Below are positions 1-64,000 of a DNA stretch of 64,000 bases, one piece after another (the stretch's first letter is position 1; every line of letters starts with the position of its first letter). The DNA is from Sulfurimonas sp. HSL3-7 (GTDB lineage: Bacteria > Campylobacterota > Campylobacteria > Campylobacterales > Sulfurimonadaceae). The stretch is taken from positions 930,001 through 994,000 of the forward strand of contig NZ_CP147919.1 in the NCBI RefSeq assembly GCF_039645985.1, given 5' to 3'. Under the pieces are notes generated by a model. It saw nothing but the letters and a program-made list of their open reading frames with translations, was not told where the DNA came from and searched no databases. The position numbers and the translations under genes were made by a program.

Positions 1-704
1 GCAACCAGCGCATCCGCAGCATCGACAACAGAAGCGGTTTGTTGATACTGGTCGGGATATTGGGATTGAAGGTATCGCGTATAGAAGAGTGGTGCCACGA
101 GAACAACACGATCGACAACCGCGTCCGGCTGGCACATGATATCGATTATCTTAAAGAGGTCGTTAACAGTTATGTACATGATATTCGTGCGGCAGGACGT
201 TTTACCCGTTTTCTGGCTTCACACCGCTTTAAACTTAAAAAGTACAACTTCGGCTCACTCGAGATATTCTCAAACCAGAGTGTCTCGGATGTTGTCTTTG
301 ACTACTGCTGTCATCCGAAAACAGGTGATGAGATCGTTGCCTTCAATCAAGACGGCAAGGCCCATGTTCACCACAAGATGTGCAAACATGCCGCGAAGAT
401 GATGGAGGACGAGGTGCCGATGTTGTTTGTCCGTTGGCGGAAAGAACGTATCTTTAAATACAACATGATCGTCAGCATGCAGAATGCCAAAGGTGCATTG
501 GCCGGTTTCTTGACCTATCTTGTCAAATTGAACATAGATATCAACAGTATTGAACTGGGAAAAGAGAAAGGGGAACATATCCAGTACTGTGAACTGGAAT
601 TTCAGTCTCCAGAAGGCGATCTTAACCGTCTGCGCGGTAAAATAGAGCAAAAAATTAAAGTCATACAGTTTTTTCGCACCGACGATGCGTATCGAAGTAA
701 ATAG
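1..704 (+). CDS. spoT: RelA/SpoT-family (p)ppGpp synthetase/hydrolase, C-terminal part
   Basis: The reading frame is open from the left edge (first whole codon at base 3), so the gene begins outside the window and only about 234 C-terminal residues are seen. They contain the end of the synthetase region, a TGS-like segment (around [13 protein letters not shown]), the VHHKMC motif that follows TGS in SpoT/RelA proteins, and a terminal ACT-like regulatory domain (residues around [18 protein letters not shown]). The family makes and degrades the stringent-response alarmone (p)ppGpp in the cytoplasm. Campylobacterota usually carry one bifunctional SpoT, which is why I prefer this name, but the catalytic half is not visible. 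tyrS starts 11 bases downstream, suggesting co-transcription. Confidence 0.88.
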
Positions 705-715
705 ATAGGATAGAA

Positions 716-1915
716 ATGATTCAAGAAGCACTCCAGGAGATCCAAAGAGGCACGGCTGAGATAATAGACAATGAGCGTATTGAAAAGCTCTTGAAAGGCT
801 ATTTAGAAGAGGGCAAAACATACACCGTAAAAGCCGGTTTTGATCCTACCGCGCCCGATCTTCACCTTGGCCACACCGTACTGCTGCACAAGCTGGCTAC
901 ATTTCAAAAGTTTGGTGCGAAAGTTCAGTTTCTGATCGGCGATTTTACGGCACAGATCGGTGACCCTACCGGTAAAAGCGAGACGCGTAAAAAACTGTTG
1001 CCGGCGGATATCGCAAAGAATGCCGAATCGTATAAAGAGCAGGTCTTCAAGATACTTGATCCGGAAAAGACGGAAGTGGTATTCAACTCCGAGTGGATCA
1101 ACCCTTTAGGTGCGAGCGGTATGTTGGAACTGACGACCACGTTCAATGTTGCCCGTATGCTCGAACGTGATGATTTTGAAAAGCGCTATAAAGGCGGTGT
1201 CTCTATCTCGATCAGTGAATTCATCTATCCGCTTTTGCAAGGGTATGACAGCGTGCATCTGAAAAGCGATATCGAGATCGGGGGTACCGACCAGAAGTTC
1301 AATCTTTTGATGGGCCGCCATCTGCAGCGAAGCTATGAGATCGGAAAAGAGCAGGCCGTTTTGATGATGCCGATTCTTGAAGGTCTCGACGGTGTTCAAA
1401 AGATGAGCAAGAGCCTCGGCAACTATATCGGTGTCGAAGATGAGCCTAACGATATGTTCGGCAAGATACTGAGTATCTCCGATGCGCTTATGTGGCGCTA
1501 CTATGAGCTCTTGAGCGACAAAACACTCAAAGAGATCGAAGCGATCAAAGCGGGTGTTGAAGACGGCTCCCTGCATCCTAAAAAGGTCAAAGAGGACCTT
1601 GCCCAGGAGATCACCGCACGTTTTCACTCTGATGAGGCGGCGCAAGCTGCCAAAGCCGAGTTTGACAAGGTACATGCAAAAAGCCAGATCCCGACCGATC
1701 TCGAAGAGTTTGCGTTCGAAGGACCGATCTGGATCGCCAAGGTTTTGCACGAGTGTAAAATGGAGCCGTCAACGTCGCAAGCACGACGTGACATTAAGCA
1801 AGGTGCTGTTAAAATAGACCAACAAAAAGTATCGGATGAGCAGTTACAACTTGAGAGTGGCGAGTATGTCCTGCAAGTAGGGAAACGCAAGTTTGCACGA
1901 GTAAAGGTGAGATGA
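716..1915 (+). CDS. tyrS: tyrosyl-tRNA synthetase
   Basis: Cytoplasmic class I aminoacyl-tRNA synthetase that charges tRNA-Tyr. The 399-residue length is normal for the family. Visible signatures are the HIGH-type motif HLGHT near residue 51, the KMSKS motif (KMSKSLGNY) near residue 230, and a C-terminal S4 RNA-binding domain (about residues 335-399). It lies 11 bases after the SpoT gene, and its stop overlaps the start of the next gene (ATGA), so the three are probably translated from one message. Confidence 0.97.
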
Positions 1916-3006
1916 TGGCATTAGCACCATTGAAAATTGGAAAGTATATTATTGAGAAACCTATTGTACAAGGCGGTATGGGTGTCGGTATCAGTTGGGA
2001 TCAACTTGCAGGCAATGTCTCAAAAGAGGGTGGTCTCGGTATTGTCAGCGCAGTAGGCACAGGGTACTACAATAACAAAGCATTCTCCCACAAACTGGTA
2101 GCTGACCGTCCTTTGGACGTGCAGAACTTCTACTCAAAAGACGGACTCAAAGCGATCCATGACAATGCGCGAAAGATCTGTGGAGACAAGCCTCTCGGTG
2201 TCAATATCCTGTATGCTATCAATGATTACGGGCGTGTTGTACGTGACGCCTGTGAGATCGGTTTTGATATCATTATTACCGGGGCGGGACTTCCGACCAA
2301 TATGCCGGAATTTACCGAGGGCTATCCCGATGTCGCGCTTGTACCGATCGTCTCTTCGCCGAAGGCGCTGAAGATCATTAACAAACGCTGGCAGAAACGT
2401 TACAACCGTCTTCCTGACGCGGTTATCCTTGAGGGCCCGAAAAGCGGCGGCCACCAGGGCTTTACTTATGAACAGTGTGCTATGGAGGAGAATCAGCTCG
2501 AAAACCTGGTTGCCCCGGTAGTCGAAGAGGCAAAAGTGTGGGGTGACATCCCTGTGATTGCGGCCGGTGGTATCTGGGATAAAAATGACATTGATCAGAT
2601 GATCGCACTGGGCGCATCCGGCGTTCAGATGGGAACACGTTTTATCGGAACGAAAGAGTGTGATGCCCACGCCAACTTCAAAAAAGTACTGCTTGATGCC
2701 AAAGAAGAGGATATCATTCTGATGAAATCCCCGGTCGGCTACCCGGCTCGGGGTGTGCGTACAAACCTTACCTCGCTAGTCGAGACACGGACCGGTCCGG
2801 ACATCAAATGTATCTCAAACTGTGTCGCACCGTGTAACCGCGGCGTTGAAGCCAAAGAGGTCGGTTTTTGTATCGCCGACCGTCTCAGCGATGCCTATGA
2901 AGGCAATACCGAACTGGGACTCTTCTTCTCGGGTACAAACGGGTACCGTTTGACGGAACTTCTTTCAGTCAAAGAGTTGATGGTAAAATTGACAGAGGGT
3001 GAATAG
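1912..3006 (+). CDS. nitronate monooxygenase / FabK-like FMN-dependent TIM-barrel protein
   Basis: 364-residue flavoprotein of the 2-nitropropane dioxygenase family. The start region [18 protein letters not shown], the [10 protein letters not shown] motif and the FMN phosphate-binding segments [10 protein letters not shown] and [14 protein letters not shown] are all present. Family members oxidise alkyl nitronates or, in the FabK branch, reduce enoyl-ACP; sequence inspection does not separate these. A cysteine-containing stretch near the C-terminus ([12 protein letters not shown]) resembles Campylobacterota homologues. The start overlaps the tyrS stop by 4 bases; a second ATG follows immediately at 1915. 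Confidence 0.85.
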
Positions 3007-3012
3007 CGCAGG

Positions 3013-4452
3013 ATGTTGCGTCTTCTAGCCTCTTTTCTGTTTTTTGCCTCTCTGCTGCTGGCGGCTTCGACCAAAACAGAGCTCGACAGTGCAAAAAAGA
3101 ACCTCTATTCCTCTTCCAAATCCAACCTTTTCAAAGCCTATGACACCTATAAACGCCATTATCTAAAAGCGTTGATAAACGGGGATATCAAGACACAAAA
3201 ACGCTGTTTGAACGGTATCGTCATTGCCGGTGAAAAACTCCATATCGATGTCGATGAATATGAGAAGAAGCTTGCGGTGGTCGAGTCCGAAATGGCGAGA
3301 AATCCTTCAACAAAAAAGACGGTAGATGAAAAAAGTGCTGTCTCCCAGGCGACAAAGACGGAAAAGATCAAACAGGAAAAAGTGAAAGAGAAGAAGGTAA
3401 AGATACGCTCCCAACATGCTCTATCCGGGTTTACCTGGGAAGGGAGTAGCCTTGTCCTCGATTTTGATTTTACCTTGAAAAAAAGTGATATCAACTACTT
3501 TAAACTCCGACCAGAGGGAAAGAAAGGGTATCGCTATATCTTCGATGTCCACGCTATTGTGCATAAAAAGCCGGTTATCAAACATAAAGAGATCAAACGT
3601 ATTACCATCTCCCAATATAAACGCGATACCATCCGTATCGTCATCGAGAGCCAAAATGCGTTGAACCCGCGTTTCAGATATGAGGGAAACTCTCTGGTCA
3701 TCAATCTCGGGGTAAGTAAAGTCTATGCACCTAAAGCAAAACAGATGCCGCGTGTGACAAAGAAAGATAAGCTGATCATTATTGACCCGGGACATGGCGG
3801 CCGAGACGGCGGTGCAGTCGGCTATAAAGGGCATCTGGAAAAAGATATCGTTTTACAGATCTCCAACCGCCTGGCCAAAGTACTGCGAAATCAGGGCTAC
3901 AAGGTCAGGATGACGCGTGACACAGACAAAACGCTTACCTTGAAATGGCGTACCAAGTTTACCCGAAAAAACAATCCGGATCTTTTTATCTCCATTCATG
4001 CCAATTCGGTACCGAAGAAGAAGGCGAGTAAAGCATCCGGTATCGAGATCTATTATCTCGATCCGAAAAAGGGTTCGAAACGTTCCAGCCGTTTGGAGAG
4101 ACAGGAGAACTCTGCTGATTACAAGGCGATGGACCGGAGTTTCAGTGAACTTTTGAGTGCAACACAAAGCCGGATAAAGGTAAGAGAATCCAACTTTCTG
4201 GCGATCGATCTGGGACAGAATGTCGTCAGCCGCCTTAGAGAGAAACGTTTCAAGGTCAAAGATGCGAAAGTGGCAGGCGGAAACTTCTGGGTGCTTGTCG
4301 GTGCCACGTCAGCTGCAACACTGGTGGAGGTCGGCTTTGTCTCTCATCCCAAAGAGGTGCAGCTGCTGATAAATAAACGTTATCAGCAGGCATTTGCGGA
4401 AGGGTTGGCCGATGGGGTTGAACAGTACTTCATAAATAAAGAACGTCGTTAG
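3013..4452 (+). CDS. N-acetylmuramoyl-L-alanine amidase (AMIN + amidase_3)
   Basis: Periplasmic zinc amidase that cuts the amide between N-acetylmuramic acid and the stem peptide. A signal peptide (about residues 1-20, no lipobox) leads into a charged linker, then an AMIN-type domain (about 135-235) and an amidase_3 domain (about 252-470). Likely zinc/catalytic positions are visible: His in DPGHGGRDGG, Glu in HLEKDI, His in SIHANS and Glu in LVEVGFVSH. The AMIN-amidase_3 layout matches AmiC/AmiB enzymes, which are switched on by LytM activators. An FtsEX/EnvC-like module lies at 42.0-44.7 kb in this window. It starts 7 bases after the preceding gene and converges with the Crp-type regulator. 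Confidence 0.93.
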   Translation: MLRLLASFLFFASLLLAASTKTELDSAKKNLYSSSKSNLFKAYDTYKRHYLKALINGDIKTQKRCLNGIVIAGEKLHIDVDEYEKKLAVVESEMARNPSTKKTVDEKSAVSQATKTEKIKQEKVKEKKVKIRSQHALSGFTWEGSSLVLDFDFTLKKSDINYFKLRPEGKKGYRYIFDVHAIVHKKPVIKHKEIKRITISQYKRDTIRIVIESQNALNPRFRYEGNSLVINLGVSKVYAPKAKQMPRVTKKDKLIIIDPGHGGRDGGAVGYKGHLEKDIVLQISNRLAKVLRNQGYKVRMTRDTDKTLTLKWRTKFTRKNNPDLFISIHANSVPKKKASKASGIEIYYLDPKKGSKRSSRLERQENSADYKAMDRSFSELLSATQSRIKVRESNFLAIDLGQNVVSRLREKRFKVKDAKVAGGNFWVLVGATSAATLVEVGFVSHPKEVQLLINKRYQQAFAEGLADGVEQYFINKERR

Positions 4453-4462
4453 AGAGTATCTG

Positions 4463-5101
4463 CTATTCAAACAGAACGCGCAGCCCTTCACGGTTGGTGA
4501 TTAGATAACCGTGCCTGCCTTTTTCGAGCAGCCCCAGGATGGAGAGCCTTTTAAGTGTACGCGAGAGGGTCTCGGGTGTCATATGCAGATCTTCCGCGAG
4601 CTGATAGTTTTTGAGTTCGCCTAAAAGGGATTCATTCTCGTAAAGATATTTGGCGAGTCTGGCGGTCGTGTCGAGAACGATATTGAGATCGATCACCTCT
4701 TCGAGGTTTTTGATCTTGCGCGAGAGCGACTTGATAAATGAGAAAGCGATCTTGGGATCGTCCATAAAGTGCTCTTTAAAGCGTTTGTAGTCGATCGATA
4801 TGACTGCCCCGTCTGTCTCAAATGAGGCTGAAGCAGGATAGGGGATCTGCTCTAAAGTAGCCATCTCAGCAATAAAGATCGGGGCGTGAAAACGCCGCAT
4901 GACCACTTCACTGTTCTTTTGATCGGTCTTGTAGACCTTTACAACCCCCTCTGCCAAAAAAAGCAAAGAAGTAGGCTTCTCTTTTTCATAAAAGAGGATA
5001 CTCCCTTTTTGATAGGTGGTTTTTTTCGAAATTCGTTCCAGTTTACGAATAGCCTCTTCGCTCAGCTCTTCAAAAAAATAATGCTGCTGTAATTTCGTCA
5101 T
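4463..5101 (-). CDS. Crp/Fnr-family transcriptional regulator
   Basis: 212-residue regulator with an N-terminal cyclic-nucleotide-binding-like beta-roll (about residues 10-120), a long dimerisation helix (about 125-150) and a C-terminal HTH (recognition helix near MTPETLSRTLKRL). The protein contains no cysteine, so it cannot hold the FNR-type iron-sulfur cluster. It may instead sense a small molecule, haem-bound gas or nitrogen oxide, like the Dnr/NssR branch; this is inference. It is a single gene that converges with the amidase, 10 bases away. Confidence 0.9.
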   Translation of the reverse strand: MTKLQQHYFFEELSEEAIRKLERISKKTTYQKGSILFYEKEKPTSLLFLAEGVVKVYKTDQKNSEVVMRRFHAPIFIAEMATLEQIPYPASASFETDGAVISIDYKRFKEHFMDDPKIAFSFIKSLSRKIKNLEEVIDLNIVLDTTARLAKYLYENESLLGELKNYQLAEDLHMTPETLSRTLKRLSILGLLEKGRHGYLITNREGLRVLFE

Positions 5102-5293
5102 TGTTCACTTTTGTTTTTATGGTGTTGATTATAGCATTCATCCAAGATGAGGCTATGTCAAATAATCTTTCACTGGGCCTGAATAGGAACCGATAAATGA
5201 TAGAGAGGTGCAGCTTTACAGAGGTCAGTCTTGTCGAAGAGTGCGTGATATTCAGCCATATAAAGTAAGCAGTGCGATTGTCAATGCACCCTT

Positions 5294-6370
5294 TTATCCG
5301 ACCGCTTTGTACTCCAGTTTTCCGGCAACAGCCTCTTTTGCGTGAATAAGGTTCTCGATCTGAAGTTTTACCTTGTCATATCGGAACTGCTCTTTAAAGC
5401 CCTGAATACGGCCGCCTGAAGCGTTGGGATGGCCGCCGCCGCCGGCCCACTCTTTGGCGATAAGCGAGACATCGACCTGGTTGTTGGCACGCAGGCTCAT
5501 GGTGCCGCGGGTCGAGACATCGACGATAAAGTCATACTCGGGGTAAGCGACTAAAAAGCCGTTTCCGATGATGGAGGTGTTGCCGACACCGTAGGATAGA
5601 AAGCCTTTGTACCCTTTATAGTAAATGGTCATATAATCTGTTTTCGCACCAAGCATCTTGACGATAAAGCGTGTGGCCAGATTATCCAGGGTATCATCGT
5701 CGTTTTCACGGAAAAAATCTTTTTTTAGGGCATGGATTTTTTCGTCGAGGATGATATTGGCATTGGCCATATTGACCATTTGAGCGGCCTCTTTGAGCAG
5801 GGCAACCTTGTATTTCCGGTCTTCATCGCCAAAGATAACACGGTTGAGCTCACGCGTTTCGGTGACAAGACGCATACAGACTTTACCATATTCAAAGTTT
5901 TCCACTTCATCTTGAAGCCAAAGATCGACGGCATTGACCACGGCGACAAATTTTGACATCCACTCCGGCTCATCGAGTTCAAACGTTGCTTTGGCGTACT
6001 CATAGGTGAGTTTTGTGGCGCACTTGGAGGTGTCCAAAAAATACCATTCGTATTTGTTGGCACACTCTTGCCCGCTACCGTGGTGGTCACGCAGTATGAT
6101 CTCAATCTGTTTGCCTGCATCATTCAGCCTTTCGACTTCACGGTTTAGCCATTTGGCTTCATCAAGAGTCAGGTTCAGGTCGGTGATAAAGACAACAGAA
6201 GGTTCATCGCTCTTTCTAAGAACGTCAAGGATCTCATTGAGCCGTTCGATGACTTCGGCACCGTAGTTGGCATTATAGGAATAGATTTTGTATGGAGTAT
6301 ATTCCATGACAAGTTGGCATGAATAGCCATCAAGGTCGATGTGGGAGAGGTGATGGATGGTAGGCTTCAA
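5294..6370 (-). CDS. DHH/DHHA1-family phosphoesterase
   Basis: 358-residue cytoplasmic protein of the DHH superfamily. The N-terminal HIDLDGYSCQLV motif, a conserved Asp (VFITDLNL) and the DHH-like LRDHHGSG motif provide metal ligands. The C-terminal DHHA1 domain ends with the characteristic GGGGHPNASGG. Relatives include nano-RNases and pAp phosphatases (NrnA/NrnB); the exact substrate cannot be read from the sequence. It is followed at 6414 by an Rrf2 gene on the same strand, upstream in transcription order by 43 bases, so the two may share a message. Confidence 0.88.
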   Translation of the reverse strand: MKPTIHHLSHIDLDGYSCQLVMEYTPYKIYSYNANYGAEVIERLNEILDVLRKSDEPSVVFITDLNLTLDEAKWLNREVERLNDAGKQIEIILRDHHGSGQECANKYEWYFLDTSKCATKLTYEYAKATFELDEPEWMSKFVAVVNAVDLWLQDEVENFEYGKVCMRLVTETRELNRVIFGDEDRKYKVALLKEAAQMVNMANANIILDEKIHALKKDFFRENDDDTLDNLATRFIVKMLGAKTDYMTIYYKGYKGFLSYGVGNTSIIGNGFLVAYPEYDFIVDVSTRGTMSLRANNQVDVSLIAKEWAGGGGHPNASGGRIQGFKEQFRYDKVKLQIENLIHAKEAVAGKLEYKAVG

Positions 6371-6413
6371 TTGGTTCCTTTGGTGCTGTCTGGATGTTGT
6401 ATCAGGATTTGGA

Positions 6414-6818
6414 CTATTGTTCTAAAATATCCGCTAGGGTAAGCTGCTCGAGAAAATTGTCTATTTTCCCCTGAAGACGGTTTAAAAACGGCCAGATCGA
6501 GCAAGCAGAGGACTTTTCGGATGGGCATTTGCTCTCACTTGAGGCACAGTCGAATACGGCGGGAGATTTTCCTTCTGCCGCGCACATAATGTCATGGACC
6601 GAGATCTCGGAGCTCTCTTTAGCCAGGGAAAATCCGCCGTGAGCCCCCTTGAAAGAGTTCAGAAGTCCTTTGCGCGCCATCGCCTGTAAAATTTTTGCTA
6701 AAAAGCTTTTTGAGATGTCGAGCTCTCTAGAGAGGGTCTCGGCATCCATAGGTTTATCTGCTTTGGCCAGTAAGATAAGTGATAAAAGTGCGTATTCGCT
6801 TGCACGGGTCATTAGCAT
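6414..6818 (-). CDS. Rrf2-family transcriptional regulator
   Basis: 134-residue winged-helix regulator. The N-terminal TRASEYAL(L) opening and the HTH with KSFLAKILQAMARKGLL are typical of Rrf2. Four cysteines are clustered in the C-terminal half (IMC; FDC; KC; AC), as in IscR/NsrR-type members that bind an iron-sulfur cluster and sense iron, cluster status or nitric oxide. It lies upstream of the DHH phosphoesterase gene on the same strand. The ligand is not inferable. Confidence 0.9.
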   Translation of the reverse strand: MLMTRASEYALLSLILLAKADKPMDAETLSRELDISKSFLAKILQAMARKGLLNSFKGAHGGFSLAKESSEISVHDIMCAAEGKSPAVFDCASSESKCPSEKSSACSIWPFLNRLQGKIDNFLEQLTLADILEQ

Positions 6819-6953
6819 GTAAAAGTATCCAAATAATATATTTTATAATCACAGGTATTATAGCACATGGAGCTTTGAGGGGTTGGGATAGTGGCTGGAT
6901 ACTGTAATATATCTTTAATTATTGGGGCGTTGAAGAGGTTTTTGAGAATCGTG

Positions 6954-6982
6954 TTGTTGATAAAGAAATAATTGGCTATAAT
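6954..6982 (+). promoter_or_regulatory. candidate sigma-70 promoter for rpsO
   Basis: TTGTTG at 6954-6959 and a consensus TATAAT at 6977-6982 are separated by 17 bases and lie 65 bases upstream of the rpsO start. A good ribosome-binding site (ACGGAGG) precedes the ATG. Confidence 0.65.
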
Positions 6983-7047
6983 TCGCGTCCAACAATCCCG
7001 GCAATCGTGCTGATGATTGAAATTTATATACCCTTACGGAGGCTATT

Positions 7048-7323
7048 ATGGCTTTAGATGCGGCGAAAAAACAAGAAATTGTAAGCAAATTCGGCAAAAA
7101 CGATACAGATACTGGTTCATCAGAAGTTCAAATCGCACTACTAAGTGCTCGTATTACAGAATTGACTGAACACCTTAAAACATTTAAAAAAGATCACGCT
7201 TCACGTCTTGGTCTTCTTAAACTTGTCGGTCAACGTCGTCGTTTGATGCGTTACCTTAAGCGTACAAACAGAGAGAGCTACCTTAAAACAATCGAAGCAC
7301 TTTCTATCCGCGACAACATCTAA
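7048..7323 (+). CDS. rpsO: 30S ribosomal protein S15
   Basis: 91-residue S15, the standard length, binding 16S rRNA in the platform of the small subunit. Family signatures include [12 protein letters not shown], the helical [18 protein letters not shown] and the C-terminal [13 protein letters not shown]. It stands alone, with a consensus promoter upstream and a hairpin plus T-rich tract downstream. Confidence 0.98.
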
Positions 7324-7331
7324 TCTTGCAT

Positions 7332-7363
7332 GCAACGCTTTCGCGTTGCTGTTTCCTCTTTTT
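7332..7363 (+). terminator. Rho-independent terminator after rpsO
   Basis: A 7-bp perfect stem (GCAACGC / GCGTTGC) with a TTTC loop lies 8 bases after the rpsO stop and is followed by a T-rich run ending in TTTTT. Confidence 0.8.
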
Positions 7364-7697
7364 CCCTTACGTTATAATTATCTTCTCATATTTTTATCAT
7401 CTTTGCTGGTTTTAATCAATACCTTGTTAGTCTACATCCCTGCTTTAACGGATCGTTGATTTTGAGAGAGTAGAGACGGCTTAACCATTTTTTATATCGG
7501 AGTGCAGCGCTAAGCGTAAATGTGAAAGCATCATGGGCAAAATAAAAAAGCTGAAGCTATTGCAAGGGCTTTGGTGAACGCCGATATTAAAACGGACAAA
7601 CCTCTCGAAACAGCGATAGGTGCAGCAAGAAGAATACGAGAGGGTTTAGGTTACTGCCCTCTTTTTTGTATAATGTGATTTTTTGTAAAGGGTAATA
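7364..7697. other. gap between rpsO and the PKD lipoprotein; possible gene remnant
   Basis: No complete gene is visible. From about 7526 to 7678 one plus-strand frame is open for roughly 50 codons and reads like a real protein tail (KAEAIARALVNADIKTDKP and then IGAARRIREGLG), but it has a stop just upstream and no start or ribosome-binding site. It may be the decayed end of a lost gene. I do not recognise the family. Confidence 0.3.
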
Positions 7698-9074
7698 ATG
7701 AAATATTTTAGTGTTATAAGTGCTATCTTTGTACTGCTTTTTTCAGGCTGTGCGGTGGATGTTGTCTCGAGAACGGATTACGCCAAGATCTATGCATCAG
7801 CTACGTCATGCGGTGATGACAGCGAGAAGACCCAGGCCGATGCGGTGAATGAACTGACCAAAAACTACCCTTTGATTGCGGAAGATCTGAGTTCGTATAT
7901 CAAGGTTCAAAAGCGTGATGCCAACGGTACGGTCTGTTATGACGCCTTTATCACGAAAAGAGGATGGGATCGCTACACCAGGGCTTTTAAAAACAGACAG
8001 CAAGAGATTATTCAGTATGCAGATGAGAATGCAAAGGTCTTTGAATACAACAATAAAAAGGTCCTGATCAAGACAATGCTGAAGGAACGCCGGCAGTTCA
8101 ATCAGAAACTCGAAAGTGCGAAAAAACTTGCCCCGATGGACATAGAACCTTTTTTGCTTGATTATAAGAGTCTGGAAAATGCCATCAATGTTCTCCCTTC
8201 TGTCAAGATAAAAGTGCATCCGTGCAACCATAACAGAAACTACAACTGTGATATCGTTTTTTCGGCGGAAGTACAAGATGAGTCGAAAAAACTGCTTTAT
8301 CTATGGGACTTCGGCGAGGGTTCAAAGTCCGAGAAGAAAAAACCGGTCCACCGTTATACGACAGAAGGCAGCTACAATGTCTCGCTTCAGGTCACCGATG
8401 AATCCGGTCTAAGTACCTTTCGCACCGAAGACGTCTTAGTCATCAAAAGTAAAAATGTGCCGAAAACAGCCGGAAAAAATAGCCTGAAAGCCTATTTTAT
8501 TCTTGACAAGAAGTCCTACAGTGTCAATGAAGAGGTAGATTTTGACAACCGTTCGCGCAGTGTCGGCAGCGAAATAGAAAGTTACCTCTGGGATTTTGGC
8601 GACGGCAAAACGTCGGGTGTTCGAAACCCGAAACACCGCTATGAAAAAGCGGGCAGATATGTTGTCAAGTACAAGGTCTGCAACGGCGCTAATCACTGTG
8701 CCTATGCCTCGAGCGGAATCAAAATCGTGCCGAAGGCAAACGCAGTGAAGCCAGTGACAAAAAAAGTGAAGCCTGTTCAGAAAAGAGCCCAGCCTGTTGT
8801 CGCAAAGGCAAAGAAAACACGTTCCTTTGATGCGAGAGCGGGTGAAAGTATTGACGACTATATAGCAAGGCGTGGCCAGCCGTCTGAAAAGATCGACAAG
8901 AAAGAGGGCTCGACAAAAGCCTACAAGTTTGGGAATGTCTGGTTACTGGTAAAATATGACAAAATTATGTGTGCTGTAGAAGAGAAAGGCTTTAAAACAA
9001 CCTTGCTTGGTAAGCCCAAAAAGTGTAACTGGCATAAGAAGTATGCTGAAAAATATATGCTGGATCTGCAATAG
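7698..9074 (+). CDS. PKD-domain lipoprotein
   Basis: 458-residue predicted lipoprotein: signal peptide with lipobox LFSGC (Cys18). The N-terminal region is of unknown type (about 20-165). Two PKD beta-sandwich domains follow (about 170-255 and 265-350), each with the characteristic LWDFGEG / LWDFGDG motif followed by HRY. After a Lys/Pro/Val-rich linker (about 355-385) comes a C-terminal module (about 390-458) with GESIDDYIARRGQPSEK and two cysteines, resembling small envelope proteins of the DUF2845 type. PKD domains mediate protein or sugar contacts at the cell surface. Start is supported by AAGGGT 7 bases upstream. Function unknown. Confidence 0.85.
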   Translation: MKYFSVISAIFVLLFSGCAVDVVSRTDYAKIYASATSCGDDSEKTQADAVNELTKNYPLIAEDLSSYIKVQKRDANGTVCYDAFITKRGWDRYTRAFKNRQQEIIQYADENAKVFEYNNKKVLIKTMLKERRQFNQKLESAKKLAPMDIEPFLLDYKSLENAINVLPSVKIKVHPCNHNRNYNCDIVFSAEVQDESKKLLYLWDFGEGSKSEKKKPVHRYTTEGSYNVSLQVTDESGLSTFRTEDVLVIKSKNVPKTAGKNSLKAYFILDKKSYSVNEEVDFDNRSRSVGSEIESYLWDFGDGKTSGVRNPKHRYEKAGRYVVKYKVCNGANHCAYASSGIKIVPKANAVKPVTKKVKPVQKRAQPVVAKAKKTRSFDARAGESIDDYIARRGQPSEKIDKKEGSTKAYKFGNVWLLVKYDKIMCAVEEKGFKTTLLGKPKKCNWHKKYAEKYMLDLQ

Positions 9075-9221
9075 TACTATTTACTCCCCCTTCTGCTGTC
9101 GATAGGGCAGCAGTACTCCACGATTGTCTTTAGTCCCTATTTCGTGACACTTTCGCGCAGCGAGACCGCTTGGTCTGGTTTTGTCGAACTCCGGTTCAAA
9201 TGCCAAGAGCTGTGCGGCTGT

Positions 9222-9797
9222 TTAGCGGAAGAGGGTTCTCTGATTGATGATCTCATCCTGCAACTGCAAAAATGCCGAACGCGATGCGATCTCGACAGCA
9301 TAGGCAGGGTTGTCCTGGTAACGGCCGAAATTACTGATCCCTTTCCCATGGGCATATGATTCATAAAAGCGTTTCTTATCGACTGTCAGAAACTTTACTT
9401 TCAGTATGAAACTGAATTTGGTCGGCTGCCAGTCGACATTCGAGTTGGAGTAGGACATCGTCTCGATCTGCGGTACGAAGATAAAACGGATACGGTGCTC
9501 ACCGATCTTCGGATCATCAAGCGAATCGATCCGATGCACTTCGGTAAAGACATTTCCAAGCACTTTTTTAAGTGCCGCTTCACTCTCTTTATAGGGGCTG
9601 TATCGCAGCTCATCATTGTTACCGCCCGGAGTGGTGACCTGCAGAGCGTACAGCTCTGACGGAATATAATAGGCGACGGTGCGATGAATGGTGACAGGCC
9701 GCTCTTTTATGATCTTGGAGAGTTCAGGTGCCACGGAGATATCATGGATACAGCCGCTCATCAGAACAAGAGGGAAAAGCAGGAAAAGCGTTCTCAA
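9222..9797 (-). CDS. putative lipoprotein of unknown function
   Basis: 191 residues beginning with a signal peptide and lipobox LMSGC (Cys16), so probably anchored in the outer membrane. The rest is a mixed alpha/beta chain with no motif I recognise; the pattern of a short beta-rich lipoprotein near LPS genes (ELYALQVTTPGG, IRFIFVPQIETMSYS, FSFILKVKFLTVD) recalls LPS-transport or ABC-type auxiliary lipoproteins, which is only a guess. The start is TTG at 9797, 4 bases after the kdsB stop, so it is probably translated with kdsB. Confidence 0.75.
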   Translation of the reverse strand: MRTLFLLFPLVLMSGCIHDISVAPELSKIIKERPVTIHRTVAYYIPSELYALQVTTPGGNNDELRYSPYKESEAALKKVLGNVFTEVHRIDSLDDPKIGEHRIRFIFVPQIETMSYSNSNVDWQPTKFSFILKVKFLTVDKKRFYESYAHGKGISNFGRYQDNPAYAVEIASRSAFLQLQDEIINQRTLFR

Positions 9798-9800
9798 ACC

Positions 9801-10526
9801 TCAGTTCTCTTTTAAGAAGATCTCTTTTGCACGTTCAAGATCTTCTTTGGTGTCGATGCCGAAGCCGGTACTTGAGACTTTGACCATAGAGATCTTTTTC
9901 CCGTAATAGATAGCGCGCAGCTGTTCGAGTTTTTCAATGTCTTCGATAGGCGCATCGTCCAAAGAACAGAACTCCTTCAGACTCTTTTTCGTAAAACCGT
10001 AGATACCGATATGGCCGAAGTAGGTCGCAGCCCCGCTGCGGTTGTACGGGATCGGTGAGCGGGAGAAATAGATGGCGTTATGCTCGGCATCCATGATGAC
10101 TTTGACAAGGTTCGGATCTTCCGCCGCTTCGGCGTTGACGGCATTGTAGCAGCTGCCCATGACGAAGGAGCGCCCCGACTCTTTGAGGGCCGTGAGCCGC
10201 TCTATCAGTGCGGTAAGAACTTCGCCTTCAATAAAGGGTTCATCGGCCTGAATGTTGATAACCAGTTCGTTGTCATCAAGGTCAAGCAGCTGGGCACATT
10301 CGTTGATGCGGTCCGTCCCGCTTTTATGGGTAGTGGAGGTCAGCATGGCATTGATACCGTGGCTTTTACATACTGCGATGATCTTCTCATCGTCAGCGGC
10401 CACGACCACATCATCAAGGTGCATGACCTGTTTTGCCGTACGGACTACCATCGGTAATCCGCCGATGTCAGCCAGGACTTTATTTGGAAAGCGCGTCGAT
10501 GCCATACGTGCCGGAATAATGATCAT
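9801..10526 (-). CDS. kdsB: 3-deoxy-manno-octulosonate cytidylyltransferase
   Basis: Activates Kdo to CMP-Kdo for lipopolysaccharide inner-core synthesis. Signatures are the opening IIIPARMASTRFPNKVLADI, the ADEPFIEGEVL motif and the typical length (241 residues from this start). I chose the ATG at 10526 rather than the GTG at 10544 because AAGG lies 6 bases before it and family members begin with MIIIPAR. It is divergent from the methyltransferase gene at 10589. Confidence 0.95.
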   Translation of the reverse strand: MIIIPARMASTRFPNKVLADIGGLPMVVRTAKQVMHLDDVVVAADDEKIIAVCKSHGINAMLTSTTHKSGTDRINECAQLLDLDDNELVINIQADEPFIEGEVLTALIERLTALKESGRSFVMGSCYNAVNAEAAEDPNLVKVIMDAEHNAIYFSRSPIPYNRSGAATYFGHIGIYGFTKKSLKEFCSLDDAPIEDIEKLEQLRAIYYGKKISMVKVSSTGFGIDTKEDLERAKEIFLKEN

Positions 10527-10588
10527 AAATTGCCTTGTATTCACCCTTGTAGGGTATAATTTTGCTCATTATATCATGAGGAGAATTA

Positions 10589-11284
10589 ATGCTGTTTTAT
10601 CAGCCTGACAGCGGATATCGTTATAACAGTGACTCTCTTTTTCTGTACGATTTCATCTCCTCGTTTAAGCCGCGCGGCCGTATGCTGGACGTGGGGGCAG
10701 GCAGCGGTGTGGTCGGTCTGCTCGTGGCGCGGGACAACCCTAACGTGCATCTTGAAGCGGTTGAGAAACAGGATGCCTTTGTCTTTCTGGCTACCAAGAA
10801 TGCCGAGGTCAACCAGATACCCTATGTGCTTCATCAAACAGACTTTTTGAAGTTTGAAGATGCGCGGGGTTTTGAGTATATCGTCTCGAACCCGCCTTTC
10901 TATCATGAAGGTGCGTCAAGGAGCGATGACGAGATGATCCATACCGCACGTTACAACATCCATCTTCCGATAGCGGATTTTGTCAACAAAGCGGCGGCAC
11001 TTTTGCGTCCGCAGGGCCATTTTATCTTCTGTTACGATGCCCAGCAGTTCGGGCTTCTCTGTGCCGCTCTGGACAACGCGAAATTAAGAGTTGTTGATGT
11101 ACAATTCGTCCATTCTAAGCGTGACAGAAAAGCCTCTTTAGTGATGGTCCATGCTCGTAAAAACTCAAAATCACTGATGAAGGTCTGGCCGCCTTTTTTT
11201 GCCTTCGAGGGTGACGACTATTCGAAAGAGGCAGCGGCTATCTATTCCAAAGCGAGGACGCATACACTACGATGTCAGATCTAA
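10589..11284 (+). CDS. TrmN6-like class I SAM-dependent methyltransferase
   Basis: 231-residue methyltransferase. The start YQPDSGYRYNSDSLFLYDF, the SAM-binding loop MLDVGAGSGVVGLL and the catalytic NPPF motif (VSNPPFYHEGA) are those of tRNA1(Val) adenine-37 N6-methyltransferase (TrmN6/YfiC) and related N-methyltransferases. The RNA target is inferred from family similarity only. A TATAAT box lies at 10555-10560 and GAGGAG precedes the ATG. It overlaps the following cysteine-cluster gene by 13 bases. Confidence 0.88.
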   Translation: MLFYQPDSGYRYNSDSLFLYDFISSFKPRGRMLDVGAGSGVVGLLVARDNPNVHLEAVEKQDAFVFLATKNAEVNQIPYVLHQTDFLKFEDARGFEYIVSNPPFYHEGASRSDDEMIHTARYNIHLPIADFVNKAAALLRPQGHFIFCYDAQQFGLLCAALDNAKLRVVDVQFVHSKRDRKASLVMVHARKNSKSLMKVWPPFFAFEGDDYSKEAAAIYSKARTHTLRCQI

Positions 11285-11652
11285 TCCGCCAAGAGGGCTT
11301 TGACTTTGCTTTTACACCGTCGGCTTGCGAGAGCTGCGGGGGGCGCTGCTGTACAGGCGAGAGCGGTAATATTTTCGTCTCGCCGGAAGAGATAGCCGCT
11401 CTTGCAAAGCATCTAAAAATGGACGAGGCGCTTTTTCGTTCGACCTATCTCATCAAAAAAGGCTACAAGCTCTCACTCAAAGAGCGTATTGTCGGCATGT
11501 CGCATGACTGTATCTTCTATGACAGAGAGATAGGGGGTTGCGGTGTGTATGAAGCGCGTCCGACTCAGTGCCGAACCTTTCCGTTTTGGAACTATTTCAA
11601 GAACCATCTTGATGAACTCAAACGCGAGTGCCCCGGAATTGTCGATGCATAA
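11272..11652 (+). CDS. YkgJ-family cysteine-cluster protein
   Basis: 126-residue protein with the family's N-terminal CESCGGRCC motif and further cysteines (DCIFYD, GGCGVYEARPTQCRTFPFW), which together probably bind zinc or an iron-sulfur cluster. The biochemical role of the family is not settled. It sits between the methyltransferase and the TPR lipoprotein with overlaps on both sides (13 and 8 bases), a sign of translational coupling. Confidence 0.88.
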   Translation: MSDLIRQEGFDFAFTPSACESCGGRCCTGESGNIFVSPEEIAALAKHLKMDEALFRSTYLIKKGYKLSLKERIVGMSHDCIFYDREIGGCGVYEARPTQCRTFPFWNYFKNHLDELKRECPGIVDA

Positions 11653-12928
11653 ACTGCTTTTTTCCTCATTAGCAGTGCTGATGCTTCTTAGCGGCTGTAC
11701 GACGCATTCACTGCTCGATCCGGAAGCCAAGAAAGAAGAACCTCTCTACATCGATGAGAACACCTTGATACTTTTTGCTCTCGATGCACAGAACCGTGGC
11801 GATGACGCGCAGGCTGTTGGTTATTATGACCTCCTGTATGAAAGAACAAAAAAGGGACTCTACAGAGATCAGGCGATGGGTGCGTTGATCCATGGCCGCT
11901 ACTACGACGACGTTGTTGAACGTGTTTTGTCGATGCGTCAGAACAGTGAAGAGATCTCAGAGCAAGATCAACGCTATTTTATTATTGCTCTTTTGTCCGG
12001 CAACGAGATAGAGAGTGCAAAAGAAGAAGCTCTTACGCTGGTGCAGAAAAGTCCGACAGAAGAGAACTACCTCATATTGGCTGAGGTCTATCTGCTCGAA
12101 AAAGATTATGACAAGACATTGGATGTTTTGGAAAAAGGCTACGGGCTTAACTACTCCGAGCAGATCCTGGACAAGATCGCGCTGCTGATGTACACCAATA
12201 TGAATCGCCGTATGGAAGCCGTAGAACGTCTAGAACAACACATCGAACATTTTGGTTACTCTCTAGCCGTAACAAAACGTTTAGCTGCTCTTTATGGCGA
12301 CCTTCGCAATGAAGAGGGCTTATTGAGGACCTATCCGCACCTCTATGACCTTGACCCGACTGCACAGAATGCCGAAATTGTGATCCAGCTTTACTGGAAT
12401 GCAAAAAAAGTGCCTGAGCTGACAAAGTTTCTCGAGCGTACCGGCAGTAATGACGCACTGCTTTTAAGGATATACTCCGGAGAAAAGCGCTTTTCAGAGG
12501 CCGTTGTGCTTGCCGAAAAGCTCTATGAGGAGACAGGCGAGATCGATTATCTCGGTCAAAAAGCGATCTTTGCCTACGAAGCCGCCAAAAACAAACATGA
12601 CAAGCAGCTTTTGGACAGTGTCATCAGTGATCTTAAAAAGGTGGTCGAGATCAAGGAAGAGGGGTATTATCTTAATTATCTCGGCTACTGCATGATCGAA
12701 TATGACCGTGACATTGAAGCGGGGATGGCCTATGTCAAAAGAGCTTTGGCGATTGAGCCGGATTCGGGTTACTTCATCGATTCGCTTGCCTGGGGTTACT
12801 ATAAACAGGGCGAGTGTGAGAAAGCGTACGAGCTGATGAAGCGTGTGGTCGAGATAATGGGTGATGACGATGAAGAGGTCAAAGCCCATCTTAAAGCAAT
12901 TAAAAAGTGTAAAAAAGGAAAAAAATAG
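11645..12928 (+). CDS. TPR-repeat lipoprotein
   Basis: 427 residues from the ATG at 11645, which begins a clean lipoprotein signal (MHKLLFSSLAVLMLLSGC, Cys18); the frame is open further upstream but that part overlaps the cysteine-cluster gene. The mature chain is a series of degenerate tetratricopeptide helices from about residue 40 to the end, including YYLNYLGYCMIEYDRDIEAGMA and DSLAWGYYKQGECEKAYELM. Such proteins scaffold envelope complexes; the partner is unknown. trpC starts on the base after its stop. Confidence 0.88.
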   Translation: MHKLLFSSLAVLMLLSGCTTHSLLDPEAKKEEPLYIDENTLILFALDAQNRGDDAQAVGYYDLLYERTKKGLYRDQAMGALIHGRYYDDVVERVLSMRQNSEEISEQDQRYFIIALLSGNEIESAKEEALTLVQKSPTEENYLILAEVYLLEKDYDKTLDVLEKGYGLNYSEQILDKIALLMYTNMNRRMEAVERLEQHIEHFGYSLAVTKRLAALYGDLRNEEGLLRTYPHLYDLDPTAQNAEIVIQLYWNAKKVPELTKFLERTGSNDALLLRIYSGEKRFSEAVVLAEKLYEETGEIDYLGQKAIFAYEAAKNKHDKQLLDSVISDLKKVVEIKEEGYYLNYLGYCMIEYDRDIEAGMAYVKRALAIEPDSGYFIDSLAWGYYKQGECEKAYELMKRVVEIMGDDDEEVKAHLKAIKKCKKGKK

Positions 12929-13723
12929 ATGATATTAGATGCGATTATTGCCAAGACAAAAGAGGACCTCGCTATTCGGGAAAAAGAGTTTTCGATGGAG
13001 TGGCTGGGCCGTTCGCTTGCCTTTAATGCCCGTGCGCCGCGCGACGTTATTCCCTATCTGAAGTCGACCGAAGAGGACAAATACCGTATTATCGCCGAGG
13101 TGAAAAAAGCGAGCCCTTCCAAGGGTGTCATCCGTGAAGACTTTGACCCGCTGGCGATCGGACAGGCGTATGAGCGCGGCGGCGCGAGCGCGATCTCGGT
13201 TCTGACGGAGCCGCACTATTTCCAGGGCAGTCTTGAATACCTCGCCGGCCTGCGCCGTTACGTCGGAATCCCGCTGCTTCGCAAAGACTTTATTGTTTCG
13301 GAGTATCAGCTTCTAGAGGCCCTGGTCCATGGTGCCGATTTTGTGCTGCTCATCGCGGCAGCACTATCGCGTAAAGAGCTCAAGCACCTGTTGAACTATA
13401 CGCGTCACCTGGGAATGGAGGCCCTTGTCGAAGTGCATGACAAGTCGGACTTGACCAAGGCGATCTTCGCCGGAGCCGATATCATCGGTATCAACCACCG
13501 CAATCTCCAGACCTTCGAGATGAACATGAACCTCTCCTACGAGCTGATTCCGCTCATTCCAAACAACAAGATCATTGTTGCCGAGAGCGGTATCTATGAA
13601 CATGGCCAGTTGGAAGATCTTCACAAGGCGGGTGTGGACGCCTTCCTTGTAGGCGAATCACTGATGCGCCAGGATGATGTCGAGAGCGCACTTCGTTGTC
13701 TGAAAACCGGTGAATGTGAGTGA
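12929..13723 (+). CDS. trpC: indole-3-glycerol phosphate synthase
   Basis: Cytoplasmic tryptophan-biosynthesis enzyme converting CdRP to indole-3-glycerol phosphate. The 264-residue TIM barrel shows the [18 protein letters not shown] motif, [26 protein letters not shown] and VAESGI, covering the catalytic Lys/Glu positions of the family. It is directly downstream of the TPR lipoprotein, away from other trp genes, and overlaps the next gene by 4 bases (GTGA). Confidence 0.97.
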
Positions 13724-14412
13724 AATATTTTTCTCTTCTTGCGTTAACGTTGTTCGTCACAACAGGCTGTTCGTCAACGCCGAAAGAGGAGGCTGCTCCT
13801 AAAAAAGCGCCTAAAAGCAGCGCCACTTCAGCCCGTTTCACTGCAGAAGAGGGGAGAACCTCTTTTAGCGTGCCGACCTATTTCGAAGGCGGTATGGAGG
13901 ATAAAGACCATGACGGCGTCGAAGACAGCAAAGATCAATGCACAGATACCCCGATCGGCGTGCAGGTCGATGAAAAGGGGTGTGCTTTTGATCGTGATAA
14001 AGACGGTGTCAAAGATTATGAAGATGCTTGTCCCGACTCGATGCCGCACGCCAAGGTCAAAGCCGACGGCTGTGCCGACTTTGTCTCGTTTCGCCTCTAC
14101 TATGCGCCGCGGGTCAACGAGATCACGCCCAAATCGATGTTAGTACTCGAGAAGGCGGTCGGCTTTCTGCAGGAGCATCCTGAATACAAGGTCAGGATTA
14201 TCGGTTATACCGAGACTGTCGGTGACGGTAACTACAATATGAAACTCTCCCAAGAACGTGCGGAAGATGTCCTGAAACTCTTTAACCGTAAAGGGATCAA
14301 CTTCAACCGTCTGGAAGCGATCGGAAAAGGTGATAGCGAACTTATTGCCGATAACGCGACGGACGAAGGACGGGAGCTTAACCGTCGCATTGAGGTCGAG
14401 CTTTACCAGTAG
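13720..14412 (+). CDS. OmpA-family lipoprotein with calcium-binding type repeats
   Basis: 230 residues starting at a GTG that overlaps the trpC stop. A lipoprotein signal (lipobox VTTGC, Cys17) is followed by a low-complexity Lys/Ala/Ser linker, two Asp-rich thrombospondin-type-3 repeats ([14 protein letters not shown] and [14 protein letters not shown], about residues 65-105) and a C-terminal OmpA peptidoglycan-binding domain (about 120-228; [16 protein letters not shown]). It should tether the outer membrane to the wall. Confidence 0.92.
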
Positions 14413-14517
14413 CAGCGCTACTTTCTGGCCGGCTTTTGCCAGTCGCCCCTCTCTTTTACTATTATATTTTATTCAACCTCTACTAAAGAGCAACAGCATA
14501 TTACGCGCGCATATCGG

Positions 14518-15393
14518 TCAAAACCGTATAGAGACGTAAAAGCTTAGATCGAAGGTCATGTCGTCGGAGAGAAAGTTGTTTCTTCGATAGAGGACATAGG
14601 AAGGTTTTGTCGTCGTTTCGTATTCGCTTTTAGGCAGCCATTCGTGGTAGACCCAGTGAATGAACTTCAGGCTGTCGCCGTGGACCCCTTTTAGGTCGAA
14701 CCGGGCATAGATCCCTTCGGAGATCTTGAACTTCGGAAGCCTGTCGCTCTCTACCTCTTTAGCATTCTTTGGAACGATGCATGCGATATACTGGCACTCA
14801 TCCAGTGGGGTGATAGTGGGGTTGTCATGGAAGAGGGCGATCTCTTCAAAGTCGCCGATCTTCTGGCCCATTGCCCAGGTCTGCAGCTTTTGCCAGGTCT
14901 GCCTGATCGTCGGACCGTAGCCCTTATGGCGGATGTAGTAGCTTTCAATGGCCGGCATCTTAACGATTGTCGGTTGCATGCCGCTGAAGTCGGCTGTTGA
15001 CCGTCCAGCTATCTCCGACTGTTGCAGAATCTGGTTGGAATAGCTCTTGTACCCGCCTCTCCGCCACGCTTTCGGTGTCATTTCGAAACGTTCTTTGAAC
15101 GCCTTGATGAAAGAGGAGTGCGAACTGTAGCCGCAGATGTTCGCGACGTCGGAGATAGTGGAATATTTGTTGGTCAATAAGAGGTTCGAGGCTTTTTGCA
15201 GACGGATGGATTTAATGCTTTCGTAGATATTCTTGCCGAAGGCCTCTTTGAAAATACGGTGCATGTGAAACTTGCTGACGGAGAGGTCGGCACTGAGCTC
15301 TTCGATATCGATATGGGTGTCAATATGGGTGTAGATATAGTACATGATATCATTGGCGATTTTGGTCCGTTTCTGCAGGGTAGCTTTTTTCAT
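14518..15393 (-). CDS. AraC-family regulator with GyrI-like effector domain
   Basis: Two-domain regulator: N-terminal AraC DNA-binding domain with two HTH motifs (about residues 10-105; LSVSKFHMHRIFKEAFG and ISDVANICGYSSHSSFIKAFKERFEMTP) and a C-terminal GyrI/AraC_E_bind domain (about 125-291). This domain order is that of Rob/SoxS-like and BmrR-like multidrug-responsive regulators. I chose the ATG at 15393 (MKKATLQKR), 291 residues, over an upstream start that adds a Cys/Tyr-rich tail. It stands alone, divergent from the biotin carboxylase. Confidence 0.9.
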   Translation of the reverse strand: MKKATLQKRTKIANDIMYYIYTHIDTHIDIEELSADLSVSKFHMHRIFKEAFGKNIYESIKSIRLQKASNLLLTNKYSTISDVANICGYSSHSSFIKAFKERFEMTPKAWRRGGYKSYSNQILQQSEIAGRSTADFSGMQPTIVKMPAIESYYIRHKGYGPTIRQTWQKLQTWAMGQKIGDFEEIALFHDNPTITPLDECQYIACIVPKNAKEVESDRLPKFKISEGIYARFDLKGVHGDSLKFIHWVYHEWLPKSEYETTTKPSYVLYRRNNFLSDDMTFDLSFYVSIRF

Positions 15394-15543
15394 GAGAATA
15401 TTATAGCAATAATAGACTATTTTACAGACAAATATGAAACATATTTCAGGCACATAGCAGTCAAGAGAGTAGCAGTTAAAATGAAGAAATAAATCTTTAA
15501 AAATTCTACAATACTTCCATCATTGCAAAAAGGTGGAAAAGAG

Positions 15544-16995
15544 ATGCAAAAGATCACAAAAATATTGGTCGCCAACAGGGGCGAAATCGCGCTCAGGATC
15601 ATCCGTGCCTGCAGGGAACTTGGGATTAAAAGTGTTGCCATGTTTTCGGAAGTCGATATCGAGGGGATCTGGGTTAGAAAGGCCGACGAGTGCTACCCGA
15701 TTCTTGGCAACCCTATCGAGGCCTACCTCGATTATGAGCGGATCATTTCGCTGGCGCTTAAAGCCGGCTGCGAAGCGATCCACCCGGGGTACGGCTTTCT
15801 ATCGGAGAATGCAGCGTTCGCTGAAGCCTGTGAAGCGAAAGGGCTTGTCTTTATCGGTCCGAAAGCAGAACATATCGCCCTTTTTGGCGATAAAATGGCC
15901 TCCAAGGTGGCGATGAAGGCGGTCGGCGTGCCGGTGCTTGAAGGGACTGACGCGCCGGTCAGCAGCCTGGAAGAGGGGGCAAAAATCTCCAAAGAGATCG
16001 GTTTTCCGGTCATCATCAAAGCGGCCTTCGGCGGCGGAGGAAGGGGTATGCGTATCGTCAGGGCGGCAGAAGAGTTTGATGCGCTCTTCGAGTCAGCGAC
16101 TTCAGAAGCTACAAAGTATTTCGGACGGGGTGAGATGTTCATCGAGAAGTATGTCGAGAACCCGCGCCACATTGAAGTACAGGTCATCGCAGACAAATAC
16201 GGCAAAGTGGTCCATCTCGGTGAGAGGGACTGTTCCATTCAGCGCCGTCATCAGAAGGTGATTGAGATCGCCCCGTCACCGAGACTCAACGATGCGGTCA
16301 GGCAGGCGCTCTTTAGGATGTCGACAAAAGCGATGCTGGAGCTGGGATACGAAAGCGTCGGCACCATTGAGTTCCTTGTGGACGAAGCGGATAACATCTA
16401 CTTCATCGAGATGAACACGCGCGTCCAGGTCGAACATCCGGTGACAGAGCTTATCTCGGGTATCGACATTATCCAGCAGATGATCGAGATCGCCGAGGGG
16501 GATCATCTGCGTTTTCGGCAGGACGAGGTCGTCTTTAGAGGCTATGCCATCGAGTTCCGTATCAATGCAGAGGACCCGAAGAAAAACTTTTTTCCCTCCG
16601 TCGGAAAGATCAGCAACTATATGGCACCGGGCGGACCGGGTGTCAGGCTCGATACCAGTCTCTACGCCGGTTACACGATCCCGGGAAATTACGACTCCAT
16701 GATCGGGAAACTGATCGTCTGGTCACTGGATTGGGAGGGGGCCGTCAACAAGGCAAGGCGGGCATTGGACGAGTTCTATATCGACGGGGTCGTGACCAAT
16801 ATCCCCCTTCACAGGGAAATCACGAGGGATCCGGATTTTATAGAAGGGAGGTTCGACACCGGCTACCTGGATACAAAGCTTCCTCTTTTCAACATGGAGA
16901 CGTTGGACCATATAAAAGAGGAAGAGCGGCGGATGTCAGAGATAAGCGTTCTAATAGAGAGGATCAGAAGCAACAATATAAAGATACGGCATTAA
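15544..16995 (+). CDS. biotin carboxylase subunit, probably pyruvate carboxylase subunit A
   Basis: 483-residue ATP-grasp enzyme that carboxylates protein-bound biotin. Seen are ILVANRGEIALRIIRACRELG, the glycine-rich ATP loop AFGGGGRGMR, HIEVQVIADKYG, RRHQKVIEIAPSP and the catalytic EMNTRVQVEHPVTE. The wording SVAMFSEVDIEG and NPIEAYLDYERI is closer to the stand-alone PycA subunit of Campylobacterota than to their AccC, but this is from memory. The partner biotin/carboxyltransferase subunit is not nearby. The ATG at 15544 has AGGTGG upstream; a TTG at 15523 in frame is less likely. Confidence 0.85.
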   Translation: MQKITKILVANRGEIALRIIRACRELGIKSVAMFSEVDIEGIWVRKADECYPILGNPIEAYLDYERIISLALKAGCEAIHPGYGFLSENAAFAEACEAKGLVFIGPKAEHIALFGDKMASKVAMKAVGVPVLEGTDAPVSSLEEGAKISKEIGFPVIIKAAFGGGGRGMRIVRAAEEFDALFESATSEATKYFGRGEMFIEKYVENPRHIEVQVIADKYGKVVHLGERDCSIQRRHQKVIEIAPSPRLNDAVRQALFRMSTKAMLELGYESVGTIEFLVDEADNIYFIEMNTRVQVEHPVTELISGIDIIQQMIEIAEGDHLRFRQDEVVFRGYAIEFRINAEDPKKNFFPSVGKISNYMAPGGPGVRLDTSLYAGYTIPGNYDSMIGKLIVWSLDWEGAVNKARRALDEFYIDGVVTNIPLHREITRDPDFIEGRFDTGYLDTKLPLFNMETLDHIKEEERRMSEISVLIERIRSNNIKIRH

Positions 16996-17294
16996 GGTTT
17001 TTATATCTTTCTATACATGCAGCAAGCTGGTCGACTCGGAAAGGGAGGCAGCTTACTCCATTCCTTCTTTGACATTGCTCCAATTCGTCTTCACCTCTTT
17101 CTTGGTACACCCGTTAAGTCAGTAAGAATAGGCGTACAACTGTTTCCGCTATTGTCTGATTTGGCGGATAAACAGATATAAAAATGATGCCGGATAACAG
17201 TAGATCTGTGTGTAGGGTATAAAACAGAAATAGGTGTGATTTGTGTGCAGAGCGGCTGGAGATGTGTCTACGCCGCTTCTATCGTTCAGCTCTT
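16996..17294. other. intergenic gap between biotin carboxylase and hpf
   Basis: The two genes converge here. I see no convincing coding frame, RNA gene or strong terminator; a weak 6-bp inverted repeat (AGCGGC / GCCGCT) lies just past the hpf stop. Confidence 0.4.
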
Positions 17295-17852
17295 CTAGTA
17301 GATTCCAAACTTGCCGTCTGTGCGTTTGTAGAGGACTCGGGTGTTGTGGTCGAGATCATCAAAGACAATGAAGTGCTTTTCGCTTCCCTTGAGGATATCG
17401 ATTGCGTCTGCTATCTCTGTCGGTTTGTCAATGTCCATATTGTGGGGAACGACCTCGTCAACCAGACCGAGAGACTCTTTGATCTCGTCTTCCGCGATCT
17501 CGGCACCCTTGAGATCCTCGGGCCGTTCTACTTCTTTAATCCTTTTATCCGTGATCTTGTCATGGTGGCGTCTGAGGGTTTTTTTTGCCCGTTCTATTCC
17601 TAAATCAACTGCGACATAGAGATCTTTGTCCATCTGTTTGACAACAACGCTGTTTTTTCTGGCCATGTTGATGACAAATTCTACGCCAAAACCATTTTTA
17701 TTGTTTCGCCAGTTTTCCTGAGAAGAGACGACAACCCTGACCGAAATGATGTCAAGATTGTACTTTTTCAGCTGCTCAACGGCGTTTTCGATATGGCTTT
17801 TAAGGGCGTCAGTTAGTTCCACCTGCCGACCGGTAATAGTAAGAAAATCCAT
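17295..17852 (-). CDS. hpf: ribosome hibernation promoting factor, long form
   Basis: 185 residues. The N-terminal HPF/RaiA fold (about 1-100; FLTITGRQVELTDALKSHIENAVEQLKKY) binds the decoding centre, and the C-terminal domain (about 130-185; FIVFDDLDHNTRVLYKRTDGKFG) mediates 100S dimer formation in long HPFs. It acts on idle ribosomes in stationary phase. The start MDFLTI at 17852 is fixed by GGAGG 6 bases before it; an ATG 12 bases earlier has no site. Confidence 0.95.
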   Translation of the reverse strand: MDFLTITGRQVELTDALKSHIENAVEQLKKYNLDIISVRVVVSSQENWRNNKNGFGVEFVINMARKNSVVVKQMDKDLYVAVDLGIERAKKTLRRHHDKITDKRIKEVERPEDLKGAEIAEDEIKESLGLVDEVVPHNMDIDKPTEIADAIDILKGSEKHFIVFDDLDHNTRVLYKRTDGKFGIY

Positions 17853-18145
17853 CTTATCCTCCATTTTAACTGTTTGACTATATTTGATTATATCGCATCA
17901 TCGCCTAAATGCAAACTTTGAGTAGATGACGGTTTTCAACACTTCGAATCCAAACCAAAAGTGTGATCCCAAAACAGCAATATTACTTCTGAGATCAAGG
18001 GATGAAAATCTCTCACTGTTCCAAGACTAATAGGTAAGCGAAGTGAAAAAGTATGTTGTATTATATGTTACGCCATTGATACACTTCAGTAGCTGATCTG
18101 CAATATGAACTGTTTAGACTACATCCAAAAATTTAGGGGCATAAC

Positions 18146-18412
18146 ATGTTCATATCGTCAAAAGAGGTTGAGATGATACTGGATCAGGAGCTTTCGGTGC
18201 GCTTGTGTGAATGGATCAGTAGCTATTCGCCTGTTAGTTGCAAAGAAGTGTTCGGTTCTGAAAATGAGATACGTTTTAATATTGACGAGGCGATTGAATT
18301 TGCCAAGATCAAGATGCATCGGGACAGTTTCAAGCGGGAGTTTTTTCCGCACCTTGTAAGGCTGAAACACTGCAAGGTATGCGATACATTCAACACTGCC
18401 CATTCGGCATAA
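18146..18412 (+). CDS. hypothetical protein
   Basis: 88 residues preceded by AGGGG at a plausible distance. The chain is helical and charged, with a CKVCDT motif near the end that could be half a metal site. I do not recognise the family. The 290 bases upstream, back to hpf, hold no other gene. It converges with yqeY across an inverted repeat. Confidence 0.5.
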   Translation: MFISSKEVEMILDQELSVRLCEWISSYSPVSCKEVFGSENEIRFNIDEAIEFAKIKMHRDSFKREFFPHLVRLKHCKVCDTFNTAHSA

Positions 18413-18419
18413 AGTGGCG

Positions 18420-18439
18420 ATCTTCGCCACGGCGAAGAT
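18420..18439. terminator. inverted repeat between convergent genes
   Basis: A perfect 8-bp stem (ATCTTCGC / GCGAAGAT) with a 4-base loop sits between the stops of the 88-residue gene and yqeY. It lacks a T-run, so termination activity is uncertain. Confidence 0.4.
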
Positions 18440-18456
18440 AGATGTGAGTCGAAAGC

Positions 18457-18900
18457 TTAGGAAAGAAGGGCTTTTGCACACTCGTTGATGCGTTTGCCGT
18501 CGGCGATGCCGTTAAGCTCTTTGGAAGCCATTCCCATCACCTTGCCGATGTCTTTCATAGACTCGGCGCCAGCTTTGGAAATGATCTCTTTGAGACGCGT
18601 TTCAAGTTCTGCATCGTCAAGCTGTTTCGGCAGGTAGGCTTCGTAGATGGCGATCTCGGCCATCTCTTTGTCGTATAGGTCGTCACGACCCGCATCTTTG
18701 TACTGGCTTGCCGCGTCCTGGCGCTGCTTGACCTGCTTTTGGATGATCTTGAGAACAGCGGCGTCGTCAAGCTCGATACGTTCATCGACTTCAACCTGTT
18801 TAAAAGCCGAGGTGAGTAGTCTCAGCGCATCGCGGCGTACCGTATCTTTGGCTTTCATCGCCTCTTTAATTTCGTTGTTGATCTGTGTTTTTAGTGACAT
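18457..18900 (-). CDS. GatB/YqeY-domain protein
   Basis: 147-residue, all-helical YqeY-type protein (opening SLKTQINNEIKEAMKAKDTVRRDALRLL split across helices, EAYLPKQL, and the terminal MGMASKELNGIADGKRINE). The domain resembles the tail of GatB and is thought to bind tRNA or partner proteins, but its function is not established. Monocistronic; ends against the convergent 88-residue gene. Confidence 0.9.
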   Translation of the reverse strand: MSLKTQINNEIKEAMKAKDTVRRDALRLLTSAFKQVEVDERIELDDAAVLKIIQKQVKQRQDAASQYKDAGRDDLYDKEMAEIAIYEAYLPKQLDDAELETRLKEIISKAGAESMKDIGKVMGMASKELNGIADGKRINECAKALLS

Positions 18901-19064
18901 GATTTTCCTTGAGTAGAGAGAGTTGTTAGTTTTGTGATGACATTATAGTGAAGTAGAGATTAAGAAGCGCGAAGAATATAGCGCGGTAGAACTGCGCGCG
19001 GGCATCCCGCCGAGGGAAACCCAGCGTTAGCGCAGCGGAGGGAATTATTACGGCGGCGTGTTGA

Positions 19065-20603
19065 TCAGTAGTTCACCGCTACTTTATAGGTCGGGTCATT
19101 CTCTTCGAAGGTGCAGTGCGGTCCTGCATTTTTCATCAGGGTCTTGCAATCTTTTGAAAGGTGTCGGAGAGTAAGGTTCTTGCCGGCTTCTTCGTATTTT
19201 TTAGTCAGGGTGTCGACTGCTTCGATGCCCGAAGAGTCCATCACGCGTGCGTTATTAAAATCGATAACGACGCGCGGCGGATCCTGGTCGATGGTGAAGG
19301 TGTCCATGAAACTGGTCACCGAACCGAAGAAGAGGGGACCGTCAAGTTCGTAGACCTTGGTACCGTCCGCTTCGACGTTTGTCTTCGAGAAGATACGGGC
19401 ATGTTTCCAGGCAAAGACCAATGCCGAGATGATAACGCCTGAGATAACGGCGACGGCGAGGTCGGAAAAGATGGTAATGACCGTGACGACAATCATGACA
19501 AAAGCGTCACTTTTTGGCATGTGTTTAATATGGCTGGCGCTGCTCCATTCAAAGGTCCCGATGCTCACCATGAACATGATCCCGACCAGAACGGCAACGG
19601 GGATGACATTGAGCAGATCAGTCAGTGTTGCGACGAGCAGCATCAGGCCGACGGCGGCCGTAATGCCGGAGAGACGTCCGAGACCGCCTGAGGTGTAGTT
19701 GATGATGGACTGGCCGATCATCGCACACCCCGGCATACCGCCGAAAAAACCGCAGGTGATGTTCCCGCTGCCCAGTGCGATACACTCCTTATTGCCGGAA
19801 CCGCGGGAGTCACTCATCTCGTCAAGCACGGAGAGAGTCAGAAGCGATTCGATAAGCCCGACCAGTGCGACGATAACGGCGTACGGAAGTACCATCATGA
19901 TGGCGTCGAGGCTCAAGACTGTGTCCGGAATGTGGAAAGAGGGTAGCTGGCCCTTGAACTGGCTCAGGTCTGTGAGGTTGCCGACGGTGATGGTGTTGAT
20001 GTTACCGTAGTAGACCAGCAGGGTAAGTGCGATGATGGCAATCAGACCGGCCGGGATAGCCTTGGTGTACTTCGGCAGGAAGTACATGATCAGCATGGTC
20101 GAGATGACCAGCAGGTACATCTCGGTGCCCTGGCCCTCAAAGAACTTGAACTGTGCCAAAGCGATAACAATGGCAAGACCGTTGACAAAACCGTACATCG
20201 CCGGCTGGGGAACGAGGCGGATGAATTTGCCCATTTTGAAAACACCCGCCATGACCTGCAGCAGGCCGGCAAGAACGGCCGTAAGGGTGATATACTGCAG
20301 CACGCCAAAGGCGAGGTCATCGCCGCTAAGCCCCTGCGTGCTCAGCATGGTACTGGCCTGAAGGCTGAGCGCGACGAGTACAACGGCAACGGAGCCTGTC
20401 GCCCCCGAGATCATCCCCGGTTTACCGCCGATCAGCGCGGTGATGAGACCCAGGATGAAGGCGGTGTAGAGACCGACAATCGGGCTGACGTCGGCGATGA
20501 ACGAGAAGGCGATCGCTTCGGGAACGAGGGCAACGGCGACGACAAGCCCGGAAAGGATATCGTTTTTGATATTTTTGGAGGAGTAGTTGGCGATATTGAA
20601 CAA
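19065..20603 (-). CDS. SulP-family inorganic anion transporter
   Basis: 512-residue inner-membrane permease of the SulP/SLC26 family: about 11-12 hydrophobic segments through residue 395, including the family signature VVAVALVPEAIAFSFIADVSPIVGLY and GGMPGCAMIGQS, followed by a cytosolic STAS domain (about 405-512; VVIDFNNARVMDSSGIEAVD). Substrates in the family are sulfate, bicarbonate or other anions; the sequence does not settle which. In a likely autotroph bicarbonate is attractive. Its ATG lies 2 bases after the valS stop. Confidence 0.92.
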   Translation of the reverse strand: MFNIANYSSKNIKNDILSGLVVAVALVPEAIAFSFIADVSPIVGLYTAFILGLITALIGGKPGMISGATGSVAVVLVALSLQASTMLSTQGLSGDDLAFGVLQYITLTAVLAGLLQVMAGVFKMGKFIRLVPQPAMYGFVNGLAIVIALAQFKFFEGQGTEMYLLVISTMLIMYFLPKYTKAIPAGLIAIIALTLLVYYGNINTITVGNLTDLSQFKGQLPSFHIPDTVLSLDAIMMVLPYAVIVALVGLIESLLTLSVLDEMSDSRGSGNKECIALGSGNITCGFFGGMPGCAMIGQSIINYTSGGLGRLSGITAAVGLMLLVATLTDLLNVIPVAVLVGIMFMVSIGTFEWSSASHIKHMPKSDAFVMIVVTVITIFSDLAVAVISGVIISALVFAWKHARIFSKTNVEADGTKVYELDGPLFFGSVTSFMDTFTIDQDPPRVVIDFNNARVMDSSGIEAVDTLTKKYEEAGKNLTLRHLSKDCKTLMKNAGPHCTFEENDPTYKVAVNY

Positions 20604-20605
20604 AA

Positions 20606-23248
20606 CTAGCCTTGTAGTGAATCGAGCTGATCGATGATTTTCTGCTGTTTAGATTGTGCATCTTCCAATGCAGCTTCATTTTGTGCGATAACTGCCTCAG
20701 GTGCATTGTCAACAAATTTCTTGTTACTTAGCATGCCTTTCAATTTGGCAATTTCTTTATCAAGTTTCTCACTCTGTTTTGTTAAACGGTTGATGATCGG
20801 TTCCAGGTCTATGGACTCAGTAGGAATGAAGACTTCAACATACTTTCCAACATCACCAACAGCATCTTGAACTTTTTCATTCGTAAATGTAATTGTTTCT
20901 ACTTTGGCCAATTTTTCTATGAATGGGGCCATCATATTTTCTGCAGAAGGATCAATTTTGACAAAAGCTTTCTCTATGCGCTGATTACCCATATCGACGA
21001 GAACTTTTGCACGGCGGATTGCAATAATAGTGTCCATGATGATATCAAACTGGTCTTCGATATTATTATCATGTACTGTAGTACTGGTCGGGTACTTTGT
21101 AATCATGATCGACTCTCCATTTTCGAGTGAGCTGCCGGAAAGACTGTGGTAGAGGTATTCCGTCATAAACGGCATGAACGGGTGAAGCAGTTTCATCGAC
21201 TCTTTAAAGATAGCACCGAGTTCCGGGATACTTTCCTTACTCGCCTTACTCAGTTCGATACCCCAGTCACAGAACTCGTTCCACAAAAAGCGGTAAAGTG
21301 TTGTCGCCGCATCGTTGAAGCGGTATTCGTCGATGAACTCGCGTGTTTCGGCGACAGCGACATTGTAGCGGCTCAGCATGTAACGGCCAAGCGGTGTACT
21401 CACTTCGGTGTCGGCAAGATCGGCAAAGGTCTCGACATTCATCTGCAGGAATTTCGAGGCGTTGTAGAGTTTGTTGGTAAAGTTGCGGCTCTGTTCAAGC
21501 TTCTCCTGGCTCATACGGATATCACGGCCCTGTGCGGCTGAGATGGCAAGAGTGAAGCGAAGGGCATCGGCGCTGTACTTTTCGACCATATCAAGCGGAT
21601 CGATGACATTGCCCTTGGATTTTGACATCTTCTGGCCATGCTCGTCACGTACCAGGGCATGCAGGTAGATGTGGTTGAACGGCAGTTTCTCCATAAAGGT
21701 CTCGCCCATCATCATCATTCTGGCAACCCAGAAGAAGAGGATATCGAAACCGGTAATCAGCAGGGAGTTCGGATAGAAATCCTTCAGATCCTGGGAACTG
21801 AAAGTGCGGTCCATCTCGCTGTCTCCGTTGCCCCAGCCCAGTGTCGAAAACGGCCAAAGTGCCGAGGAGAACCAGGTGTCAAGCACATCAGGATCCTGCG
21901 TAAAGTTCTTGCTTGCACATTTCGGACAGGCAGCCGGTGCGTCTTCCTGGGAAGCCCATTCGTGGCCGCAGTCGTCGCAGTAGAAGACCGGGATACGGTG
22001 GCCCCACCAGAGTTGACGGGAGATACACCAGTCACGAAGATCACCCATCCAGGCGTTGTAGGAGTTGATCCAGTGCGGCGGAAAGAACTGCGCTTCGCCG
22101 CTGTTGGTCTTCTCTATCGATTTCTTGGCGACCTCGGAGCGGACAAACCACTGTTTGGAGATGTACGGCTCGACGACGTTGTGGCAGCGGTAGCAGTGGC
22201 CGACCTGGTGGACGTGGTCTTCGATCTTCTCGATGAAGCCCTCTTCCTCAAGACGTTTGACGATGATGTCGCGCGCTTCGAGACGTTCGAGTCCCTTGAA
22301 CTCGCCGGCGAAGTCGTTGAGGATCCCTTTTTCGTCGAAGACGGTGATGAACTCGAGGTCGTGGCGTTTGCCGACCTCGTAGTCATTTTGGTCGTGGGCA
22401 GGGGTGACCTTGACAATACCGGTACCGAACTCCATATCGACGTGTTCGTCGGCGATGACCGTGATCTCGCGATCGAGCAGCGGCAGCTTGACCTTTTTGC
22501 CGACGAGCTCTTTATAGCGTGCATCATCAGGATGGACCATGACAGCACTGTCGCCGAAGTAGGTCTCCGGACGCGTTGTCGCCACGGTGATGTGGCCCGA
22601 ACCGTCGGCGAGCTGGTAGTTCATATGGTAGAACTTGCCGGCATGCTCTTCGTGTTCGACCTCGATATCAGAGAGGGCGCCGTCATGGGTACACCAGTTG
22701 ACCATGTAGTTGCCGCGGACGATCAGCCCCTCGTTATAGAGATGGACAAAAGACTCTTTAACAGCGTTTTTCAGCCCCTCGTCCATGGTAAAACGCTCAC
22801 GGCTCCAGGCAGGGGAGACACCCATCTTTCGAAGCTGGCCGACCATGATCCCGCCGGACTCCTCTTTCCACTTCCAGACGCGCTCAAGAAACTTCTCGCG
22901 TCCGAGCTCCTCTTTTGTCGTTCCTTCGGCAAGAAGCTGCTTTTCCACAACGTTTTGCGTCGCGATACCGGCATGGTCTGTTCCCGGCTGCCAGAGGGTG
23001 CGGTAGCCATCCATGCGTTTGTAACGGGTGATGATGTCCTGAAGGGTGAAGGTGAGTGAGTGGCCGATATGCAGACGTCCGGTGACGTTCGGCGGCGGCA
23101 TCATGATCGCAAAGTTTTTGTTCTCCTGCTGGATACTCTTGTTGCCGTCGATTTCAAAATATCCGCGCTCTTCCCAGATCTTGTAATAGCGCTCTTCTAT
23201 TGTCTTCGGATCGTAGGTCGTCGGTGCTTGTTTCGTCTCTTCTGCCAT
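20606..23248 (-). CDS. valS: valyl-tRNA synthetase
   Basis: 880-residue class I synthetase with HIGH-type motif (GRLHIGHSLTF near residue 60), the editing CP1 domain (about 190-340), KMSKSKGNV, and a C-terminal coiled-coil arm (about 815-880; INRLTKQSEKLDKEIAKLKG). It charges tRNA-Val and clears mis-acylated threonine. A zinc-type pair of CxxC motifs lies at YCDDCGHEW and CPKCASKN. Start ATG fits the family; the SulP gene follows after 2 bases. Confidence 0.97.
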   Translation of the reverse strand: MAEETKQAPTTYDPKTIEERYYKIWEERGYFEIDGNKSIQQENKNFAIMMPPPNVTGRLHIGHSLTFTLQDIITRYKRMDGYRTLWQPGTDHAGIATQNVVEKQLLAEGTTKEELGREKFLERVWKWKEESGGIMVGQLRKMGVSPAWSRERFTMDEGLKNAVKESFVHLYNEGLIVRGNYMVNWCTHDGALSDIEVEHEEHAGKFYHMNYQLADGSGHITVATTRPETYFGDSAVMVHPDDARYKELVGKKVKLPLLDREITVIADEHVDMEFGTGIVKVTPAHDQNDYEVGKRHDLEFITVFDEKGILNDFAGEFKGLERLEARDIIVKRLEEEGFIEKIEDHVHQVGHCYRCHNVVEPYISKQWFVRSEVAKKSIEKTNSGEAQFFPPHWINSYNAWMGDLRDWCISRQLWWGHRIPVFYCDDCGHEWASQEDAPAACPKCASKNFTQDPDVLDTWFSSALWPFSTLGWGNGDSEMDRTFSSQDLKDFYPNSLLITGFDILFFWVARMMMMGETFMEKLPFNHIYLHALVRDEHGQKMSKSKGNVIDPLDMVEKYSADALRFTLAISAAQGRDIRMSQEKLEQSRNFTNKLYNASKFLQMNVETFADLADTEVSTPLGRYMLSRYNVAVAETREFIDEYRFNDAATTLYRFLWNEFCDWGIELSKASKESIPELGAIFKESMKLLHPFMPFMTEYLYHSLSGSSLENGESIMITKYPTSTTVHDNNIEDQFDIIMDTIIAIRRAKVLVDMGNQRIEKAFVKIDPSAENMMAPFIEKLAKVETITFTNEKVQDAVGDVGKYVEVFIPTESIDLEPIINRLTKQSEKLDKEIAKLKGMLSNKKFVDNAPEAVIAQNEAALEDAQSKQQKIIDQLDSLQG

Positions 23249-23404
23249 ACGGGGTCGCCTTTGTCAAAATGATATTTTCAGTTCGTAAAATTTAGGCGAA
23301 TCATAGCCAATAAGAGGTAAAATTCGACTAAATAACTGACCGCATTACCGTCTTGAATTTTCTCTTGCACTCAGAAATATCTCACGATTTAAAAAGGAAA
23401 CCTG

Positions 23405-25507
23405 TTGCCACTTTCACGTTTAAATGAGGATCAATACAAGGCAGCAACAACGCCATACGGCCAAAATCTCATCATCGCTTCGGCCGGTACAGGCAAGACA
23501 TCGACGATCGTCGGGCGTATCGGACATCTACTGGCCAACGGGGTGAAACCCGAAGAGATACTGCTGCTGACCTTTACCAACAAGGCGGCCGCCGAAATGG
23601 TCGAGCGGGTGGCCCAGTATTTCGGCAAGCAGACCGCCGGCAAGATCGACGCGGGTACCTTCCATGCTATCAGCTATCGATGGCTGAAACGCTTTAACGG
23701 CAAGGTGGTATTGAAACAGCAGCGCGAGCTCAAAACCCTTTTTCGCAGTGTCTTTGAAAAGCGCTCTTTCTCGCATCTCAACAGCGAGAGCGAGCCTTAC
23801 GGGGCAAACTATCTTTATGACCTCTACTCCTTTTATCAAAACACGGAGATGAGCGAGGACTTCGAGACATGGATCACCAAAAAACAGCCCGATCACCGTA
23901 TTTATGCACTCATCTACGCCGACGTGGTGGATGAGTTTGAAGAGCTGAAGTTGCAGTACGGTTTTTTAAACTTCAACGACCTATTGATCCAGATGCGGAA
24001 CATATGTGAACAAAAGGAGTTGGGGTACAAAGAGGTACTGATCGACGAGTACCAGGATACCAACGCACTTCAGGGTTCCCTAGTCGATGCGATGAAACCG
24101 CCGTCGCTCTTTTGCGTGGGGGATTACGACCAGAGCATCTACGCCTTCAACGGCGCCGATATCGGGATCATCGGCTCGTTTACAAAGAAATACGAAGAGG
24201 CGAAGGTGCATACGCTGCGTAAAAACTACCGTTCAACGGTGCCGATCCTTTCACTTGCCAACCGTGTGATTGCGCATAACGAACGTATCTATCCCAAAGA
24301 GCTGGAAGTGACGCGCCAGAATGCAGCACAGCCGCCGAAACTTTTGGTCTATGATGAACTCTTTGATCAGTATCACGGCATCACCGAGATGATCAAGAGC
24401 TCTTCGACCGACCGGGAAGAGATCGCGGTCATCTTTCGTAATAACTCTACAGCCGACGGGATCGAAGCAGCAATGCGGGAGCAGGGTGTCGCCTGCCGAA
24501 GACGCGGCGGTACCAGTTTTTTTGATGCTAAAGAGATCAAAGCTATTTTAGATATCTACACATTGATGATCAATGAAAATGATATGATGGCCTTTATCCA
24601 TCTTTTTGAATTTGCTAAGGGTATCGGGAGCGCTATTGCCAAAGAACTGTTTATTGCCCTGCAGAATGTGGGCTCGGGATCGCTTCTATACGGGATATTC
24701 TCTCCGGATACCAGTATCAGTAACCCGTTTGAAAAACGTAAGCTCAATCAGCAGCTGGGACTCTTTGACGACTTCCTGGAGCTGGGTTCAGCCGGACGAT
24801 TCGGTGCCATGGGGTTCGATGCGAAGTTTCTTAAAAACCCGGTGCTCAAACATCCCAAACTTACCAAAGACGGGGCAAAGTTCCTCTTCCATTTCACGCA
24901 GCTGCTGCGGTCGATCCACGGACTAAAACAGCCAAAAACCATTGTCAGCAAGATCCGCACCTCAGAGTTTTATCACGGCATCGTCGATGTACTGAGTTCC
25001 AAACGTGCTCTCCAGGCAGACGGCACTATTGATGAGCGGCAGAAAAAAGAGTCGACAGAGCGCATCCACAATAAATCGCAGATACTGGTGGAGCTGACAC
25101 GTCCCTATAGTGAACATGAACGGTTTTTAAATGCGATGATACTGGGCTCTCAGGATCTGACCCAAGGGGAGGGTGTGCATCTCTTAAGTATTCATGCTTC
25201 AAAAGGTTTGGAGTATAAAGAGGTCTATGTCATCGACCTGATGGACGGGCGTTTTCCAAACCGCAAGCTGATGGTACGCGGCGGCAGTCTGGATGAGGAG
25301 CGCCGTCTTTTTTATGTGGCTGTAACACGGGCAAAAGATGTCTTGTACCTCAGTTTTGCCAAATATGACAAGATCAAAAAAAGTGATTTTGTCGCTTCGC
25401 AGTTTCTTTATGAAGCGGGCATGATGCAAGAAGACGAAGTTTATAAAAAGATGCTGATCAAAGAAGAGAAGCGTAAAGAGAAAGAAGAAGCGGCTAAAGC
25501 AGAGTAG
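23405..25507 (+). CDS. UvrD/Rep-type ATP-dependent DNA helicase
   Basis: 700-residue superfamily 1A 3'-5' helicase. Motifs in order: Q-motif LNEDQYKAAT, Walker A ASAGTGKTS (about 28-36), LTFTNKAAAEM, DEAD-type LIDEYQDTN, VGDYDQSIYAFNGA, YRST, and motif VI VAVTRAKDVLYLSF. Roles in the family are DNA repair and replication restart; whether it is UvrD, Rep or PcrA is not decided by eye. The start is TTG with AAAGGA upstream. It converges with the pilus operon. Confidence 0.93.
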   Translation: MPLSRLNEDQYKAATTPYGQNLIIASAGTGKTSTIVGRIGHLLANGVKPEEILLLTFTNKAAAEMVERVAQYFGKQTAGKIDAGTFHAISYRWLKRFNGKVVLKQQRELKTLFRSVFEKRSFSHLNSESEPYGANYLYDLYSFYQNTEMSEDFETWITKKQPDHRIYALIYADVVDEFEELKLQYGFLNFNDLLIQMRNICEQKELGYKEVLIDEYQDTNALQGSLVDAMKPPSLFCVGDYDQSIYAFNGADIGIIGSFTKKYEEAKVHTLRKNYRSTVPILSLANRVIAHNERIYPKELEVTRQNAAQPPKLLVYDELFDQYHGITEMIKSSSTDREEIAVIFRNNSTADGIEAAMREQGVACRRRGGTSFFDAKEIKAILDIYTLMINENDMMAFIHLFEFAKGIGSAIAKELFIALQNVGSGSLLYGIFSPDTSISNPFEKRKLNQQLGLFDDFLELGSAGRFGAMGFDAKFLKNPVLKHPKLTKDGAKFLFHFTQLLRSIHGLKQPKTIVSKIRTSEFYHGIVDVLSSKRALQADGTIDERQKKESTERIHNKSQILVELTRPYSEHERFLNAMILGSQDLTQGEGVHLLSIHASKGLEYKEVYVIDLMDGRFPNRKLMVRGGSLDEERRLFYVAVTRAKDVLYLSFAKYDKIKKSDFVASQFLYEAGMMQEDEVYKKMLIKEEKRKEKEEAAKAE

Positions 25508-25536
25508 AAACCACTGCCTTTCAAGGGAACGTGTTT

Positions 25537-26784
25537 CTAACCACGTCCCATTGCCGCATCACCCAAGCTCCACATTGGCAAGAAAATACCGAGTGCAAGC
25601 ATCAATACCATCACCGCAATAATACCGAGCATAACCGGCTCAATCGCTTCTTGCAGACCGTCGATGATTTTGTCAAATCGCATTTTATAATACTCTGTTA
25701 CTTTGTTGAGCATCGTATCCAACTGGCCTGATTGCTCACCTGCCGAGACCATTGAAATGATCATGTTCTCAAAAAGCCCCGTTTCTTCAAGACCCTCGTG
25801 CAATGTACTTCCCTTTTCAACAGCACTACGCACTGTTGTCAATTTCTCTTTTAAGGGGAGGTTGTCCGTCATGTTAATGGCGGTATCAAGCGCTTCAGCT
25901 ATCGGAATACCGGAACGGACCAGTTCAGAGAAGACGAGAGTAAAACGGTTTAGTGTTGAATAGAGAATAATGCCTTTTATTAAATACAGTCTTAGAAGAA
26001 ATTGATGAAAACCGTATCGGAACTCTCTATTATGATCAATCATATATTTAATGACGAGATAGATAACAGCAATGCCTGCCAAAACAAAAAGACCGTACTG
26101 TGTCAGCATATCAGAAAGGAACATCAATATTCTTGTCGGCAATGGTAGATTCGCCCCAAGTTGTTCGAAGATCTCTTTAAACTGAGGCACAACAAAAGAA
26201 AGCAATATACTAAATGCAACAGCCATTGCGATCATAACATTACGCGGATAGGCCATTGCTTTTTTAAATTTGATTACATTCATACGGATCTCTTCGAGCA
26301 TGACAGCAAGTTTTGCCAATGCCTCAGCCATGTTACCTGTCTTTTCACCGAGCTCGACCATCGCTAGCGTAAGACCGCCAAGTTGAGATCGGAAGTTGTT
26401 CATTGCATTATAGAGACTTGAACCGGCATTAATATCCTCACCACATTTACTCAGAATCTCTTTGAGTGTTTTATCTTCTGTCGCATCGGCAAGTTCCGCA
26501 AGTGAATCATGTATCGAAATACCCGCATTGGTCATAACCGCCAACTGGTTGATCGCAGCTATTTGAGAATCCGGTTTGAGTTTTTTCTTTTTAGCATTTT
26601 TAAAAAGATTGGCTTTGAACTGGGCAAACTGCTCTTCCAGCGGGGGCGAACTCTCTTCAACTTTTACTAATATGCCCGGAAATTTGACCTTGGCCATATA
26701 GTGGGCTTCTTTCTTGCCTTCAGCGTATAATCTATGCTCTGTTTTTTTCCCGCGAGCAAGTACCGTTACTGTAAAATGTTTCAT
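25537..26784 (-). CDS. MshG/GspF/PilC-type inner-membrane platform protein
   Basis: 415-residue polytopic inner-membrane protein with two T2SSF domains (about 70-195 and 275-400), each ending in hydrophobic segments; NQLAVMTNAGISIHDSLAELA and SELVRSGIPIAEALDTA are the repeated signatures. It forms the platform that the extension ATPase turns to add pilin subunits. Equivalent to CtsF of Campylobacter. Last gene of the operon, overlapping the ATPase gene by 4 bases. Confidence 0.93.
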   Translation of the reverse strand: MKHFTVTVLARGKKTEHRLYAEGKKEAHYMAKVKFPGILVKVEESSPPLEEQFAQFKANLFKNAKKKKLKPDSQIAAINQLAVMTNAGISIHDSLAELADATEDKTLKEILSKCGEDINAGSSLYNAMNNFRSQLGGLTLAMVELGEKTGNMAEALAKLAVMLEEIRMNVIKFKKAMAYPRNVMIAMAVAFSILLSFVVPQFKEIFEQLGANLPLPTRILMFLSDMLTQYGLFVLAGIAVIYLVIKYMIDHNREFRYGFHQFLLRLYLIKGIILYSTLNRFTLVFSELVRSGIPIAEALDTAINMTDNLPLKEKLTTVRSAVEKGSTLHEGLEETGLFENMIISMVSAGEQSGQLDTMLNKVTEYYKMRFDKIIDGLQEAIEPVMLGIIAVMVLMLALGIFLPMWSLGDAAMGRG

Positions 26785-28523
26785 ACTTTTGCCACCCTTA
26801 AAATTTCTTCAATAGTCGTTGCGCCGCTAACAACTTTTTTCATACCATTCGCAAACATCTGTTCAAAACCCTCTTTGACCGCTTGCTCTGTTATCTCATC
26901 TTTCGAAGCACTGCGCGCAATCATACTTGACAGCTCTTCCGAAATAGGCAGAACCTCCGAGATCATCTCCCGGCCCATGTATCCGACGCCATTGCATTCT
27001 CGGCATCCTGCCCCCTTATAAAAAACAGTACCTTCCGGCAAGTATTTTTTATATTGTTCTGTGACCGAGAGTGGCAGATTATCTTCTGTCTTGCAGTAAG
27101 GACAAATCTTACGAATAAGACGCTGCGCTTGAACGGCAACCAGTGAACCGCTGATGAGGTAAGGCTCAATACCCATATCAACCATCCTCGGTATCGCACT
27201 GATGGCATCATTCGTATGCAGGGTAGAGATAACCAAGTGACCTGTCAAAGCTGCTTTAATAGCAATTTCAAGTGTCTCCTGGTCACGGATCTCCCCGATC
27301 ATGATCTTGTCCGGATCCTGACGCAGAATTGAACGTAGCGCATCGGCAAAACTGAGACCGACACTGGCCTGCACCTGGACCTGCTGAATTAGGTTCATCC
27401 GGTATTCCACAGGGTCTTCGACCGTAATAACTTTTTCTTCAACACTGCGCAGCTCGTTGAGCGCACCATAGAGGGTCGTTGTTTTACCGCTACCCGTCGG
27501 TCCGGTGACAAGGATAATACCATATGGCATTTTAAGGGCATTATGGAGTTTTTGATAACCAGCTTCATCCATACCGGCATCTTCAAGACGTATCATCGCT
27601 TTCTCTTTGTCGAGTACACGCATAACAATTGATTCACCGTACATAATCGGCAAGGTTGAGAAACGGAAATCGTATTCCCTATCACCTACTTGTGCTGAAA
27701 AACGGCCGTCTTGCGGCTTTCTTCTTTCCGCAATATCAAGATTTGCCAGGATCTTCAGACGTGATGCGAGTGGCGGATAGATATCTTTGTCAAAGATGAA
27801 TATCTCAGAGAGCTTGCCATCAACACGACCGCGCACGGTACAGTTGTTTTCGGTAGGTTCGATGTGGATATCACTCGCACGGTTTTTGATACAAGCTTTT
27901 AAGATGACATCTATAAGCTGTAAGATGGATGAGGCTTGTGCCTGATCTTTATTTTGGTCAGTCCCGATGGAGTTTAACTCATTCCGGATATTGACAACCA
28001 GTTCTTTAACACTGTCTTTCAGCTCAATTTTAAAGAGATAAGCCTGAATCTGTTTCTCTGTAGCGACTGCAATTTCGATCGGCTTGCGTGGAAAAAGGCG
28101 TTGAAGCGCCTCTTGTGCTTCGATATTCAGAGGGTCTGCAAATGCAACTGTAACCGATAGGTCATTTTCTTTGATGGGAATAGCATTAAAACGTTTTAAT
28201 TGTGATAACGGGATCCTGTCGGCCAGCCTGTAATCCATATCAATAGAGTCAAGATCAAGAAATTGTATCTCCATCACTTCACCGAGATACTGCATAACAG
28301 CTTGTTCATCCAAAAAATGATACTGCTTGATAATAGCAATCTCATAATGTCCCGAACGGACCTGTTCAACAATAAACCGTTTAACAAAGTTTGCAGAAAC
28401 GGCACCGACTTTAGTTAGTGTCTCGAGGAGGGTATCATCTTTTACCCCAACACGATGCAGACGTTCAATCTGCTCTTCTGAGATATGCCCTTGTGCCAAT
28501 AAGTCATGGGTAACTCTATCCAT
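26781..28523 (-). CDS. MshE/GspE/PilB-type secretion ATPase
   Basis: 580-residue cytoplasmic ATPase that powers pilus or pseudopilus extension. An N-terminal MshEN-type domain (about 40-150) is followed by the ATPase core: Walker A VTGPTGSGKTTTL, Asp box, Walker B with IMIGEIRDQET, His box LTGHLVISTLHTND, and a tetracysteine zinc site (CPYC ... CREC). Start ATG at 28523 has AGGA 7 bases upstream and avoids overlap with the preceding stop. Equivalent to CtsE. Coupled to the platform gene. Confidence 0.94.
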   Translation of the reverse strand: MDRVTHDLLAQGHISEEQIERLHRVGVKDDTLLETLTKVGAVSANFVKRFIVEQVRSGHYEIAIIKQYHFLDEQAVMQYLGEVMEIQFLDLDSIDMDYRLADRIPLSQLKRFNAIPIKENDLSVTVAFADPLNIEAQEALQRLFPRKPIEIAVATEKQIQAYLFKIELKDSVKELVVNIRNELNSIGTDQNKDQAQASSILQLIDVILKACIKNRASDIHIEPTENNCTVRGRVDGKLSEIFIFDKDIYPPLASRLKILANLDIAERRKPQDGRFSAQVGDREYDFRFSTLPIMYGESIVMRVLDKEKAMIRLEDAGMDEAGYQKLHNALKMPYGIILVTGPTGSGKTTTLYGALNELRSVEEKVITVEDPVEYRMNLIQQVQVQASVGLSFADALRSILRQDPDKIMIGEIRDQETLEIAIKAALTGHLVISTLHTNDAISAIPRMVDMGIEPYLISGSLVAVQAQRLIRKICPYCKTEDNLPLSVTEQYKKYLPEGTVFYKGAGCRECNGVGYMGREMISEVLPISEELSSMIARSASKDEITEQAVKEGFEQMFANGMKKVVSGATTIEEILRVAKV

Positions 28524-28531
28524 TTTGTATC

Positions 28532-29080
28532 CTACCAATAGATATGACGTTGTGTCATAATCTTATCATAATATTCTTCTATAACCATCTTAGGCGAAGG
28601 CGCGCTTTTTGTGACAAAAAGACGATAACTTTTTTTTGCATCATTAGGATCTCTATAGTTATAACGGCGTCTGTCTTTTGGACTGGTGTCTTTTGCATAA
28701 AGGTCAAAGACTGTTGAGAGAACATAATCTGTTGTCGGAAGTTTGACAGGCTTCAAGTCATATCGGTCGCTAAGTGAATACATAAGAAGCTTTTTCTGCA
28801 TCAGAATAACAGAAAAGTAAGCGGCATTGGCCCGCGCTTCCTTCGATTTTTTTAATGCAGTGATCGGCATAGAGAGTTTATCAAGGTGATCGGCGTTAAG
28901 ACAGGCAAAAGCATAGAGCGAGATAAACTCTTCATCATCTTTATACTCTTCGAGGATACCCTCACCCTTCTGACAAGCTTCTTCATATTTTGCATCTTGA
29001 TAGAGTTTGTAGGTCTCGAGTTTAGTATCTGCCTGTAAAAGCATAGAAGAGACAAAGAACAGAAATGTTAGTTTAATCAT
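28532..29080 (-). CDS. secreted protein of unknown function inside the MSHA-like operon
   Basis: 182 residues with an N-terminal signal peptide (MIKLTFLFFVSSMLLQA), so it should be periplasmic. The first half is a helical repeat-like segment (YQDAKYEEACQKGEGILEEYKDDEEFISLYAFACLNAD) with two cysteines; the second half is basic (KDRRRYNYRDPNDAKKSYRLFV). It overlaps the TPR gene upstream by 4 bases and ends 8 bases before the ATPase gene, so it is made with the machine. The classical Vibrio msh locus has no counterpart here that I know of; a gene at this place exists in the Campylobacter cts locus (recollection). Confidence 0.85.
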   Translation of the reverse strand: MIKLTFLFFVSSMLLQADTKLETYKLYQDAKYEEACQKGEGILEEYKDDEEFISLYAFACLNADHLDKLSMPITALKKSKEARANAAYFSVILMQKKLLMYSLSDRYDLKPVKLPTTDYVLSTVFDLYAKDTSPKDRRRYNYRDPNDAKKSYRLFVTKSAPSPKMVIEEYYDKIMTQRHIYW

Positions 29081-30012
29081 TTAAATTTTCCTAGTTGAAT
29101 TTCATTGAGTAATATTGACGCTTGAACGGAATATGTTTTTTGTAAATAGGCCTGTAATGTTGTGACCGCTTCCTCTTTTCTGCCTAATTTTACCAAGGAT
29201 CTACAAAATATAAGAATACTGTCTTCAATATCAGGGTTAAGATTATTTGTTTTCAAGGCATAGTTATAGGCTTCTTTATAATTGCCTTGCTCGTAATATT
29301 TTTTAGCTATAAAGAGGCTCAAAGCCGGTTTGTTCTGCTTTTCAAAACGTTTGATTACGCTGTTAAGCTCGTTATCGGATATCTGTTTGTGATCGATTTG
29401 AACGAAAAGTGTTTCAGGCTCTTTTTTGGCAACAATCGTATTCTCTTTAACAAGAACAACCTCTTTTACAGGTTCAACTACCTTGACGACCTCTTTTACA
29501 GGTTCTGCTACCTTGACGACTTTTTTCGCAGTAGGTTGCTTTTTCTGTACTTTGGCAACTTTGGTATGCTGCTTCGGCACGCTTGTTGTCTTTTTCTCTG
29601 TTTGTACGGCTGATTTTGGTGTGCTTTTGGCTTTAACAGATTGTTGTGTCTTTATTTCTTTAGCGGCAGAAGCAGTTTTAATGACTTCAGTGTTCGTATA
29701 GTTAATGACCTGATCTTCAATGTTGTACATAAAATTAAGAGAAGGTCTTAGAATGTTTTGTTCATCATCTATCGATAATCTCTTAGGAGGAACACTCTTG
29801 ATTGTAATATTCGTTTCTACAATAGGACGTGTTTTCTGTACTACAGACTGCTCGTTTTCGACGAGATTCTTTATCATGTCGGGATAGGCAATATAAAGAT
29901 AAGAAGTTGCAGTACCGACCGTTAATAATATTACAGCGGTTATGAGCAACGGCAATATTTTTTTTAAGCGGTAACGAAACCATCTTTTTTCAAGTTCTAA
30001 TACATCAAGCAT
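29077..30012 (-). CDS. MshN-like TPR inner-membrane protein
   Basis: 311 residues: short cytoplasmic N-terminus, one membrane segment (about 18-38; ILPLLITAVILLTVGTATSYLYIAY), a Lys/Val/Thr-rich periplasmic linker with tandem EPVKEVVKV units (about 165-190), and C-terminal TPR helices (about 215-311; ALSLFIAKKYYEQGNYKEAYNYALKTNNLNPD). Architecture and position between the MshM-type and MshE-type ATPases match MshN. It overlaps its upstream neighbour by 8 bases. Confidence 0.85.
   Translation of the reverse strand: MLDVLELEKRWFRYRLKKILPLLITAVILLTVGTATSYLYIAYPDMIKNLVENEQSVVQKTRPIVETNITIKSVPPKRLSIDDEQNILRPSLNFMYNIEDQVINYTNTEVIKTASAAKEIKTQQSVKAKSTPKSAVQTEKKTTSVPKQHTKVAKVQKKQPTAKKVVKVAEPVKEVVKVVEPVKEVVLVKENTIVAKKEPETLFVQIDHKQISDNELNSVIKRFEKQNKPALSLFIAKKYYEQGNYKEAYNYALKTNNLNPDIEDSILIFCRSLVKLGRKEEAVTTLQAYLQKTYSVQASILLNEIQLGKFK
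29455..29520 (-). repeat. tandem repeat inside the mshN-like gene
   Basis: Two near-identical units of about 30 bases (CCTCTTTTACAGGTTC...CTTGACGA on the plus strand) encode consecutive EPVKEVVKV segments in the periplasmic linker. The copy number could vary by slippage without breaking the frame only in whole units. Confidence 0.7.
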
Positions 30013-30817
30013 CGATAAACCCTATATGAATGGCAGCCATCTCTATCAGTTTTGTCGGCATGGATGTGAAGTTCAATTTAGAAGGTCTGTTCTCTTCGTA
30101 CCAACTGCAGATCTCAAAGAGTGAATAAAGTAACTTATTCGTGTCACGGTAGTTGCCATCGGTGAATTGGTGGATATGGCGTACACTCTTTTCAGTAAAC
30201 ATATTGGCTATATCAAAATAGTTGGCCCGTAAGAGTTTCTTCTGGATATAAATAGTCAACTCAGACGGCGTGGCATTTTGTAACTCTTGGCTCTCCCAAA
30301 TACGTGTTTTGAAATGTTCCTTGGCTATTAGGTCTTCTTTCTCAGTTTTGTGTAATGCAAAAATGAATTTGACCTTTCTGGAGTCTGATATTAATCGTAT
30401 CTTCTCCATGAGTGATTCCGAATAAAGTTGTGCCTCATCAAGAATTACAATGGGTGTCGTCTCCATTGCATAATAATTCGAAATCTCAATAAACTGAGTG
30501 AAATTAAGAGGAGATGGTGAATTGAATTGAAAAACCTCATAGGCCATGACCTTGAAAAATTCGCTTTCGTCAATAATGGGTGTCTGGATATAGGTAACTT
30601 TTTGTTGTGGAGAAAGTTCTTTGTAGAGCTTATTAAGCATCATACTTTTCCCTGTTCCCGGTTTTCCAAAAACAAGAATCATTTTCAGAGGCTTTTTTAC
30701 AGCCTCTTTAAGCCCATGATAGACAGCGGCATTGCGGTCAAGCTGGACATAGTCTTTTGCATCGACAATGTCCATAAAAACGTCTTTACAATTGCGGAAG
30801 GTTTTAGAGCTGCTCAT
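30005..30817 (-). CDS. MshM/ExeA-like AAA ATPase
   Basis: 270-residue cytoplasmic ATPase: Walker A FGKPGTGKSMML (about 45-56), Walker B TPIVILDEAQLYSE, and an ExeA/MshM-type C-terminal lid (GNYRDTNKLLYSLFEI). MshM and CtsP are its likely equivalents. The ATG at 30817 has AGAGG just upstream and overlaps the secretin stop by 14 bases; an earlier in-frame ATG at 30862 lies deeper in the secretin gene and is less likely. Confidence 0.87.
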   Translation of the reverse strand: MSSSKTFRNCKDVFMDIVDAKDYVQLDRNAAVYHGLKEAVKKPLKMILVFGKPGTGKSMMLNKLYKELSPQQKVTYIQTPIIDESEFFKVMAYEVFQFNSPSPLNFTQFIEISNYYAMETTPIVILDEAQLYSESLMEKIRLISDSRKVKFIFALHKTEKEDLIAKEHFKTRIWESQELQNATPSELTIYIQKKLLRANYFDIANMFTEKSVRHIHQFTDGNYRDTNKLLYSLFEICSWYEENRPSKLNFTSMPTKLIEMAAIHIGFIDA

Positions 30818-32465
30818 CTGCCTCTTTACTCTCAGGTGCTTTTTCTGCATCTGGTGTGACATCGCTATCTTCGCTAAATGTTGCTTTTAAACCAGCTTCT
30901 TCTTTTGTCATTGAAGTGTATCCCAAATCTTGCAATTCCAAGGTATTGCCTTGTGGTTTGACGATATGCGGTTCGATGACAATAACGAGCTCTTCGACCT
31001 GGCGGATTTTTTCTTCATATTTAAAGAAATAGCCAAGACCAGGAATGTCGCCGAGCAATGGAACTTTATTTGTTTGGAAGTTCTCACGTGAACCGATCAG
31101 CCCACCCAAAATAATACGATTACCATCTTTGACTGTTACGACAGTTGAGAGTTGTCGACGGTCAAGGTCAGGCGGCATGGTGCGATTTTCTTGCTCTGCT
31201 GAAGCACTTGAAACCTGAACCCGGGTTTGACTCAGTGATGGGTTGACTTTGATTGTAATAGAACCATCTTCAGCGATCTCTGGGGTGATATCCAAAAGAA
31301 CACCGGCGAAAACAGAGTTGACGATATTGTTTTGTGTTGTGGCGACGACACCGCCACCGGCACCTTGTTGGTTCTGAGACTGTTCAATCATATAAAAGTA
31401 TTCTGTACCTACAGTAATAAGGGCAGGTTGGTTGTTAAGGGTGAGTACTTTCGGATTAGAAATCGAGCGTACTTCACCTTGCTCTTTTAAGAATTTAATG
31501 ACTTCTGTAATCGAACCTCCGCCGGATATTTGAACCAGAGTTGCTGCTCTGTTTGCGAGAGTGTCAATACTCTCAAGATTCCCGACCGGAGTGTATGTTC
31601 CGCTCCATTTACCGTTTGTACTTACTGAATCAACAGCGAGTTGAAAATTTTGAAGCGCATAGAGCTGTGACCAGTCGATACCGGTAGATGACTTGTCATC
31701 AAAAAGTACAGCAAGCATATTTACATCGATAAGGACTTGTCTTTGAACCTTGTTCTGCAGCTTTTTAAGATATTCATCTATACGCTGTTGCTGACGGCCT
31801 GTAGCAGAGATAGTAACCAGCCCGGCATTTCTGTTAATGATAGGTGCCTCAGCCTGATAAGCATCTTCAGGGCGGTTAAGAACGCGTTGCAGTTCAAGAT
31901 CCAATTCTTCCCAGAATTTTACCTCGTCCGACGATTCAATTGAAATTCCCGATTTATTTGCACCGGCACTGCTATTGGCACTCATTGGATCCGGAGTTGA
32001 GCCTGAAGATCCAGTCATACCGGATGTGCTTCCCATCAAGTTGCCTTGACCGATTTGAGAAGAACTTGAACTTAGCATGACATCCGTGGAGCCTTGGCTT
32101 TTACGTGACGAAAGTATGTAGTCGATATTGTAGGTTTTTGTTTTAAGATAGGAAATTCTCAAAATCCCATTCTCTATACTGAAGTTCAGATTGTTTTCTG
32201 TTAATAAAATCCCAAAAACTTCGTCAATAGTAAGGTTTTTGATATGGGTTTTATTTAATTTCTTGTCCATCATCTTTTCAGTTTCTTTGTCTGCAACAAC
32301 AAGACTGTACTCACAAGCCGTTGTCAGTTGATCGACATACTCACCAATCGTCGTCCCTTTTGCAGATGAAATGCTAAAAAGCTCATAGGTACAGTCTGCT
32401 TGCATCGCTGTCGCCAAGACAACAGAGGCTGCGAACGAAATCAGTTTTTTATTTAAGTTTTTCAT
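30804..32465 (-). CDS. MshL/PilQ-type outer-membrane secretin
   Basis: 553 residues with a signal peptide (about 1-23), an STN/secretin N0-type domain (about 35-110), a Ser/Gly-rich variable loop (about 125-180), N-domain segments (about 190-260) and the secretin core (about 300-520; signatures VRSISNPKVLTLNNQPALITVG, NRIILGGLIGS, KVPLLGDIPGLGYFFK). It forms the gated outer-membrane channel for the pilus or incoming DNA. Equivalent to CtsD. The tail after residue 525 is acidic. Confidence 0.94.
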   Translation of the reverse strand: MKNLNKKLISFAASVVLATAMQADCTYELFSISSAKGTTIGEYVDQLTTACEYSLVVADKETEKMMDKKLNKTHIKNLTIDEVFGILLTENNLNFSIENGILRISYLKTKTYNIDYILSSRKSQGSTDVMLSSSSSQIGQGNLMGSTSGMTGSSGSTPDPMSANSSAGANKSGISIESSDEVKFWEELDLELQRVLNRPEDAYQAEAPIINRNAGLVTISATGRQQQRIDEYLKKLQNKVQRQVLIDVNMLAVLFDDKSSTGIDWSQLYALQNFQLAVDSVSTNGKWSGTYTPVGNLESIDTLANRAATLVQISGGGSITEVIKFLKEQGEVRSISNPKVLTLNNQPALITVGTEYFYMIEQSQNQQGAGGGVVATTQNNIVNSVFAGVLLDITPEIAEDGSITIKVNPSLSQTRVQVSSASAEQENRTMPPDLDRRQLSTVVTVKDGNRIILGGLIGSRENFQTNKVPLLGDIPGLGYFFKYEEKIRQVEELVIVIEPHIVKPQGNTLELQDLGYTSMTKEEAGLKATFSEDSDVTPDAEKAPESKEADEQL

Positions 32466-32493
32466 TTTTGATCTTCCTTTTATCCAGATTGCT

Positions 32494-32913
32494 CTAGTTT
32501 ACTTTGAATTGAATCTTGTCGTTTTTTTGATTCAGATAGAGTCTCAGCTCTTTGGTTTTGCTTTTAAGCAGTGCTTCAGTAGCCGACACATTGACAATAG
32601 TGTATTGACGTACTCTATCACCTTCTTTGTACCATTTACCATTGATCTTTACATTTTTATTAATGCAGGACTCAAGTTTAAGCGGCGGTAATTTGACCTC
32701 TCGTTTAACAGCATAGGTGGTTTTAACGCCATTTTTACTCTTGTGTAACAAAATAAAAGGACTCTTGACGCGTAAAACATCGACACTGCTTACTCCTTTT
32801 CGAGGAGGTTTTATCTCGATGATCTGCTTGTTAATAGTCTCATGGTCCGCAGTGCTCGCTACCAAGGAAATCGGTATTAAGGGCAGTAGTGATAATAAAA
32901 GTAATTTTTTCAT
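32494..32913 (-). CDS. MshK/PilP-like periplasmic protein
   Basis: 139 residues from the ATG at 32913, which shares one base with the preceding stop (TAATG). A signal peptide (about 1-20) is followed by a Pro/Lys stretch and a small beta domain with NGKWYKEGDRVRQYTIVNVSATEALL and LRLYLN, the pattern of MshK/PilP-type domains that link the inner-membrane complex to the secretin. Possibly equivalent to CtsR. Assignment rests on position plus this weak domain match. Confidence 0.75.
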   Translation of the reverse strand: MKKLLLLSLLPLIPISLVASTADHETINKQIIEIKPPRKGVSSVDVLRVKSPFILLHKSKNGVKTTYAVKREVKLPPLKLESCINKNVKINGKWYKEGDRVRQYTIVNVSATEALLKSKTKELRLYLNQKNDKIQFKVN

Positions 32914-33545
32914 TAATATGTGATCCCCCATACTGATAAATTAAGATCTAAATTCAATTTCGTTGTCGCTTCAAGATTAAGATCGTGAAGATCAACTACC
33001 AGCTTGCTCTTCTCTATGGCGTTAATGAATCTGATCATATCTTGGTATTGGCCTATAGCTTGTATATCAATATTCAGGACATGACCGAATTTTGTTTTAT
33101 CCTCAGCCAATCTATTGGCAAAGTAATTGAGTTTAACTTTATGTTTTTTTGCATTTTCTGCAATAGAATCTATAAATTCACCCCAAATCTCTTCGTCATA
33201 AAAAAGTTCAGGGATTTTTTCGATCTCTGTCTTGATGTACGCATTTTCACTTTTCAATGAAACCAGTTCATTGTTGAGCTGAGTGATCTCTTGATCCAAA
33301 CGAACAATCTCACTCTCCGGGTGCATCAACAAATACTGTCTATCTGTATCTATTTTCGCCTGTACGGCCTGGGAAGCTGCTAACGCATCTTTATAGCCCT
33401 GTTCTGAGCTTTCCCAAAAGACAAGATAGGAGAATGTGACAAGGACGACAAAAACCATCGCATAGATCATTTTAATGTCTTTGTCACTTTTCTGAGCAAA
33501 ACTTTGATCTATGTCATAAAGATACTTCTCTAATATAGCACTCAT
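32913..33545 (-). CDS. MshJ/PilO-like inner-membrane protein
   Basis: 210 residues: one membrane segment (about 26-43; IYAMVFVVLVTFSYLVFW), a coiled-coil stretch (about 60-105) and a C-terminal alpha/beta domain (about 115-210) as in PilO-type proteins that form the alignment complex with PilN. Its ATG overlaps the stop of the upstream gene by 4 bases. Confidence 0.82.
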   Translation of the reverse strand: MSAILEKYLYDIDQSFAQKSDKDIKMIYAMVFVVLVTFSYLVFWESSEQGYKDALAASQAVQAKIDTDRQYLLMHPESEIVRLDQEITQLNNELVSLKSENAYIKTEIEKIPELFYDEEIWGEFIDSIAENAKKHKVKLNYFANRLAEDKTKFGHVLNIDIQAIGQYQDMIRFINAIEKSKLVVDLHDLNLEATTKLNLDLNLSVWGITY

Positions 33546-35077
33546 TTTATCACCGCCTTCATCTCACTTAGGTAATGTTTTTTCTCTTCATCATAATGGA
33601 TCTCTTCGAGCATGAAGTGAAAACGAGACGTTTTCTTGGCTGTTAAATACTCCAACAGACGTGTGATATCTTTATCTTTTTTAGAGATCATATAAAAAGT
33701 GAAGCCTTTGAAATTCTCAGTTTCATGATATGCGAGCTTCTGTAATTTTACCTGATATTTATTCAGGTCTGCAGCAAATTCTGTGGTCAGTTTTGCTTTC
33801 ATAGGATAGTTGACTTTCACTTCATGAATCTTGGACAAGGTATTCATTTGACGATCTAATTCAGTCTGTTCCGCCTCAACCAGTTTGGTAACGGCATTTT
33901 TTTCTACAGTTTTGAGATTGATCGTAGCTTCACGTGTTGTTTTAATATTATGCACTTCAGCATATTCACTATCCAAAATTGCTTTGTTGAGTTCTTCTGC
34001 GAAGGTCATGCTCCAAAAGACTACCGGGTAGGCAAAGGCAACAAGCAGGGCCACTCCGGCTACTGCAATCAGTTTACCGCTGTTTCGCTGTAAAAATTTC
34101 GGCGGTCTCGGATAAAGGGAGAAGTTGCATTCGTACCGCTCTTCACTTTCGGTCATGGTGTAAAGGTGTACCAATTGATGTATCTGGTCCACATACCGGC
34201 CATTCGTATCAAACCCGTAGTCAAAGTCAAATGGTTTTGAAATTAAGCCTAGGTAGGTTTGAGAATATTCATCAAGACCTGCAATTGAACCGATTTGCGA
34301 ACCGATATAGACTTGGTCGATAGACTCCAGCTCAAATGCCCTCTTGGCATAGGTTAGAACATCATTGATATGTAGAAAGAGTTCGCCGAACAATTTGATC
34401 AGATCGCGTTGATATTCTCTGTTGTCAGAGCTGAGACCGGCACCTGAAAGAAGTTCAATAAAGAGCGGATAGGCGATCTGCTCACCATAAAGTTCACAAA
34501 ACCGTTCATGCATCATCTTAATTGAATATTTCAATGATTTTGTATAGACAAACTCTCGATCATTGTAGATGGTAAAAAAGGCGTCATTGTCTTGAAAATA
34601 GATATAACAGTGGACGCCGACTTCGGTTACGATTTCGCGTTGGTACAGTCCTTTAAGCAGAAGCGGTACCGGTACGATCTGATCAATGTATTTGATCTTA
34701 TCAACGATGTTTTCAAACGTTTCATCCATTGTGAGTGGATCAACAATGAAGACATGAAAATAACGTTCTTTGTCATCTAATTGTTGGCCTGATTCGATAA
34801 ATTGAATATTATATTCAACAGCCATATCAAGTGCGAGCTCTTCATAGATCTTGCTCTCTATGGCAAAAGACAAATCCTCGTCCGGGATGTTTTTACTTAC
34901 GCCAATTAATGCAGTGAGAAAATCGTTGGTATTTAAAAAAGACATCGCATATTGGGTTTTAGAGAAGTTTATGGAGGTAACTTGTTCTAATTTTCCGGAT
35001 GAACCAATATAATATGTCTCTTTGTAAGGATTTAGAGAAAGGACACTGGTAAATGTCGGTTGTTGCGTTTTATTCAT
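33542..35077 (-). CDS. MshI-like protein (PilM-type + PilN-type fusion)
   Basis: 511 residues: a cytoplasmic N-terminal region (about 1-330) with the actin/PilM-like pattern, a single membrane segment (about 340-357; LIAVAGVALLVAFAYPVVFW), a coiled coil (about 365-420) and a periplasmic PilN-like domain (about 420-511). This joins in one chain what PilM and PilN do separately, as in MshI. It is the first gene of the nine-gene operon; an AGGA lies 9 bases before the ATG and the promoter must be in the 380-base gap upstream. Confidence 0.8.
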   Translation of the reverse strand: MNKTQQPTFTSVLSLNPYKETYYIGSSGKLEQVTSINFSKTQYAMSFLNTNDFLTALIGVSKNIPDEDLSFAIESKIYEELALDMAVEYNIQFIESGQQLDDKERYFHVFIVDPLTMDETFENIVDKIKYIDQIVPVPLLLKGLYQREIVTEVGVHCYIYFQDNDAFFTIYNDREFVYTKSLKYSIKMMHERFCELYGEQIAYPLFIELLSGAGLSSDNREYQRDLIKLFGELFLHINDVLTYAKRAFELESIDQVYIGSQIGSIAGLDEYSQTYLGLISKPFDFDYGFDTNGRYVDQIHQLVHLYTMTESEERYECNFSLYPRPPKFLQRNSGKLIAVAGVALLVAFAYPVVFWSMTFAEELNKAILDSEYAEVHNIKTTREATINLKTVEKNAVTKLVEAEQTELDRQMNTLSKIHEVKVNYPMKAKLTTEFAADLNKYQVKLQKLAYHETENFKGFTFYMISKKDKDITRLLEYLTAKKTSRFHFMLEEIHYDEEKKHYLSEMKAVIK

Positions 35078-35455
35078 CGCACTATATCCTAAGAATGATT
35101 TATGCGCTCAGCTTCAAATAAATTAAAACTGAACTTTTCCACGTCTATAATAAAATATAAACAGATTAATGAAATAACAGTCTATCTAATAAATTGAAAT
35201 CCTATTAAATGACTGTGACTGAATCCATTTTAACCATTTTAAACTTAAAGATATTCTTATGTTATTAAAAAAAGATATATATAAACAAATTTGTCCAAAT
35301 TTCGCGCAAAACGCCTAAATAGCCTATTTGTGAAGTGTGATGTTATTGTGCCAAGAGTTATTTGAAGCTATATAACAGTTTATTATTAAACATAATAAAG
35401 TAATAAATTAACAGATATGTTAACAGACATGAGAAGTATGTCTTCTCATGATTTT
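35078..35455. other. AT-rich gap upstream of the MSHA-like operon
   Basis: No gene is visible. The stretch is far richer in A+T than its surroundings and must contain the operon promoter; minus-strand TATTAT/TATAAT-like hexamers around 35145-35160 are candidates but no clear -35 box pairs with them. An inverted repeat lies at its far end next to era. Confidence 0.5.
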
Positions 35456-35457
35456 TT
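35428..35457. terminator. inverted repeat at the end of era
   Basis: A perfect 9-bp stem (CATGAGAAG / CTTCTCATG) with a 5-base loop abuts the era stop. Read on the minus strand it follows era but is trailed by only a weak T-rich stretch; on the plus strand it is followed by ATTTTTT. It may block transcription in both directions. Confidence 0.5.
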
Positions 35458-36349
35458 AAAGATTGTAGCCGAGTGTCTGTAAAAACTCTTTGTCGTTAGT
35501 CCATCCTTTTTTTACAGAGACGAATAGATCCAAATAGACAGGTTTGCCGCCGAGTCTTTCAATTTTTGCTCGGGCGTCTCGACCGATACGTTTGATGGCC
35601 GCTCCTCCCTTACCGATAATAATCCCCTTTTGACTCTCTTTTTCGATAATGATCGTGGCACGAATGTGTTCAACACGTTTGTCCTCTTCGATCTTGTCGA
35701 TGACGACATCAGATTCATAAGGGATCTCATCACTGATATTGTCAAAGATTGCTTCGCGGATAAACTCTCTGTAGATATCACGCATCATCTCTGTTGTGAG
35801 GTCTTCCGGATCATAAAGATAAGGCGAAGTGTCAAGGTGCTTGACAATAACGTCAAGCAAATCGTTTTTACCGACATTCTTTGTCACAGACATCGGTATC
35901 AAGGCTTCAAATTTTGAGGCAAACTGATTGTATTCACCAATACGTTCTAACAGCTCCTGCTGGGAGACTTGATCAATCTTGGAGAGGGCGATAATATGCT
36001 TTCGGTTTTTACCGTCGACCTCTAAAAAGTGCTGGTAATGTTTAATGGAATCGCTTGCCGGTGCTAAATATACAACAAGATCACAATCGCCTATCGCTTT
36101 GAGTGCCTCTTCAAGCATATACTGGTTCAGCATCTTCTCTTTTTCATGCAGACCGGGTGTGTCAACAAAGATGATCTGATCGTCATGATGCATGACGATT
36201 GCGTTGAGTCTTCTGCGTGTCGCATTGGCTTTTTGTGATACCATAGCGATCTTTTCACCCAGGATCCAGTTGAGCATGGTGCTTTTCCCGGCATTCGGAC
36301 GCCCTACGAGAGCGACAAATCCGACCTTGTGTTCTGCTGTATTACTCAC
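35456..36349 (-). CDS. era: GTPase Era
   Basis: 297-residue GTPase that binds 16S rRNA during 30S maturation. G1 GRPNAGKST, G3 DTPGLH and G4 SKID are present, followed by a C-terminal KH domain (GKGGAAIKRIGRDARAKIERLGG split over the GXXG loop). Start is GTG at 36349, overlapping rplI by 8 bases. In several Campylobacterota hslV and hslU lie between rplI and era; here they are absent. Confidence 0.97.
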   Translation of the reverse strand: MSNTAEHKVGFVALVGRPNAGKSTMLNWILGEKIAMVSQKANATRRRLNAIVMHHDDQIIFVDTPGLHEKEKMLNQYMLEEALKAIGDCDLVVYLAPASDSIKHYQHFLEVDGKNRKHIIALSKIDQVSQQELLERIGEYNQFASKFEALIPMSVTKNVGKNDLLDVIVKHLDTSPYLYDPEDLTTEMMRDIYREFIREAIFDNISDEIPYESDVVIDKIEEDKRVEHIRATIIIEKESQKGIIIGKGGAAIKRIGRDARAKIERLGGKPVYLDLFVSVKKGWTNDKEFLQTLGYNL

Positions 36350-36788
36350 CGATTACCTCTAGATGAATCGTTGCATGCATGGCATGGCCAAGCTTGAAGT
36401 CAAGATCATAACTCCCTGTTGCCTTGATGGTCTCTTTATGGTTGATATGTTTTTTATCGATCTCAATGTTATGCTGCTCTTGCAGTGCCTGTACGATCTC
36501 GTCTTTTGTTACTGCGCCGAAAAGACTCCCGCTGCTGCCAAGCTTTTTTGTAACAGTCACTTTGAGTTTGTCCAGTTTCTGTGCAAGTGCTTTCAGCTCT
36601 TCGATCTCTTTGGCTTCATCTTCTGCCTTTTTGCGTTCGTTTGAAGCATGTTTTTTCAGTACTTCGTTAGTGGCAACTTTTGCAAAGCCTTTGCCGACTA
36701 AAAAATTTTTACCGTAACCGTCTTTGACCTCTTTCACTTCACCTGCTTTACCTAGCCCTTTAACATCTTTGATCAGTAGTACTTGCAT
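36342..36788 (-). CDS. rplI: 50S ribosomal protein L9
   Basis: 148 residues, normal for L9: N-terminal MQVLLIKDVKGLGKAGEVKEV with the GKNFL motif, long connecting helix (about 40-75) and C-terminal domain. The ATG at 36788 has AGGA 7 bases upstream. It overlaps era, suggesting joint translation. Confidence 0.96.
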   Translation of the reverse strand: MQVLLIKDVKGLGKAGEVKEVKDGYGKNFLVGKGFAKVATNEVLKKHASNERKKAEDEAKEIEELKALAQKLDKLKVTVTKKLGSSGSLFGAVTKDEIVQALQEQHNIEIDKKHINHKETIKATGSYDLDFKLGHAMHATIHLEVIGE

Positions 36789-37011
36789 CAATATTCCTAA
36801 ATTTTATTTCTGTGTAATATTGTAGCAAGTGAAGGTAAAAAAGGAGATAACGATAAATAAGTGGCTTGCAAGAGATAGAGACAAGGCCCGCTTGGGTATA
36901 TCGTCTGCCTATCAAGAGAGCGTTTTTTGAGGTTGATACATCCGCTTTTCCTGAAAAAAGCCAGTGCATCAACCAAAGAAGGGCACCATTTTATGCTTTT
37001 TTAGGTGGCAA

Positions 37012-37731
37012 TTACGCCTCTTTTTCACCGGGATATGACACGATTCCATAGGTGATGTTGCCGACCTTTTTATACCCCATATCGCTCAAGATACGGGCAC
37101 AATGTGCACTGCGGCTGCCTACATGGCAGTAGAGGATGATGTTCTCATCATGAGAGAGTTTGGCCTCTTCCAATGCCTGGAAAAAACTGCTGGTCGGGAT
37201 GAGCTTGTCGGCACCTTTGATATGGCCCATCTGCCACTCCATCGGCTCACGTACATCGACAAGTTTAAAATCAACCATACCCAGCTCACGTGCTTCAAGA
37301 AGAGCCATCACTTCATCACCGTCGAGCTCGTCTTTATCAACAAGAATGGCACACTCTTTTTTGCTTAGGCCACGCGAATGTTGATGAACGACCTCTTCGA
37401 TAGTTTCGCTTTGTGCCTGGGCTGCAGCGTATTCGGGTGTACAGAAGATCTGGCAGTGACAGACACCATCTTCCGGAATCTCTTTTTCAATAGCCGGCGT
37501 GCATGGACAGACACGGTCATCCGGTTCACCTGTGACAAAAAAACAGGGGCAGTAGCGCTTGCCGTGCATCATTTTGTTACGTGTCAGGCCGAACTGAATA
37601 CCCTGGTTGATCTCGGGATCGGGGTTGTAGGCCCAGCCGAACTGTTTGACGACCTTGTCGGTAAAGCGGATCGTTTTTTCGAGGGTCTCTTTAAACTCTT
37701 GTGATTCAGGATCGATTTTGATGGTGCTCAT
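37012..37731 (-). CDS. ferredoxin-thioredoxin reductase catalytic domain fused to rhodanese
   Basis: 239 residues with two recognisable parts. Residues about 5-105 match the catalytic (beta) chain of ferredoxin:thioredoxin reductase, with the three cysteine pairs CPC (61-63), CPC (75-77) and CHC (91-93) that hold a 4Fe-4S cluster and the redox disulfide. Residues about 150-235 form a rhodanese domain with active-site Cys202 (YCHVGSRSAH). The FTR part passes ferredoxin electrons to a disulfide; the rhodanese carries persulfide sulfur. The fusion suggests thiol reduction coupled to sulfur transfer, which is inference. No FTR variable chain is nearby. Located between rplI and argG on the same strand. 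Confidence 0.88.
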   Translation of the reverse strand: MSTIKIDPESQEFKETLEKTIRFTDKVVKQFGWAYNPDPEINQGIQFGLTRNKMMHGKRYCPCFFVTGEPDDRVCPCTPAIEKEIPEDGVCHCQIFCTPEYAAAQAQSETIEEVVHQHSRGLSKKECAILVDKDELDGDEVMALLEARELGMVDFKLVDVREPMEWQMGHIKGADKLIPTSSFFQALEEAKLSHDENIILYCHVGSRSAHCARILSDMGYKKVGNITYGIVSYPGEKEA

Positions 37732-37841
37732 GATAAACCTTTAGATAAATTATAAGAATAATAGCTCGTTAATTGTAAATCAGGAATTAAGATTTTTAAT
37801 ATTATGGGTAGAGCAGGAGCAGAGTTCTTTAAGATGATAGA

Positions 37842-37863
37842 TTGCCCAGTGAATACTGGGCAA
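37842..37863 (-). terminator. inverted repeat after argG
   Basis: A perfect 9-bp stem (TTGCCCAGT / ACTGGGCAA) with a 4-base loop lies 5 bases past the argG stop. It lacks a T-run on the minus strand, while a TTTTTT run is found on the other side, so efficiency is uncertain. Confidence 0.45.
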
Positions 37864-37867
37864 GGTA

Positions 37868-39085
37868 CTATTTTTTATTGCGTGTTTTGCCGGCGATGAC
37901 GAAGCGCAGTGCATTAAGCTTGATAAAGCCTTCGGCATCTTTTTGGTTGTAGACTTCATCCTCTTCGAAGGTCGAATACTCTGCACTGAAGAGTGAATCG
38001 TCAGATTTCCGGCCGACCACAATAACATTACCTTTGTAGAGTTTAAGGCGGACGGTTCCGTTGACATAGGTCTGCGTGCTGTCAATAGCGGCTTGAAGCA
38101 TTTCACGTTCCGGCGAGAACCAGAATCCGTTGTAGATCAGTTTCGCATAACGCGGCATCATCTCGTCTTTAAGGTGGGCTGCCTCACGGTCAAGCGTGAT
38201 CGATTCGATAGCGCGGTGGGCTTTCAGCATGATGGTCCCGCCCGGTGTTTCGTAACAGCCGCGTGCTTTCATCCCGACGAAACGGTTTTCGACGATATCG
38301 ACACGGCCGATACCGTGTTTGCCACCAAGCTCATTGAGGGTTTTTAGCATCGTCGCCGGTGATAGTGCTTCGCCGTTTAGTGTTATCGGATCGCCGTTTT
38401 GGTAACCGATCTCAATGTACTCCGGTTCATTCGGTGCGTTTTCAGGTGAATTTGACCATAGCCACATGCTCTCTTCCGGCTCGGCATTAGGATCTTCAAG
38501 GATACCGCCTTCGTAAGAGATGTGTAGGAGGTTCGCATCCATAGAGTAAGGGGATTTTTTACCTTTTTTCTCGATCTTGATGCCGTGTTCCGCAGCATAG
38601 GCCAGCAGCTTTTCGCGGGAGTTCAGATCCCATTCACGCCACGGCGCGATGATCGTCAGTGTCGCATCCTGGCCCAGGTAACCCATCTCGAAGCGGACCT
38701 GATCGTTTCCTTTACCGGTCGCACCGTGGCTGACGCCGTCAGCACCTGTGATCCTGGCGATCTCGGCCTGGCGTTTTGCGATCAGAGGACGGGCGATGGA
38801 AGTGCCCAACAGGTACTCACCCTCATAGATCGTATTGGCACGGAACATCGGGAAGACATAATCCTTTACGAACTCTTCACGAAGGTCGTCGATGAAAATG
38901 TTTTCGGGCTTGATACCGAGTTCAAGTGCTTTGACACGGGCCGGTTCGACCTCTTCGCCTTGACCAAGGTCAGCGGTAAAGGTAACGACTTCACACTGAT
39001 ACTCATCTTGCAGCCATTTGAGGATAACACTTGTATCTAGTCCGCCGGAGTAGGCGAGTACAACTTTTTTAACTTCTTTTTTCAT
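37868..39085 (-). CDS. argG: argininosuccinate synthase
   Basis: 405-residue cytoplasmic enzyme joining citrulline and aspartate with ATP in arginine biosynthesis. The N-terminal P-loop [15 protein letters not shown], the [15 protein letters not shown] motif and the [18 protein letters not shown] motif are diagnostic and length is standard. A hairpin follows the stop. Confidence 0.98.
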
Positions 39086-39186
39086 CTAAAAACCTTCATG
39101 GGAGTTGTAAAATAAATTGCGCAATATTACCTTAAACAAGGTAATAAAAAGGTTAATATAAAGAAGCATTTTTATGCATCTTTGCT

Positions 39187-40440
39187 ATGCTTGCGCTCAT
39201 GAACAGATATATTTCCCTTTTACGTGATGAGCCGTTGCTCAGACGCCTCTCATTGATTCAGTTGATCGCCTATTTTGCGGCGTGGTTTTCCAATGTTGCG
39301 ATCTATACCCTTTTGATCGAGCTCAATGTCTCGGCAAGTATCATCGCGATGACGGCTGCACTGCATTTTCTTCCGGGGGTGCTGCAGGCGCCTTTCAGCG
39401 GTGTCTTGATCGACAAGATCGCACCCAAGCGGCTGATGGCACTGCTGATGGTCTTGGAGATAGTCGCGACGCTGCCGCTGATGCTGGTTGATAATGTTTC
39501 TCTGCTATGGCTGCTGTTTTTATTGGTCTTTATACGTATGGGCGCGTCGAGTTTTTATTTCACGCTGGAAATGTCGCTGCTGCCACGGATATTGAATGAT
39601 GAAAAGCTCAAACAGGCCAATGAGATCCACTCGGTTATCTGGTCTTTCTCCTACACTTTCGGGATGGCTGTCAGCGGGTTTGTTGTCTACATTGTGGGCG
39701 TAAAGATCGCATTCTTACTCGATGCACTGCTTTTTACCGTCGCGTTTTTTCTGCTGATGACGCTTCTCTTTCCTGAGACAAAGCTCAAAGAGAGCAGCGG
39801 TTTTTTCCGAATGTTCAAAGAGAGCTTTACCTATTTAAAAAATGAACCGCATATTAAACATCTTATCTTCTTGCACGCCTTTGTCGGGTTCACTGCCTTT
39901 GATGCCCTGGTCGCACTGATGGTGGAGCGCTACTATGCGCAAGCGGTTGCCGTTGCCTTGGGTATAGGGCTGCTGCACTCCCTTCGTGCCGTCGGCCTGG
40001 TCTTCGGTCCGATACTCATCGGAAAGTGGGTCAACAACAGGAGCCTTGTCTATCTTCTCTTCTATCAGGCGCTCAGCATCATTGTCTGGGCACTGGTGAT
40101 AGAGAACTTCTACCTTTCGCTTCTTGCCTCGGTCTTTGTCGGGTTTGCAACGACCACGCTTTGGTCCTATACCTATACATTGCTGCAGCACCATACCGAC
40201 AAAGCGTATTACGGCCGTGTGGTCGCCTATAACGATATGATGTTCTTATTGACCGTTGCGGTTGTCTCGCTGGGTATCGGTTTTTTGGTGGAGGCCGGTG
40301 TTTCTCTCTCGGTGATCACGATGCTGCTCGGCAGCAGTTTTGCCGCGGCGGCACTCTATTTCATCTGGATCAAAAACAATTTCAATATTCGTGAAACTGC
40401 TTTTGAAGATGATAAAATATCGCCGGAATTGGAGCTATAA
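39187..40440 (+). CDS. MFS-family transporter
   Basis: 417-residue inner-membrane protein with about 12 hydrophobic segments and MFS-type loops (GVLIDKIAPKRLM between segments 2 and 3; a central cytoplasmic break near residues 205-225, KLKESSGFFRMFKESFTYLKNEPHIK). It resembles MFS_3-type exporters; substrate unknown. The ATG at 39187 or the one at 39199 may be used. The next two genes follow with almost no gap. Confidence 0.85.
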   Translation: MLALMNRYISLLRDEPLLRRLSLIQLIAYFAAWFSNVAIYTLLIELNVSASIIAMTAALHFLPGVLQAPFSGVLIDKIAPKRLMALLMVLEIVATLPLMLVDNVSLLWLLFLLVFIRMGASSFYFTLEMSLLPRILNDEKLKQANEIHSVIWSFSYTFGMAVSGFVVYIVGVKIAFLLDALLFTVAFFLLMTLLFPETKLKESSGFFRMFKESFTYLKNEPHIKHLIFLHAFVGFTAFDALVALMVERYYAQAVAVALGIGLLHSLRAVGLVFGPILIGKWVNNRSLVYLLFYQALSIIVWALVIENFYLSLLASVFVGFATTTLWSYTYTLLQHHTDKAYYGRVVAYNDMMFLLTVAVVSLGIGFLVEAGVSLSVITMLLGSSFAAAALYFIWIKNNFNIRETAFEDDKISPELEL

Positions 40441-40443
40441 ACG

Positions 40444-40728
40444 ATGAAAAAAAATATGATCTATGAAGCACAGGGCAAACGTATCGATCTGACGCAGCTG
40501 ACCCGGCTTTACCCGGCCGCTACGGTAGATGTACACGGTGAATTGGCACAGGTCTCACTGGAGTGGGCAAAGATGGAGAAAAAACAGGAAGTCCCCATTG
40601 CCTCCTATGTCCTGATATTTGACATTGATCCTCTGGGCGAAGTGCCAAATAACCGCATTGAACTGGTTTACGAGAGTGAAGAGGCGCTCATCGAAGGGAT
40701 GAAAGAGGTCGCCAAATACTTTGAGTAA
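40444..40728 (+). CDS. conserved hypothetical protein
   Basis: 94 residues, soluble, with an alpha/beta pattern (YPAATVDVHGELAQVSLEW, VPIASYVLIFDIDPLG, a short acidic C-terminus). It starts 3 bases after the MFS stop and overlaps the MATE gene by 8 bases, which argues that it is a real, co-translated gene. I do not recognise a domain. Confidence 0.75.
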   Translation: MKKNMIYEAQGKRIDLTQLTRLYPAATVDVHGELAQVSLEWAKMEKKQEVPIASYVLIFDIDPLGEVPNNRIELVYESEEALIEGMKEVAKYFE

Positions 40729-42040
40729 GCGTACCCACCTTCGCGAGGTCTTAGGGCTCGCACTTCCTGCCGCTTTTAAACATCTGCTTGATATTTTACA
40801 GCTGCTGATCGATATGATCATGGTGGGCATGCTCAATGTCGCTGCCCTGGCGGCAGTGGGGATGAGCATGCAGTTTATGATGGTCATTAATGTAGTCATG
40901 ACGCTCTATATTGTCGGGGGCAATGCCGTCATAGCCAGGCTGATCGGTGAGAGGCGCCGCCACCGCGCTTCTGCGCTTCTATACTCCCTGGGCCTCTTTG
41001 CCCTGTTGCTCTCGCTGCCGATCAGCCTCTTCGGTTTTCTGAATGCCGAGAATTTCTACCTGTGGATGGGTGCTGAAGCGGAGTTGGCGGAATTCGGCCG
41101 GGACTATTTCGGGATTCTTATGCTGGGCTTGCCGCTTATCTTTCTTGATGCACTGATGTACAATGCGCTTTCGGCAGCGGGCGATACGACCTCCTCGCTC
41201 TATATCAAGATCTTCTCTGCCATGATTAATCTGCTCTTTAACTATCTGCTGATCTTTGGCCACGGCGGTTTTGACGCGATGGGCATTGCCGGAGCAGCGT
41301 ATGCCACGATAATCGCTTACGGCTTTAATCTGTTGATCTATCTCTTTCTTTTGGCGCGCAAAGATGCCAAACTGCATCTGATATACCATTTTACGAAAGC
41401 CGATCTGATCCGGGCACTGCATGTGGGCAAACACGCCTCGCTGGAGCGTCTGATCAGTGTCAGCTCTTTTATCCTGTTCGTGGGTGTGATCACAGCGTAC
41501 GGCACCGCGGCCATTGCGGGGTATCAGGTCGGGCTTCGCATTGAAGGGCTTGCCTTTATGCCGGGTTTCGGCTTTGCTATTGCCGCAACAGCCCTTGTTG
41601 GCCAGAATCTCGGAGCTAAGAAATATGAGGCAGCCTATCAGACGGGACTCTATGCGACCAAAGTCGCGATCTTTCTGATGGGTTTTCTCGGTCTGGTGAT
41701 GGCCCTTTTTCCCGCCTTTTTCATCGGATTTTTTACGCAGGACAGCGCAACGATCGCATCGGCATCGATCTACCTGCAGCTTGTCGGTATCTCACAGGTG
41801 CCGCTGGCAATGACTTTTGTCATCAACGGCGCGCTTCGCGGGGCAGGGGCGACCAAGACGACCTTGCTGGTGAACGTGCTCTCGTTATGGCTGCTTCGGG
41901 TTATTCCGTCTGTCATTTTGTATTATCTGGGGTTTGAATTGATCTGGATCTTCATCGCGATGACGGTCGAGACCTTTATCAAAGGCGCCATCTTCTGGTA
42001 TATCTACAGACAGCGCAAGTGGCAAGAGGTGAAGGTCTGA
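40721..42040 (+). CDS. MATE-family efflux transporter
   Basis: 439-residue inner-membrane protein with 12 predicted segments in two similar halves (ALPAAFKHLLDILQLLIDMIMVG at the start; GFGFAIAATALVGQNLGAKKYEAAYQ at the start of helix 8, the conserved VGQNLGA motif). Family members export drugs or metabolites using a sodium or proton gradient. The start is TTG at 40721, overlapping the 94-residue gene. Ends one base before the convergent envC-like gene. Confidence 0.93.
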   Translation: MSKRTHLREVLGLALPAAFKHLLDILQLLIDMIMVGMLNVAALAAVGMSMQFMMVINVVMTLYIVGGNAVIARLIGERRRHRASALLYSLGLFALLLSLPISLFGFLNAENFYLWMGAEAELAEFGRDYFGILMLGLPLIFLDALMYNALSAAGDTTSSLYIKIFSAMINLLFNYLLIFGHGGFDAMGIAGAAYATIIAYGFNLLIYLFLLARKDAKLHLIYHFTKADLIRALHVGKHASLERLISVSSFILFVGVITAYGTAAIAGYQVGLRIEGLAFMPGFGFAIAATALVGQNLGAKKYEAAYQTGLYATKVAIFLMGFLGLVMALFPAFFIGFFTQDSATIASASIYLQLVGISQVPLAMTFVINGALRGAGATKTTLLVNVLSLWLLRVIPSVILYYLGFELIWIFIAMTVETFIKGAIFWYIYRQRKWQEVKV

Positions 42041-43231
42041 CTACTCGATAAGCGTCATAGGATCGATATGCGCACTGTTTTGCGTGACCTCAAAAATAAG
42101 TTCATTGTCAACACGGCCGATAACAGCGCCCTTTTTGACCTTTTTGCCTTTCTGTATGGTCGGTGCGATCATATCCAGGTGGGCATAGATAGTATGCAGT
42201 CCATTGGCGTGTTTGATAATGACTACGTTATCCAGAAGCGGGGTGTTTTTGGCAAGGATGACTTTGCCGTTTAGCACAGTGTTGACTTTGGCGTTGCGCT
42301 CGGTCGGTTGCAGGGTAACGGATTCGTTGTAGATCTTGATCTTATAGATGGGGTCCGTGTAGGGACCGAACTCTTTGACGAGCTTGTACCCTGTTAATGG
42401 CGCGATAGTTTTTTTACCGCGGTATTTTGCCGATTTGACGTTCTGATAACTTGAGCCTCTTTTGGTGACTTTGGCATGCGCAGTTGTTCTCTTTACGCTC
42501 TCTTTTTCTTTCTGTGCTTCTTGTGTCCGGACGATATTGAGTTGCGCGAGGGTCTTTTGCAGCGCTGCTTTTTGTGCCATCAGCTTATTGATTGATCTTT
42601 TATACCGCTTTTTGTCTTTTTGCAGGCTCTGAATACTCTGTTTGTTTTTTTGCGTCGCTTCCAGCAGTTCGATCTTCTGTTTGTCTATATTGCCAATTGC
42701 TGACTGGAGTTGCTTTGTACGCAGTTGATAGTCTTGTATGGTTTTGGTATTGACAGTATGCGCTTGTTCAAGATTCTCTATTTTACGCTGTGTCTGGATA
42801 TTAAGTTCGTGCATGATCTCTTCGGTGATGATGGACTCTGTCGTGACGGCATTTTTCTCTTTGAGCAGCATATTGATGGAAAGGTTACGTGCAAGTGCTT
42901 CAATAAGCTCTTTTTCGATGAGCGCCTGTTTCCTTTCAAGCAAAAGCTGTTCCTCTTTGAGCTGGGAGAGCTCTTTGTGATTTGACTCATACTGCACTTT
43001 GGAACTTTCCAACTCTTTTTCCAGGCGTTCGATGTGCGCTTCCTGTACGACCAGGTCTTTCTCTTTTCGCTGGATCGCCTTTGCCGTCTGCTGCATCTTT
43101 TTATGAAGACTGGAGTACTTTTTGTCAAAACTTTTGATCTCTGTACTGGTCTTATTGATCTGTTTATTGATGTCCTCTTTTGCGAAGAGCGTAGAGACGA
43201 TGAACAGAAGAGAGAGTAGGAGAATACGCAT
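42041..43231 (-). CDS. EnvC-like murein hydrolase activator (coiled coil + degenerate LytM)
   Basis: 396 residues: signal peptide (about 1-17), two long coiled-coil stretches (about 20-125 and 140-260) and a C-terminal LytM/peptidase M23 domain (about 285-396). The first zinc motif (HxxxD) is not seen: the matching region reads IYNESVTL. HTIYAHL is present, but the final HxH is replaced by IFEV. It is therefore probably not a peptidase but an activator of amidases, as E. coli EnvC is. It shares one base with the ftsX stop (TGATG). Confidence 0.88.
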   Translation of the reverse strand: MRILLLSLLFIVSTLFAKEDINKQINKTSTEIKSFDKKYSSLHKKMQQTAKAIQRKEKDLVVQEAHIERLEKELESSKVQYESNHKELSQLKEEQLLLERKQALIEKELIEALARNLSINMLLKEKNAVTTESIITEEIMHELNIQTQRKIENLEQAHTVNTKTIQDYQLRTKQLQSAIGNIDKQKIELLEATQKNKQSIQSLQKDKKRYKRSINKLMAQKAALQKTLAQLNIVRTQEAQKEKESVKRTTAHAKVTKRGSSYQNVKSAKYRGKKTIAPLTGYKLVKEFGPYTDPIYKIKIYNESVTLQPTERNAKVNTVLNGKVILAKNTPLLDNVVIIKHANGLHTIYAHLDMIAPTIQKGKKVKKGAVIGRVDNELIFEVTQNSAHIDPMTLIE

Positions 43232-44043
43232 CAGACCTCTTCTTTGTGGCCGATAACGATAAGGGTCGCAAGGATGACAGAGAGACAGAGCGCAACACCG
43301 ACGATCAGGAGACTGTCGTTGAAGGAATCAAACAGAAGGACATCGATACCGATGGCACGGAGCTGCTCGTCACCGATGTTTGCATAGCTGACGTAGCTAA
43401 AGGTGCTTATGGCCAGAACAGAAGCGATCAGGGCATCGACGATGGAGAGTCTGAAGAGCACTGCAGATCGCATCCAGACCGGTGCACCGAACATCGCCAT
43501 AATACTCATACGCTCATTATGCTGGAATTGCCAGATGCGCATCTCTTTAAGGACGAGCAGGGAGGTGACCGCAAAGATGGCAAGCGCAAAGATGATCACG
43601 ACCGATTTGAAAAGCAGCAGTAACTTATAGAGGGTGTCATGGCTTTGGGCAAAATCCTCTACGCGCGAAATGGCACTGCTCTTTTCGAGTCTTTTACGCA
43701 GCTCCTGTACCTCCGAAGGTGTCGGAAAGTGGTCAAGATGAAGCGAGTAGAAGTGGGGAAGCGAGAGCTTCAACAGGTCGATATGGCGCTGTTTCATCTG
43801 TGACTGAAGATGTTCGATCACCTCTTTGGTCGAGATCTCCTGCGCATTCTTGATCTTTGGGCTTAAAGCGACAAGGGCATCTGCCTTCATCTTCTTTTCG
43901 GTGACAACAACAATGCTGTAGTTCTCGTTTAAATTGTGTTCATAGGCGTTGACGGTGCGCTCGACAACAATGTAGATCTGCATCGTAAAAACAATGGTAA
44001 AAAGGGCGATGATCAGGGAGAGATGATTTTTAACAGATTTCAT
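43231..44043 (-). CDS. ftsX: cell-division protein FtsX-like permease
   Basis: 270 residues from the ATG at 44043: four hydrophobic segments (near residues 8-27, 150-175, 200-225 and 240-262), a large periplasmic loop between the first two (about 30-145), and the FtsX-type layout. FtsX transmits FtsE ATPase state to an EnvC-type partner outside. It overlaps ftsE by 14 bases and envC by one. A further in-frame ATG upstream lies within ftsE and is unlikely. Confidence 0.88.
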   Translation of the reverse strand: MKSVKNHLSLIIALFTIVFTMQIYIVVERTVNAYEHNLNENYSIVVVTEKKMKADALVALSPKIKNAQEISTKEVIEHLQSQMKQRHIDLLKLSLPHFYSLHLDHFPTPSEVQELRKRLEKSSAISRVEDFAQSHDTLYKLLLLFKSVVIIFALAIFAVTSLLVLKEMRIWQFQHNERMSIMAMFGAPVWMRSAVLFRLSIVDALIASVLAISTFSYVSYANIGDEQLRAIGIDVLLFDSFNDSLLIVGVALCLSVILATLIVIGHKEEV

Positions 44044-44701
44044 AGATGCTCCCGTGCTCAATATTGAAATGCTTATAATCAACCGAGAGATCATCGGGGA
44101 TGTGGTGGGTAACAACCAGCACGGTTGCTTTGAGCTGGCTGTTGGCGCCTTCGAGCAGGTTCCAGATCAGTTTTGACGAGTAGTTGTCGAGGTTTCCCGT
44201 CGGTTCGTCCGCCAATATCAGGATCGGGTTGTGTGCCAGTGCTCTTGCCATAGCGACGCGCTGCTGCTCCCCGCCGCTGAGTTCCGGCGGATATTTTCCC
44301 ACCTTGTGCGAGAGTTTGACATGGTTGAGCAGCTTTTCGACCTGAATGTCACTGACATCTTTGGCATAACCGTTGATGATCAGCGGCAGCGCCACATTTT
44401 TCTCTATCGTCCACTCTTTGACGAGTTTGTAGTCTTGAAAAACGATTCCGATATGACGGCGAAGAAAACCGAGTTTGGCGTTCGTTATCTTGTTGACCTC
44501 GACACCGCCGACGATCAGACTGCCGCTCTCGGGTTTGAGTGCACCGAAGAACGATTTCAGGAGCGTCGATTTACCGCTGCCGCTTGCGCCTGTAATGAAG
44601 ACAAAATCACCGGAGTTAACGGAGAAGTTCGCTTTTGAGATGATGCTCTCATCGGTACTATAGGCAAGGGAGAGTTCCTGCGCCAAAATAACCTTATCCA
44701 T
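44030..44701 (-). CDS. ftsE: cell-division ATP-binding protein FtsE
   Basis: 223-residue ABC ATPase: Walker [15 protein letters not shown]-loop IVFQDYKLV, signature [15 protein letters not shown], Walker [14 protein letters not shown] and the switch His in VVTHH. The start MDKVILAQ at 44701 overlaps trmB by 8 bases; the longer frame upstream reads as trmB antisense-frame noise. Together with FtsX it controls wall hydrolysis at the septum. Confidence 0.92.
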
Positions 44702-45866
44702 GAAGCATCTCGTCCAAATGTTTGTGAATAGCGAAGTTGGTCTGTGAAGGAACCGGCCGGGTAGGAAAATAGTAGCTTTTCTCGTTGCCGATAATGACGT
44801 AGAGGTGTTCCGGTCTCTCAAAACTTCCCATTGAGATCCTGAACATCATTCTTCCGTCATCGGTCTGATAGAGACGTTCAAAATGGATAAAGCCGCCTTC
44901 GACCTTTTTCGTTGTCCCGTTGAACGTTCTCAGACGCTCTTCATCCAGACCGCTTTTAAAGTCGAAACTGCCTTCAATCGTCAGTTCGGGGCTTGTCTCC
45001 TCATTGATCAGCGTAATGTCGTAGATGTTTTTCTCCATCTTCTTCCAGCGGTCTTCATATTTGGAACTGATGGCGATATCCTGGTTCTTGTTGACCTCCA
45101 GCTTTGCCTTGTTAAGTGCGATAAAGGTCTCCCATGAGTAGGCAAAGTAGTTCTCGCTGTCGGTGCGGAGTTCAAGACGTCCCTGCGGTGCCAGTACCCG
45201 GGTCGATTCATTGATAAAGGCGGTCGATATCACACGTCGGTGCGGTTTCTTGTCCCAGGGTACCGGGAAGTGGACATAGATGCGGCTTGCGATATTGGAA
45301 GGGACAAGCTCCAAAAAAAGCCTTGCATCGTAATCAAGCAGAAGCACGTTTTTAAGGTTCATAATGTTGATCTGTTTAAGGGCCTGTTCGATGGAAGGTT
45401 TATGGATCTCGATGCCGATGAAAAGAATGTCTGGGTTCTCTTTGGCCTGGTGAAGAAGGTGACGGCCCGATCCGAAACCGACTTCGATACGCACATCTTT
45501 CGCCTCCGGAAAGCCCTTGGCAAAGTCATGAATGCTCCATAACGCCTCTTCCTGCTCAAGATGGATGTTTTTGGAGGTGTCATTGACATTAGACGCCACT
45601 ATTTCGCTCCCGCTCAGCGCGGCGTAGGCATTGAGGGCCTGCTTGATGAGGTAGGTCGGCGAGGGACGGGAGATCTTCTCACTTTTTAAAAGCGACTTCT
45701 CGGCTGTCTCTTTGACAAGAAGAAAAAACTCTTTTTCGTCAATACTGGTCGCAATAAGGCGTTCGTCATCATGGGCAACATTGCTTGCCATGAAATGAAA
45801 GCGGACATTGCCTTTTTCGGCAGGCAGAGGAACAGGTTTGAACGATTTGATATGGATATGCGGCAT
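44694..45866 (-). CDS. trmB: tRNA (guanine-46-N7)-methyltransferase, long form
   Basis: 390 residues, longer than the usual 210-240, as is typical in Campylobacterota: extra N-terminal (about 1-115) and C-terminal (about 290-390) parts flank the methyltransferase core with EVGFGSGRHLLHQA, GIEIHKPSIEQAL and VHFPVPWDKKPHRRR-like HFPVPWDKKPHRRV. It modifies G46 of tRNA. It lies 3 bases after the FN3 gene. Confidence 0.92.
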   Translation of the reverse strand: MPHIHIKSFKPVPLPAEKGNVRFHFMASNVAHDDERLIATSIDEKEFFLLVKETAEKSLLKSEKISRPSPTYLIKQALNAYAALSGSEIVASNVNDTSKNIHLEQEEALWSIHDFAKGFPEAKDVRIEVGFGSGRHLLHQAKENPDILFIGIEIHKPSIEQALKQINIMNLKNVLLLDYDARLFLELVPSNIASRIYVHFPVPWDKKPHRRVISTAFINESTRVLAPQGRLELRTDSENYFAYSWETFIALNKAKLEVNKNQDIAISSKYEDRWKKMEKNIYDITLINEETSPELTIEGSFDFKSGLDEERLRTFNGTTKKVEGGFIHFERLYQTDDGRMMFRISMGSFERPEHLYVIIGNEKSYYFPTRPVPSQTNFAIHKHLDEMLHG

Positions 45867-45869
45867 GGG

Positions 45870-47135
45870 TTATTTTTTGTCCTCGAGTTTGACTTCAACA
45901 CTGTTTGACGGTGTGGATGCTATACCGTTTTTATCGACGCCGACGACACTGAACGTGTAGGTCTCTTCAGGCTTTAAAGAGCTGTCGATCATCAGTGTTT
46001 TTTTGATGTTCTTAAACTGTTTTGTCTCACTTGACAAAAACCCTTTATCTGTCTCTTTGGTCACGATATAGGAGATTGTTCGGCTGTCGCCGGCTTTCCA
46101 TGTGAGCTGCACGGTGGCATTTTCTACCATGGCGACAAGATCTGTCGGTGCCTTCGGTGCATCGAGTGTTGTGCCCATTGCAGTCTGTGCTGCATTGAGC
46201 TCGCCTGCCAGACCGTCTACACTGACGGCAACGACTTTATAAAAGTACTTCTGACCCGGTTCTTCGATCTTGTCGATAAAACTTCCGCTTTTCAGCTGAT
46301 CGGCAATAAGCGTGTAGCGTCCTTTGCTGCGGGTGGCACGGTAGAGCTGATAATGGGCCACCTCTGTATCGGCTTTTGTCGGCCAGCTCAGCTCGATGAT
46401 ACCCGCCTTGCCCTGCGTTGCGCTGATCGTGCCGAGCGGTTTTGGCGGTGCCTTGGTGACAACGGCGGTCGTCTCGCTTGGCTGGGAGAGAATGTCGTTG
46501 TGGGTGATGGCTTTGAGGCGGTATTCGTAACGGGTGTTGTCATCGAGCCCCTCATCGATATACTCGGCACTCAGGCGACCTTTGATAACGGCGATTTTAC
46601 GCCATTTGTCCGCGCCGCCTTTACGGCGTTCCAGATAATAGGCGACAACGCTGCTGTCGGTGTGCGGACGCCAGACCAGTTTGGCGCTGCGCGGCATCGC
46701 TTCGGCCGTCGAAAAGAAACTGACCGAAGGCAGTAATGCCCTGGTTTTGACATCGACCTGTTCGCTTGCGATAGAGGCTTCTCCCCGTTTGTTGTAGGTT
46801 GAAAAACGGTAGCGGTAGAGCGTTCCCGGTCGAAGCCCCTCATCAAGATAGTGTGTTACGGCGGGATTCCCGATTTTGTCGATCGACGTTAACGCATTCG
46901 GATTTTTGGCGTTGGGATCATTTCGATAGACGATATACCCCTCGACACGATTGTCTGTAACGGGCTTCCACTCAAACGCGGCAGAGGTCATATCGCTTAA
47001 AAAGCCGTTGAGTGACACTTTTTGGAGTGTTTTGTCAATTTTCGGCGTTTTCGATGCCGAAGGGCCTCCGGTACAAGCGCTAAGCAGCACTAATATCGAA
47101 GTGGCGCTCAAAATTTTCTTGAGGTAACTGTTCAT
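45870..47135 (-). CDS. fibronectin type III repeat lipoprotein
   Basis: 421 residues with a lipoprotein signal (lipobox LLSAC, Cys21) and about four FN3 beta-sandwich repeats (about 40-130, 135-228, 232-325, 328-418), each with the pattern AxLxWxxxxDxxVxxYxLxR and a YxYRLxA strand. A protein of this kind at this place between rluD and trmB is a conserved Campylobacterota arrangement. Its role is unknown; the neighbourhood of FtsEX suggests an envelope or division function. Its start overlaps the end of rluD by 56 bases. Confidence 0.88.
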   Translation of the reverse strand: MNSYLKKILSATSILVLLSACTGGPSASKTPKIDKTLQKVSLNGFLSDMTSAAFEWKPVTDNRVEGYIVYRNDPNAKNPNALTSIDKIGNPAVTHYLDEGLRPGTLYRYRFSTYNKRGEASIASEQVDVKTRALLPSVSFFSTAEAMPRSAKLVWRPHTDSSVVAYYLERRKGGADKWRKIAVIKGRLSAEYIDEGLDDNTRYEYRLKAITHNDILSQPSETTAVVTKAPPKPLGTISATQGKAGIIELSWPTKADTEVAHYQLYRATRSKGRYTLIADQLKSGSFIDKIEEPGQKYFYKVVAVSVDGLAGELNAAQTAMGTTLDAPKAPTDLVAMVENATVQLTWKAGDSRTISYIVTKETDKGFLSSETKQFKNIKKTLMIDSSLKPEETYTFSVVGVDKNGIASTPSNSVEVKLEDKK

Positions 47136-48051
47136 TGATAATCTCCTGGTCGAAGTTTTTTTCTAAATACTCTTTCATCGCTTTGCTCAGCGGCGCTGAA
47201 AACTGGCATCTCTTTTTGGTCGTCGGGTGGATGAAGTAGATGACATAGGCATGCAGCAGTATCTGCTCCTGTTTGTCATTTTTGATGCCGTAAAGATGGT
47301 CGCCTAAAATATGACGCGAAAATGTCTCCAGGTGGACGCGGATCTGATGGGTACGCCCGGTGAAAAGCTTGCAGGCGATCAGCTCGTTTTTCTCATCTTT
47401 GGAGAGTGCGAGCTTTTTGAAGAGGGTCCTGGCCTCTTTGCCCCCTGCCACCTCTGCCATCTTCAGACGGTTCTGGCTGCTGCGGCCGATAGGCTTGTCA
47501 ACTGTCACAAACGCCTCTTTAAGCGGCGGATTGATCACCGCCAGGTAGTAGCGGCCCATTGATTTGTCCTGCAGCTGCGCCGAGAGTGCTTCATGGGCTT
47601 CGTTGTTTTTGGCGACGACCATCACGCCGGAAGTCCCTTTGTCCAGACGGTGGACGATACCGTGACGCTCTTCGCCGCTGAGCGTCGAAAGGCGTATGTT
47701 TTTGTGTTTAAGCCAGTCGACAAGGGTCGGCTCTTTGACACTTGGGGCAGGGTGGACTGTCAGTCCGGAGGGTTTGTTGATGACCAGCAGGTCGTCATCT
47801 TCATAGAGGATCTCTACATCGAAATCGATCTCTTTGGCAGGGGTGACCTTGGCCTCCGGAAAGGTGATGTTCACCTCTTGGCCGATTTTGAGCTTCAGGC
47901 CGGGCTTGGAGACCTTCTTACCCTCGACCATAACGGCATCCTGCTTGATGAGCTGGACGATCTGATTGCGGGTAACACCCAGTTCACTGCTTAAAAAAGT
48001 GTCCAGTCGAACGGTGTCAGTGGCATAAAATGTGGTCGATTTTGGTGTCAT
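47080..48051 (-). CDS. rluD: RluD-family pseudouridine synthase
   Basis: 323 residues: N-terminal S4 domain (about 12-75; RLDTFLSSELGVTRNQIVQLI) and catalytic domain with HRLDKGTSGVMVVAKN containing the catalytic Asp, plus FTGRTHQIRVHL. RluD modifies helix 69 of 23S rRNA; RluC/RluD paralogues are hard to separate by eye. The C-terminal tail overlaps the FN3 gene. Confidence 0.92.
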   Translation of the reverse strand: MTPKSTTFYATDTVRLDTFLSSELGVTRNQIVQLIKQDAVMVEGKKVSKPGLKLKIGQEVNITFPEAKVTPAKEIDFDVEILYEDDDLLVINKPSGLTVHPAPSVKEPTLVDWLKHKNIRLSTLSGEERHGIVHRLDKGTSGVMVVAKNNEAHEALSAQLQDKSMGRYYLAVINPPLKEAFVTVDKPIGRSSQNRLKMAEVAGGKEARTLFKKLALSKDEKNELIACKLFTGRTHQIRVHLETFSRHILGDHLYGIKNDKQEQILLHAYVIYFIHPTTKKRCQFSAPLSKAMKEYLEKNFDQEIINEQLPQENFERHFDISAA

Positions 48052-48114
48052 TATTGTCCGTTATGTTACAATTCGCTCAATATTTTAAAAGTGACATTAT
48101 AAAGGTAGCTGATT

Positions 48115-49224
48115 GTGTTTAAAATTGATCGCCGTATTTTAGCACATTTTGATTATCCCACCATTATATTACTGCTGCCTTTGATCTTTATCTCGCATTG
48201 GTTGATCAACGAGGTTCATCCTGTCCTTGCCCACAAGCATTTTGTCTATGTCAGTGTCGGTATTCTGGTCTTTATCTTTTTCTTTTTTCTTCCGCTGCGG
48301 CGTTTCAGCTGGCTCATACCGTTTTTCTACTGGCTTAATATCGGTCTTCTGATCGCCGTCGAGTTCTTTGGCCATTCGCGTCTGGGGGCCAAACGGTGGA
48401 TCGATATTCCTTTTGTGAACTTCACTTTGCAGCCCTCAGAGCTGATGAAACCGGCCTTTGTCTTGATGCTGGCCTATCTCATCAGCCGCAACCCGCCGCC
48501 GAAAGACGGTTATAAACTTATGGATTTTCTGAAGATCAGTTTTTTTATTTTACTGCCGTTTATCCTCATTGCCAAAGAGCCTGACCTCGGGACAGCGACC
48601 GTACTGCTTCTGATCGGTGCGGGGACACTTTTTCTGGTCGGGGTGAACTGGAAGATATGGGCGACGCTGGTTACCGCTGTTCTGATCTCGGCACCGCTGC
48701 TCTATACCCAGCTGCATGCCTATCAGAAACAGCGTATTGCGGACTTTTTGGGCGAAAAACCTTCCTACCACGTTCAGCAATCGATTATCGCCATCGGCTC
48801 GGGCGGGGTGGTTGGAAAGGTCAAGGAAGAAGCGACCCAGACGCAGATGAAGTTCCTGCCGATCGCTTCGAGCGACTTTATTTTTGCCTATGTGGTCGAG
48901 CGTTTCGGTTTTATCGGCGCCTTTTTGTTGATCTCGCTCTACGCGGCAATCATCCTACATCTGTTGAGTCTGAGCACGTTCAGCGATGACATGTACATCA
49001 AGGTGGTTGCGGCGGGGATTTCGCTGATGATCTTTATCTACATGTCGGTCAACATTGCGATGACGATGGGGATGGCCCCTGTCGTGGGGGTACCGCTGCC
49101 TATGTTCAGCTACGGCGGCAGCAGTTTTGTCAATTTCATGATCCTTTTTGCCATCTTGCAGAATCTGCTGGCCTTCAGATTTAAAGAAATGTACACAGGG
49201 CGGGGCAAAAAAAGTTTTGTCTAA
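48115..49224 (+). CDS. rodA: rod-shape-determining protein RodA (SEDS glycosyltransferase)
   Basis: 369-residue polytopic inner-membrane protein of the RodA/FtsW/SpoVE family that polymerises glycan strands during elongation. Family signatures are GAKRWIDIPFVNFTLQPSELMKPAFVLMLA in segments, AKEPDLGTATVLL, LPIASSDFIFAYVVERFGFIGA and the terminal VGVPLPMFSYGGSS. Start is GTG with AAGG about 10 bases upstream. Divergent from rluD. Confidence 0.95.
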   Translation: MFKIDRRILAHFDYPTIILLLPLIFISHWLINEVHPVLAHKHFVYVSVGILVFIFFFFLPLRRFSWLIPFFYWLNIGLLIAVEFFGHSRLGAKRWIDIPFVNFTLQPSELMKPAFVLMLAYLISRNPPPKDGYKLMDFLKISFFILLPFILIAKEPDLGTATVLLLIGAGTLFLVGVNWKIWATLVTAVLISAPLLYTQLHAYQKQRIADFLGEKPSYHVQQSIIAIGSGGVVGKVKEEATQTQMKFLPIASSDFIFAYVVERFGFIGAFLLISLYAAIILHLLSLSTFSDDMYIKVVAAGISLMIFIYMSVNIAMTMGMAPVVGVPLPMFSYGGSSFVNFMILFAILQNLLAFRFKEMYTGRGKKSFV

Positions 49225-49264
49225 AGAAAGTTTGTCTATACTTTCGCCCTTCCAGCATTGATGT

Positions 49265-49341
49265 GGGTCTTTAGCTCAGCTGGTTAGAGCTCCCGGCTCA
49301 TAACCGGGCGGTCCAGGGTTCGAGTCCCTGAGGACCCACCA
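49265..49341 (+). tRNA. tRNA with CAU anticodon (Met, or Ile2)
   Basis: A 77-base cloverleaf: acceptor GGGTCTT pairing with AGGACCC, D-arm AGCTCAGC...GAGC, anticodon stem CCCGG/CCGGG with anticodon CAT at 49299-49301, T-arm with GGTTCGAGTCC, discriminator A and an encoded CCA end. CAU can decode Met or, after lysidine modification, Ile AUA; the acceptor lacks the initiator C1:A72 mismatch, so it is not the initiator. I favour elongator Met without certainty. Confidence 0.95.
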
Positions 49342-49502
49342 CCTAAATATCCCTATAATACGCTGTCAAAAACAATCAACTCTTTTTTTTCGATAATTTT
49401 CGGTGTTTCTTCTATTGAACTTTTCATAATCAGTAAAAATTATTCATGGCTTAGGTCCTTACGCTGATAGCTTTTCATAATTTTACGAATCGCCATTTCA
49501 GC

Positions 49503-49508
49503 TATACT
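49503..49508 (+). promoter_or_regulatory. candidate -10 box for the small ORF at 49555
   Basis: TATACT about 46 bases before the start codon of the small ORF, with a weak TTTACG 15 bases upstream of it as a possible -35 element. Confidence 0.4.
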
Positions 49509-49554
49509 AAAATTACACTTATTCCCATAAACTCATACACAAGAAGGAGTTTAT

Positions 49555-49710
49555 ATGAATGTAATACCTTCGGTCATCGGTTACGATTCAAGTATTCAGG
49601 CGGATGTCAAGACCTTAGAAACATCCGCTCTCTTCGGCATATCATCCATCTATAAATCAGTAGGGGGATTTGACACGCTAAATATCTATGAAGCCGAGGC
49701 TGAAAAATAG
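49555..49710 (+). CDS. small protein of unknown function, 51 residues
   Basis: An ATG frame of 51 codons with a strong, well-placed ribosome-binding site (AAGAAGGAG, 6 bases before the ATG) and a candidate -10 box upstream. The peptide (beginning MNVIPSVIGYDSSIQ, ending YEAEAEK) has no signal sequence or membrane segment and no family I recognise. It is followed after 77 bases by an outer-membrane-protein gene with its own site. Confidence 0.55.
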   Translation: MNVIPSVIGYDSSIQADVKTLETSALFGISSIYKSVGGFDTLNIYEAEAEK

Positions 49711-49787
49711 AACTGCTTGCTGTGGTAAGTACTGCTTTAGGGGGATACCACAGCCAATACAAAACATCTTATCAAAGGAAGGAAACC

Positions 49788-50399
49788 ATGAAAACTATCA
49801 CATTGGCAACAGCAACCTTATTGTTGACAACAACAATGGCAATGGCGGCAGAGCCTGAACAAATGTCCCAACGTTTTATGGAGATGTCCAAACGTTATGA
49901 CAAGATCATGCGTATCGGTGTCGATGTAGAGGGAAATCAGGACGATGTCAAAGCCGGCACGGGGGATAAAAAAGATATAGGCTACGAAATCGCTTTCGGT
50001 GTTGAAAAAAAGGTGGATGATTTCCGTTTTGGATCGCGGATCATGAACACCTTTTACAACTATGGCGACAAGACCTATTATCAGGGCGGCAATAAAACCC
50101 TTAATACGAATTACGGCGCAGAGATCTCAATGAGCCGCTTTTATAAAGCGACACAGTATTTTAAGCCCTATCTCGGCGCGGGTTTCGGTATCAATAAATC
50201 CAGGACGACCCATAGTGGTTCCAATGCTATGGAAGAACGTTACGCCCCAACGCTGCATCTGATAGCAGGGGTTTCGGGTGAAGTGATCGTAGGTATCGGT
50301 TATTATGTAGAGGTCAAACGCCGTTTTGCCGACCATACGAATCAGATTGACGGCGTCAATGGGACAATGACCACAGCGGGTGTCAGTTATCAGTTTTAA
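49788..50399 (+). CDS. outer-membrane beta-barrel protein
   Basis: 203 residues from the ATG at 49788 (AAGGAAGG upstream); this start opens directly into a signal peptide ending AMAA. The mature chain alternates in the way of OmpW/Omp_b-brl porins (IGYEIAFGVEKKVDDFRFGSR, YFKPYLGAGFGINKS) and ends in an aromatic residue (GVSYQF), the outer-membrane insertion signal. Specific function unknown. Confidence 0.87.
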   Translation: MKTITLATATLLLTTTMAMAAEPEQMSQRFMEMSKRYDKIMRIGVDVEGNQDDVKAGTGDKKDIGYEIAFGVEKKVDDFRFGSRIMNTFYNYGDKTYYQGGNKTLNTNYGAEISMSRFYKATQYFKPYLGAGFGINKSRTTHSGSNAMEERYAPTLHLIAGVSGEVIVGIGYYVEVKRRFADHTNQIDGVNGTMTTAGVSYQF

Positions 50400-50401
50400 T
50401 G

Positions 50402-50625
50402 CATAGTAGTGCTTTGCAAAGCGGCTATAAGCTCTCAGGTGTAGTCCCGGATAGGCGGTCCGTCGCACTCAGGGTCGCGTCATTGCTTTTGGCTTTCTCT
50501 TTTTTGCGCCATGTTATGCTTTCGGCGATGATGCGTCTGTCGTTGACCATGTTGCTCAAAAAGAGTTCCACTTCGTCCAGACTGTTTGGCTCGCCCATGT
50601 TCATCAGTAAGATTGCACGTTTCAT
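50402..50625 (-). pseudogene. hemH: decayed N-terminal fragment of ferrochelatase
   Basis: The minus-strand frame from 50625 opens MKRAILLMNMGEPNSLDEVELFLSNM split as in HemH N-termini, then reads NDRRII and, after an apparent in-frame loss of about 15 residues, WRKKEKAKSN. From there the HemH-like text continues in a different frame as DGPPIRDYT, a TGA stop at 50435-50437, then ELIAALQ, which matches the SPIRGYTEELIAALQ region of ferrochelatases. The rest of the gene (over 230 codons) is missing and the outer-membrane gene ends at 50399. It is thus a relic with a deletion, a frameshift and a nonsense codon. Confidence 0.8.
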
Positions 50626-50705
50626 GTCTGCTCGCTTTTTTTAGTGCGATCTTACGCTTTGCGAGGCTCTCTTGGTAGGGTGAAATGTCAACTGGTAGAA
50701 AACAC

Positions 50706-51524
50706 CTATCCAAGCAGGTGTTTTAGTGAACTTTCAAGGTTTGGATAGTCAAAAGCGAAACCCGCTTCAGTCAGTGCTCTGGGGTAGACCTCTTTGGAAC
50801 CGGTCAAAACAGATGCCGCCTCGCCGTACATGATCCGCAGGGCGAATTCGGGAATCGGCAGGATGGTCGGGCGGTGCAAAACACCACCCAGTGTTTTGGT
50901 AAAGACGTAATTGGTGACAGGATTCGGGGAAACGGCATTGAAGATGCCGCTGAGGTGCCGTTCGATGACAAACCGGTAGATCTTCATCAAATCACCGATG
51001 TCGATCCAGCTTGTCATCATCCTGCCGTTGCCGATGATGCCGCCGACACCCAGACGAAACGGGGTCAGCATCTGAGCAAGCGCACCGCCGTCGGGCCCCA
51101 GGATGACCCCAAAGCGCAGGATCGTGGTCGGTTTATGGCAGGCAAGGGCCTCGACTTCCCACTCTCTGGCGAGCATACCGAGGAAGTCGCCGGCGATCTC
51201 TGTCGTCAATTCGTCACACCTGAGGCCATCGGGGTAGATCCCGATGGCCGAGGTGGAGATAAAGTGTTTGACCCCGCTTTGGTTGATCGCCCTGACGAGC
51301 TTTCGGGTCGTTGCGATGCGGCTCTCCAGCAACACTTTTTTATAGGGGTCGCTCCAGCGCTTGATAATGGGTGCCCCGGCAAGGTTGATGACGACATCCA
51401 CCGCCTTGAGTTTCTTGAGTATAGCCGCTTCGTCATCATCTCGGGCGATAATGACACAGTCGTCAAAGGTCTTCTGCAGAGCGGCTCCGACAAATCCGCT
51501 CGCTCCTGTCAATGCGATCTTCAT
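50706..51524 (-). CDS. TIGR01777-family SDR epimerase-like protein
   Basis: 272-residue NAD(P)-binding protein of the YfcH type: Rossmann opening ALTGASGFVGAALQ, ISTSAIGIYPDG with the active-site Tyr, RFGVILGPDGGAL, and a C-terminal DUF1731 segment (LTGSKEVYPRALTEAGFAFDYP). Reaction unknown for the family. It lies in the photolyase group, directly upstream of the hemH relic on the same strand. Confidence 0.9.
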   Translation of the reverse strand: MKIALTGASGFVGAALQKTFDDCVIIARDDDEAAILKKLKAVDVVINLAGAPIIKRWSDPYKKVLLESRIATTRKLVRAINQSGVKHFISTSAIGIYPDGLRCDELTTEIAGDFLGMLAREWEVEALACHKPTTILRFGVILGPDGGALAQMLTPFRLGVGGIIGNGRMMTSWIDIGDLMKIYRFVIERHLSGIFNAVSPNPVTNYVFTKTLGGVLHRPTILPIPEFALRIMYGEAASVLTGSKEVYPRALTEAGFAFDYPNLESSLKHLLG

Positions 51525-51587
51525 AATACACCTCCTGTTTTAACAGTATAGACTTTTTTGGCGGCATCCGGTATCTTTTTTCCGCAC

Positions 51588-53045
51588 TTACTTTGCACCT
51601 TGTTCATTCTGTGCATGTTGTAAAACAGAGCGGACCATATCCCGAAATACAAGGTAATGTACCGGGACAAGAGCAAACCAGTAGAGTCTTCCCAGCACCC
51701 CTTTCGGAAGAAAATAGGCACTCTGTATCAATTGGCCGTCATCGATTCTGAACTCCAGCCACGCCTTGCCGGGAAGACGCATCTGTGCATACAGAAGCAG
51801 TCGCTCATTCGCTTTGATATCGACGACCTTCCAGAAGTCCAGGCTGTCACCGATACGGAGTTCGGTCTGCGATCGTCTGCCCCGGTTAAGACCTGCACCG
51901 CCGGCCATCTTGTCGATAACGCCTCTGATCTTCCATAGCCAACCATAACGGAACCAGCCGTTGACGCCGCCGATCGCAAGGCAGCTTCGGTAAACGCGCT
52001 CACTGCTGAGGTCTCCAAGAGGCCGGATCTGTCTGTCGACGAAGAGCGCATCGGCGATGGAGTGTTTATGGTCCGTCTCCCAGACGCCGTTACCGCCGTC
52101 GCTCCAACGGCTGATGACCTGGTTCTGCTCTGCCTCCTGCAGCGCCTTGCGAATACTCTCCTTGAAAGAGGCGGGGCGGATATCACCAAAGAGTATGTTG
52201 GCCGTGTCGTTTTGAACGACTACCTCCGAGCGAAGCCCTTTGATCAAAGAGTATGCGACGTTGAATGGGACGGGCGTAAAGAGGTTTAGCCAGTAGGATG
52301 AGAGGCCGATAGAGAGAAAGGGGACCGGGAGGATAAAACGTTTGAGGCCCATTACCTCGGCACACTGCTGCATCATCTCCTGATAACAGAGTACCTCCGA
52401 GCCTATATCGACCATGTGGCTTCCTGTTATACGCGCCTGCCTTGCATGGTCAAGGTAGCTGATGACATCATCTATGCCGATCGGCTGGGCACGGGTCCGT
52501 ACCCATTTAGGTGTGATCATGACCGGGAGTTTCTGGATAAGATGGCGGATGATCTCGAAACTGGCACTCCCCGATCCGATGATGACGCCGGCACGAAACC
52601 AGATGACATCAATCTTCTTTGGGTATTCGCTCAGAATCCTCCCCGTCTCGATCCGGCTGAGCAGATGCTCGCTGGTCGCTTCGTTGACGATGCCGAGCCC
52701 GCCGAGGTAGATGATCTTCTCCACCCCGGCCCCGATCGCGGCATCACGGAAGTTTTTCGCACTGATCCTGTCACGCTCGGCAAAATCTTCGCTGCCCAGT
52801 GAGTGGACGAGATAGTAGGCGATCTGCACACCTTTCATCGCCTGCTCAAGCACCTCTGTATCAAAGGTGCTTCCTACAAAGACTTTGGCACGTTTACGGG
52901 CTGCAGTGCCGAGAGAGTCCGGATGGCGCACCAGCAGGTGGAGACTCACCTTCTCATCTCCGAGAAGCTGCTGCTTTAAACGGCGCCCGATATAACCCGT
53001 TGCACCGGTAAGAAGAATACGCTGTTTTTTCTGTAGGCTCTTCAT
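51588..53045 (-). CDS. SDR-type NAD(P)-binding protein with C-terminal DUF2867
   Basis: 485 residues: Rossmann fold domain (about 8-290; ILLTGATGYIGRRL, YYLVHSLGS, IIYLGGLG) followed by a DUF2867-type domain (about 330-480; FRYGWLWKIRGVIDKMAGGAGLNRGRR, KAWLEFRI, GVLGRLYWFALVPVHYLVFRDM). Proteins with this layout are common in photolyase-containing stress clusters. Substrate unknown. It starts 6 bases after the short ORF at 53052. Confidence 0.88.
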   Translation of the reverse strand: MKSLQKKQRILLTGATGYIGRRLKQQLLGDEKVSLHLLVRHPDSLGTAARKRAKVFVGSTFDTEVLEQAMKGVQIAYYLVHSLGSEDFAERDRISAKNFRDAAIGAGVEKIIYLGGLGIVNEATSEHLLSRIETGRILSEYPKKIDVIWFRAGVIIGSGSASFEIIRHLIQKLPVMITPKWVRTRAQPIGIDDVISYLDHARQARITGSHMVDIGSEVLCYQEMMQQCAEVMGLKRFILPVPFLSIGLSSYWLNLFTPVPFNVAYSLIKGLRSEVVVQNDTANILFGDIRPASFKESIRKALQEAEQNQVISRWSDGGNGVWETDHKHSIADALFVDRQIRPLGDLSSERVYRSCLAIGGVNGWFRYGWLWKIRGVIDKMAGGAGLNRGRRSQTELRIGDSLDFWKVVDIKANERLLLYAQMRLPGKAWLEFRIDDGQLIQSAYFLPKGVLGRLYWFALVPVHYLVFRDMVRSVLQHAQNEQGAK

Positions 53046-53051
53046 AGCTCA

Positions 53052-53210
53052 TCACCCCTTTTGATCAATCAATCCGTACGTACCACCCGGGTCAGGGTCA
53101 ACGGCAATGGGACACAAAAAGACTTCGTCCACCTTATGAAAGGCAAAGAGCGCGCCGAACGGAGCGGCTATTTCGCTGCTGAATTCTAACTGGACACTCC
53201 TTGCAAACAT
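53052..53210 (-). CDS. short ORF, possibly a truncated SRPBCC protein
   Basis: 52 residues; the ATG lies one base after the lipocalin stop, with AGGAG 7 bases upstream inside the lipocalin tail, so translation coupling is likely. The N-terminal text SVQLEFSSEIAAPFGALFAFH resembles the first strand and helix of SRPBCC/START proteins that often accompany SDR genes of this type; the remainder does not continue the fold. It could be a truncated remnant. Confidence 0.5.
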   Translation of the reverse strand: MFARSVQLEFSSEIAAPFGALFAFHKVDEVFLCPIAVDPDPGGTYGLIDQKG

Positions 53211-53211
53211 G

Positions 53212-53724
53212 CTACTGCTCCTGTTCTGTCCAGATCAGTTTGGCAGTGTCATAACCCAACGCCGGCAGACCGGCCAATATCTCCTCCGTGATCTCGCCTT
53301 CTAGCGTCGGTTTGCGAGACAGGATCCAGAGATATGCTCTCGACGGATCGCCTACAACGGCGTAGCGGTACTCCTTGTCAAGCATTAATATCCAGTAGTC
53401 GCCGTAAAAAGGGCGGAAGAAGCTGACCTTCAGCTTGCTGTTACTTACATCAGTAGCATAGGCTACACCTTTAGCCTCTTTGACGCGCTTCCCTTCTGTC
53501 GTGCAGCGGTTTAGCACTCCGATCTCTCCGTCTTCGCGGATACCGTAATCCGCTGTCACATTGCGGCACCCTTTCTCAAAATAGTGCTCATAACGGGCAA
53601 TCTCATACCATCTCCCGCTGTACCGTTCGATATCAACGTTCTGGACCGTCGGCAAGGGAGCATAGCTGTTGGTACACCCGCTCGCGGCGAACAAAGCAAT
53701 AAAAAGCAAAAATAGTCGGTACAT
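53212..53724 (-). CDS. blc: lipocalin-family lipoprotein (Blc-like)
   Basis: 170 residues: lipoprotein signal (lipobox AASGC, Cys17) and a bacterial lipocalin barrel with the SGRWYEIARYEHYFEKGC motif, NRCTTEGK, GDYWILMLDKEYRYAVVGDPSR and LWILSRKP. Bacterial lipocalins bind lysophospholipids or oxidised lipids in the outer membrane and respond to envelope stress. It lies 36 bases after the photolyase gene on the same strand. Confidence 0.93.
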   Translation of the reverse strand: MYRLFLLFIALFAASGCTNSYAPLPTVQNVDIERYSGRWYEIARYEHYFEKGCRNVTADYGIREDGEIGVLNRCTTEGKRVKEAKGVAYATDVSNSKLKVSFFRPFYGDYWILMLDKEYRYAVVGDPSRAYLWILSRKPTLEGEITEEILAGLPALGYDTAKLIWTEQEQ

Positions 53725-53760
53725 TTGGAATCCTTTCTTTACAACAAGTATAACCCAATC

Positions 53761-55161
53761 CTACAACCGTTCGTAGCCATAATCTGTTGATTCATCATCT
53801 TTGCCAAGCGCACGGGCAAAATATGCTTTTGCTCTTTGCAGCGCTTTTTTACGCTCGACAATAGGTTGCGGGTAATCGGCCAAAGTGTTGGTCTGCAAAA
53901 AATGCTCATCATGCAGTAGTCGCGCTTCCACATTGGCCAGTTCCGGCAGCCAGTGTTTGATGTAACGGGCTTCCCTGTCAAACTTTTTGGCTTGAAGATA
54001 GGGGTTGAAGATCCGGAAATAGGGCTGGGGATCGACACCCGTACCGGCGCTCCACTGCCAGGAGAGGATGTTCGAGGCGGCGTCGTAGTCAAGCAGGTGC
54101 CGGGCAAAGAAAGCTTCGCCCCACTGCCACGGCAGCAGCAGCTCCTTGGTAAAGAACGAGGCACAGACCATCCGGACACGGTTGTGCATTTTGCCTGTCT
54201 CGAGCAGCTCTCTGATGCCGGCATCGACGATCGGCACACCTGTTTTTGCCAGTGTGAAAGCATCGTACGCCGCCTTGTCCACAACACCTTTAAAAGGGTA
54301 ACGGAAATTCTCTGTCGCAAGATGGGGGAAATGGTAGAGCAGAGAGGCGTAGAAGTCACGAAAGACCAGCTGTCTGAAGAGAGGTTCGGTCTCGATGCCC
54401 CTCTTTTTCTGCTCTGCCAGAAAGCGTAAGACAGCACGGATCGAGATGGTCCCGAAACGCAGATCGGCGCTGAGGGCCGAGGTGGCCTCAAGAGCGGGGT
54501 AGTCCCGGTCATGCGCATAACGGTTCAAATGGCCGGCCAGATGTTTCAGCTTTTCACCGGGAGCAGTCGTATCCGGGCTGTTCGCATTAAAACCGATAGA
54601 AGTGATCTGCAGCGGCAATAGACGCACTTTGGCGGATTGCAGCTGTGTGATCCCTTCATAGGAGGTCGTAAAAAGCTGCTGTTCGGCAGCGGTATATTCG
54701 CGCATATGTTCAGAAGTGAAAAGCTTCTTGGCACGGTTGTAAAAAGGGGTGAAGAGGAGGTACGGGGTTCCGTCCGGCTTTACGACCTCCTCCGGTTTGA
54801 AGATATAGGTGTCATGAAGATAGCGGAAGGAGATCAGATGCGAGACCTGCCGGTCGCGTTCTCTGGCATAGGTGTCGTAGTCGCCGCTGGCAGCTACTTC
54901 GTCAAACCCCAGCTTTGCCAGCGATGCGAAGATTTCAAGCGGGTCGCCGAAAAAGATCTTGAGGTCGAGCCCTCTCTTGCGAAGCTCTTCCTTAAGCCGC
55001 ATCACCTGCGAAAAGATAAAGGAGACCCGACGGTCATCCGGCTGCAGCGGGCGCAATATTCGTGTATCGAATATAAAGATCGGCAGCACCTTGCCGCCCA
55101 GCGCAAGCAGGGGATTATCCTCAACCCTAAGGTCTCGCCGGAACCAGAGCAGACGTCTCAT
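53761..55161 (-). CDS. phrB: deoxyribodipyrimidine photolyase
   Basis: 466 residues: N-terminal alpha/beta antenna domain (about 1-130; LLWFRRDLRVEDNPLL) and C-terminal FAD-binding helical domain (about 190-466; LRFGTISIRAVL, FRDFYASLLYHFP, HNRVRMVCASFFTKELLLPWQWGE, DYDAASNILSWQWSAGTGVDPQPYFRIFNP). The text fits class I CPD photolyases, which repair pyrimidine dimers using light. Its ATG overlaps the DUF523-DUF1722 stop by 4 bases. Confidence 0.96.
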   Translation of the reverse strand: MRRLLWFRRDLRVEDNPLLALGGKVLPIFIFDTRILRPLQPDDRRVSFIFSQVMRLKEELRKRGLDLKIFFGDPLEIFASLAKLGFDEVAASGDYDTYARERDRQVSHLISFRYLHDTYIFKPEEVVKPDGTPYLLFTPFYNRAKKLFTSEHMREYTAAEQQLFTTSYEGITQLQSAKVRLLPLQITSIGFNANSPDTTAPGEKLKHLAGHLNRYAHDRDYPALEATSALSADLRFGTISIRAVLRFLAEQKKRGIETEPLFRQLVFRDFYASLLYHFPHLATENFRYPFKGVVDKAAYDAFTLAKTGVPIVDAGIRELLETGKMHNRVRMVCASFFTKELLLPWQWGEAFFARHLLDYDAASNILSWQWSAGTGVDPQPYFRIFNPYLQAKKFDREARYIKHWLPELANVEARLLHDEHFLQTNTLADYPQPIVERKKALQRAKAYFARALGKDDESTDYGYERL

Positions 55162-56117
55162 TTTCCGCTTCTTATATCCGAACGCAGCGCCAGCTCTTTG
55201 GGATAGGGTCTTAAAAAAGCCTGTGACAGGAGATAATCGGCCTCATATTTTCTGGCGAAGATTTCCAGGGTGCTGAGGGGGACGATCAGCGGGATGATCG
55301 TCGCCGCGTAGTCACGAATCTGCTCATGCAGCATCTCTTTTTCAACCGGCGTCAGGTTGTTTTTGACAAACCCGGCCATATGTTCAAGCACATTGCGCGT
55401 CTTGCCGATGCTGCTTTTGCGGGCGATGGCCGTTTTAAAAATCGTCTCATATCGGGCCAAAAGTTGCGTAAACTCCTGCTGCGTACGGTTGCCGACAATA
55501 TTGCCGAGCATGCGGTAGGCGCGTTCGTCTTTGGCCTGAAGCATGAACTTGTGGCGCTGATGAAAGTCAATCAGCTTTTTCATGCTCGGCCCGCTTCCCT
55601 TGAACTGCTCAAACGCGCCATAGGCAAAGAGCTGCATGACAAAATTCTCGCGCAGCCACGGGTCGTTGAGGCGTCCTTCCTCTTCCATCGGAAGAAGAGG
55701 AAATTTCTCTCTGCAGAGCCGGGCAAACACCCCGTCCGTTTTACCTTCGGCAAAGCCATTCGGAAGGTAGGCCTTGGCGCTGCCGAGACCACAGCTCGGC
55801 GAGTTTGATTTGAAGATGATGCCGCCGAGAGGGTGCTGCGAGATAGAGGAAAGCTCCTGCTGCGATCCCTCCGTCAACATTTTTGTGACATCGGCACCGC
55901 TCTTATTGGACTCGATGACAGTCCCGTCTTTCCGGCGTACGACCCTTACGGAAGGTCTGGGCGTTCCGAAAGTAAGGTGTTCGGGACAGAAGGAAGTGAA
56001 GGTGGCAAATCGTGCCAGTTCGTCGGTGATGAAACGGTCCTGTTTGTGGCCGCCGTCAAAGCGGATCTTTTGGCCAAGCAGACAGCCTGATACAGCGATG
56101 TTCAATACAACTTTCAT
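55158..56117 (-). CDS. DUF523 + DUF1722 (YbgA-like) protein
   Basis: 319 residues from the ATG at 56117 (AAGGAG upstream). The N-terminal DUF523 part (about 1-150) has SGCLLGQKIRFDGGHK and SNSPSCGLGSAK with conserved cysteines; the C-terminal DUF1722 part (about 190-315) has DFHQRHKFMLQAKDERAYRMLGNIVG. E. coli carries the DUF1722 protein ybgA directly before phr, so the pairing with the photolyase is a known arrangement; the function is not settled, though tRNA or DNA-repair related roles have been suspected. Confidence 0.9.
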   Translation of the reverse strand: MKVVLNIAVSGCLLGQKIRFDGGHKQDRFITDELARFATFTSFCPEHLTFGTPRPSVRVVRRKDGTVIESNKSGADVTKMLTEGSQQELSSISQHPLGGIIFKSNSPSCGLGSAKAYLPNGFAEGKTDGVFARLCREKFPLLPMEEEGRLNDPWLRENFVMQLFAYGAFEQFKGSGPSMKKLIDFHQRHKFMLQAKDERAYRMLGNIVGNRTQQEFTQLLARYETIFKTAIARKSSIGKTRNVLEHMAGFVKNNLTPVEKEMLHEQIRDYAATIIPLIVPLSTLEIFARKYEADYLLSQAFLRPYPKELALRSDIRSGK

Positions 56118-56694
56118 CTGGGCTCTCCTTAGTGATATACATAGTCTATAACAAAAGAGATTTAACTGGTAAACCATAAATGTCAATTAGTCGTCGAAAA
56201 GCTTATTAAACGGTTGCTTCTAATGGGATTGACAGCTATTTGGGTCAAAATCTGTTATAAGATCGCATTTAGCTTGCAGGCAAAGTCTATAAGTGTATTG
56301 TCCCAGATGTGATAGCCGATACATTAGAGACTCTTATATGTTATCATCTGTATTCTCATTTACTTGCTATCGGAAACGACAAATATTTTTGTGCGTATTA
56401 TGGGAACAAAGTGTTTATCAGAGGCAAGGCGTATAGTATAACCATATTGTTTTTCTGACATTTATGCTAGAATAAAATAACATATAATTTCACGCTTTGA
56501 ACAAAAAAAATTTAATCTTCGTTTGAAAAAGTGTGTGTTTATGTTCAATCATAGAGGTGTAAATCTGTACAGATTGTTCTTGCAAATCTCTGAAACCACC
56601 TTTCTAGAATAATCAAGATTCAAAACAATTACACTACAAAGCAGTTTTAGGACTGTATAAAACTACACATATTTGCCTAACCTAAGGAGAATGA
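56118..56694. other. 577-base intergenic region between two divergent genes
   Basis: No coding frame of note. It is AT-rich and must hold the promoters of the DUF523-DUF1722 operon (minus) and of the nucleotidyltransferase gene (plus). The one clear element is a 14-bp perfect palindrome at 56562-56575. No riboswitch or terminator fold was evident. Confidence 0.5.
56562..56575. promoter_or_regulatory. 14-bp perfect palindrome, candidate operator
   Basis: AATCTGTACAGATT is an uninterrupted palindrome about 120 bases upstream of the nucleotidyltransferase start. Its length and symmetry suit a dimeric repressor. The regulator is unknown. Confidence 0.4.
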
Positions 56695-59202
56695 ATGAAA
56701 GCTGTTGTCATGGCAGGCGGATTCGGAACCAGGATCCAACCACTTACTAACTCCCGGCCAAAACCGATGCTACCGATCATGAACAGACCGATGATGGAAC
56801 ATACGATGATGAGTCTCAAGGACCTCGGGATCACAGAGTTTATAGTCCTGCTTTATTTCAAGCCCGAGATCATCATGGAACACTTCGGAGACGGCAGCGA
56901 TTTCGGCATCAAGATCACCTATGTCGTTCCCGATGACGACTACGGCACGGCCGGTGCCGTCAAATTGGCACAGGAACATATCGGCAACGACAACTTCATC
57001 ATTATCAGCGGTGACCTGGTGACCAATTTTGATTTCCAGAAGATCTTCGACTATCACAAAGCGAAGCAGTCCAAACTGACCATCACCCTGACATCAGTCG
57101 ACAATCCTCTGGAATTTGGCGTCGTGATCGCCAATGAAGAGGGTAAGATCGAGAAGTTCCTTGAAAAGCCGAGCTGGGGCGAGGTCTTCAGCGATACGAT
57201 CAATACGGGTATATACGTGATCGAACCGGAGATCCTTGATTATATCCCAAGCCATGAAAACTTTGACTTTGCCAAAGACCTTTTTCCCCGCCTTATGCGT
57301 GAAGGTGTTGATCTTATAGCCGGGTATGCCGAAGGCTATTGGCGTGACGTTGGAAATCCCGAGAGCTACCGGGATGTGTATGAGGATATTCTCTCCGGAA
57401 AGGTCAAAGTCAAAATAGGCGGGCAAAAGCGTGCTTTTCCTGATGCCACCCTTTACAGCGAAGAAGAGTATGATCTCGACAAAAGTGTCGAACTCATCGG
57501 TACGGTCGTATTGGGAAAAAATGTCTCGATTGCACAAGGTGTCAAACTTAACAATGTGGTCATCGGTGACAATATCACCATCGGTCCGGAGAGCAAAGTC
57601 CGCAATAGCGTTATCTGGAACAATGTCAACATTGACCGCAATACGCTGCTTGACGGCTGTGTGATCTGCAATGACAACGAGATCGGCAAGAATGTCACGG
57701 CAAAGGCGGGATTGATCCTGGCAGAAGGGTGTGAGATCGGACAGTTGGTCACTGTGGAAAAAGATATCACGATCTGGCCGGACAAGATGATCGAAGAGGC
57801 TGCCATTATCAGTCACAATATGGTTTTAGGCAGCAGGTATAAAAATTCTATTTTTGAACACGGGATGGTTATCGGGCAGTCAAATGTCGAACTCTCGTGC
57901 GAGATGGCCACCAAACTGGCGGAGGCGCTTGCCACTCAGCTGTCGGTGGGTTCGACTGTTCTTGTCTCAAGGGATTATCATAAAAGCTCACGTATGCTCA
58001 AACGTGCCTTTATCGGCGGGCTGGTCTCGGCGGGTCTTGATGTCATCGACTACAGGGCTATTCCTTCGGCAATATTGCGCTGTAATCTTATAACGAAGGA
58101 TGACTATGCGGCCGGTATCCATTTCCGCCAGAAGATCGATGATCCGACCAGTACCGTCATCACTTTTTACAACTGTGAAGCGCTGCGTATCAACAATGAC
58201 GTTGCCAAAAAAGTGGAGAAGGCTTTTTTCAAAGAGACCTTCCGCCGTGTGGATTTTTCAAGGATCGGTCAGATCAAAGAGTCCGATCATGTGCATGAAT
58301 ACCGGGCTTATAAGAAATGTATGGCGGACTTGCTTCAGTCCCAATTGTTCAAAGATAATGAATGCAGGATCGCGGTCGATATGATGCACGGAATAGCGGC
58401 AGAAGTCTTCCCGGATATCTTAAATGATCTGGGTGTGCACAACATCATGTTTAATACGCATCCGGACGGGCATCGTCTGGCAAATATCAACACCATGAGC
58501 AAACAATCGAATGAGGATATGCGTGAAGTCATCAAAGCGCTTAAACTTGATGTCGGTTTTCTGCTTTACCCGTATGGACAGCGTCTCGATATCATGTGTG
58601 ATCAGGGTGCATTGCTTGGAAAAGAGACCGCTTTGAATGTGGTCCTCTCTCTTCTGAATATGGAAGCAAAAGCGACAAAGACAACAAAACGTGTCTTCCT
58701 GCCGACATGGGCAGCAGATATTGTTGACTTTGACCACCTTGAAATCGCACGCGGACAGTACGTGAACTTCAATGCCGAACAGCTGAAAAAATATGATCTT
58801 GTGGCGACAGGCGAAGGGAACTTTGCCTTTACCGAATTTACGACGCACCGCGACTCGATGTACGCGACCTTGAAGATTCTTGAAATGATGTTAAAACACA
58901 ATGTCAGACTTTCCGAGCTGATCGATTCACTTCCGAGCTTTTACTACCGTATGTTTCAGGCAAAATGTTCGCAGGCCTTTAAGGGCAAGATGATGCGTAT
59001 GTTTCTTGAAGATGCCAGGGGCAAAGACTCCTCGACGCTTGACGGTGTCAAGATATGGCTGGATAAAAACGACTGGATACTGATGATCCCTGATCAGTAC
59101 AGCGACCATCTCAACCTCTACATACAGGCCGAAAATGAGGAAAAAGGGGAGGCGATCCTTGCCGAATATACGGCCAAGATCGAGAAGTGGTCCAAGGCAT
59201 AA
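56695..59202 (+). CDS. sugar-nucleotidyltransferase / hexapeptide / phosphomannomutase-like fusion
   Basis: 835 residues in three parts: an NTP-transferase domain (about 1-235; VVMAGGFGTRIQPLT, DYGTAGAVKLAQ), a left-handed beta-helix of hexapeptide repeats (about 255-370) and a phosphomannomutase/phosphoglucomutase-like region (about 380-835). In the last part the catalytic-serine loop (normally TASHNP) is replaced by IHFRQKIDDPTSTVI, and the metal loop DxDGDR reads LYPYGQRLDI, so this half is probably not a mutase. Relatives are annotated mannose-1-phosphate guanyltransferases. It stands alone with AAGGAG before the ATG. Confidence 0.88.
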   Translation: MKAVVMAGGFGTRIQPLTNSRPKPMLPIMNRPMMEHTMMSLKDLGITEFIVLLYFKPEIIMEHFGDGSDFGIKITYVVPDDDYGTAGAVKLAQEHIGNDNFIIISGDLVTNFDFQKIFDYHKAKQSKLTITLTSVDNPLEFGVVIANEEGKIEKFLEKPSWGEVFSDTINTGIYVIEPEILDYIPSHENFDFAKDLFPRLMREGVDLIAGYAEGYWRDVGNPESYRDVYEDILSGKVKVKIGGQKRAFPDATLYSEEEYDLDKSVELIGTVVLGKNVSIAQGVKLNNVVIGDNITIGPESKVRNSVIWNNVNIDRNTLLDGCVICNDNEIGKNVTAKAGLILAEGCEIGQLVTVEKDITIWPDKMIEEAAIISHNMVLGSRYKNSIFEHGMVIGQSNVELSCEMATKLAEALATQLSVGSTVLVSRDYHKSSRMLKRAFIGGLVSAGLDVIDYRAIPSAILRCNLITKDDYAAGIHFRQKIDDPTSTVITFYNCEALRINNDVAKKVEKAFFKETFRRVDFSRIGQIKESDHVHEYRAYKKCMADLLQSQLFKDNECRIAVDMMHGIAAEVFPDILNDLGVHNIMFNTHPDGHRLANINTMSKQSNEDMREVIKALKLDVGFLLYPYGQRLDIMCDQGALLGKETALNVVLSLLNMEAKATKTTKRVFLPTWAADIVDFDHLEIARGQYVNFNAEQLKKYDLVATGEGNFAFTEFTTHRDSMYATLKILEMMLKHNVRLSELIDSLPSFYYRMFQAKCSQAFKGKMMRMFLEDARGKDSSTLDGVKIWLDKNDWILMIPDQYSDHLNLYIQAENEEKGEAILAEYTAKIEKWSKA

Positions 59203-59223
59203 GCGTGAGATGAGTTATATAAC

Positions 59224-60375
59224 TCACTTCATTGCATAAGCTTTGATCGTCAGTATGCCTGCAAAAGAACTTACAAGAGCGATCATCACCCCTACGGCGA
59301 TAAAAAAATGCTGCACGCCGAAATAGTTAACAAGCGGGTAAAAAATGATAGGCGAAAAAAACTGTCCCAGAAAGAGCGAGCTGGTCAGATAGCCCGAAGC
59401 TTTTACTCTTTTGGTATGGTGCGCTTTATGCAACATCCATGCGGCAATATTGGTCATCAAAATGCCGCCGCCGAAGCCCATCAGAGGCGAGGTGAAAAAG
59501 AAATACCTGACATGGTCGACAACGCCGATTAAAACAAACCCGATACTGATTATTCCCATGCCTATGAGGTAGATGGCCTCAAACGAGAACTTTCTTTTGA
59601 GTTTCGCAAAGGCGAGGGCACCCAGCGCGTTGAAGACAAAGGCCAGCGATATGACCGCGCCTGTTACCGTGCCGCTGGCTCCGAAATGGTTGATGATCAA
59701 AAAAGGCATCTGGGTGGGCAGGATGTAAAAGATGAGCATCAGCAAAAAAGCGAGGACATAGATGCCGAGCAGGTTGGGATTGAGATTTTCTTCAAGCGAC
59801 TCATCGCTGTCTTTGCCGTATTCAACCAGAAACTTTACGACGAAAGGGACGAACACAAAACCGATCAGGTAGATACCGAAGGGAAAACGCCAGTTGAGAT
59901 CGGAGAGAACCCCGCCGCCGACGACAAATATAACGCCGCCGACAGCGACAAAGGCACTTTGAAGCCCCATGAATCTGTGGCGTGCTTCGCCTTTGAAATA
60001 ATCCCCTACGAGTGACGTCGAGACGATCATCAACACGGCAATGGCTACCCCGAGAAGTGCCCTGGAAAAGAGAAGGAGGTTCATCGTCTCCAGATAGAGT
60101 CCCGCACTCCCCGCAAGCGCAAACAGCAAAAGGGCAGAAACCGCCGCGTTTTTTCGTCCGGCCGCATGGATAATATGCCCTAAAAAAGGTGCCAGCAATG
60201 CGATTGAGAGGGAGGGAAGGGTGATCATCAGTCGTGACAAAAGATCAATATACTGTGTTGCAGTAAAGTATTCTTTGAGGTGGGGCAGGGTTGTAACGAT
60301 CGCCACATTGGACATCATTGTCGTCATCGATATAAAAAGCAGTGTCTGCTTGGTTGGTTTGCTTATTTTGTGCAA
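59224..60375 (-). CDS. MFS-family transporter
   Basis: About 383 residues with 12 hydrophobic segments and MFS motifs (AIALLAPFLGHIIHAAGRKNAAV around the 2-3 loop; YFKGEARHRFMGLQSAFVAVGGVIFVVGGGVL around segment 5), typical of DHA1-type exporters. Substrate unknown. I favour the TTG at 60375, with AGGA 7 bases before it; a longer version starting at 60426 is open in frame but lacks a site. Confidence 0.82.
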   Translation of the reverse strand: MHKISKPTKQTLLFISMTTMMSNVAIVTTLPHLKEYFTATQYIDLLSRLMITLPSLSIALLAPFLGHIIHAAGRKNAAVSALLLFALAGSAGLYLETMNLLLFSRALLGVAIAVLMIVSTSLVGDYFKGEARHRFMGLQSAFVAVGGVIFVVGGGVLSDLNWRFPFGIYLIGFVFVPFVVKFLVEYGKDSDESLEENLNPNLLGIYVLAFLLMLIFYILPTQMPFLIINHFGASGTVTGAVISLAFVFNALGALAFAKLKRKFSFEAIYLIGMGIISIGFVLIGVVDHVRYFFFTSPLMGFGGGILMTNIAAWMLHKAHHTKRVKASGYLTSSLFLGQFFSPIIFYPLVNYFGVQHFFIAVGVMIALVSSFAGILTIKAYAMK

Positions 60376-60643
60376 AATAGTTCCTAAATATTCTATAGCA
60401 AACTGGGCGTTGCTTCGGCTCTTCACAGAGCGGGGTGGAAAATTATATAAAAGAGAATTATAGCTGTTTAAGAGAAGAGGAGGAAGAAACGGTTCCTGTA
60501 TAGGGCCGTTACAATAGGATAGTGTTGCTTATAACGGGTGCGCTCAATATTCTCTGTTGATTTACACCGACGAACTCTGGACCCGGCAGGGAAAAATTTA
60601 CTCTCTCTTCGTGATGCGTATCGCTTGGAAAGGAGCTGAATTC

Positions 60644-60673
60644 ATGGTATGCTTAAGAGAAGAAATATTCTAG
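60644..60673 (+). CDS. possible 9-residue leader ORF before ppsA
   Basis: A start codon with a strong AAAGGAG site opens a 9-codon frame (MVCLREEIF) that stops 9 bases before the ppsA ATG, placing its stop inside the ppsA ribosome-binding site. This could be a coupling leader or chance. The remaining 200 bases up to the MFS gene hold nothing else that I can support. Confidence 0.25.
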   Translation: MVCLREEIF

Positions 60674-60682
60674 GAGTGCAGA

Positions 60683-63073
60683 ATGGAGTACATCAGGTTT
60701 TTTGAAACGGTAGGTATTAACGATGTCGGACTAGTTGGCGGTAAAAATGCGAGTCTCGGTGAGATGTATCAACATCTGGCGAGTTTGGGGGTCAATGTTC
60801 CCAACGGTTTTTCGACGACGAAAGATGCCTATGACCTTCTGCTTTCTCAAAACGGCCTTTCGGAACGTATCGAAGCTCTGATCGGGGACCTGGATGTAAC
60901 AAATGTCGCACAGCTGCAGTCATGCGGTAAAGCGGTGCGCGAACTTATCCTGAACGAGTCGCTTCCGTCTGAATTAGAGGCTGAGCTTGTTGAAGCCTAC
61001 AGGGAACTTTCTAAGACCTACGGCAAGAAAGAGATCGATGTTGCCGTGCGCTCCTCGGCTACTGCGGAAGATCTTCCCGATGCCAGTTTTGCCGGACAGC
61101 AGGAGAGTTTTTTGAACGTCTGCGGTGAGTCAGCACTGATCCTGCATGTCAAGCGCTGTTATGCTTCGCTTTTTACCGACCGCGCCATCAGTTATCGATC
61201 AAGCCGCGGTTTTGACCATCGACAGGTGGCGCTATGCGTGGGCGTCCAGAAGATGGTCCGCAGCGACCAGGCAAGCAGCGGGGTGATATTTACCATCGAT
61301 ACCCAGAGCGGCAGCAACAATGTAATCACGATCAACTCTGTTTTCGGGCTGGGCGAGAATATCGTCGGCGGGCGCATCAATCCGGACGAGTTCTATGTCT
61401 TCAAACCGACACTCAAAGCGGACAAAAATGCGATCATCAAACGACAGCTCGGTTCCAAAGAGATGAAGATGATCTACGATGACAAGCACAAGACACTCAA
61501 TATTTCGACAACGGAGAGTGAACGAGCAAGCTTTTCGCTCAGTGACGATGAGGTGGTGACTCTGGCGCGTTATGCCCTCGCCATTGAAGACCATTACGGT
61601 GTGGCGATGGATATAGAGTGGGCCAAAGACAGTATAGATGGCAATCTCTACATCGTGCAGGCCCGCCCCGAGACGGTGCACTCCAAACGTCAGCGTTCCA
61701 AGGATGCCGATCATATCGAAAAGTACACGGTAAAAGAGGACACCTCGAAACGGACCCGTCTGCTGAGCGGTCAGGCCATCGGCGAGAAGATCGGAACCGG
61801 TGTGGTGAAAGTGATCCGGGATCTGAGCGAAGCGTCCCGTTTCCAGGCCGGAGAGGTACTTGTCGCCGATATCACGGACCCCGACTGGGAACCGCTGATG
61901 AAAAAGGCGGCTGCCATTGTGACGAACAAGGGCGGACGCACCTGCCATGCGGCGATCGTGGCGCGGGAGATCGGTGTGAGTGCCATTGTCGGTACCGCCA
62001 ATGCGACAGAGCTTCTACATGACGGCATGGAGGTGAGTGTCTGCTGTGCGGAAGGAGAAGTGGGGTATGTGTATGAGGGAGAGATCGCTTTTGAAGTGGA
62101 GTCGATCGATCTGAGCGATATGCAGGAGCCCAAAACAAAGCTCTTCATGAACGTCGGAAACCCGGAACAGGCATTCTCTCTGGCTCTCATCCCCAACCAG
62201 GGTGTCGGGCTGGCACGCATGGAGTTTATCATCAATAACCATATCAAAGCACACCCGATGGCGCTTTACGACATGTATCAGGGCCGATTTGTAAAGGGCA
62301 ATGAATCGATTGTCAAACTGATGGAGGGATTCAGCGATCCACGGACTTTTTTTGTCAATAAACTCTCTGAAGGGGTGGGGATGATCGCCGCCGCCTTTTA
62401 TCCCAATCCGGTGATCGTGCGAACGAGTGATTTCAAATCGAACGAGTACAAGCATATGCTCGGGGGCGAAGCGTATGAGAAGGACGAGGAGAACCCGATG
62501 ATCGGTTTTCGCGGGGCAAGCCGTTACTACTCCGATGCGTACAAAGAGGCTTTCAAATGGGAGTGCGAAGCCCTGAAAAAAGTGCGAGACGATATGGGAT
62601 TGACCAACGTCAAGCTGATGCTCCCCTTTGTCAGGACGCCGGACGAGGGGCGCAAGGTGATCGCCATCATGAATGAGATGGGGCTGACCCAGGGCGAAAA
62701 CGGTCTCGAGATCTATGCGATGTGCGAGATACCGAGCAACGTCATTTTCGCAGACGAGTTCCTGAAGGTCTTCGACGGCTACAGCATCGGCTCCAACGAC
62801 CTGACCCAGCTCACCCTCGGTGTTGACCGTGACAGCACCTCGGTAGCACATATCTTCGACGAACGGAACGAAGCGGTCAAGCGGATGCTCAAGATGGCGA
62901 TCGATGCCTGCAAGAAAGAGGGAAAATATGTCGGCATCTGCGGGCAGGCCCCGTCGGACTATCCGGAGATCACGGAGTTCCTGGTTCAAAACGGTATCAG
63001 CTCCATCTCGCTCAACCCGGACTCCGTGATGAAGATGCGTCAGGTGGTCGTCGAACTTGAAAAGCGTCTTTGA
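60683..63073 (+). CDS. ppsA: phosphoenolpyruvate synthase
   Basis: 796-residue cytoplasmic enzyme making PEP from pyruvate and ATP. N-terminal ATP-binding domain (about 15-345; [31 protein letters not shown]), phosphohistidine domain (about 365-465; [13 protein letters not shown] with the catalytic His) and C-terminal PEP-binding TIM barrel (about 480-796; [25 protein letters not shown], and [12 protein letters not shown] with the catalytic Cys). AGGAG precedes the ATG. It supports carbon fixation or gluconeogenesis. Confidence 0.97.
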
Positions 63074-63169
63074 GTGACCAAAAAGGGAAGATGGCTCGCG
63101 AATTTTTCAGATGCCTGTAATGGCAATAAAAGTGCGCTACAATAAGAGAATTTTCGAGAGATAAAAAAA

Positions 63170-63178
63170 GGGGGGGGG
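63170..63178 (+). repeat. G9 homopolymer tract before a start codon
   Basis: Nine consecutive G residues, preceded by seven A, end 3 bases before the ATG at 63182. The tract occupies the ribosome-binding position. Such tracts are the classical slippage sites of phase-variable genes in Campylobacterota. Confidence 0.75.
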
Positions 63179-63181
63179 TTT

Positions 63182-64000
63182 ATGCGTATCGTGATCGTCG
63201 GCGGCGGTATCGTCGCGGCCTATATGGCAAATGCATTGAAAGAGCAGGCTTCCGAGCATGAAGTGCTCATCGTTTCAAAAGAACCCTATCCTCCCTATGA
63301 CCGTATCCACCTCTGTTCCCTGGTCAACGGCAGCCAGAGTATCGAAGAGATCGCGTTACCGCTACCGTCCGGTGTCGGACTCGAGCTCAATGCCGAAGTC
63401 GTGCAGATCGACAGAACGGCCAAACGCATCTACACCGAATCTTCGGCTTTCGCCTACGACATCCTTGTTATTGCGACCGGCTCGAAGCCGCGCACGCTTT
63501 TCGGCATCAAAGGGATGAAAAACGCGGTCACTTTCAGAAGTGCCGATGACAGCGCCTGCATTGCAGAACGTGTGAAGGGGAAAAACGTCGTGATGCTGGG
63601 GGTCGGCCCCATCGGACTTGAGCTGCTGGATACCTTGTGTACGCTTGAAGGGCCGGAAAAGATCTACCTTGTGTCACGCGGCAAGCACCTTTATGACAAG
63701 GCGATGACGCCGGCTTCGATAGCCATGATGAAACGCATTTACGAAGAGGCCGACCCCAGAGTCGAGATACTGCTCGAAGAGGAGATCGTTGACAAGACAG
63801 TAGAGGGGGGCGAGATCACGAAGGTCGTCATGAAGTCGCGTACCATTGAGAACCCCTTTTTGATTTTCGGTGTCGGTATCACCCCTAGCGCAGACCTTGC
63901 CAAAGAGGTGCTTGACATGGACAGGGGGATTCTCGTCGATGAACATATGCGCAGCTGCGATCCATCTATCTATGCCGTCGGTGAAGTGGCACAGTTGCCC
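63182..64000 (+). CDS. FAD/NAD(P)-dependent oxidoreductase, NirB-like N-terminal part
   Basis: 273 codons are open to the window edge, so the gene is cut. It begins with the FAD-binding GGGIVAAYMANAL, has PYDRIHLC resembling the PYDRVHLS text of NirB-type nitrite reductases and nitrate-assimilation flavoproteins, VIATGSKP, the NAD-binding VVMLGVGPIGLELLDTL, and ends in the FAD motif IYAVGE. Whether a sirohaem/ferredoxin-like C-terminal part follows cannot be seen. The G9 tract just upstream may affect translation. Confidence 0.82.
   Translation, partial: MRIVIVGGGIVAAYMANALKEQASEHEVLIVSKEPYPPYDRIHLCSLVNGSQSIEEIALPLPSGVGLELNAEVVQIDRTAKRIYTESSAFAYDILVIATGSKPRTLFGIKGMKNAVTFRSADDSACIAERVKGKNVVMLGVGPIGLELLDTLCTLEGPEKIYLVSRGKHLYDKAMTPASIAMMKRIYEEADPRVEILLEEEIVDKTVEGGEITKVVMKSRTIENPFLIFGVGITPSADLAKEVLDMDRGILVDEHMRSCDPSIYAVGEVAQLP

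Follow-up and report, generated by a model that had tools for sequence, protein, structure and literature searches.

The nine genes at 25537-35077 of the window, the whole 64-kb stretch of DNA analysed, probably belong to a retractile pilus of the MSH class encoded at several loci, in which the machine comes from this operon, the fibre comes from three remote loci and the task is DNA uptake; the Cts apparatus of Campylobacter would be a reduced relative of it. The operon would supply the envelope-spanning assembly machine of a type IV pilus, and the fibre would be built from pilins flanking priA near comEC, from two pilins linked to arnT and ATP-citrate-lyase genes, and from a set of minor pilins with a tip protein. 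We infer that in this organism a single PilD cleaves all these pilins, which then enter this machine, that PilT ATPases pull the fibre back, and that DNA caught at the surface is drawn in through the secretin MshL and reaches ComEA and ComEC. Surface contact is a likely second job. Cts would be a relative from which I, J, X, the tip protein and PilT have disappeared. Two points make DNA uptake the best-supported use: Cts, to our knowledge the only relative with this gene order to have been studied experimentally, performs it, and one of the pilin loci is bound to priA and comEC. The sequence evidence consists of the parts of the machine, the loci of the pilins, a conserved gene order and a gene-by-gene matching with Cts.

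All nine reading frames are open on the minus strand and follow one another in the transcription order I-J-K-L-M-N-X-E-G. Coordinates and family profiles both agree with the sequence-only reading, which had described a nine-gene MSH-type assembly operon in this order. Neighbouring genes overlap by 4 to 59 bases, the sole spacing being 28 bases between K and L. An Era-like gene lies 378 bases from the start of I, and a convergent UvrD-like helicase gene, already described as the next gene, lies 29 bases past the end of G (both neighbours are named from reading and not from profiles). The mshI-type protein I (511 amino acids, 33542..35077) contains a PilM-like domain, a transmembrane or coiled helix and a C-terminal PilN-like beta domain. 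Pfam and TIGR profile searches gave no real family match for I; its AlphaFold model (pLDDT 85.5) matches PilM in the PDB with probability 1.00; past the PilM part, a helix spans 333-440 and a beta domain makes up the C-terminus, so that the predicted structure supports the fusion of PilM and PilN proposed earlier. The mshJ-type protein J (210 amino acids, 32913..33545) is PilO-like (PF04350, 32.6 bits, cut-off 22), and the mshK-type protein K (145 amino acids, 32494..32931), counterpart of CtsR, weakly matches T2SSB (E 0.0038). L (553 amino acids, 30804..32465) is the MshL secretin and counterpart of CtsD, with 276.7 bits against TIGR02519 (cut-off 250.2) and Pfam Secretin over cut-off. The mshM-type AAA ATPase M (285 amino acids, 30005..30862), counterpart of CtsP, has PF13401 (AAA_22) over cut-off and may in fact start within the stretch shared with L. 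N (311 amino acids, 29077..30012) is an mshN-type TPR protein (ANAPC3/TPR over cut-off) corresponding to CtsX. The mshE assembly ATPase E (585 amino acids, 26781..28538; PF00437, T2SSE, and PF05157, MshEN, over cut-off) and the mshG inner-membrane platform G (415 amino acids, 25537..26784; PF00482, T2SSF, over cut-off) correspond to CtsE and CtsF, respectively.

The remaining gene, X (182 amino acids, 28532..29080), has a putative signal peptide, and its model (pLDDT 92.6) consists of TPR-like helices with a small C-terminal sheet. A Pfam search of X gave no match and a PDB structure search nothing at E 0.001 or better. Profile searches found X in the core type only, and neither in Cts nor in the pilin-bearing MSH clusters examined; it appears as a conserved, putative periplasmic TPR-like protein confined to the core MSH operon.

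A profile of prepilins, made from 78 N-terminal segments, found no pilin anywhere in the 64-kb window (best E 6.1), in keeping with the earlier statement that the operon contains none. The same profile matched the 11 prepilin reading frames in the host's pilin loci at E 1.7e-16 to 0.042, a result that serves as a working check rather than an independent test since most of the 11 were training segments. The order I-J-K-L-M-N-X-E-G recurs in 80 named related loci to the extent that their contigs cover it, X being unmatched in two, and is therefore not due to chance; these loci derive mostly from metagenome-assembled genomes of the Sulfurimonas group, and 44 are longer than 20 kb. By pattern and by profile, none of the 80 has a pilin near the operon, the best match (E 0.046) being a J protein. 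The absence of pilins, which the first reading had taken as an oddity, is thus the rule in the family.

The Vibrio MSHA locus has the gene order I-J-K-L-M-N-E-G. The operon shares with the MSHA/MSH class this order, an MshL equivalog over cut-off, an MshE with the MshEN domain, MshG and MshM; it differs in the lack of pilins and of a c-di-GMP motif in MshE and in the extra gene X between N and E. Domain content (T2SSE with MshEN, T2SSF, secretin and AAA_22) places mshE, mshG, mshL and mshM in the operon, the four genes that are mandatory in the published MSH model, where mshA is a possible loner (PMC6668835). Candidates for the major pilin are three prepilins of 128-136 amino acids around priA, recognized by the N_methyl profile. 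Measured against a single locus that includes the pilins, the system falls outside: the window is free of pilins, which lie at three unlinked places. It falls outside the type II secretion system (T2SS) as well, L scoring 151.6 bits against GspD TIGR02517 (cut-off 351.35), and outside the type IVa pilus, with 118.7 bits against PilQ TIGR02515 (cut-off 284.35) and 517.7 against PilB TIGR02538 (cut-off 675.65). The T2SS has a secretin, ATPase and platform homologous to those of the operon; however, MshL is far below the GspD cut-off, and the T2SS of the host forms a cluster apart, whose own GspG scores 138 bits (cut-off 88.85). Denise et al. (2019) reported MSH systems in Epsilonproteobacteria and described them as 'almost exclusively' single-locus, a statement that the present case would qualify; as far as its text is available, the main text of that paper contains neither 'Cts' nor 'Campylobacter' (PMC6668835). 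In Thiovulum, another member of the Campylobacterota, short filaments have been read as type IV pili, and genes resembling T4aP, T4bP and MSH are described (PMC9938260).

The host genome (G000) is a single-contig chromosome of 2.87 Mb containing the window, and 12 N_methyl matches were obtained on it at E <= 10. They confirm the expectation that pilins would be coded elsewhere and put them at three unlinked places (the gene names uvrB, ispG, dnaB, arnT, acl, bamD, recG and MshD/O/P, and the labels TIP and PIL1-5, are assigned by reading and not by profile). At the first place, prepilins at 441.7, 442.4 and 444.9 kb flank priA and are followed by ispG-like and dnaB-like genes and comEC. At the second, prepilins at 889.7 and 890.9 kb follow arnT-like and ATP-citrate-lyase-like genes; these two (L028:5648-7469, 889.6-891.5 kb) are related to each other, most relatives have one, and the pair is probably a local duplication. 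The third place, with prepilins at 2276.2 and 2276.8 kb, is an operon of a putative tip protein of 1458 amino acids, two prepilins and an MshP-like protein, with a recG-like gene adjacent. The T2SS cluster at 2604-2614 kb accounts for four further matches, and a weak one (E 0.43) lies at 91.9 kb. Beside the T2SS cluster, at about 2615.9 kb (L026:16937-17302), a reading frame encoding a short repeated peptide corresponds to a DNA tandem repeat.

The partner genes that the sequence-only reading had suggested looking for are all present: the host has one prepilin peptidase PilD, three PilT over cut-off, ComEC and a 78-amino-acid ComEA-like protein, together with DprA. ComEC, ComEA and DprA occur also in organisms not known as transformable, a point against the DNA-uptake reading. 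The contrary case named in that reading, a second complete pilus operon using its own pilins, is absent, for the only other secretin is that of the T2SS cluster, which has its own ATPase, platform and pseudopilins. The pilin directly before priA in the host (442.4 kb), in the position of Cj0683 of Campylobacter jejuni, has a pI of 8.6 and is the sole basic one among eight tested (the others 4.3-5.5). A basic pI was considered as a mark of priA-linked pilins and abandoned, as only 34 such pilins in 57 genomes have a pI of 7 or more, a mere trend. The GRxR motif is a sign of the DNA-binding pilin FimT; such a tail is absent from the arnT-linked pilins of the 10 relatives printed and from PIL4 and PIL5.

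Among 60 loci from 15 genomes, the operon and the uvrB-pilin-priA, arnT-pilin and bamD/tip/minor-pilin/recG places are found again, incompletely in some genomes. All 13 priA loci of this set have a pilin before priA, although that of G053 is not immediately adjacent. The count was extended to 121 genomes, of which 100 entered it: G089 has no priA match, the 13 above were counted separately, and G073, G075, G088, G104 and G115 (group g7, of which ten other genomes were counted) as well as G027 and G003 (priA at a contig edge) were left out. Within about 3 kb before priA, a pilin was found in 56 of the 61 genomes outside family f2 and in none of the 39 within it (14 of genus g17 and 25 others). 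A first prepilin pattern (53 of 61) had missed G066, G008, G030 and G106 and was replaced by the profile; G106, with E 0.031, falls outside the 56. MshL (TIGR02519) matches are present in 105 of the 121 genomes, 93 of them over cut-off, and some of the weaker ones are T2SS-type secretins. The 16 genomes without a match are the 14 of g17, G066 and G089; an assembly gap may explain the lack of a secretin in G066, which has a pilin before priA and a T2SSE-type match. Prepilins were found in 22 of 26 chosen genomes, the exceptions being the four g17 genomes of the set. In g17, which we guess to be Helicobacter-like, all 14 genomes lack an MshL match and the four tested have neither prepilin nor PilT, which counts in favour of the proposed reading.

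Some of these counts weigh against the proposed reading. The 25 f2 genomes outside g17 have an MshL match and no pilin before priA (for example L226, L230 and L256), so that the link between pilin and priA is not universal. The priA-linked pilins of distant genera are also of low sequence likeness; those of the Campylobacter-like genomes show 31-42% local identity, due in part to the shared N-terminal helix.

The relation to Cts was traced with profiles of the core genes in three operons of group g13, which is taken as Campylobacter-like from operon content and protein lengths (L of 472 and M of 202 amino acids in G069, the lengths tabulated for CtsD and CtsP in PMC8308473). L, N, E and G were matched in all three operons, M and K in two each; I and X were matched in none, and J only at E 0.2 in one. 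In two Cts operons the K profile picked out the gene preceding the secretin (E 5e-15 and 3e-12), the M profile matched Cts genes at E 7e-23 and 8e-24, and the N profile matched the gene between CtsP and CtsE at E 3e-26 in G069. The order given for the Cts operon is ctsRDPXEF, with ctsG, ctsT and ctsW named separately (PMC10893306). Taken with these matches, it equates R with K, D with L, P with M, X with N, E with E and F with G, so that the comparison of gene order suggested earlier is possible gene by gene and K-L-M-N-E-G appear, on sequence grounds, as the counterparts of ctsRDPXEF in the same order.

The two systems also share a pilin before priA (G025, G046 and G069 of g13) and another after an arnT-like gene (G025 and G046); short pilins lie near a bamD-like gene in G025 and G046. 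They differ in that the window type keeps I, J and X, the last between N and E, none of which was found in the three Campylobacter-like operons, and in that the host has PilT and a putative tip protein, whereas G025, G046 and G069 have no PilT over cut-off and the loci fetched from them show no tip protein. In G069 and G046 (L166 and L172), a further pilin of 176 and 171 amino acids, respectively, directly follows a tsaD-like gene; CtsG is listed with 171 amino acids (PMC8308473), which matches the length of this g13 pilin. Cj0683 of C. jejuni, whose gene belongs to an operon preceding priA, begins with a pilin-type N-terminus; efficient DNA uptake requires it, and it makes two-hybrid contact with CtsE. 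The authors found no homologue outside Campylobacter, according to the parts of the paper available (PMC10046745). This last statement would be qualified by the positional counterparts described here, whose low identity is partly that of the N-terminal helix. The operon is probably a full-sized relative of the Campylobacter DNA-uptake machine. If so, that machine originates from an MSH pilus rather than from a T2SS, and its likely fibre proteins are indicated in free-living relatives. A literature search found no paper joining MshL with CtsD, although subscription papers lay mostly outside it and the link is possibly in print; among the matches listed, none named Campylobacter jejuni, MshE and CtsE together, and a search on MSHA and type IV pili in the Campylobacterota yielded nothing relevant.

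Five genomes, G010 (L162), G036 (L156), G053 (L154), G061 (L158) and G074 (L160), carry a second MSH operon with pilins at both ends. These clusters share the class of machine and the components I-L-M-N-E-G with the window type but form a separate clade, have terminal pilins and the c-di-GMP motif in MshE, and lack X. In a concatenated tree of E, L and G (20 rows, no outgroup), they make up one clade (100/100), the window is placed with the core copies of its own family, and a topology in which Cts joins the pilin-bearing clade is rejected (p-AU 0.0014; 0.0039 with G012 added). The single-gene trees of E, L and G were set aside because each placed the Cts rows differently, which is attributed to long branches and a distant outgroup; the E tree alone put Cts beside the pilin-bearing clade, without a starred branch. 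The long branches of the Cts rows and this disagreement count against Cts as a reduced relative. Within the pilin-bearing clade, G010 (f1) stands beside G053 (f8), in conflict with the tree of the core copies, and such conflict suggests horizontal transfer.

A tandem c-di-GMP motif has been described in MshE (PMC5013675), and a somewhat loosened form of this pattern was used in the search. The motif is present in MshE of all five pilin-bearing clusters, two of them having two copies by the stricter pattern, and was found in none of 12 core and core-like MshE, among them that of the window, in none of 3 from Cts and in none of 58 named core MshE. The switch point through which Vibrio MSHA is controlled is therefore missing from the window type. 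Machines of the MSH class that have the motif and those that do not offer a natural pair for studying what directs a type IV pilus towards adhesion or towards DNA uptake. The balance leans slightly towards a wider view, in which the Campylobacterota share an ancestral MSH-class DNA-uptake pilus, uncoupled from c-di-GMP and with its genes distributed over four conserved places. Cts would be a stripped form of it without PilM/N/O and PilT, and Cj0683 one case of a pilin that occupies this position in most of the phylum, one Helicobacter-like family excepted. Some lineages would have gained the pilin-bearing cluster with the motif in addition, probably by horizontal transfer, so that adhesion became separate from uptake.

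Vibrio MSHA is an attachment pilus. A similar pilus for surface attachment or twitching, with scattered genes and with DNA uptake absent or incidental, is an unlikely alternative for the operon, to which the function of the Vibrio system, the three PilT over cut-off and the minor-pilin operon with its secreted protein of 1458 amino acids lend weight. PilT over cut-off is present in 16 of 27 genomes and absent in four g13, two g12 and four g17 genomes and in G089. Near an intact PilT of G028 at 1098511, a PilT/T2SSE-type fragment (G028:C1:1103048-1103815) with three stop codons looks decayed. The tip protein is matched outside the pilin-bearing cluster in 10 of 15 genomes (G000 replacing G010, whose copy sits in its pilin-bearing cluster), namely G000, G009, G036, G053, G056, G058, G061, G074, G098 and G116, all with PilT. 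It was not seen in the loci fetched from G012, G028, G025, G046 and G069; as G028 and G012 have PilT, the two do not always occur together. A Pfam search gave no family for the putative tip protein; those seen among its relatives were each confined to a single member of 7. PilT and the large-tip operon point to a retractile surface pilus that may serve both uptake and attachment, where the sequence-only reading had suggested uptake in place of attachment. Against attachment as the main role stand the MshE without the c-di-GMP motif, in contrast to all five pilin-bearing clusters, the service of the orthologous Cts in transformation, and the binding of a pilin locus to priA and comEC, and a retractile pilus for DNA uptake is preferred.

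A secretion device borrowing the pseudopilins of the T2SS is very improbable. The host does have a T2SS with pseudopilins, and one prepilin peptidase serves all; that T2SS, however, is equipped with its own secretin, ATPase and platform, and G009, which has no T2SS secretin, keeps the same operon (at about 679-689 kb) and decides for rejection. In G009 there is one secretin match, two of three PilT/T2SSE-type matches are PilT over cut-off, leaving one assembly ATPase, and no other such machine was found. Its prepilins number exactly five, at 246.9, 247.6, 1382.8, 1689.6 and 1690.2 kb, all at the three places, so that a single machine and its five prepilins support the reading of a multi-locus DNA-uptake pilus. 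G116 resembles G009, with seven prepilin matches at E <= 1, one of which (721.2 kb, below cut-off) lies outside the loci examined. An unused relic without pilins, for which the lack of an adjoining pilin might speak, is scarcely credible and was rejected, because all nine frames are open, the ATPase, secretin and platform families are intact and the gene order is kept in the loci of 80 relatives.

Follow-up and report, generated by a model that had tools for sequence, protein, structure and literature searches.

Domain organization of the fusion gene

The window analyzed here, a 64,000-nucleotide stretch of the Sulfurimonas sp. HSL3-7 genome, contains between rplI and argG an open reading frame that runs from an ATG start to a stop codon and encodes 239 amino acids (Table 1). 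Pfam places two domains in this single chain, as had been predicted: the catalytic domain of ferredoxin-thioredoxin reductase (FTR; FeThRed_B, PF02943), at 109 bits against a cut-off of 22, and a rhodanese (PF00581), at 59.4 bits against a cut-off of 22.2. The FTR catalytic (FTRc) domain exceeds the curated cut-off of its family and has the cysteine order CPC...CPC...CHC, and the rhodanese combines its profile match with a catalytic cysteine in a CxxGxRS loop. The three cysteine pairs and the rhodanese Cys202 named in the original prediction are thus all present (C61-P-C63, C75-P-C77, C91-H-C93, and C202-HVGSRS). The linker motif between the domains, HxHSRGL, shows no variation in 44 close orthologues and is relaxed in family f5 and in some members of f7.

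Table 1. Positions of the fusion gene, its domains, conserved sites, and flanking genes in the window
Feature	Position	Strand	Evidence
rplI	36342-36791	(-)	Flanks fusion gene
FTR catalytic domain-rhodanese fusion protein, 239 aa	37012..37731	(-)	ORF, translation, Pfam, orthologues
Single-domain-type rhodanese, residues 151-232	37036..37281	(-)	PF00581 E 5.1e-16; Foldseek rhodanese-domain matches
Rhodanese active-site loop C202-H-V-G-S-R-S	37108..37128	(-)	Cys in 145/145 fused proteins
Interdomain linker HQHSRGL, residues 116-122	37366..37386	(-)	HxHSRGL across orthologues
FTR catalytic-type domain, residues 17-115	37387..37683	(-)	PF02943 E 1.5e-31; aligns with 4tpu, 7pwe, 1dj7
Cys97, seventh conserved cysteine	37441..37443	(-)	143/145; other residues there in PDB relatives
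C91-H92-C93; C91 predicted ligand, C93 predicted half of active-site disulfide	37453..37461	(-)	1dj7 alignment; 145/145
C75-P-C77, predicted [4Fe-4S] ligands	37501..37509	(-)	1dj7 alignment; 145/145 fused proteins
C61-P-C63; C61 predicted cluster ligand, C63 predicted half of active-site disulfide	37543..37551	(-)	1dj7 alignment; 145/145
argG	37868-39085	(-)	Flanks fusion gene

Gene neighborhood

The rplI/argG context had been noted to give no pathway hint, and the wider comparison agrees: no partner gene is common to the 60 fusion-bearing contexts, and synteny is family-specific only. The order argG-fusion-rplI-hslV-hslU-era is usual in families f1 and f8, and other families differ. Assignment of a pathway from gene neighbors was therefore rejected, as the neighbors in these contexts vary between families and include no sulfur pathway. 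For two small neighbors conserved in f5, Pfam gave no match, and no Rfam match to an RNA element was found near the fusion gene. A terminator-like hairpin between argG and the fusion gene suggests that the latter may be transcribed alone, with the reservation that such sites are not commoner than in shuffled sequences.

Some arrangements around the fusion gene recur locally, and none of them is general. In f5 genomes and in one f9 genome (G249), a stand-alone FTRc gene, as called, shares 1-14 bp with the start of the fusion, an overlap that suggests translational coupling of the two. An additional solo rhodanese gene lies near the fusion in G006 and G208. In a single case (G134), korABC-like genes end 135 bp upstream of the fusion; from their sequences they probably encode a 2-oxoglutarate:ferredoxin oxidoreductase. 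Separately, hslV and hslU are missing at the rplI-era junction of HSL3-7 (36342-36349), though they lie between rplI and era in relatives; a search of the HSL3-7 genome gave no HslV match at E 0.001.

Conservation and spacing of the cysteines

The cysteines of FTR have established roles as cluster ligands and as the redox pair. Alignment of the fusion with Synechocystis FTRc (1dj7) matches C61, C75, C77, and C91 to the cluster ligands and C63 and C93 to the redox pair. In 145/145 distinct fused proteins, the six FTR cysteines and the rhodanese cysteine are kept without exception. The conservation scan would have detected replacement of an FTR cysteine by Ser or Ala, and of the rhodanese cysteine by any residue; more divergent changes would escape it. 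The seventh cysteine, C97, is retained in 143/145 fused proteins and is also present in stand-alone FTRc paralogues; the position holds other residues in the solved relatives, and neither plant FTR nor archaeal ferredoxin:disulfide reductase (FDR) has the cysteine.

The spacing between the cysteine pairs differs from that of plant-type FTR, in line with the original prediction: X11/X13 in the fusion, as compared with X16/X8 in 1dj7 and X14/X12 in 4tpu. Among the 145 distinct fused proteins, the first loop contains 11, 12, 14, 17, 18, or 19 residues, whereas the second always contains 13. Because the first loop is free to vary while the second is constant, the spacing is a trait of the family and not peculiar to the HSL3-7 protein. 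The free variation of the first loop also led us to reject unusual spacing as a mark of new function.

Distribution in Campylobacterota

The survey of the domain fusion proposed together with the original prediction was carried out with searches centred on Campylobacterota genomes. A full-length, stop-free fusion was found in 142/397 of these, a count tallied from the list of matches to an alignment of the fusion, and matches of any kind to this alignment were found in 217/397. The 142 include all 52 genomes sampled from the host's family, and the fusion is present in eight families (f1, f4, f5, f7, f8, f9, f10, and f11). The fusion protein thus occurs across free-living relatives of Campylobacter, and its stop-free recurrence allows an assembly error or a chance join to be dismissed. 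Among the best 80 matches of a contig scan, the titles name Campylobacterota or carry no lineage, and a search of plasmids returned matches from Sulfurovum only. One genome (G327, L169) carries two fused FTRc-rhodanese genes in tandem.

Stand-alone and split genes

FTRc also exists as a stand-alone protein, including in HSL3-7 itself, where a 111-aa FTRc (G000:C1:1599475-1599771; L001 1501-1836) has a spacing of 17/13 and 61% identity to the fusion over the domain. A MsrB-like gene lies near it. Elsewhere, FTRc and rhodanese are encoded by neighboring genes. In Sulfurovum mangrovi, an FTRc gene is followed 65 bp on by a separate rhodanese gene, the product of which has 48% identity to the rhodanese of the fusion; in five f4 genomes the two are adjacent genes with stops and a spacer between the reading frames. 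The rhodanese loop of the split pair in one of these (G264) reads CRTDNRS.

The trees place the split FTRc genes in a single clade (98/86) amid the stand-alone FTRc and the split rhodaneses beside the f4/f11 fusions (96/91); the fused FTRc domains do not group as one clade. With FTRc drawn from the stand-alone clade and a rhodanese nearest to that of the fusion, the two domains appear to have been paired twice, as judged from trees of short domains with many weak branches. That the two domains were simply joined by chance and tolerated, with no catalytic cooperation, would fit the existence of stand-alone FTRc; it is nevertheless very improbable, considering that both active sites are intact in fusions of eight families and that FTRc and rhodanese are paired again as adjacent genes.

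Two further observations concern these genomes. A 202-aa FTRc in G061 (L142), with X14/X12 spacing and no Cys97, resembles the FDR type. The genes gatC, dapE, and pilT lie on the 395-kb linear "plasmid" of Sulfurovum mangrovi (L147, NZ_CP087125.1), which may be part of a chromosome.

Relation to thioredoxin reduction

The FTR variable subunit (FeThRed_A) is absent from the HSL3-7 genome and from 150/150 genomes searched, with a positive Synechococcus control. The HSL3-7 genome encodes a thioredoxin-reductase homologue, scoring 341 bits, just under the 343-bit cut-off. Taken together, these two results make a chloroplast-style FTR role unlikely. The canonical heterodimeric FTR was rejected for want of the variable chain (0/150 genomes), and the X11/X13 spacing of the fusion also departs from the canonical X16/X8.

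A related alternative is that the fusion reduces disulfides of thioredoxin or another protein with electrons from ferredoxin, and that its rhodanese, instead of being the substrate site, serves for docking or regulation, by sensing sulfane sulfur or by guiding a partner. The FTR and FDR relatives do reduce disulfides with a [4Fe-4S] cluster (PMC7278568), a glutaredoxin fusion of the FTR/FDR family is known (7pwe), and the plant rhodanese-like protein TROL docks ferredoxin-NADP reductase (PMC12295754). However, the thioredoxin-reductase homologue already in the genome makes a plain thioredoxin-reductase role less needed, and pure docking would not demand a catalytic cysteine and GSRS loop that never vary in the rhodanese. 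We regard this alternative as unlikely.

Co-occurrence with sulfur oxidation and carbon fixation

Among the 150 genomes, the FTR domain was found in 45, including 37 of the 38 with ATP-citrate lyase and all 33 with SoxZ; eight FTRc-bearing genomes do not have ATP-citrate lyase. Kinship and lifestyle confound these associations, the FTR-negative families being presumably host-associated. The original prediction had placed the fusion in a sulfur-oxidising lineage, and this part stands: both SoxZ and ATP-citrate lyase were found in the HSL3-7 genome, in keeping with a lineage that oxidises sulfur and runs the reductive TCA cycle. The fusion is not tied to sulfur oxidation, because it also occurs in genomes without SoxZ, as it does in genomes without ATP-citrate lyase.

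Independence from Sox-type sulfur oxidation would suit a sulfur-delivery protein, as would the intact active site of the rhodanese. In this reading, the rhodanese would pass persulfide sulfur on to an acceptor in biosynthesis, be it of cysteine, of thiolated products, or of clusters, and the FTR domain would hold C202 in the reduced state or set the sulfur free as sulfide for assimilation. On the other hand, no biosynthetic sulfur gene is found among the shared neighbors, and others among the 16 rhodanese-domain matches in the genome could serve. Such a role seems unlikely.

A candidate ferredoxin-dependent persulfide reductase

By analogy with NADH persulfide reductase (Npsr), in which a CoA-disulfide-reductase-type domain is followed by a C-terminal rhodanese whose cysteine is the first sulfur acceptor (PMC7969121), the reductase-plus-rhodanese layout leads us to favor, tentatively and at somewhat less than an even chance, a ferredoxin-dependent reductase of persulfides (sulfane sulfur) or mixed disulfides. 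A flow of ferredoxin electrons to a persulfide would fit the anatomy of the protein and the fact that its two active sites are strictly conserved together. Also in its favor are the spread of the fusion over eight families, the recurrent association of the two domains, the lack of an FTR variable chain in the 150 genomes alongside a thioredoxin-reductase homologue, and, in one genome only, the nearby korABC-like genes. Against it stand the varied gene neighbors, which point to no sulfur pathway, and the confounded co-occurrence with SoxZ and ATP-citrate lyase. Four elements of this route are inferred: the cluster, the donor role of ferredoxin, the way the electrons flow, and which sulfur compound is the substrate. 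Rhodanese C202 would accept sulfane sulfur from thiosulfate, polysulfide, or a low-molecular-weight persulfide. Reduced ferredoxin would charge the FTR-type domain via a [4Fe-4S] cluster in two successive one-electron transfers, and the domain would open the C63-C93 disulfide and reduce C202-SSH with release of sulfide. C97 might be an additional relay or a resolving thiol.

The AlphaFold model of the fusion (mean pLDDT 83.7, pTM 0.60) is confident for the rhodanese and poor at the cluster-binding loops (pLDDT <50 at 78-84). Foldseek retrieved mainly rhodanese domains, including those of CoADR-RHD, Npsr, and persulfide dioxygenase-rhodanese fusions; the Grx-FDR fusion 7pwe was a weak match.

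A broader proposal is doubtful, namely that the fusion serves the whole phylum as a ferredoxin-dependent persulfide reductase and so parallels, with iron-sulfur chemistry, the NADH enzyme. Sulfur-using autotrophs would then convert sulfane sulfur to sulfide at the expense of ferredoxin electrons, and Cys97 would be a relay dedicated to this reaction. Campylobacterota are major sulfur cyclers of vents and sediments. If the persulfide-reductase reading is true, an enzyme would connect ferredoxin directly with persulfide chemistry in this phylum, and the FTR/FDR family would reach beyond disulfides to sulfur in bound form. Even with an ordinary substrate, the fusion would be a small, highly conserved protein for which we found no published description.

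Comparison with known systems

FTR and rhodanese domains are well known, as are fusions of each with other redox domains. In the literature searched, which takes in only a minority of subscription papers, we found no published description or test of an FTRc-rhodanese fusion; an earlier one may exist elsewhere. The nearest NCBIfam model to the FTR domain of the fusion is the FtrB family double selenoprotein NF041072, which has 121 positions and spans this domain only; the score of 75.7 bits is below the 160-bit cut-off, and the fusion has cysteine in place of selenocysteine. The plant and cyanobacterial FTR catalytic subunit (PF02943) shares the six cysteines, the CHC motif, and the presumed cluster and disulfide arrangement. 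The fusion family differs from it by a spacing of 11-19/13 (16/8 in FTR), by Cys97, by the C-terminal rhodanese, and by the absence of a variable subunit.

By sequence, the closest solved structures to the FTR domain of the fusion are those of FDR (the Methanosarcina acetivorans type, 4tpu, and the Desulfotalea Grx-FDR, 7pwe). FDR is likewise fused to another redox or thiol domain, but its partner is rubredoxin or glutaredoxin rather than rhodanese, its motif is CYC rather than CHC, and it has no Cys97. Npsr and CoADR-RHD (3icr, 3nta) share the layout of a reductase domain with a C-terminal rhodanese, the cysteine of which takes sulfur. Their reductase, however, is a flavin/NADH/CoA enzyme of unrelated fold; Pfam finds only FeThRed_B and Rhodanese in the fusion and no FAD/NAD pyridine nucleotide-disulfide reductase domain, and the fusion is predicted to be an iron-sulfur ferredoxin enzyme.
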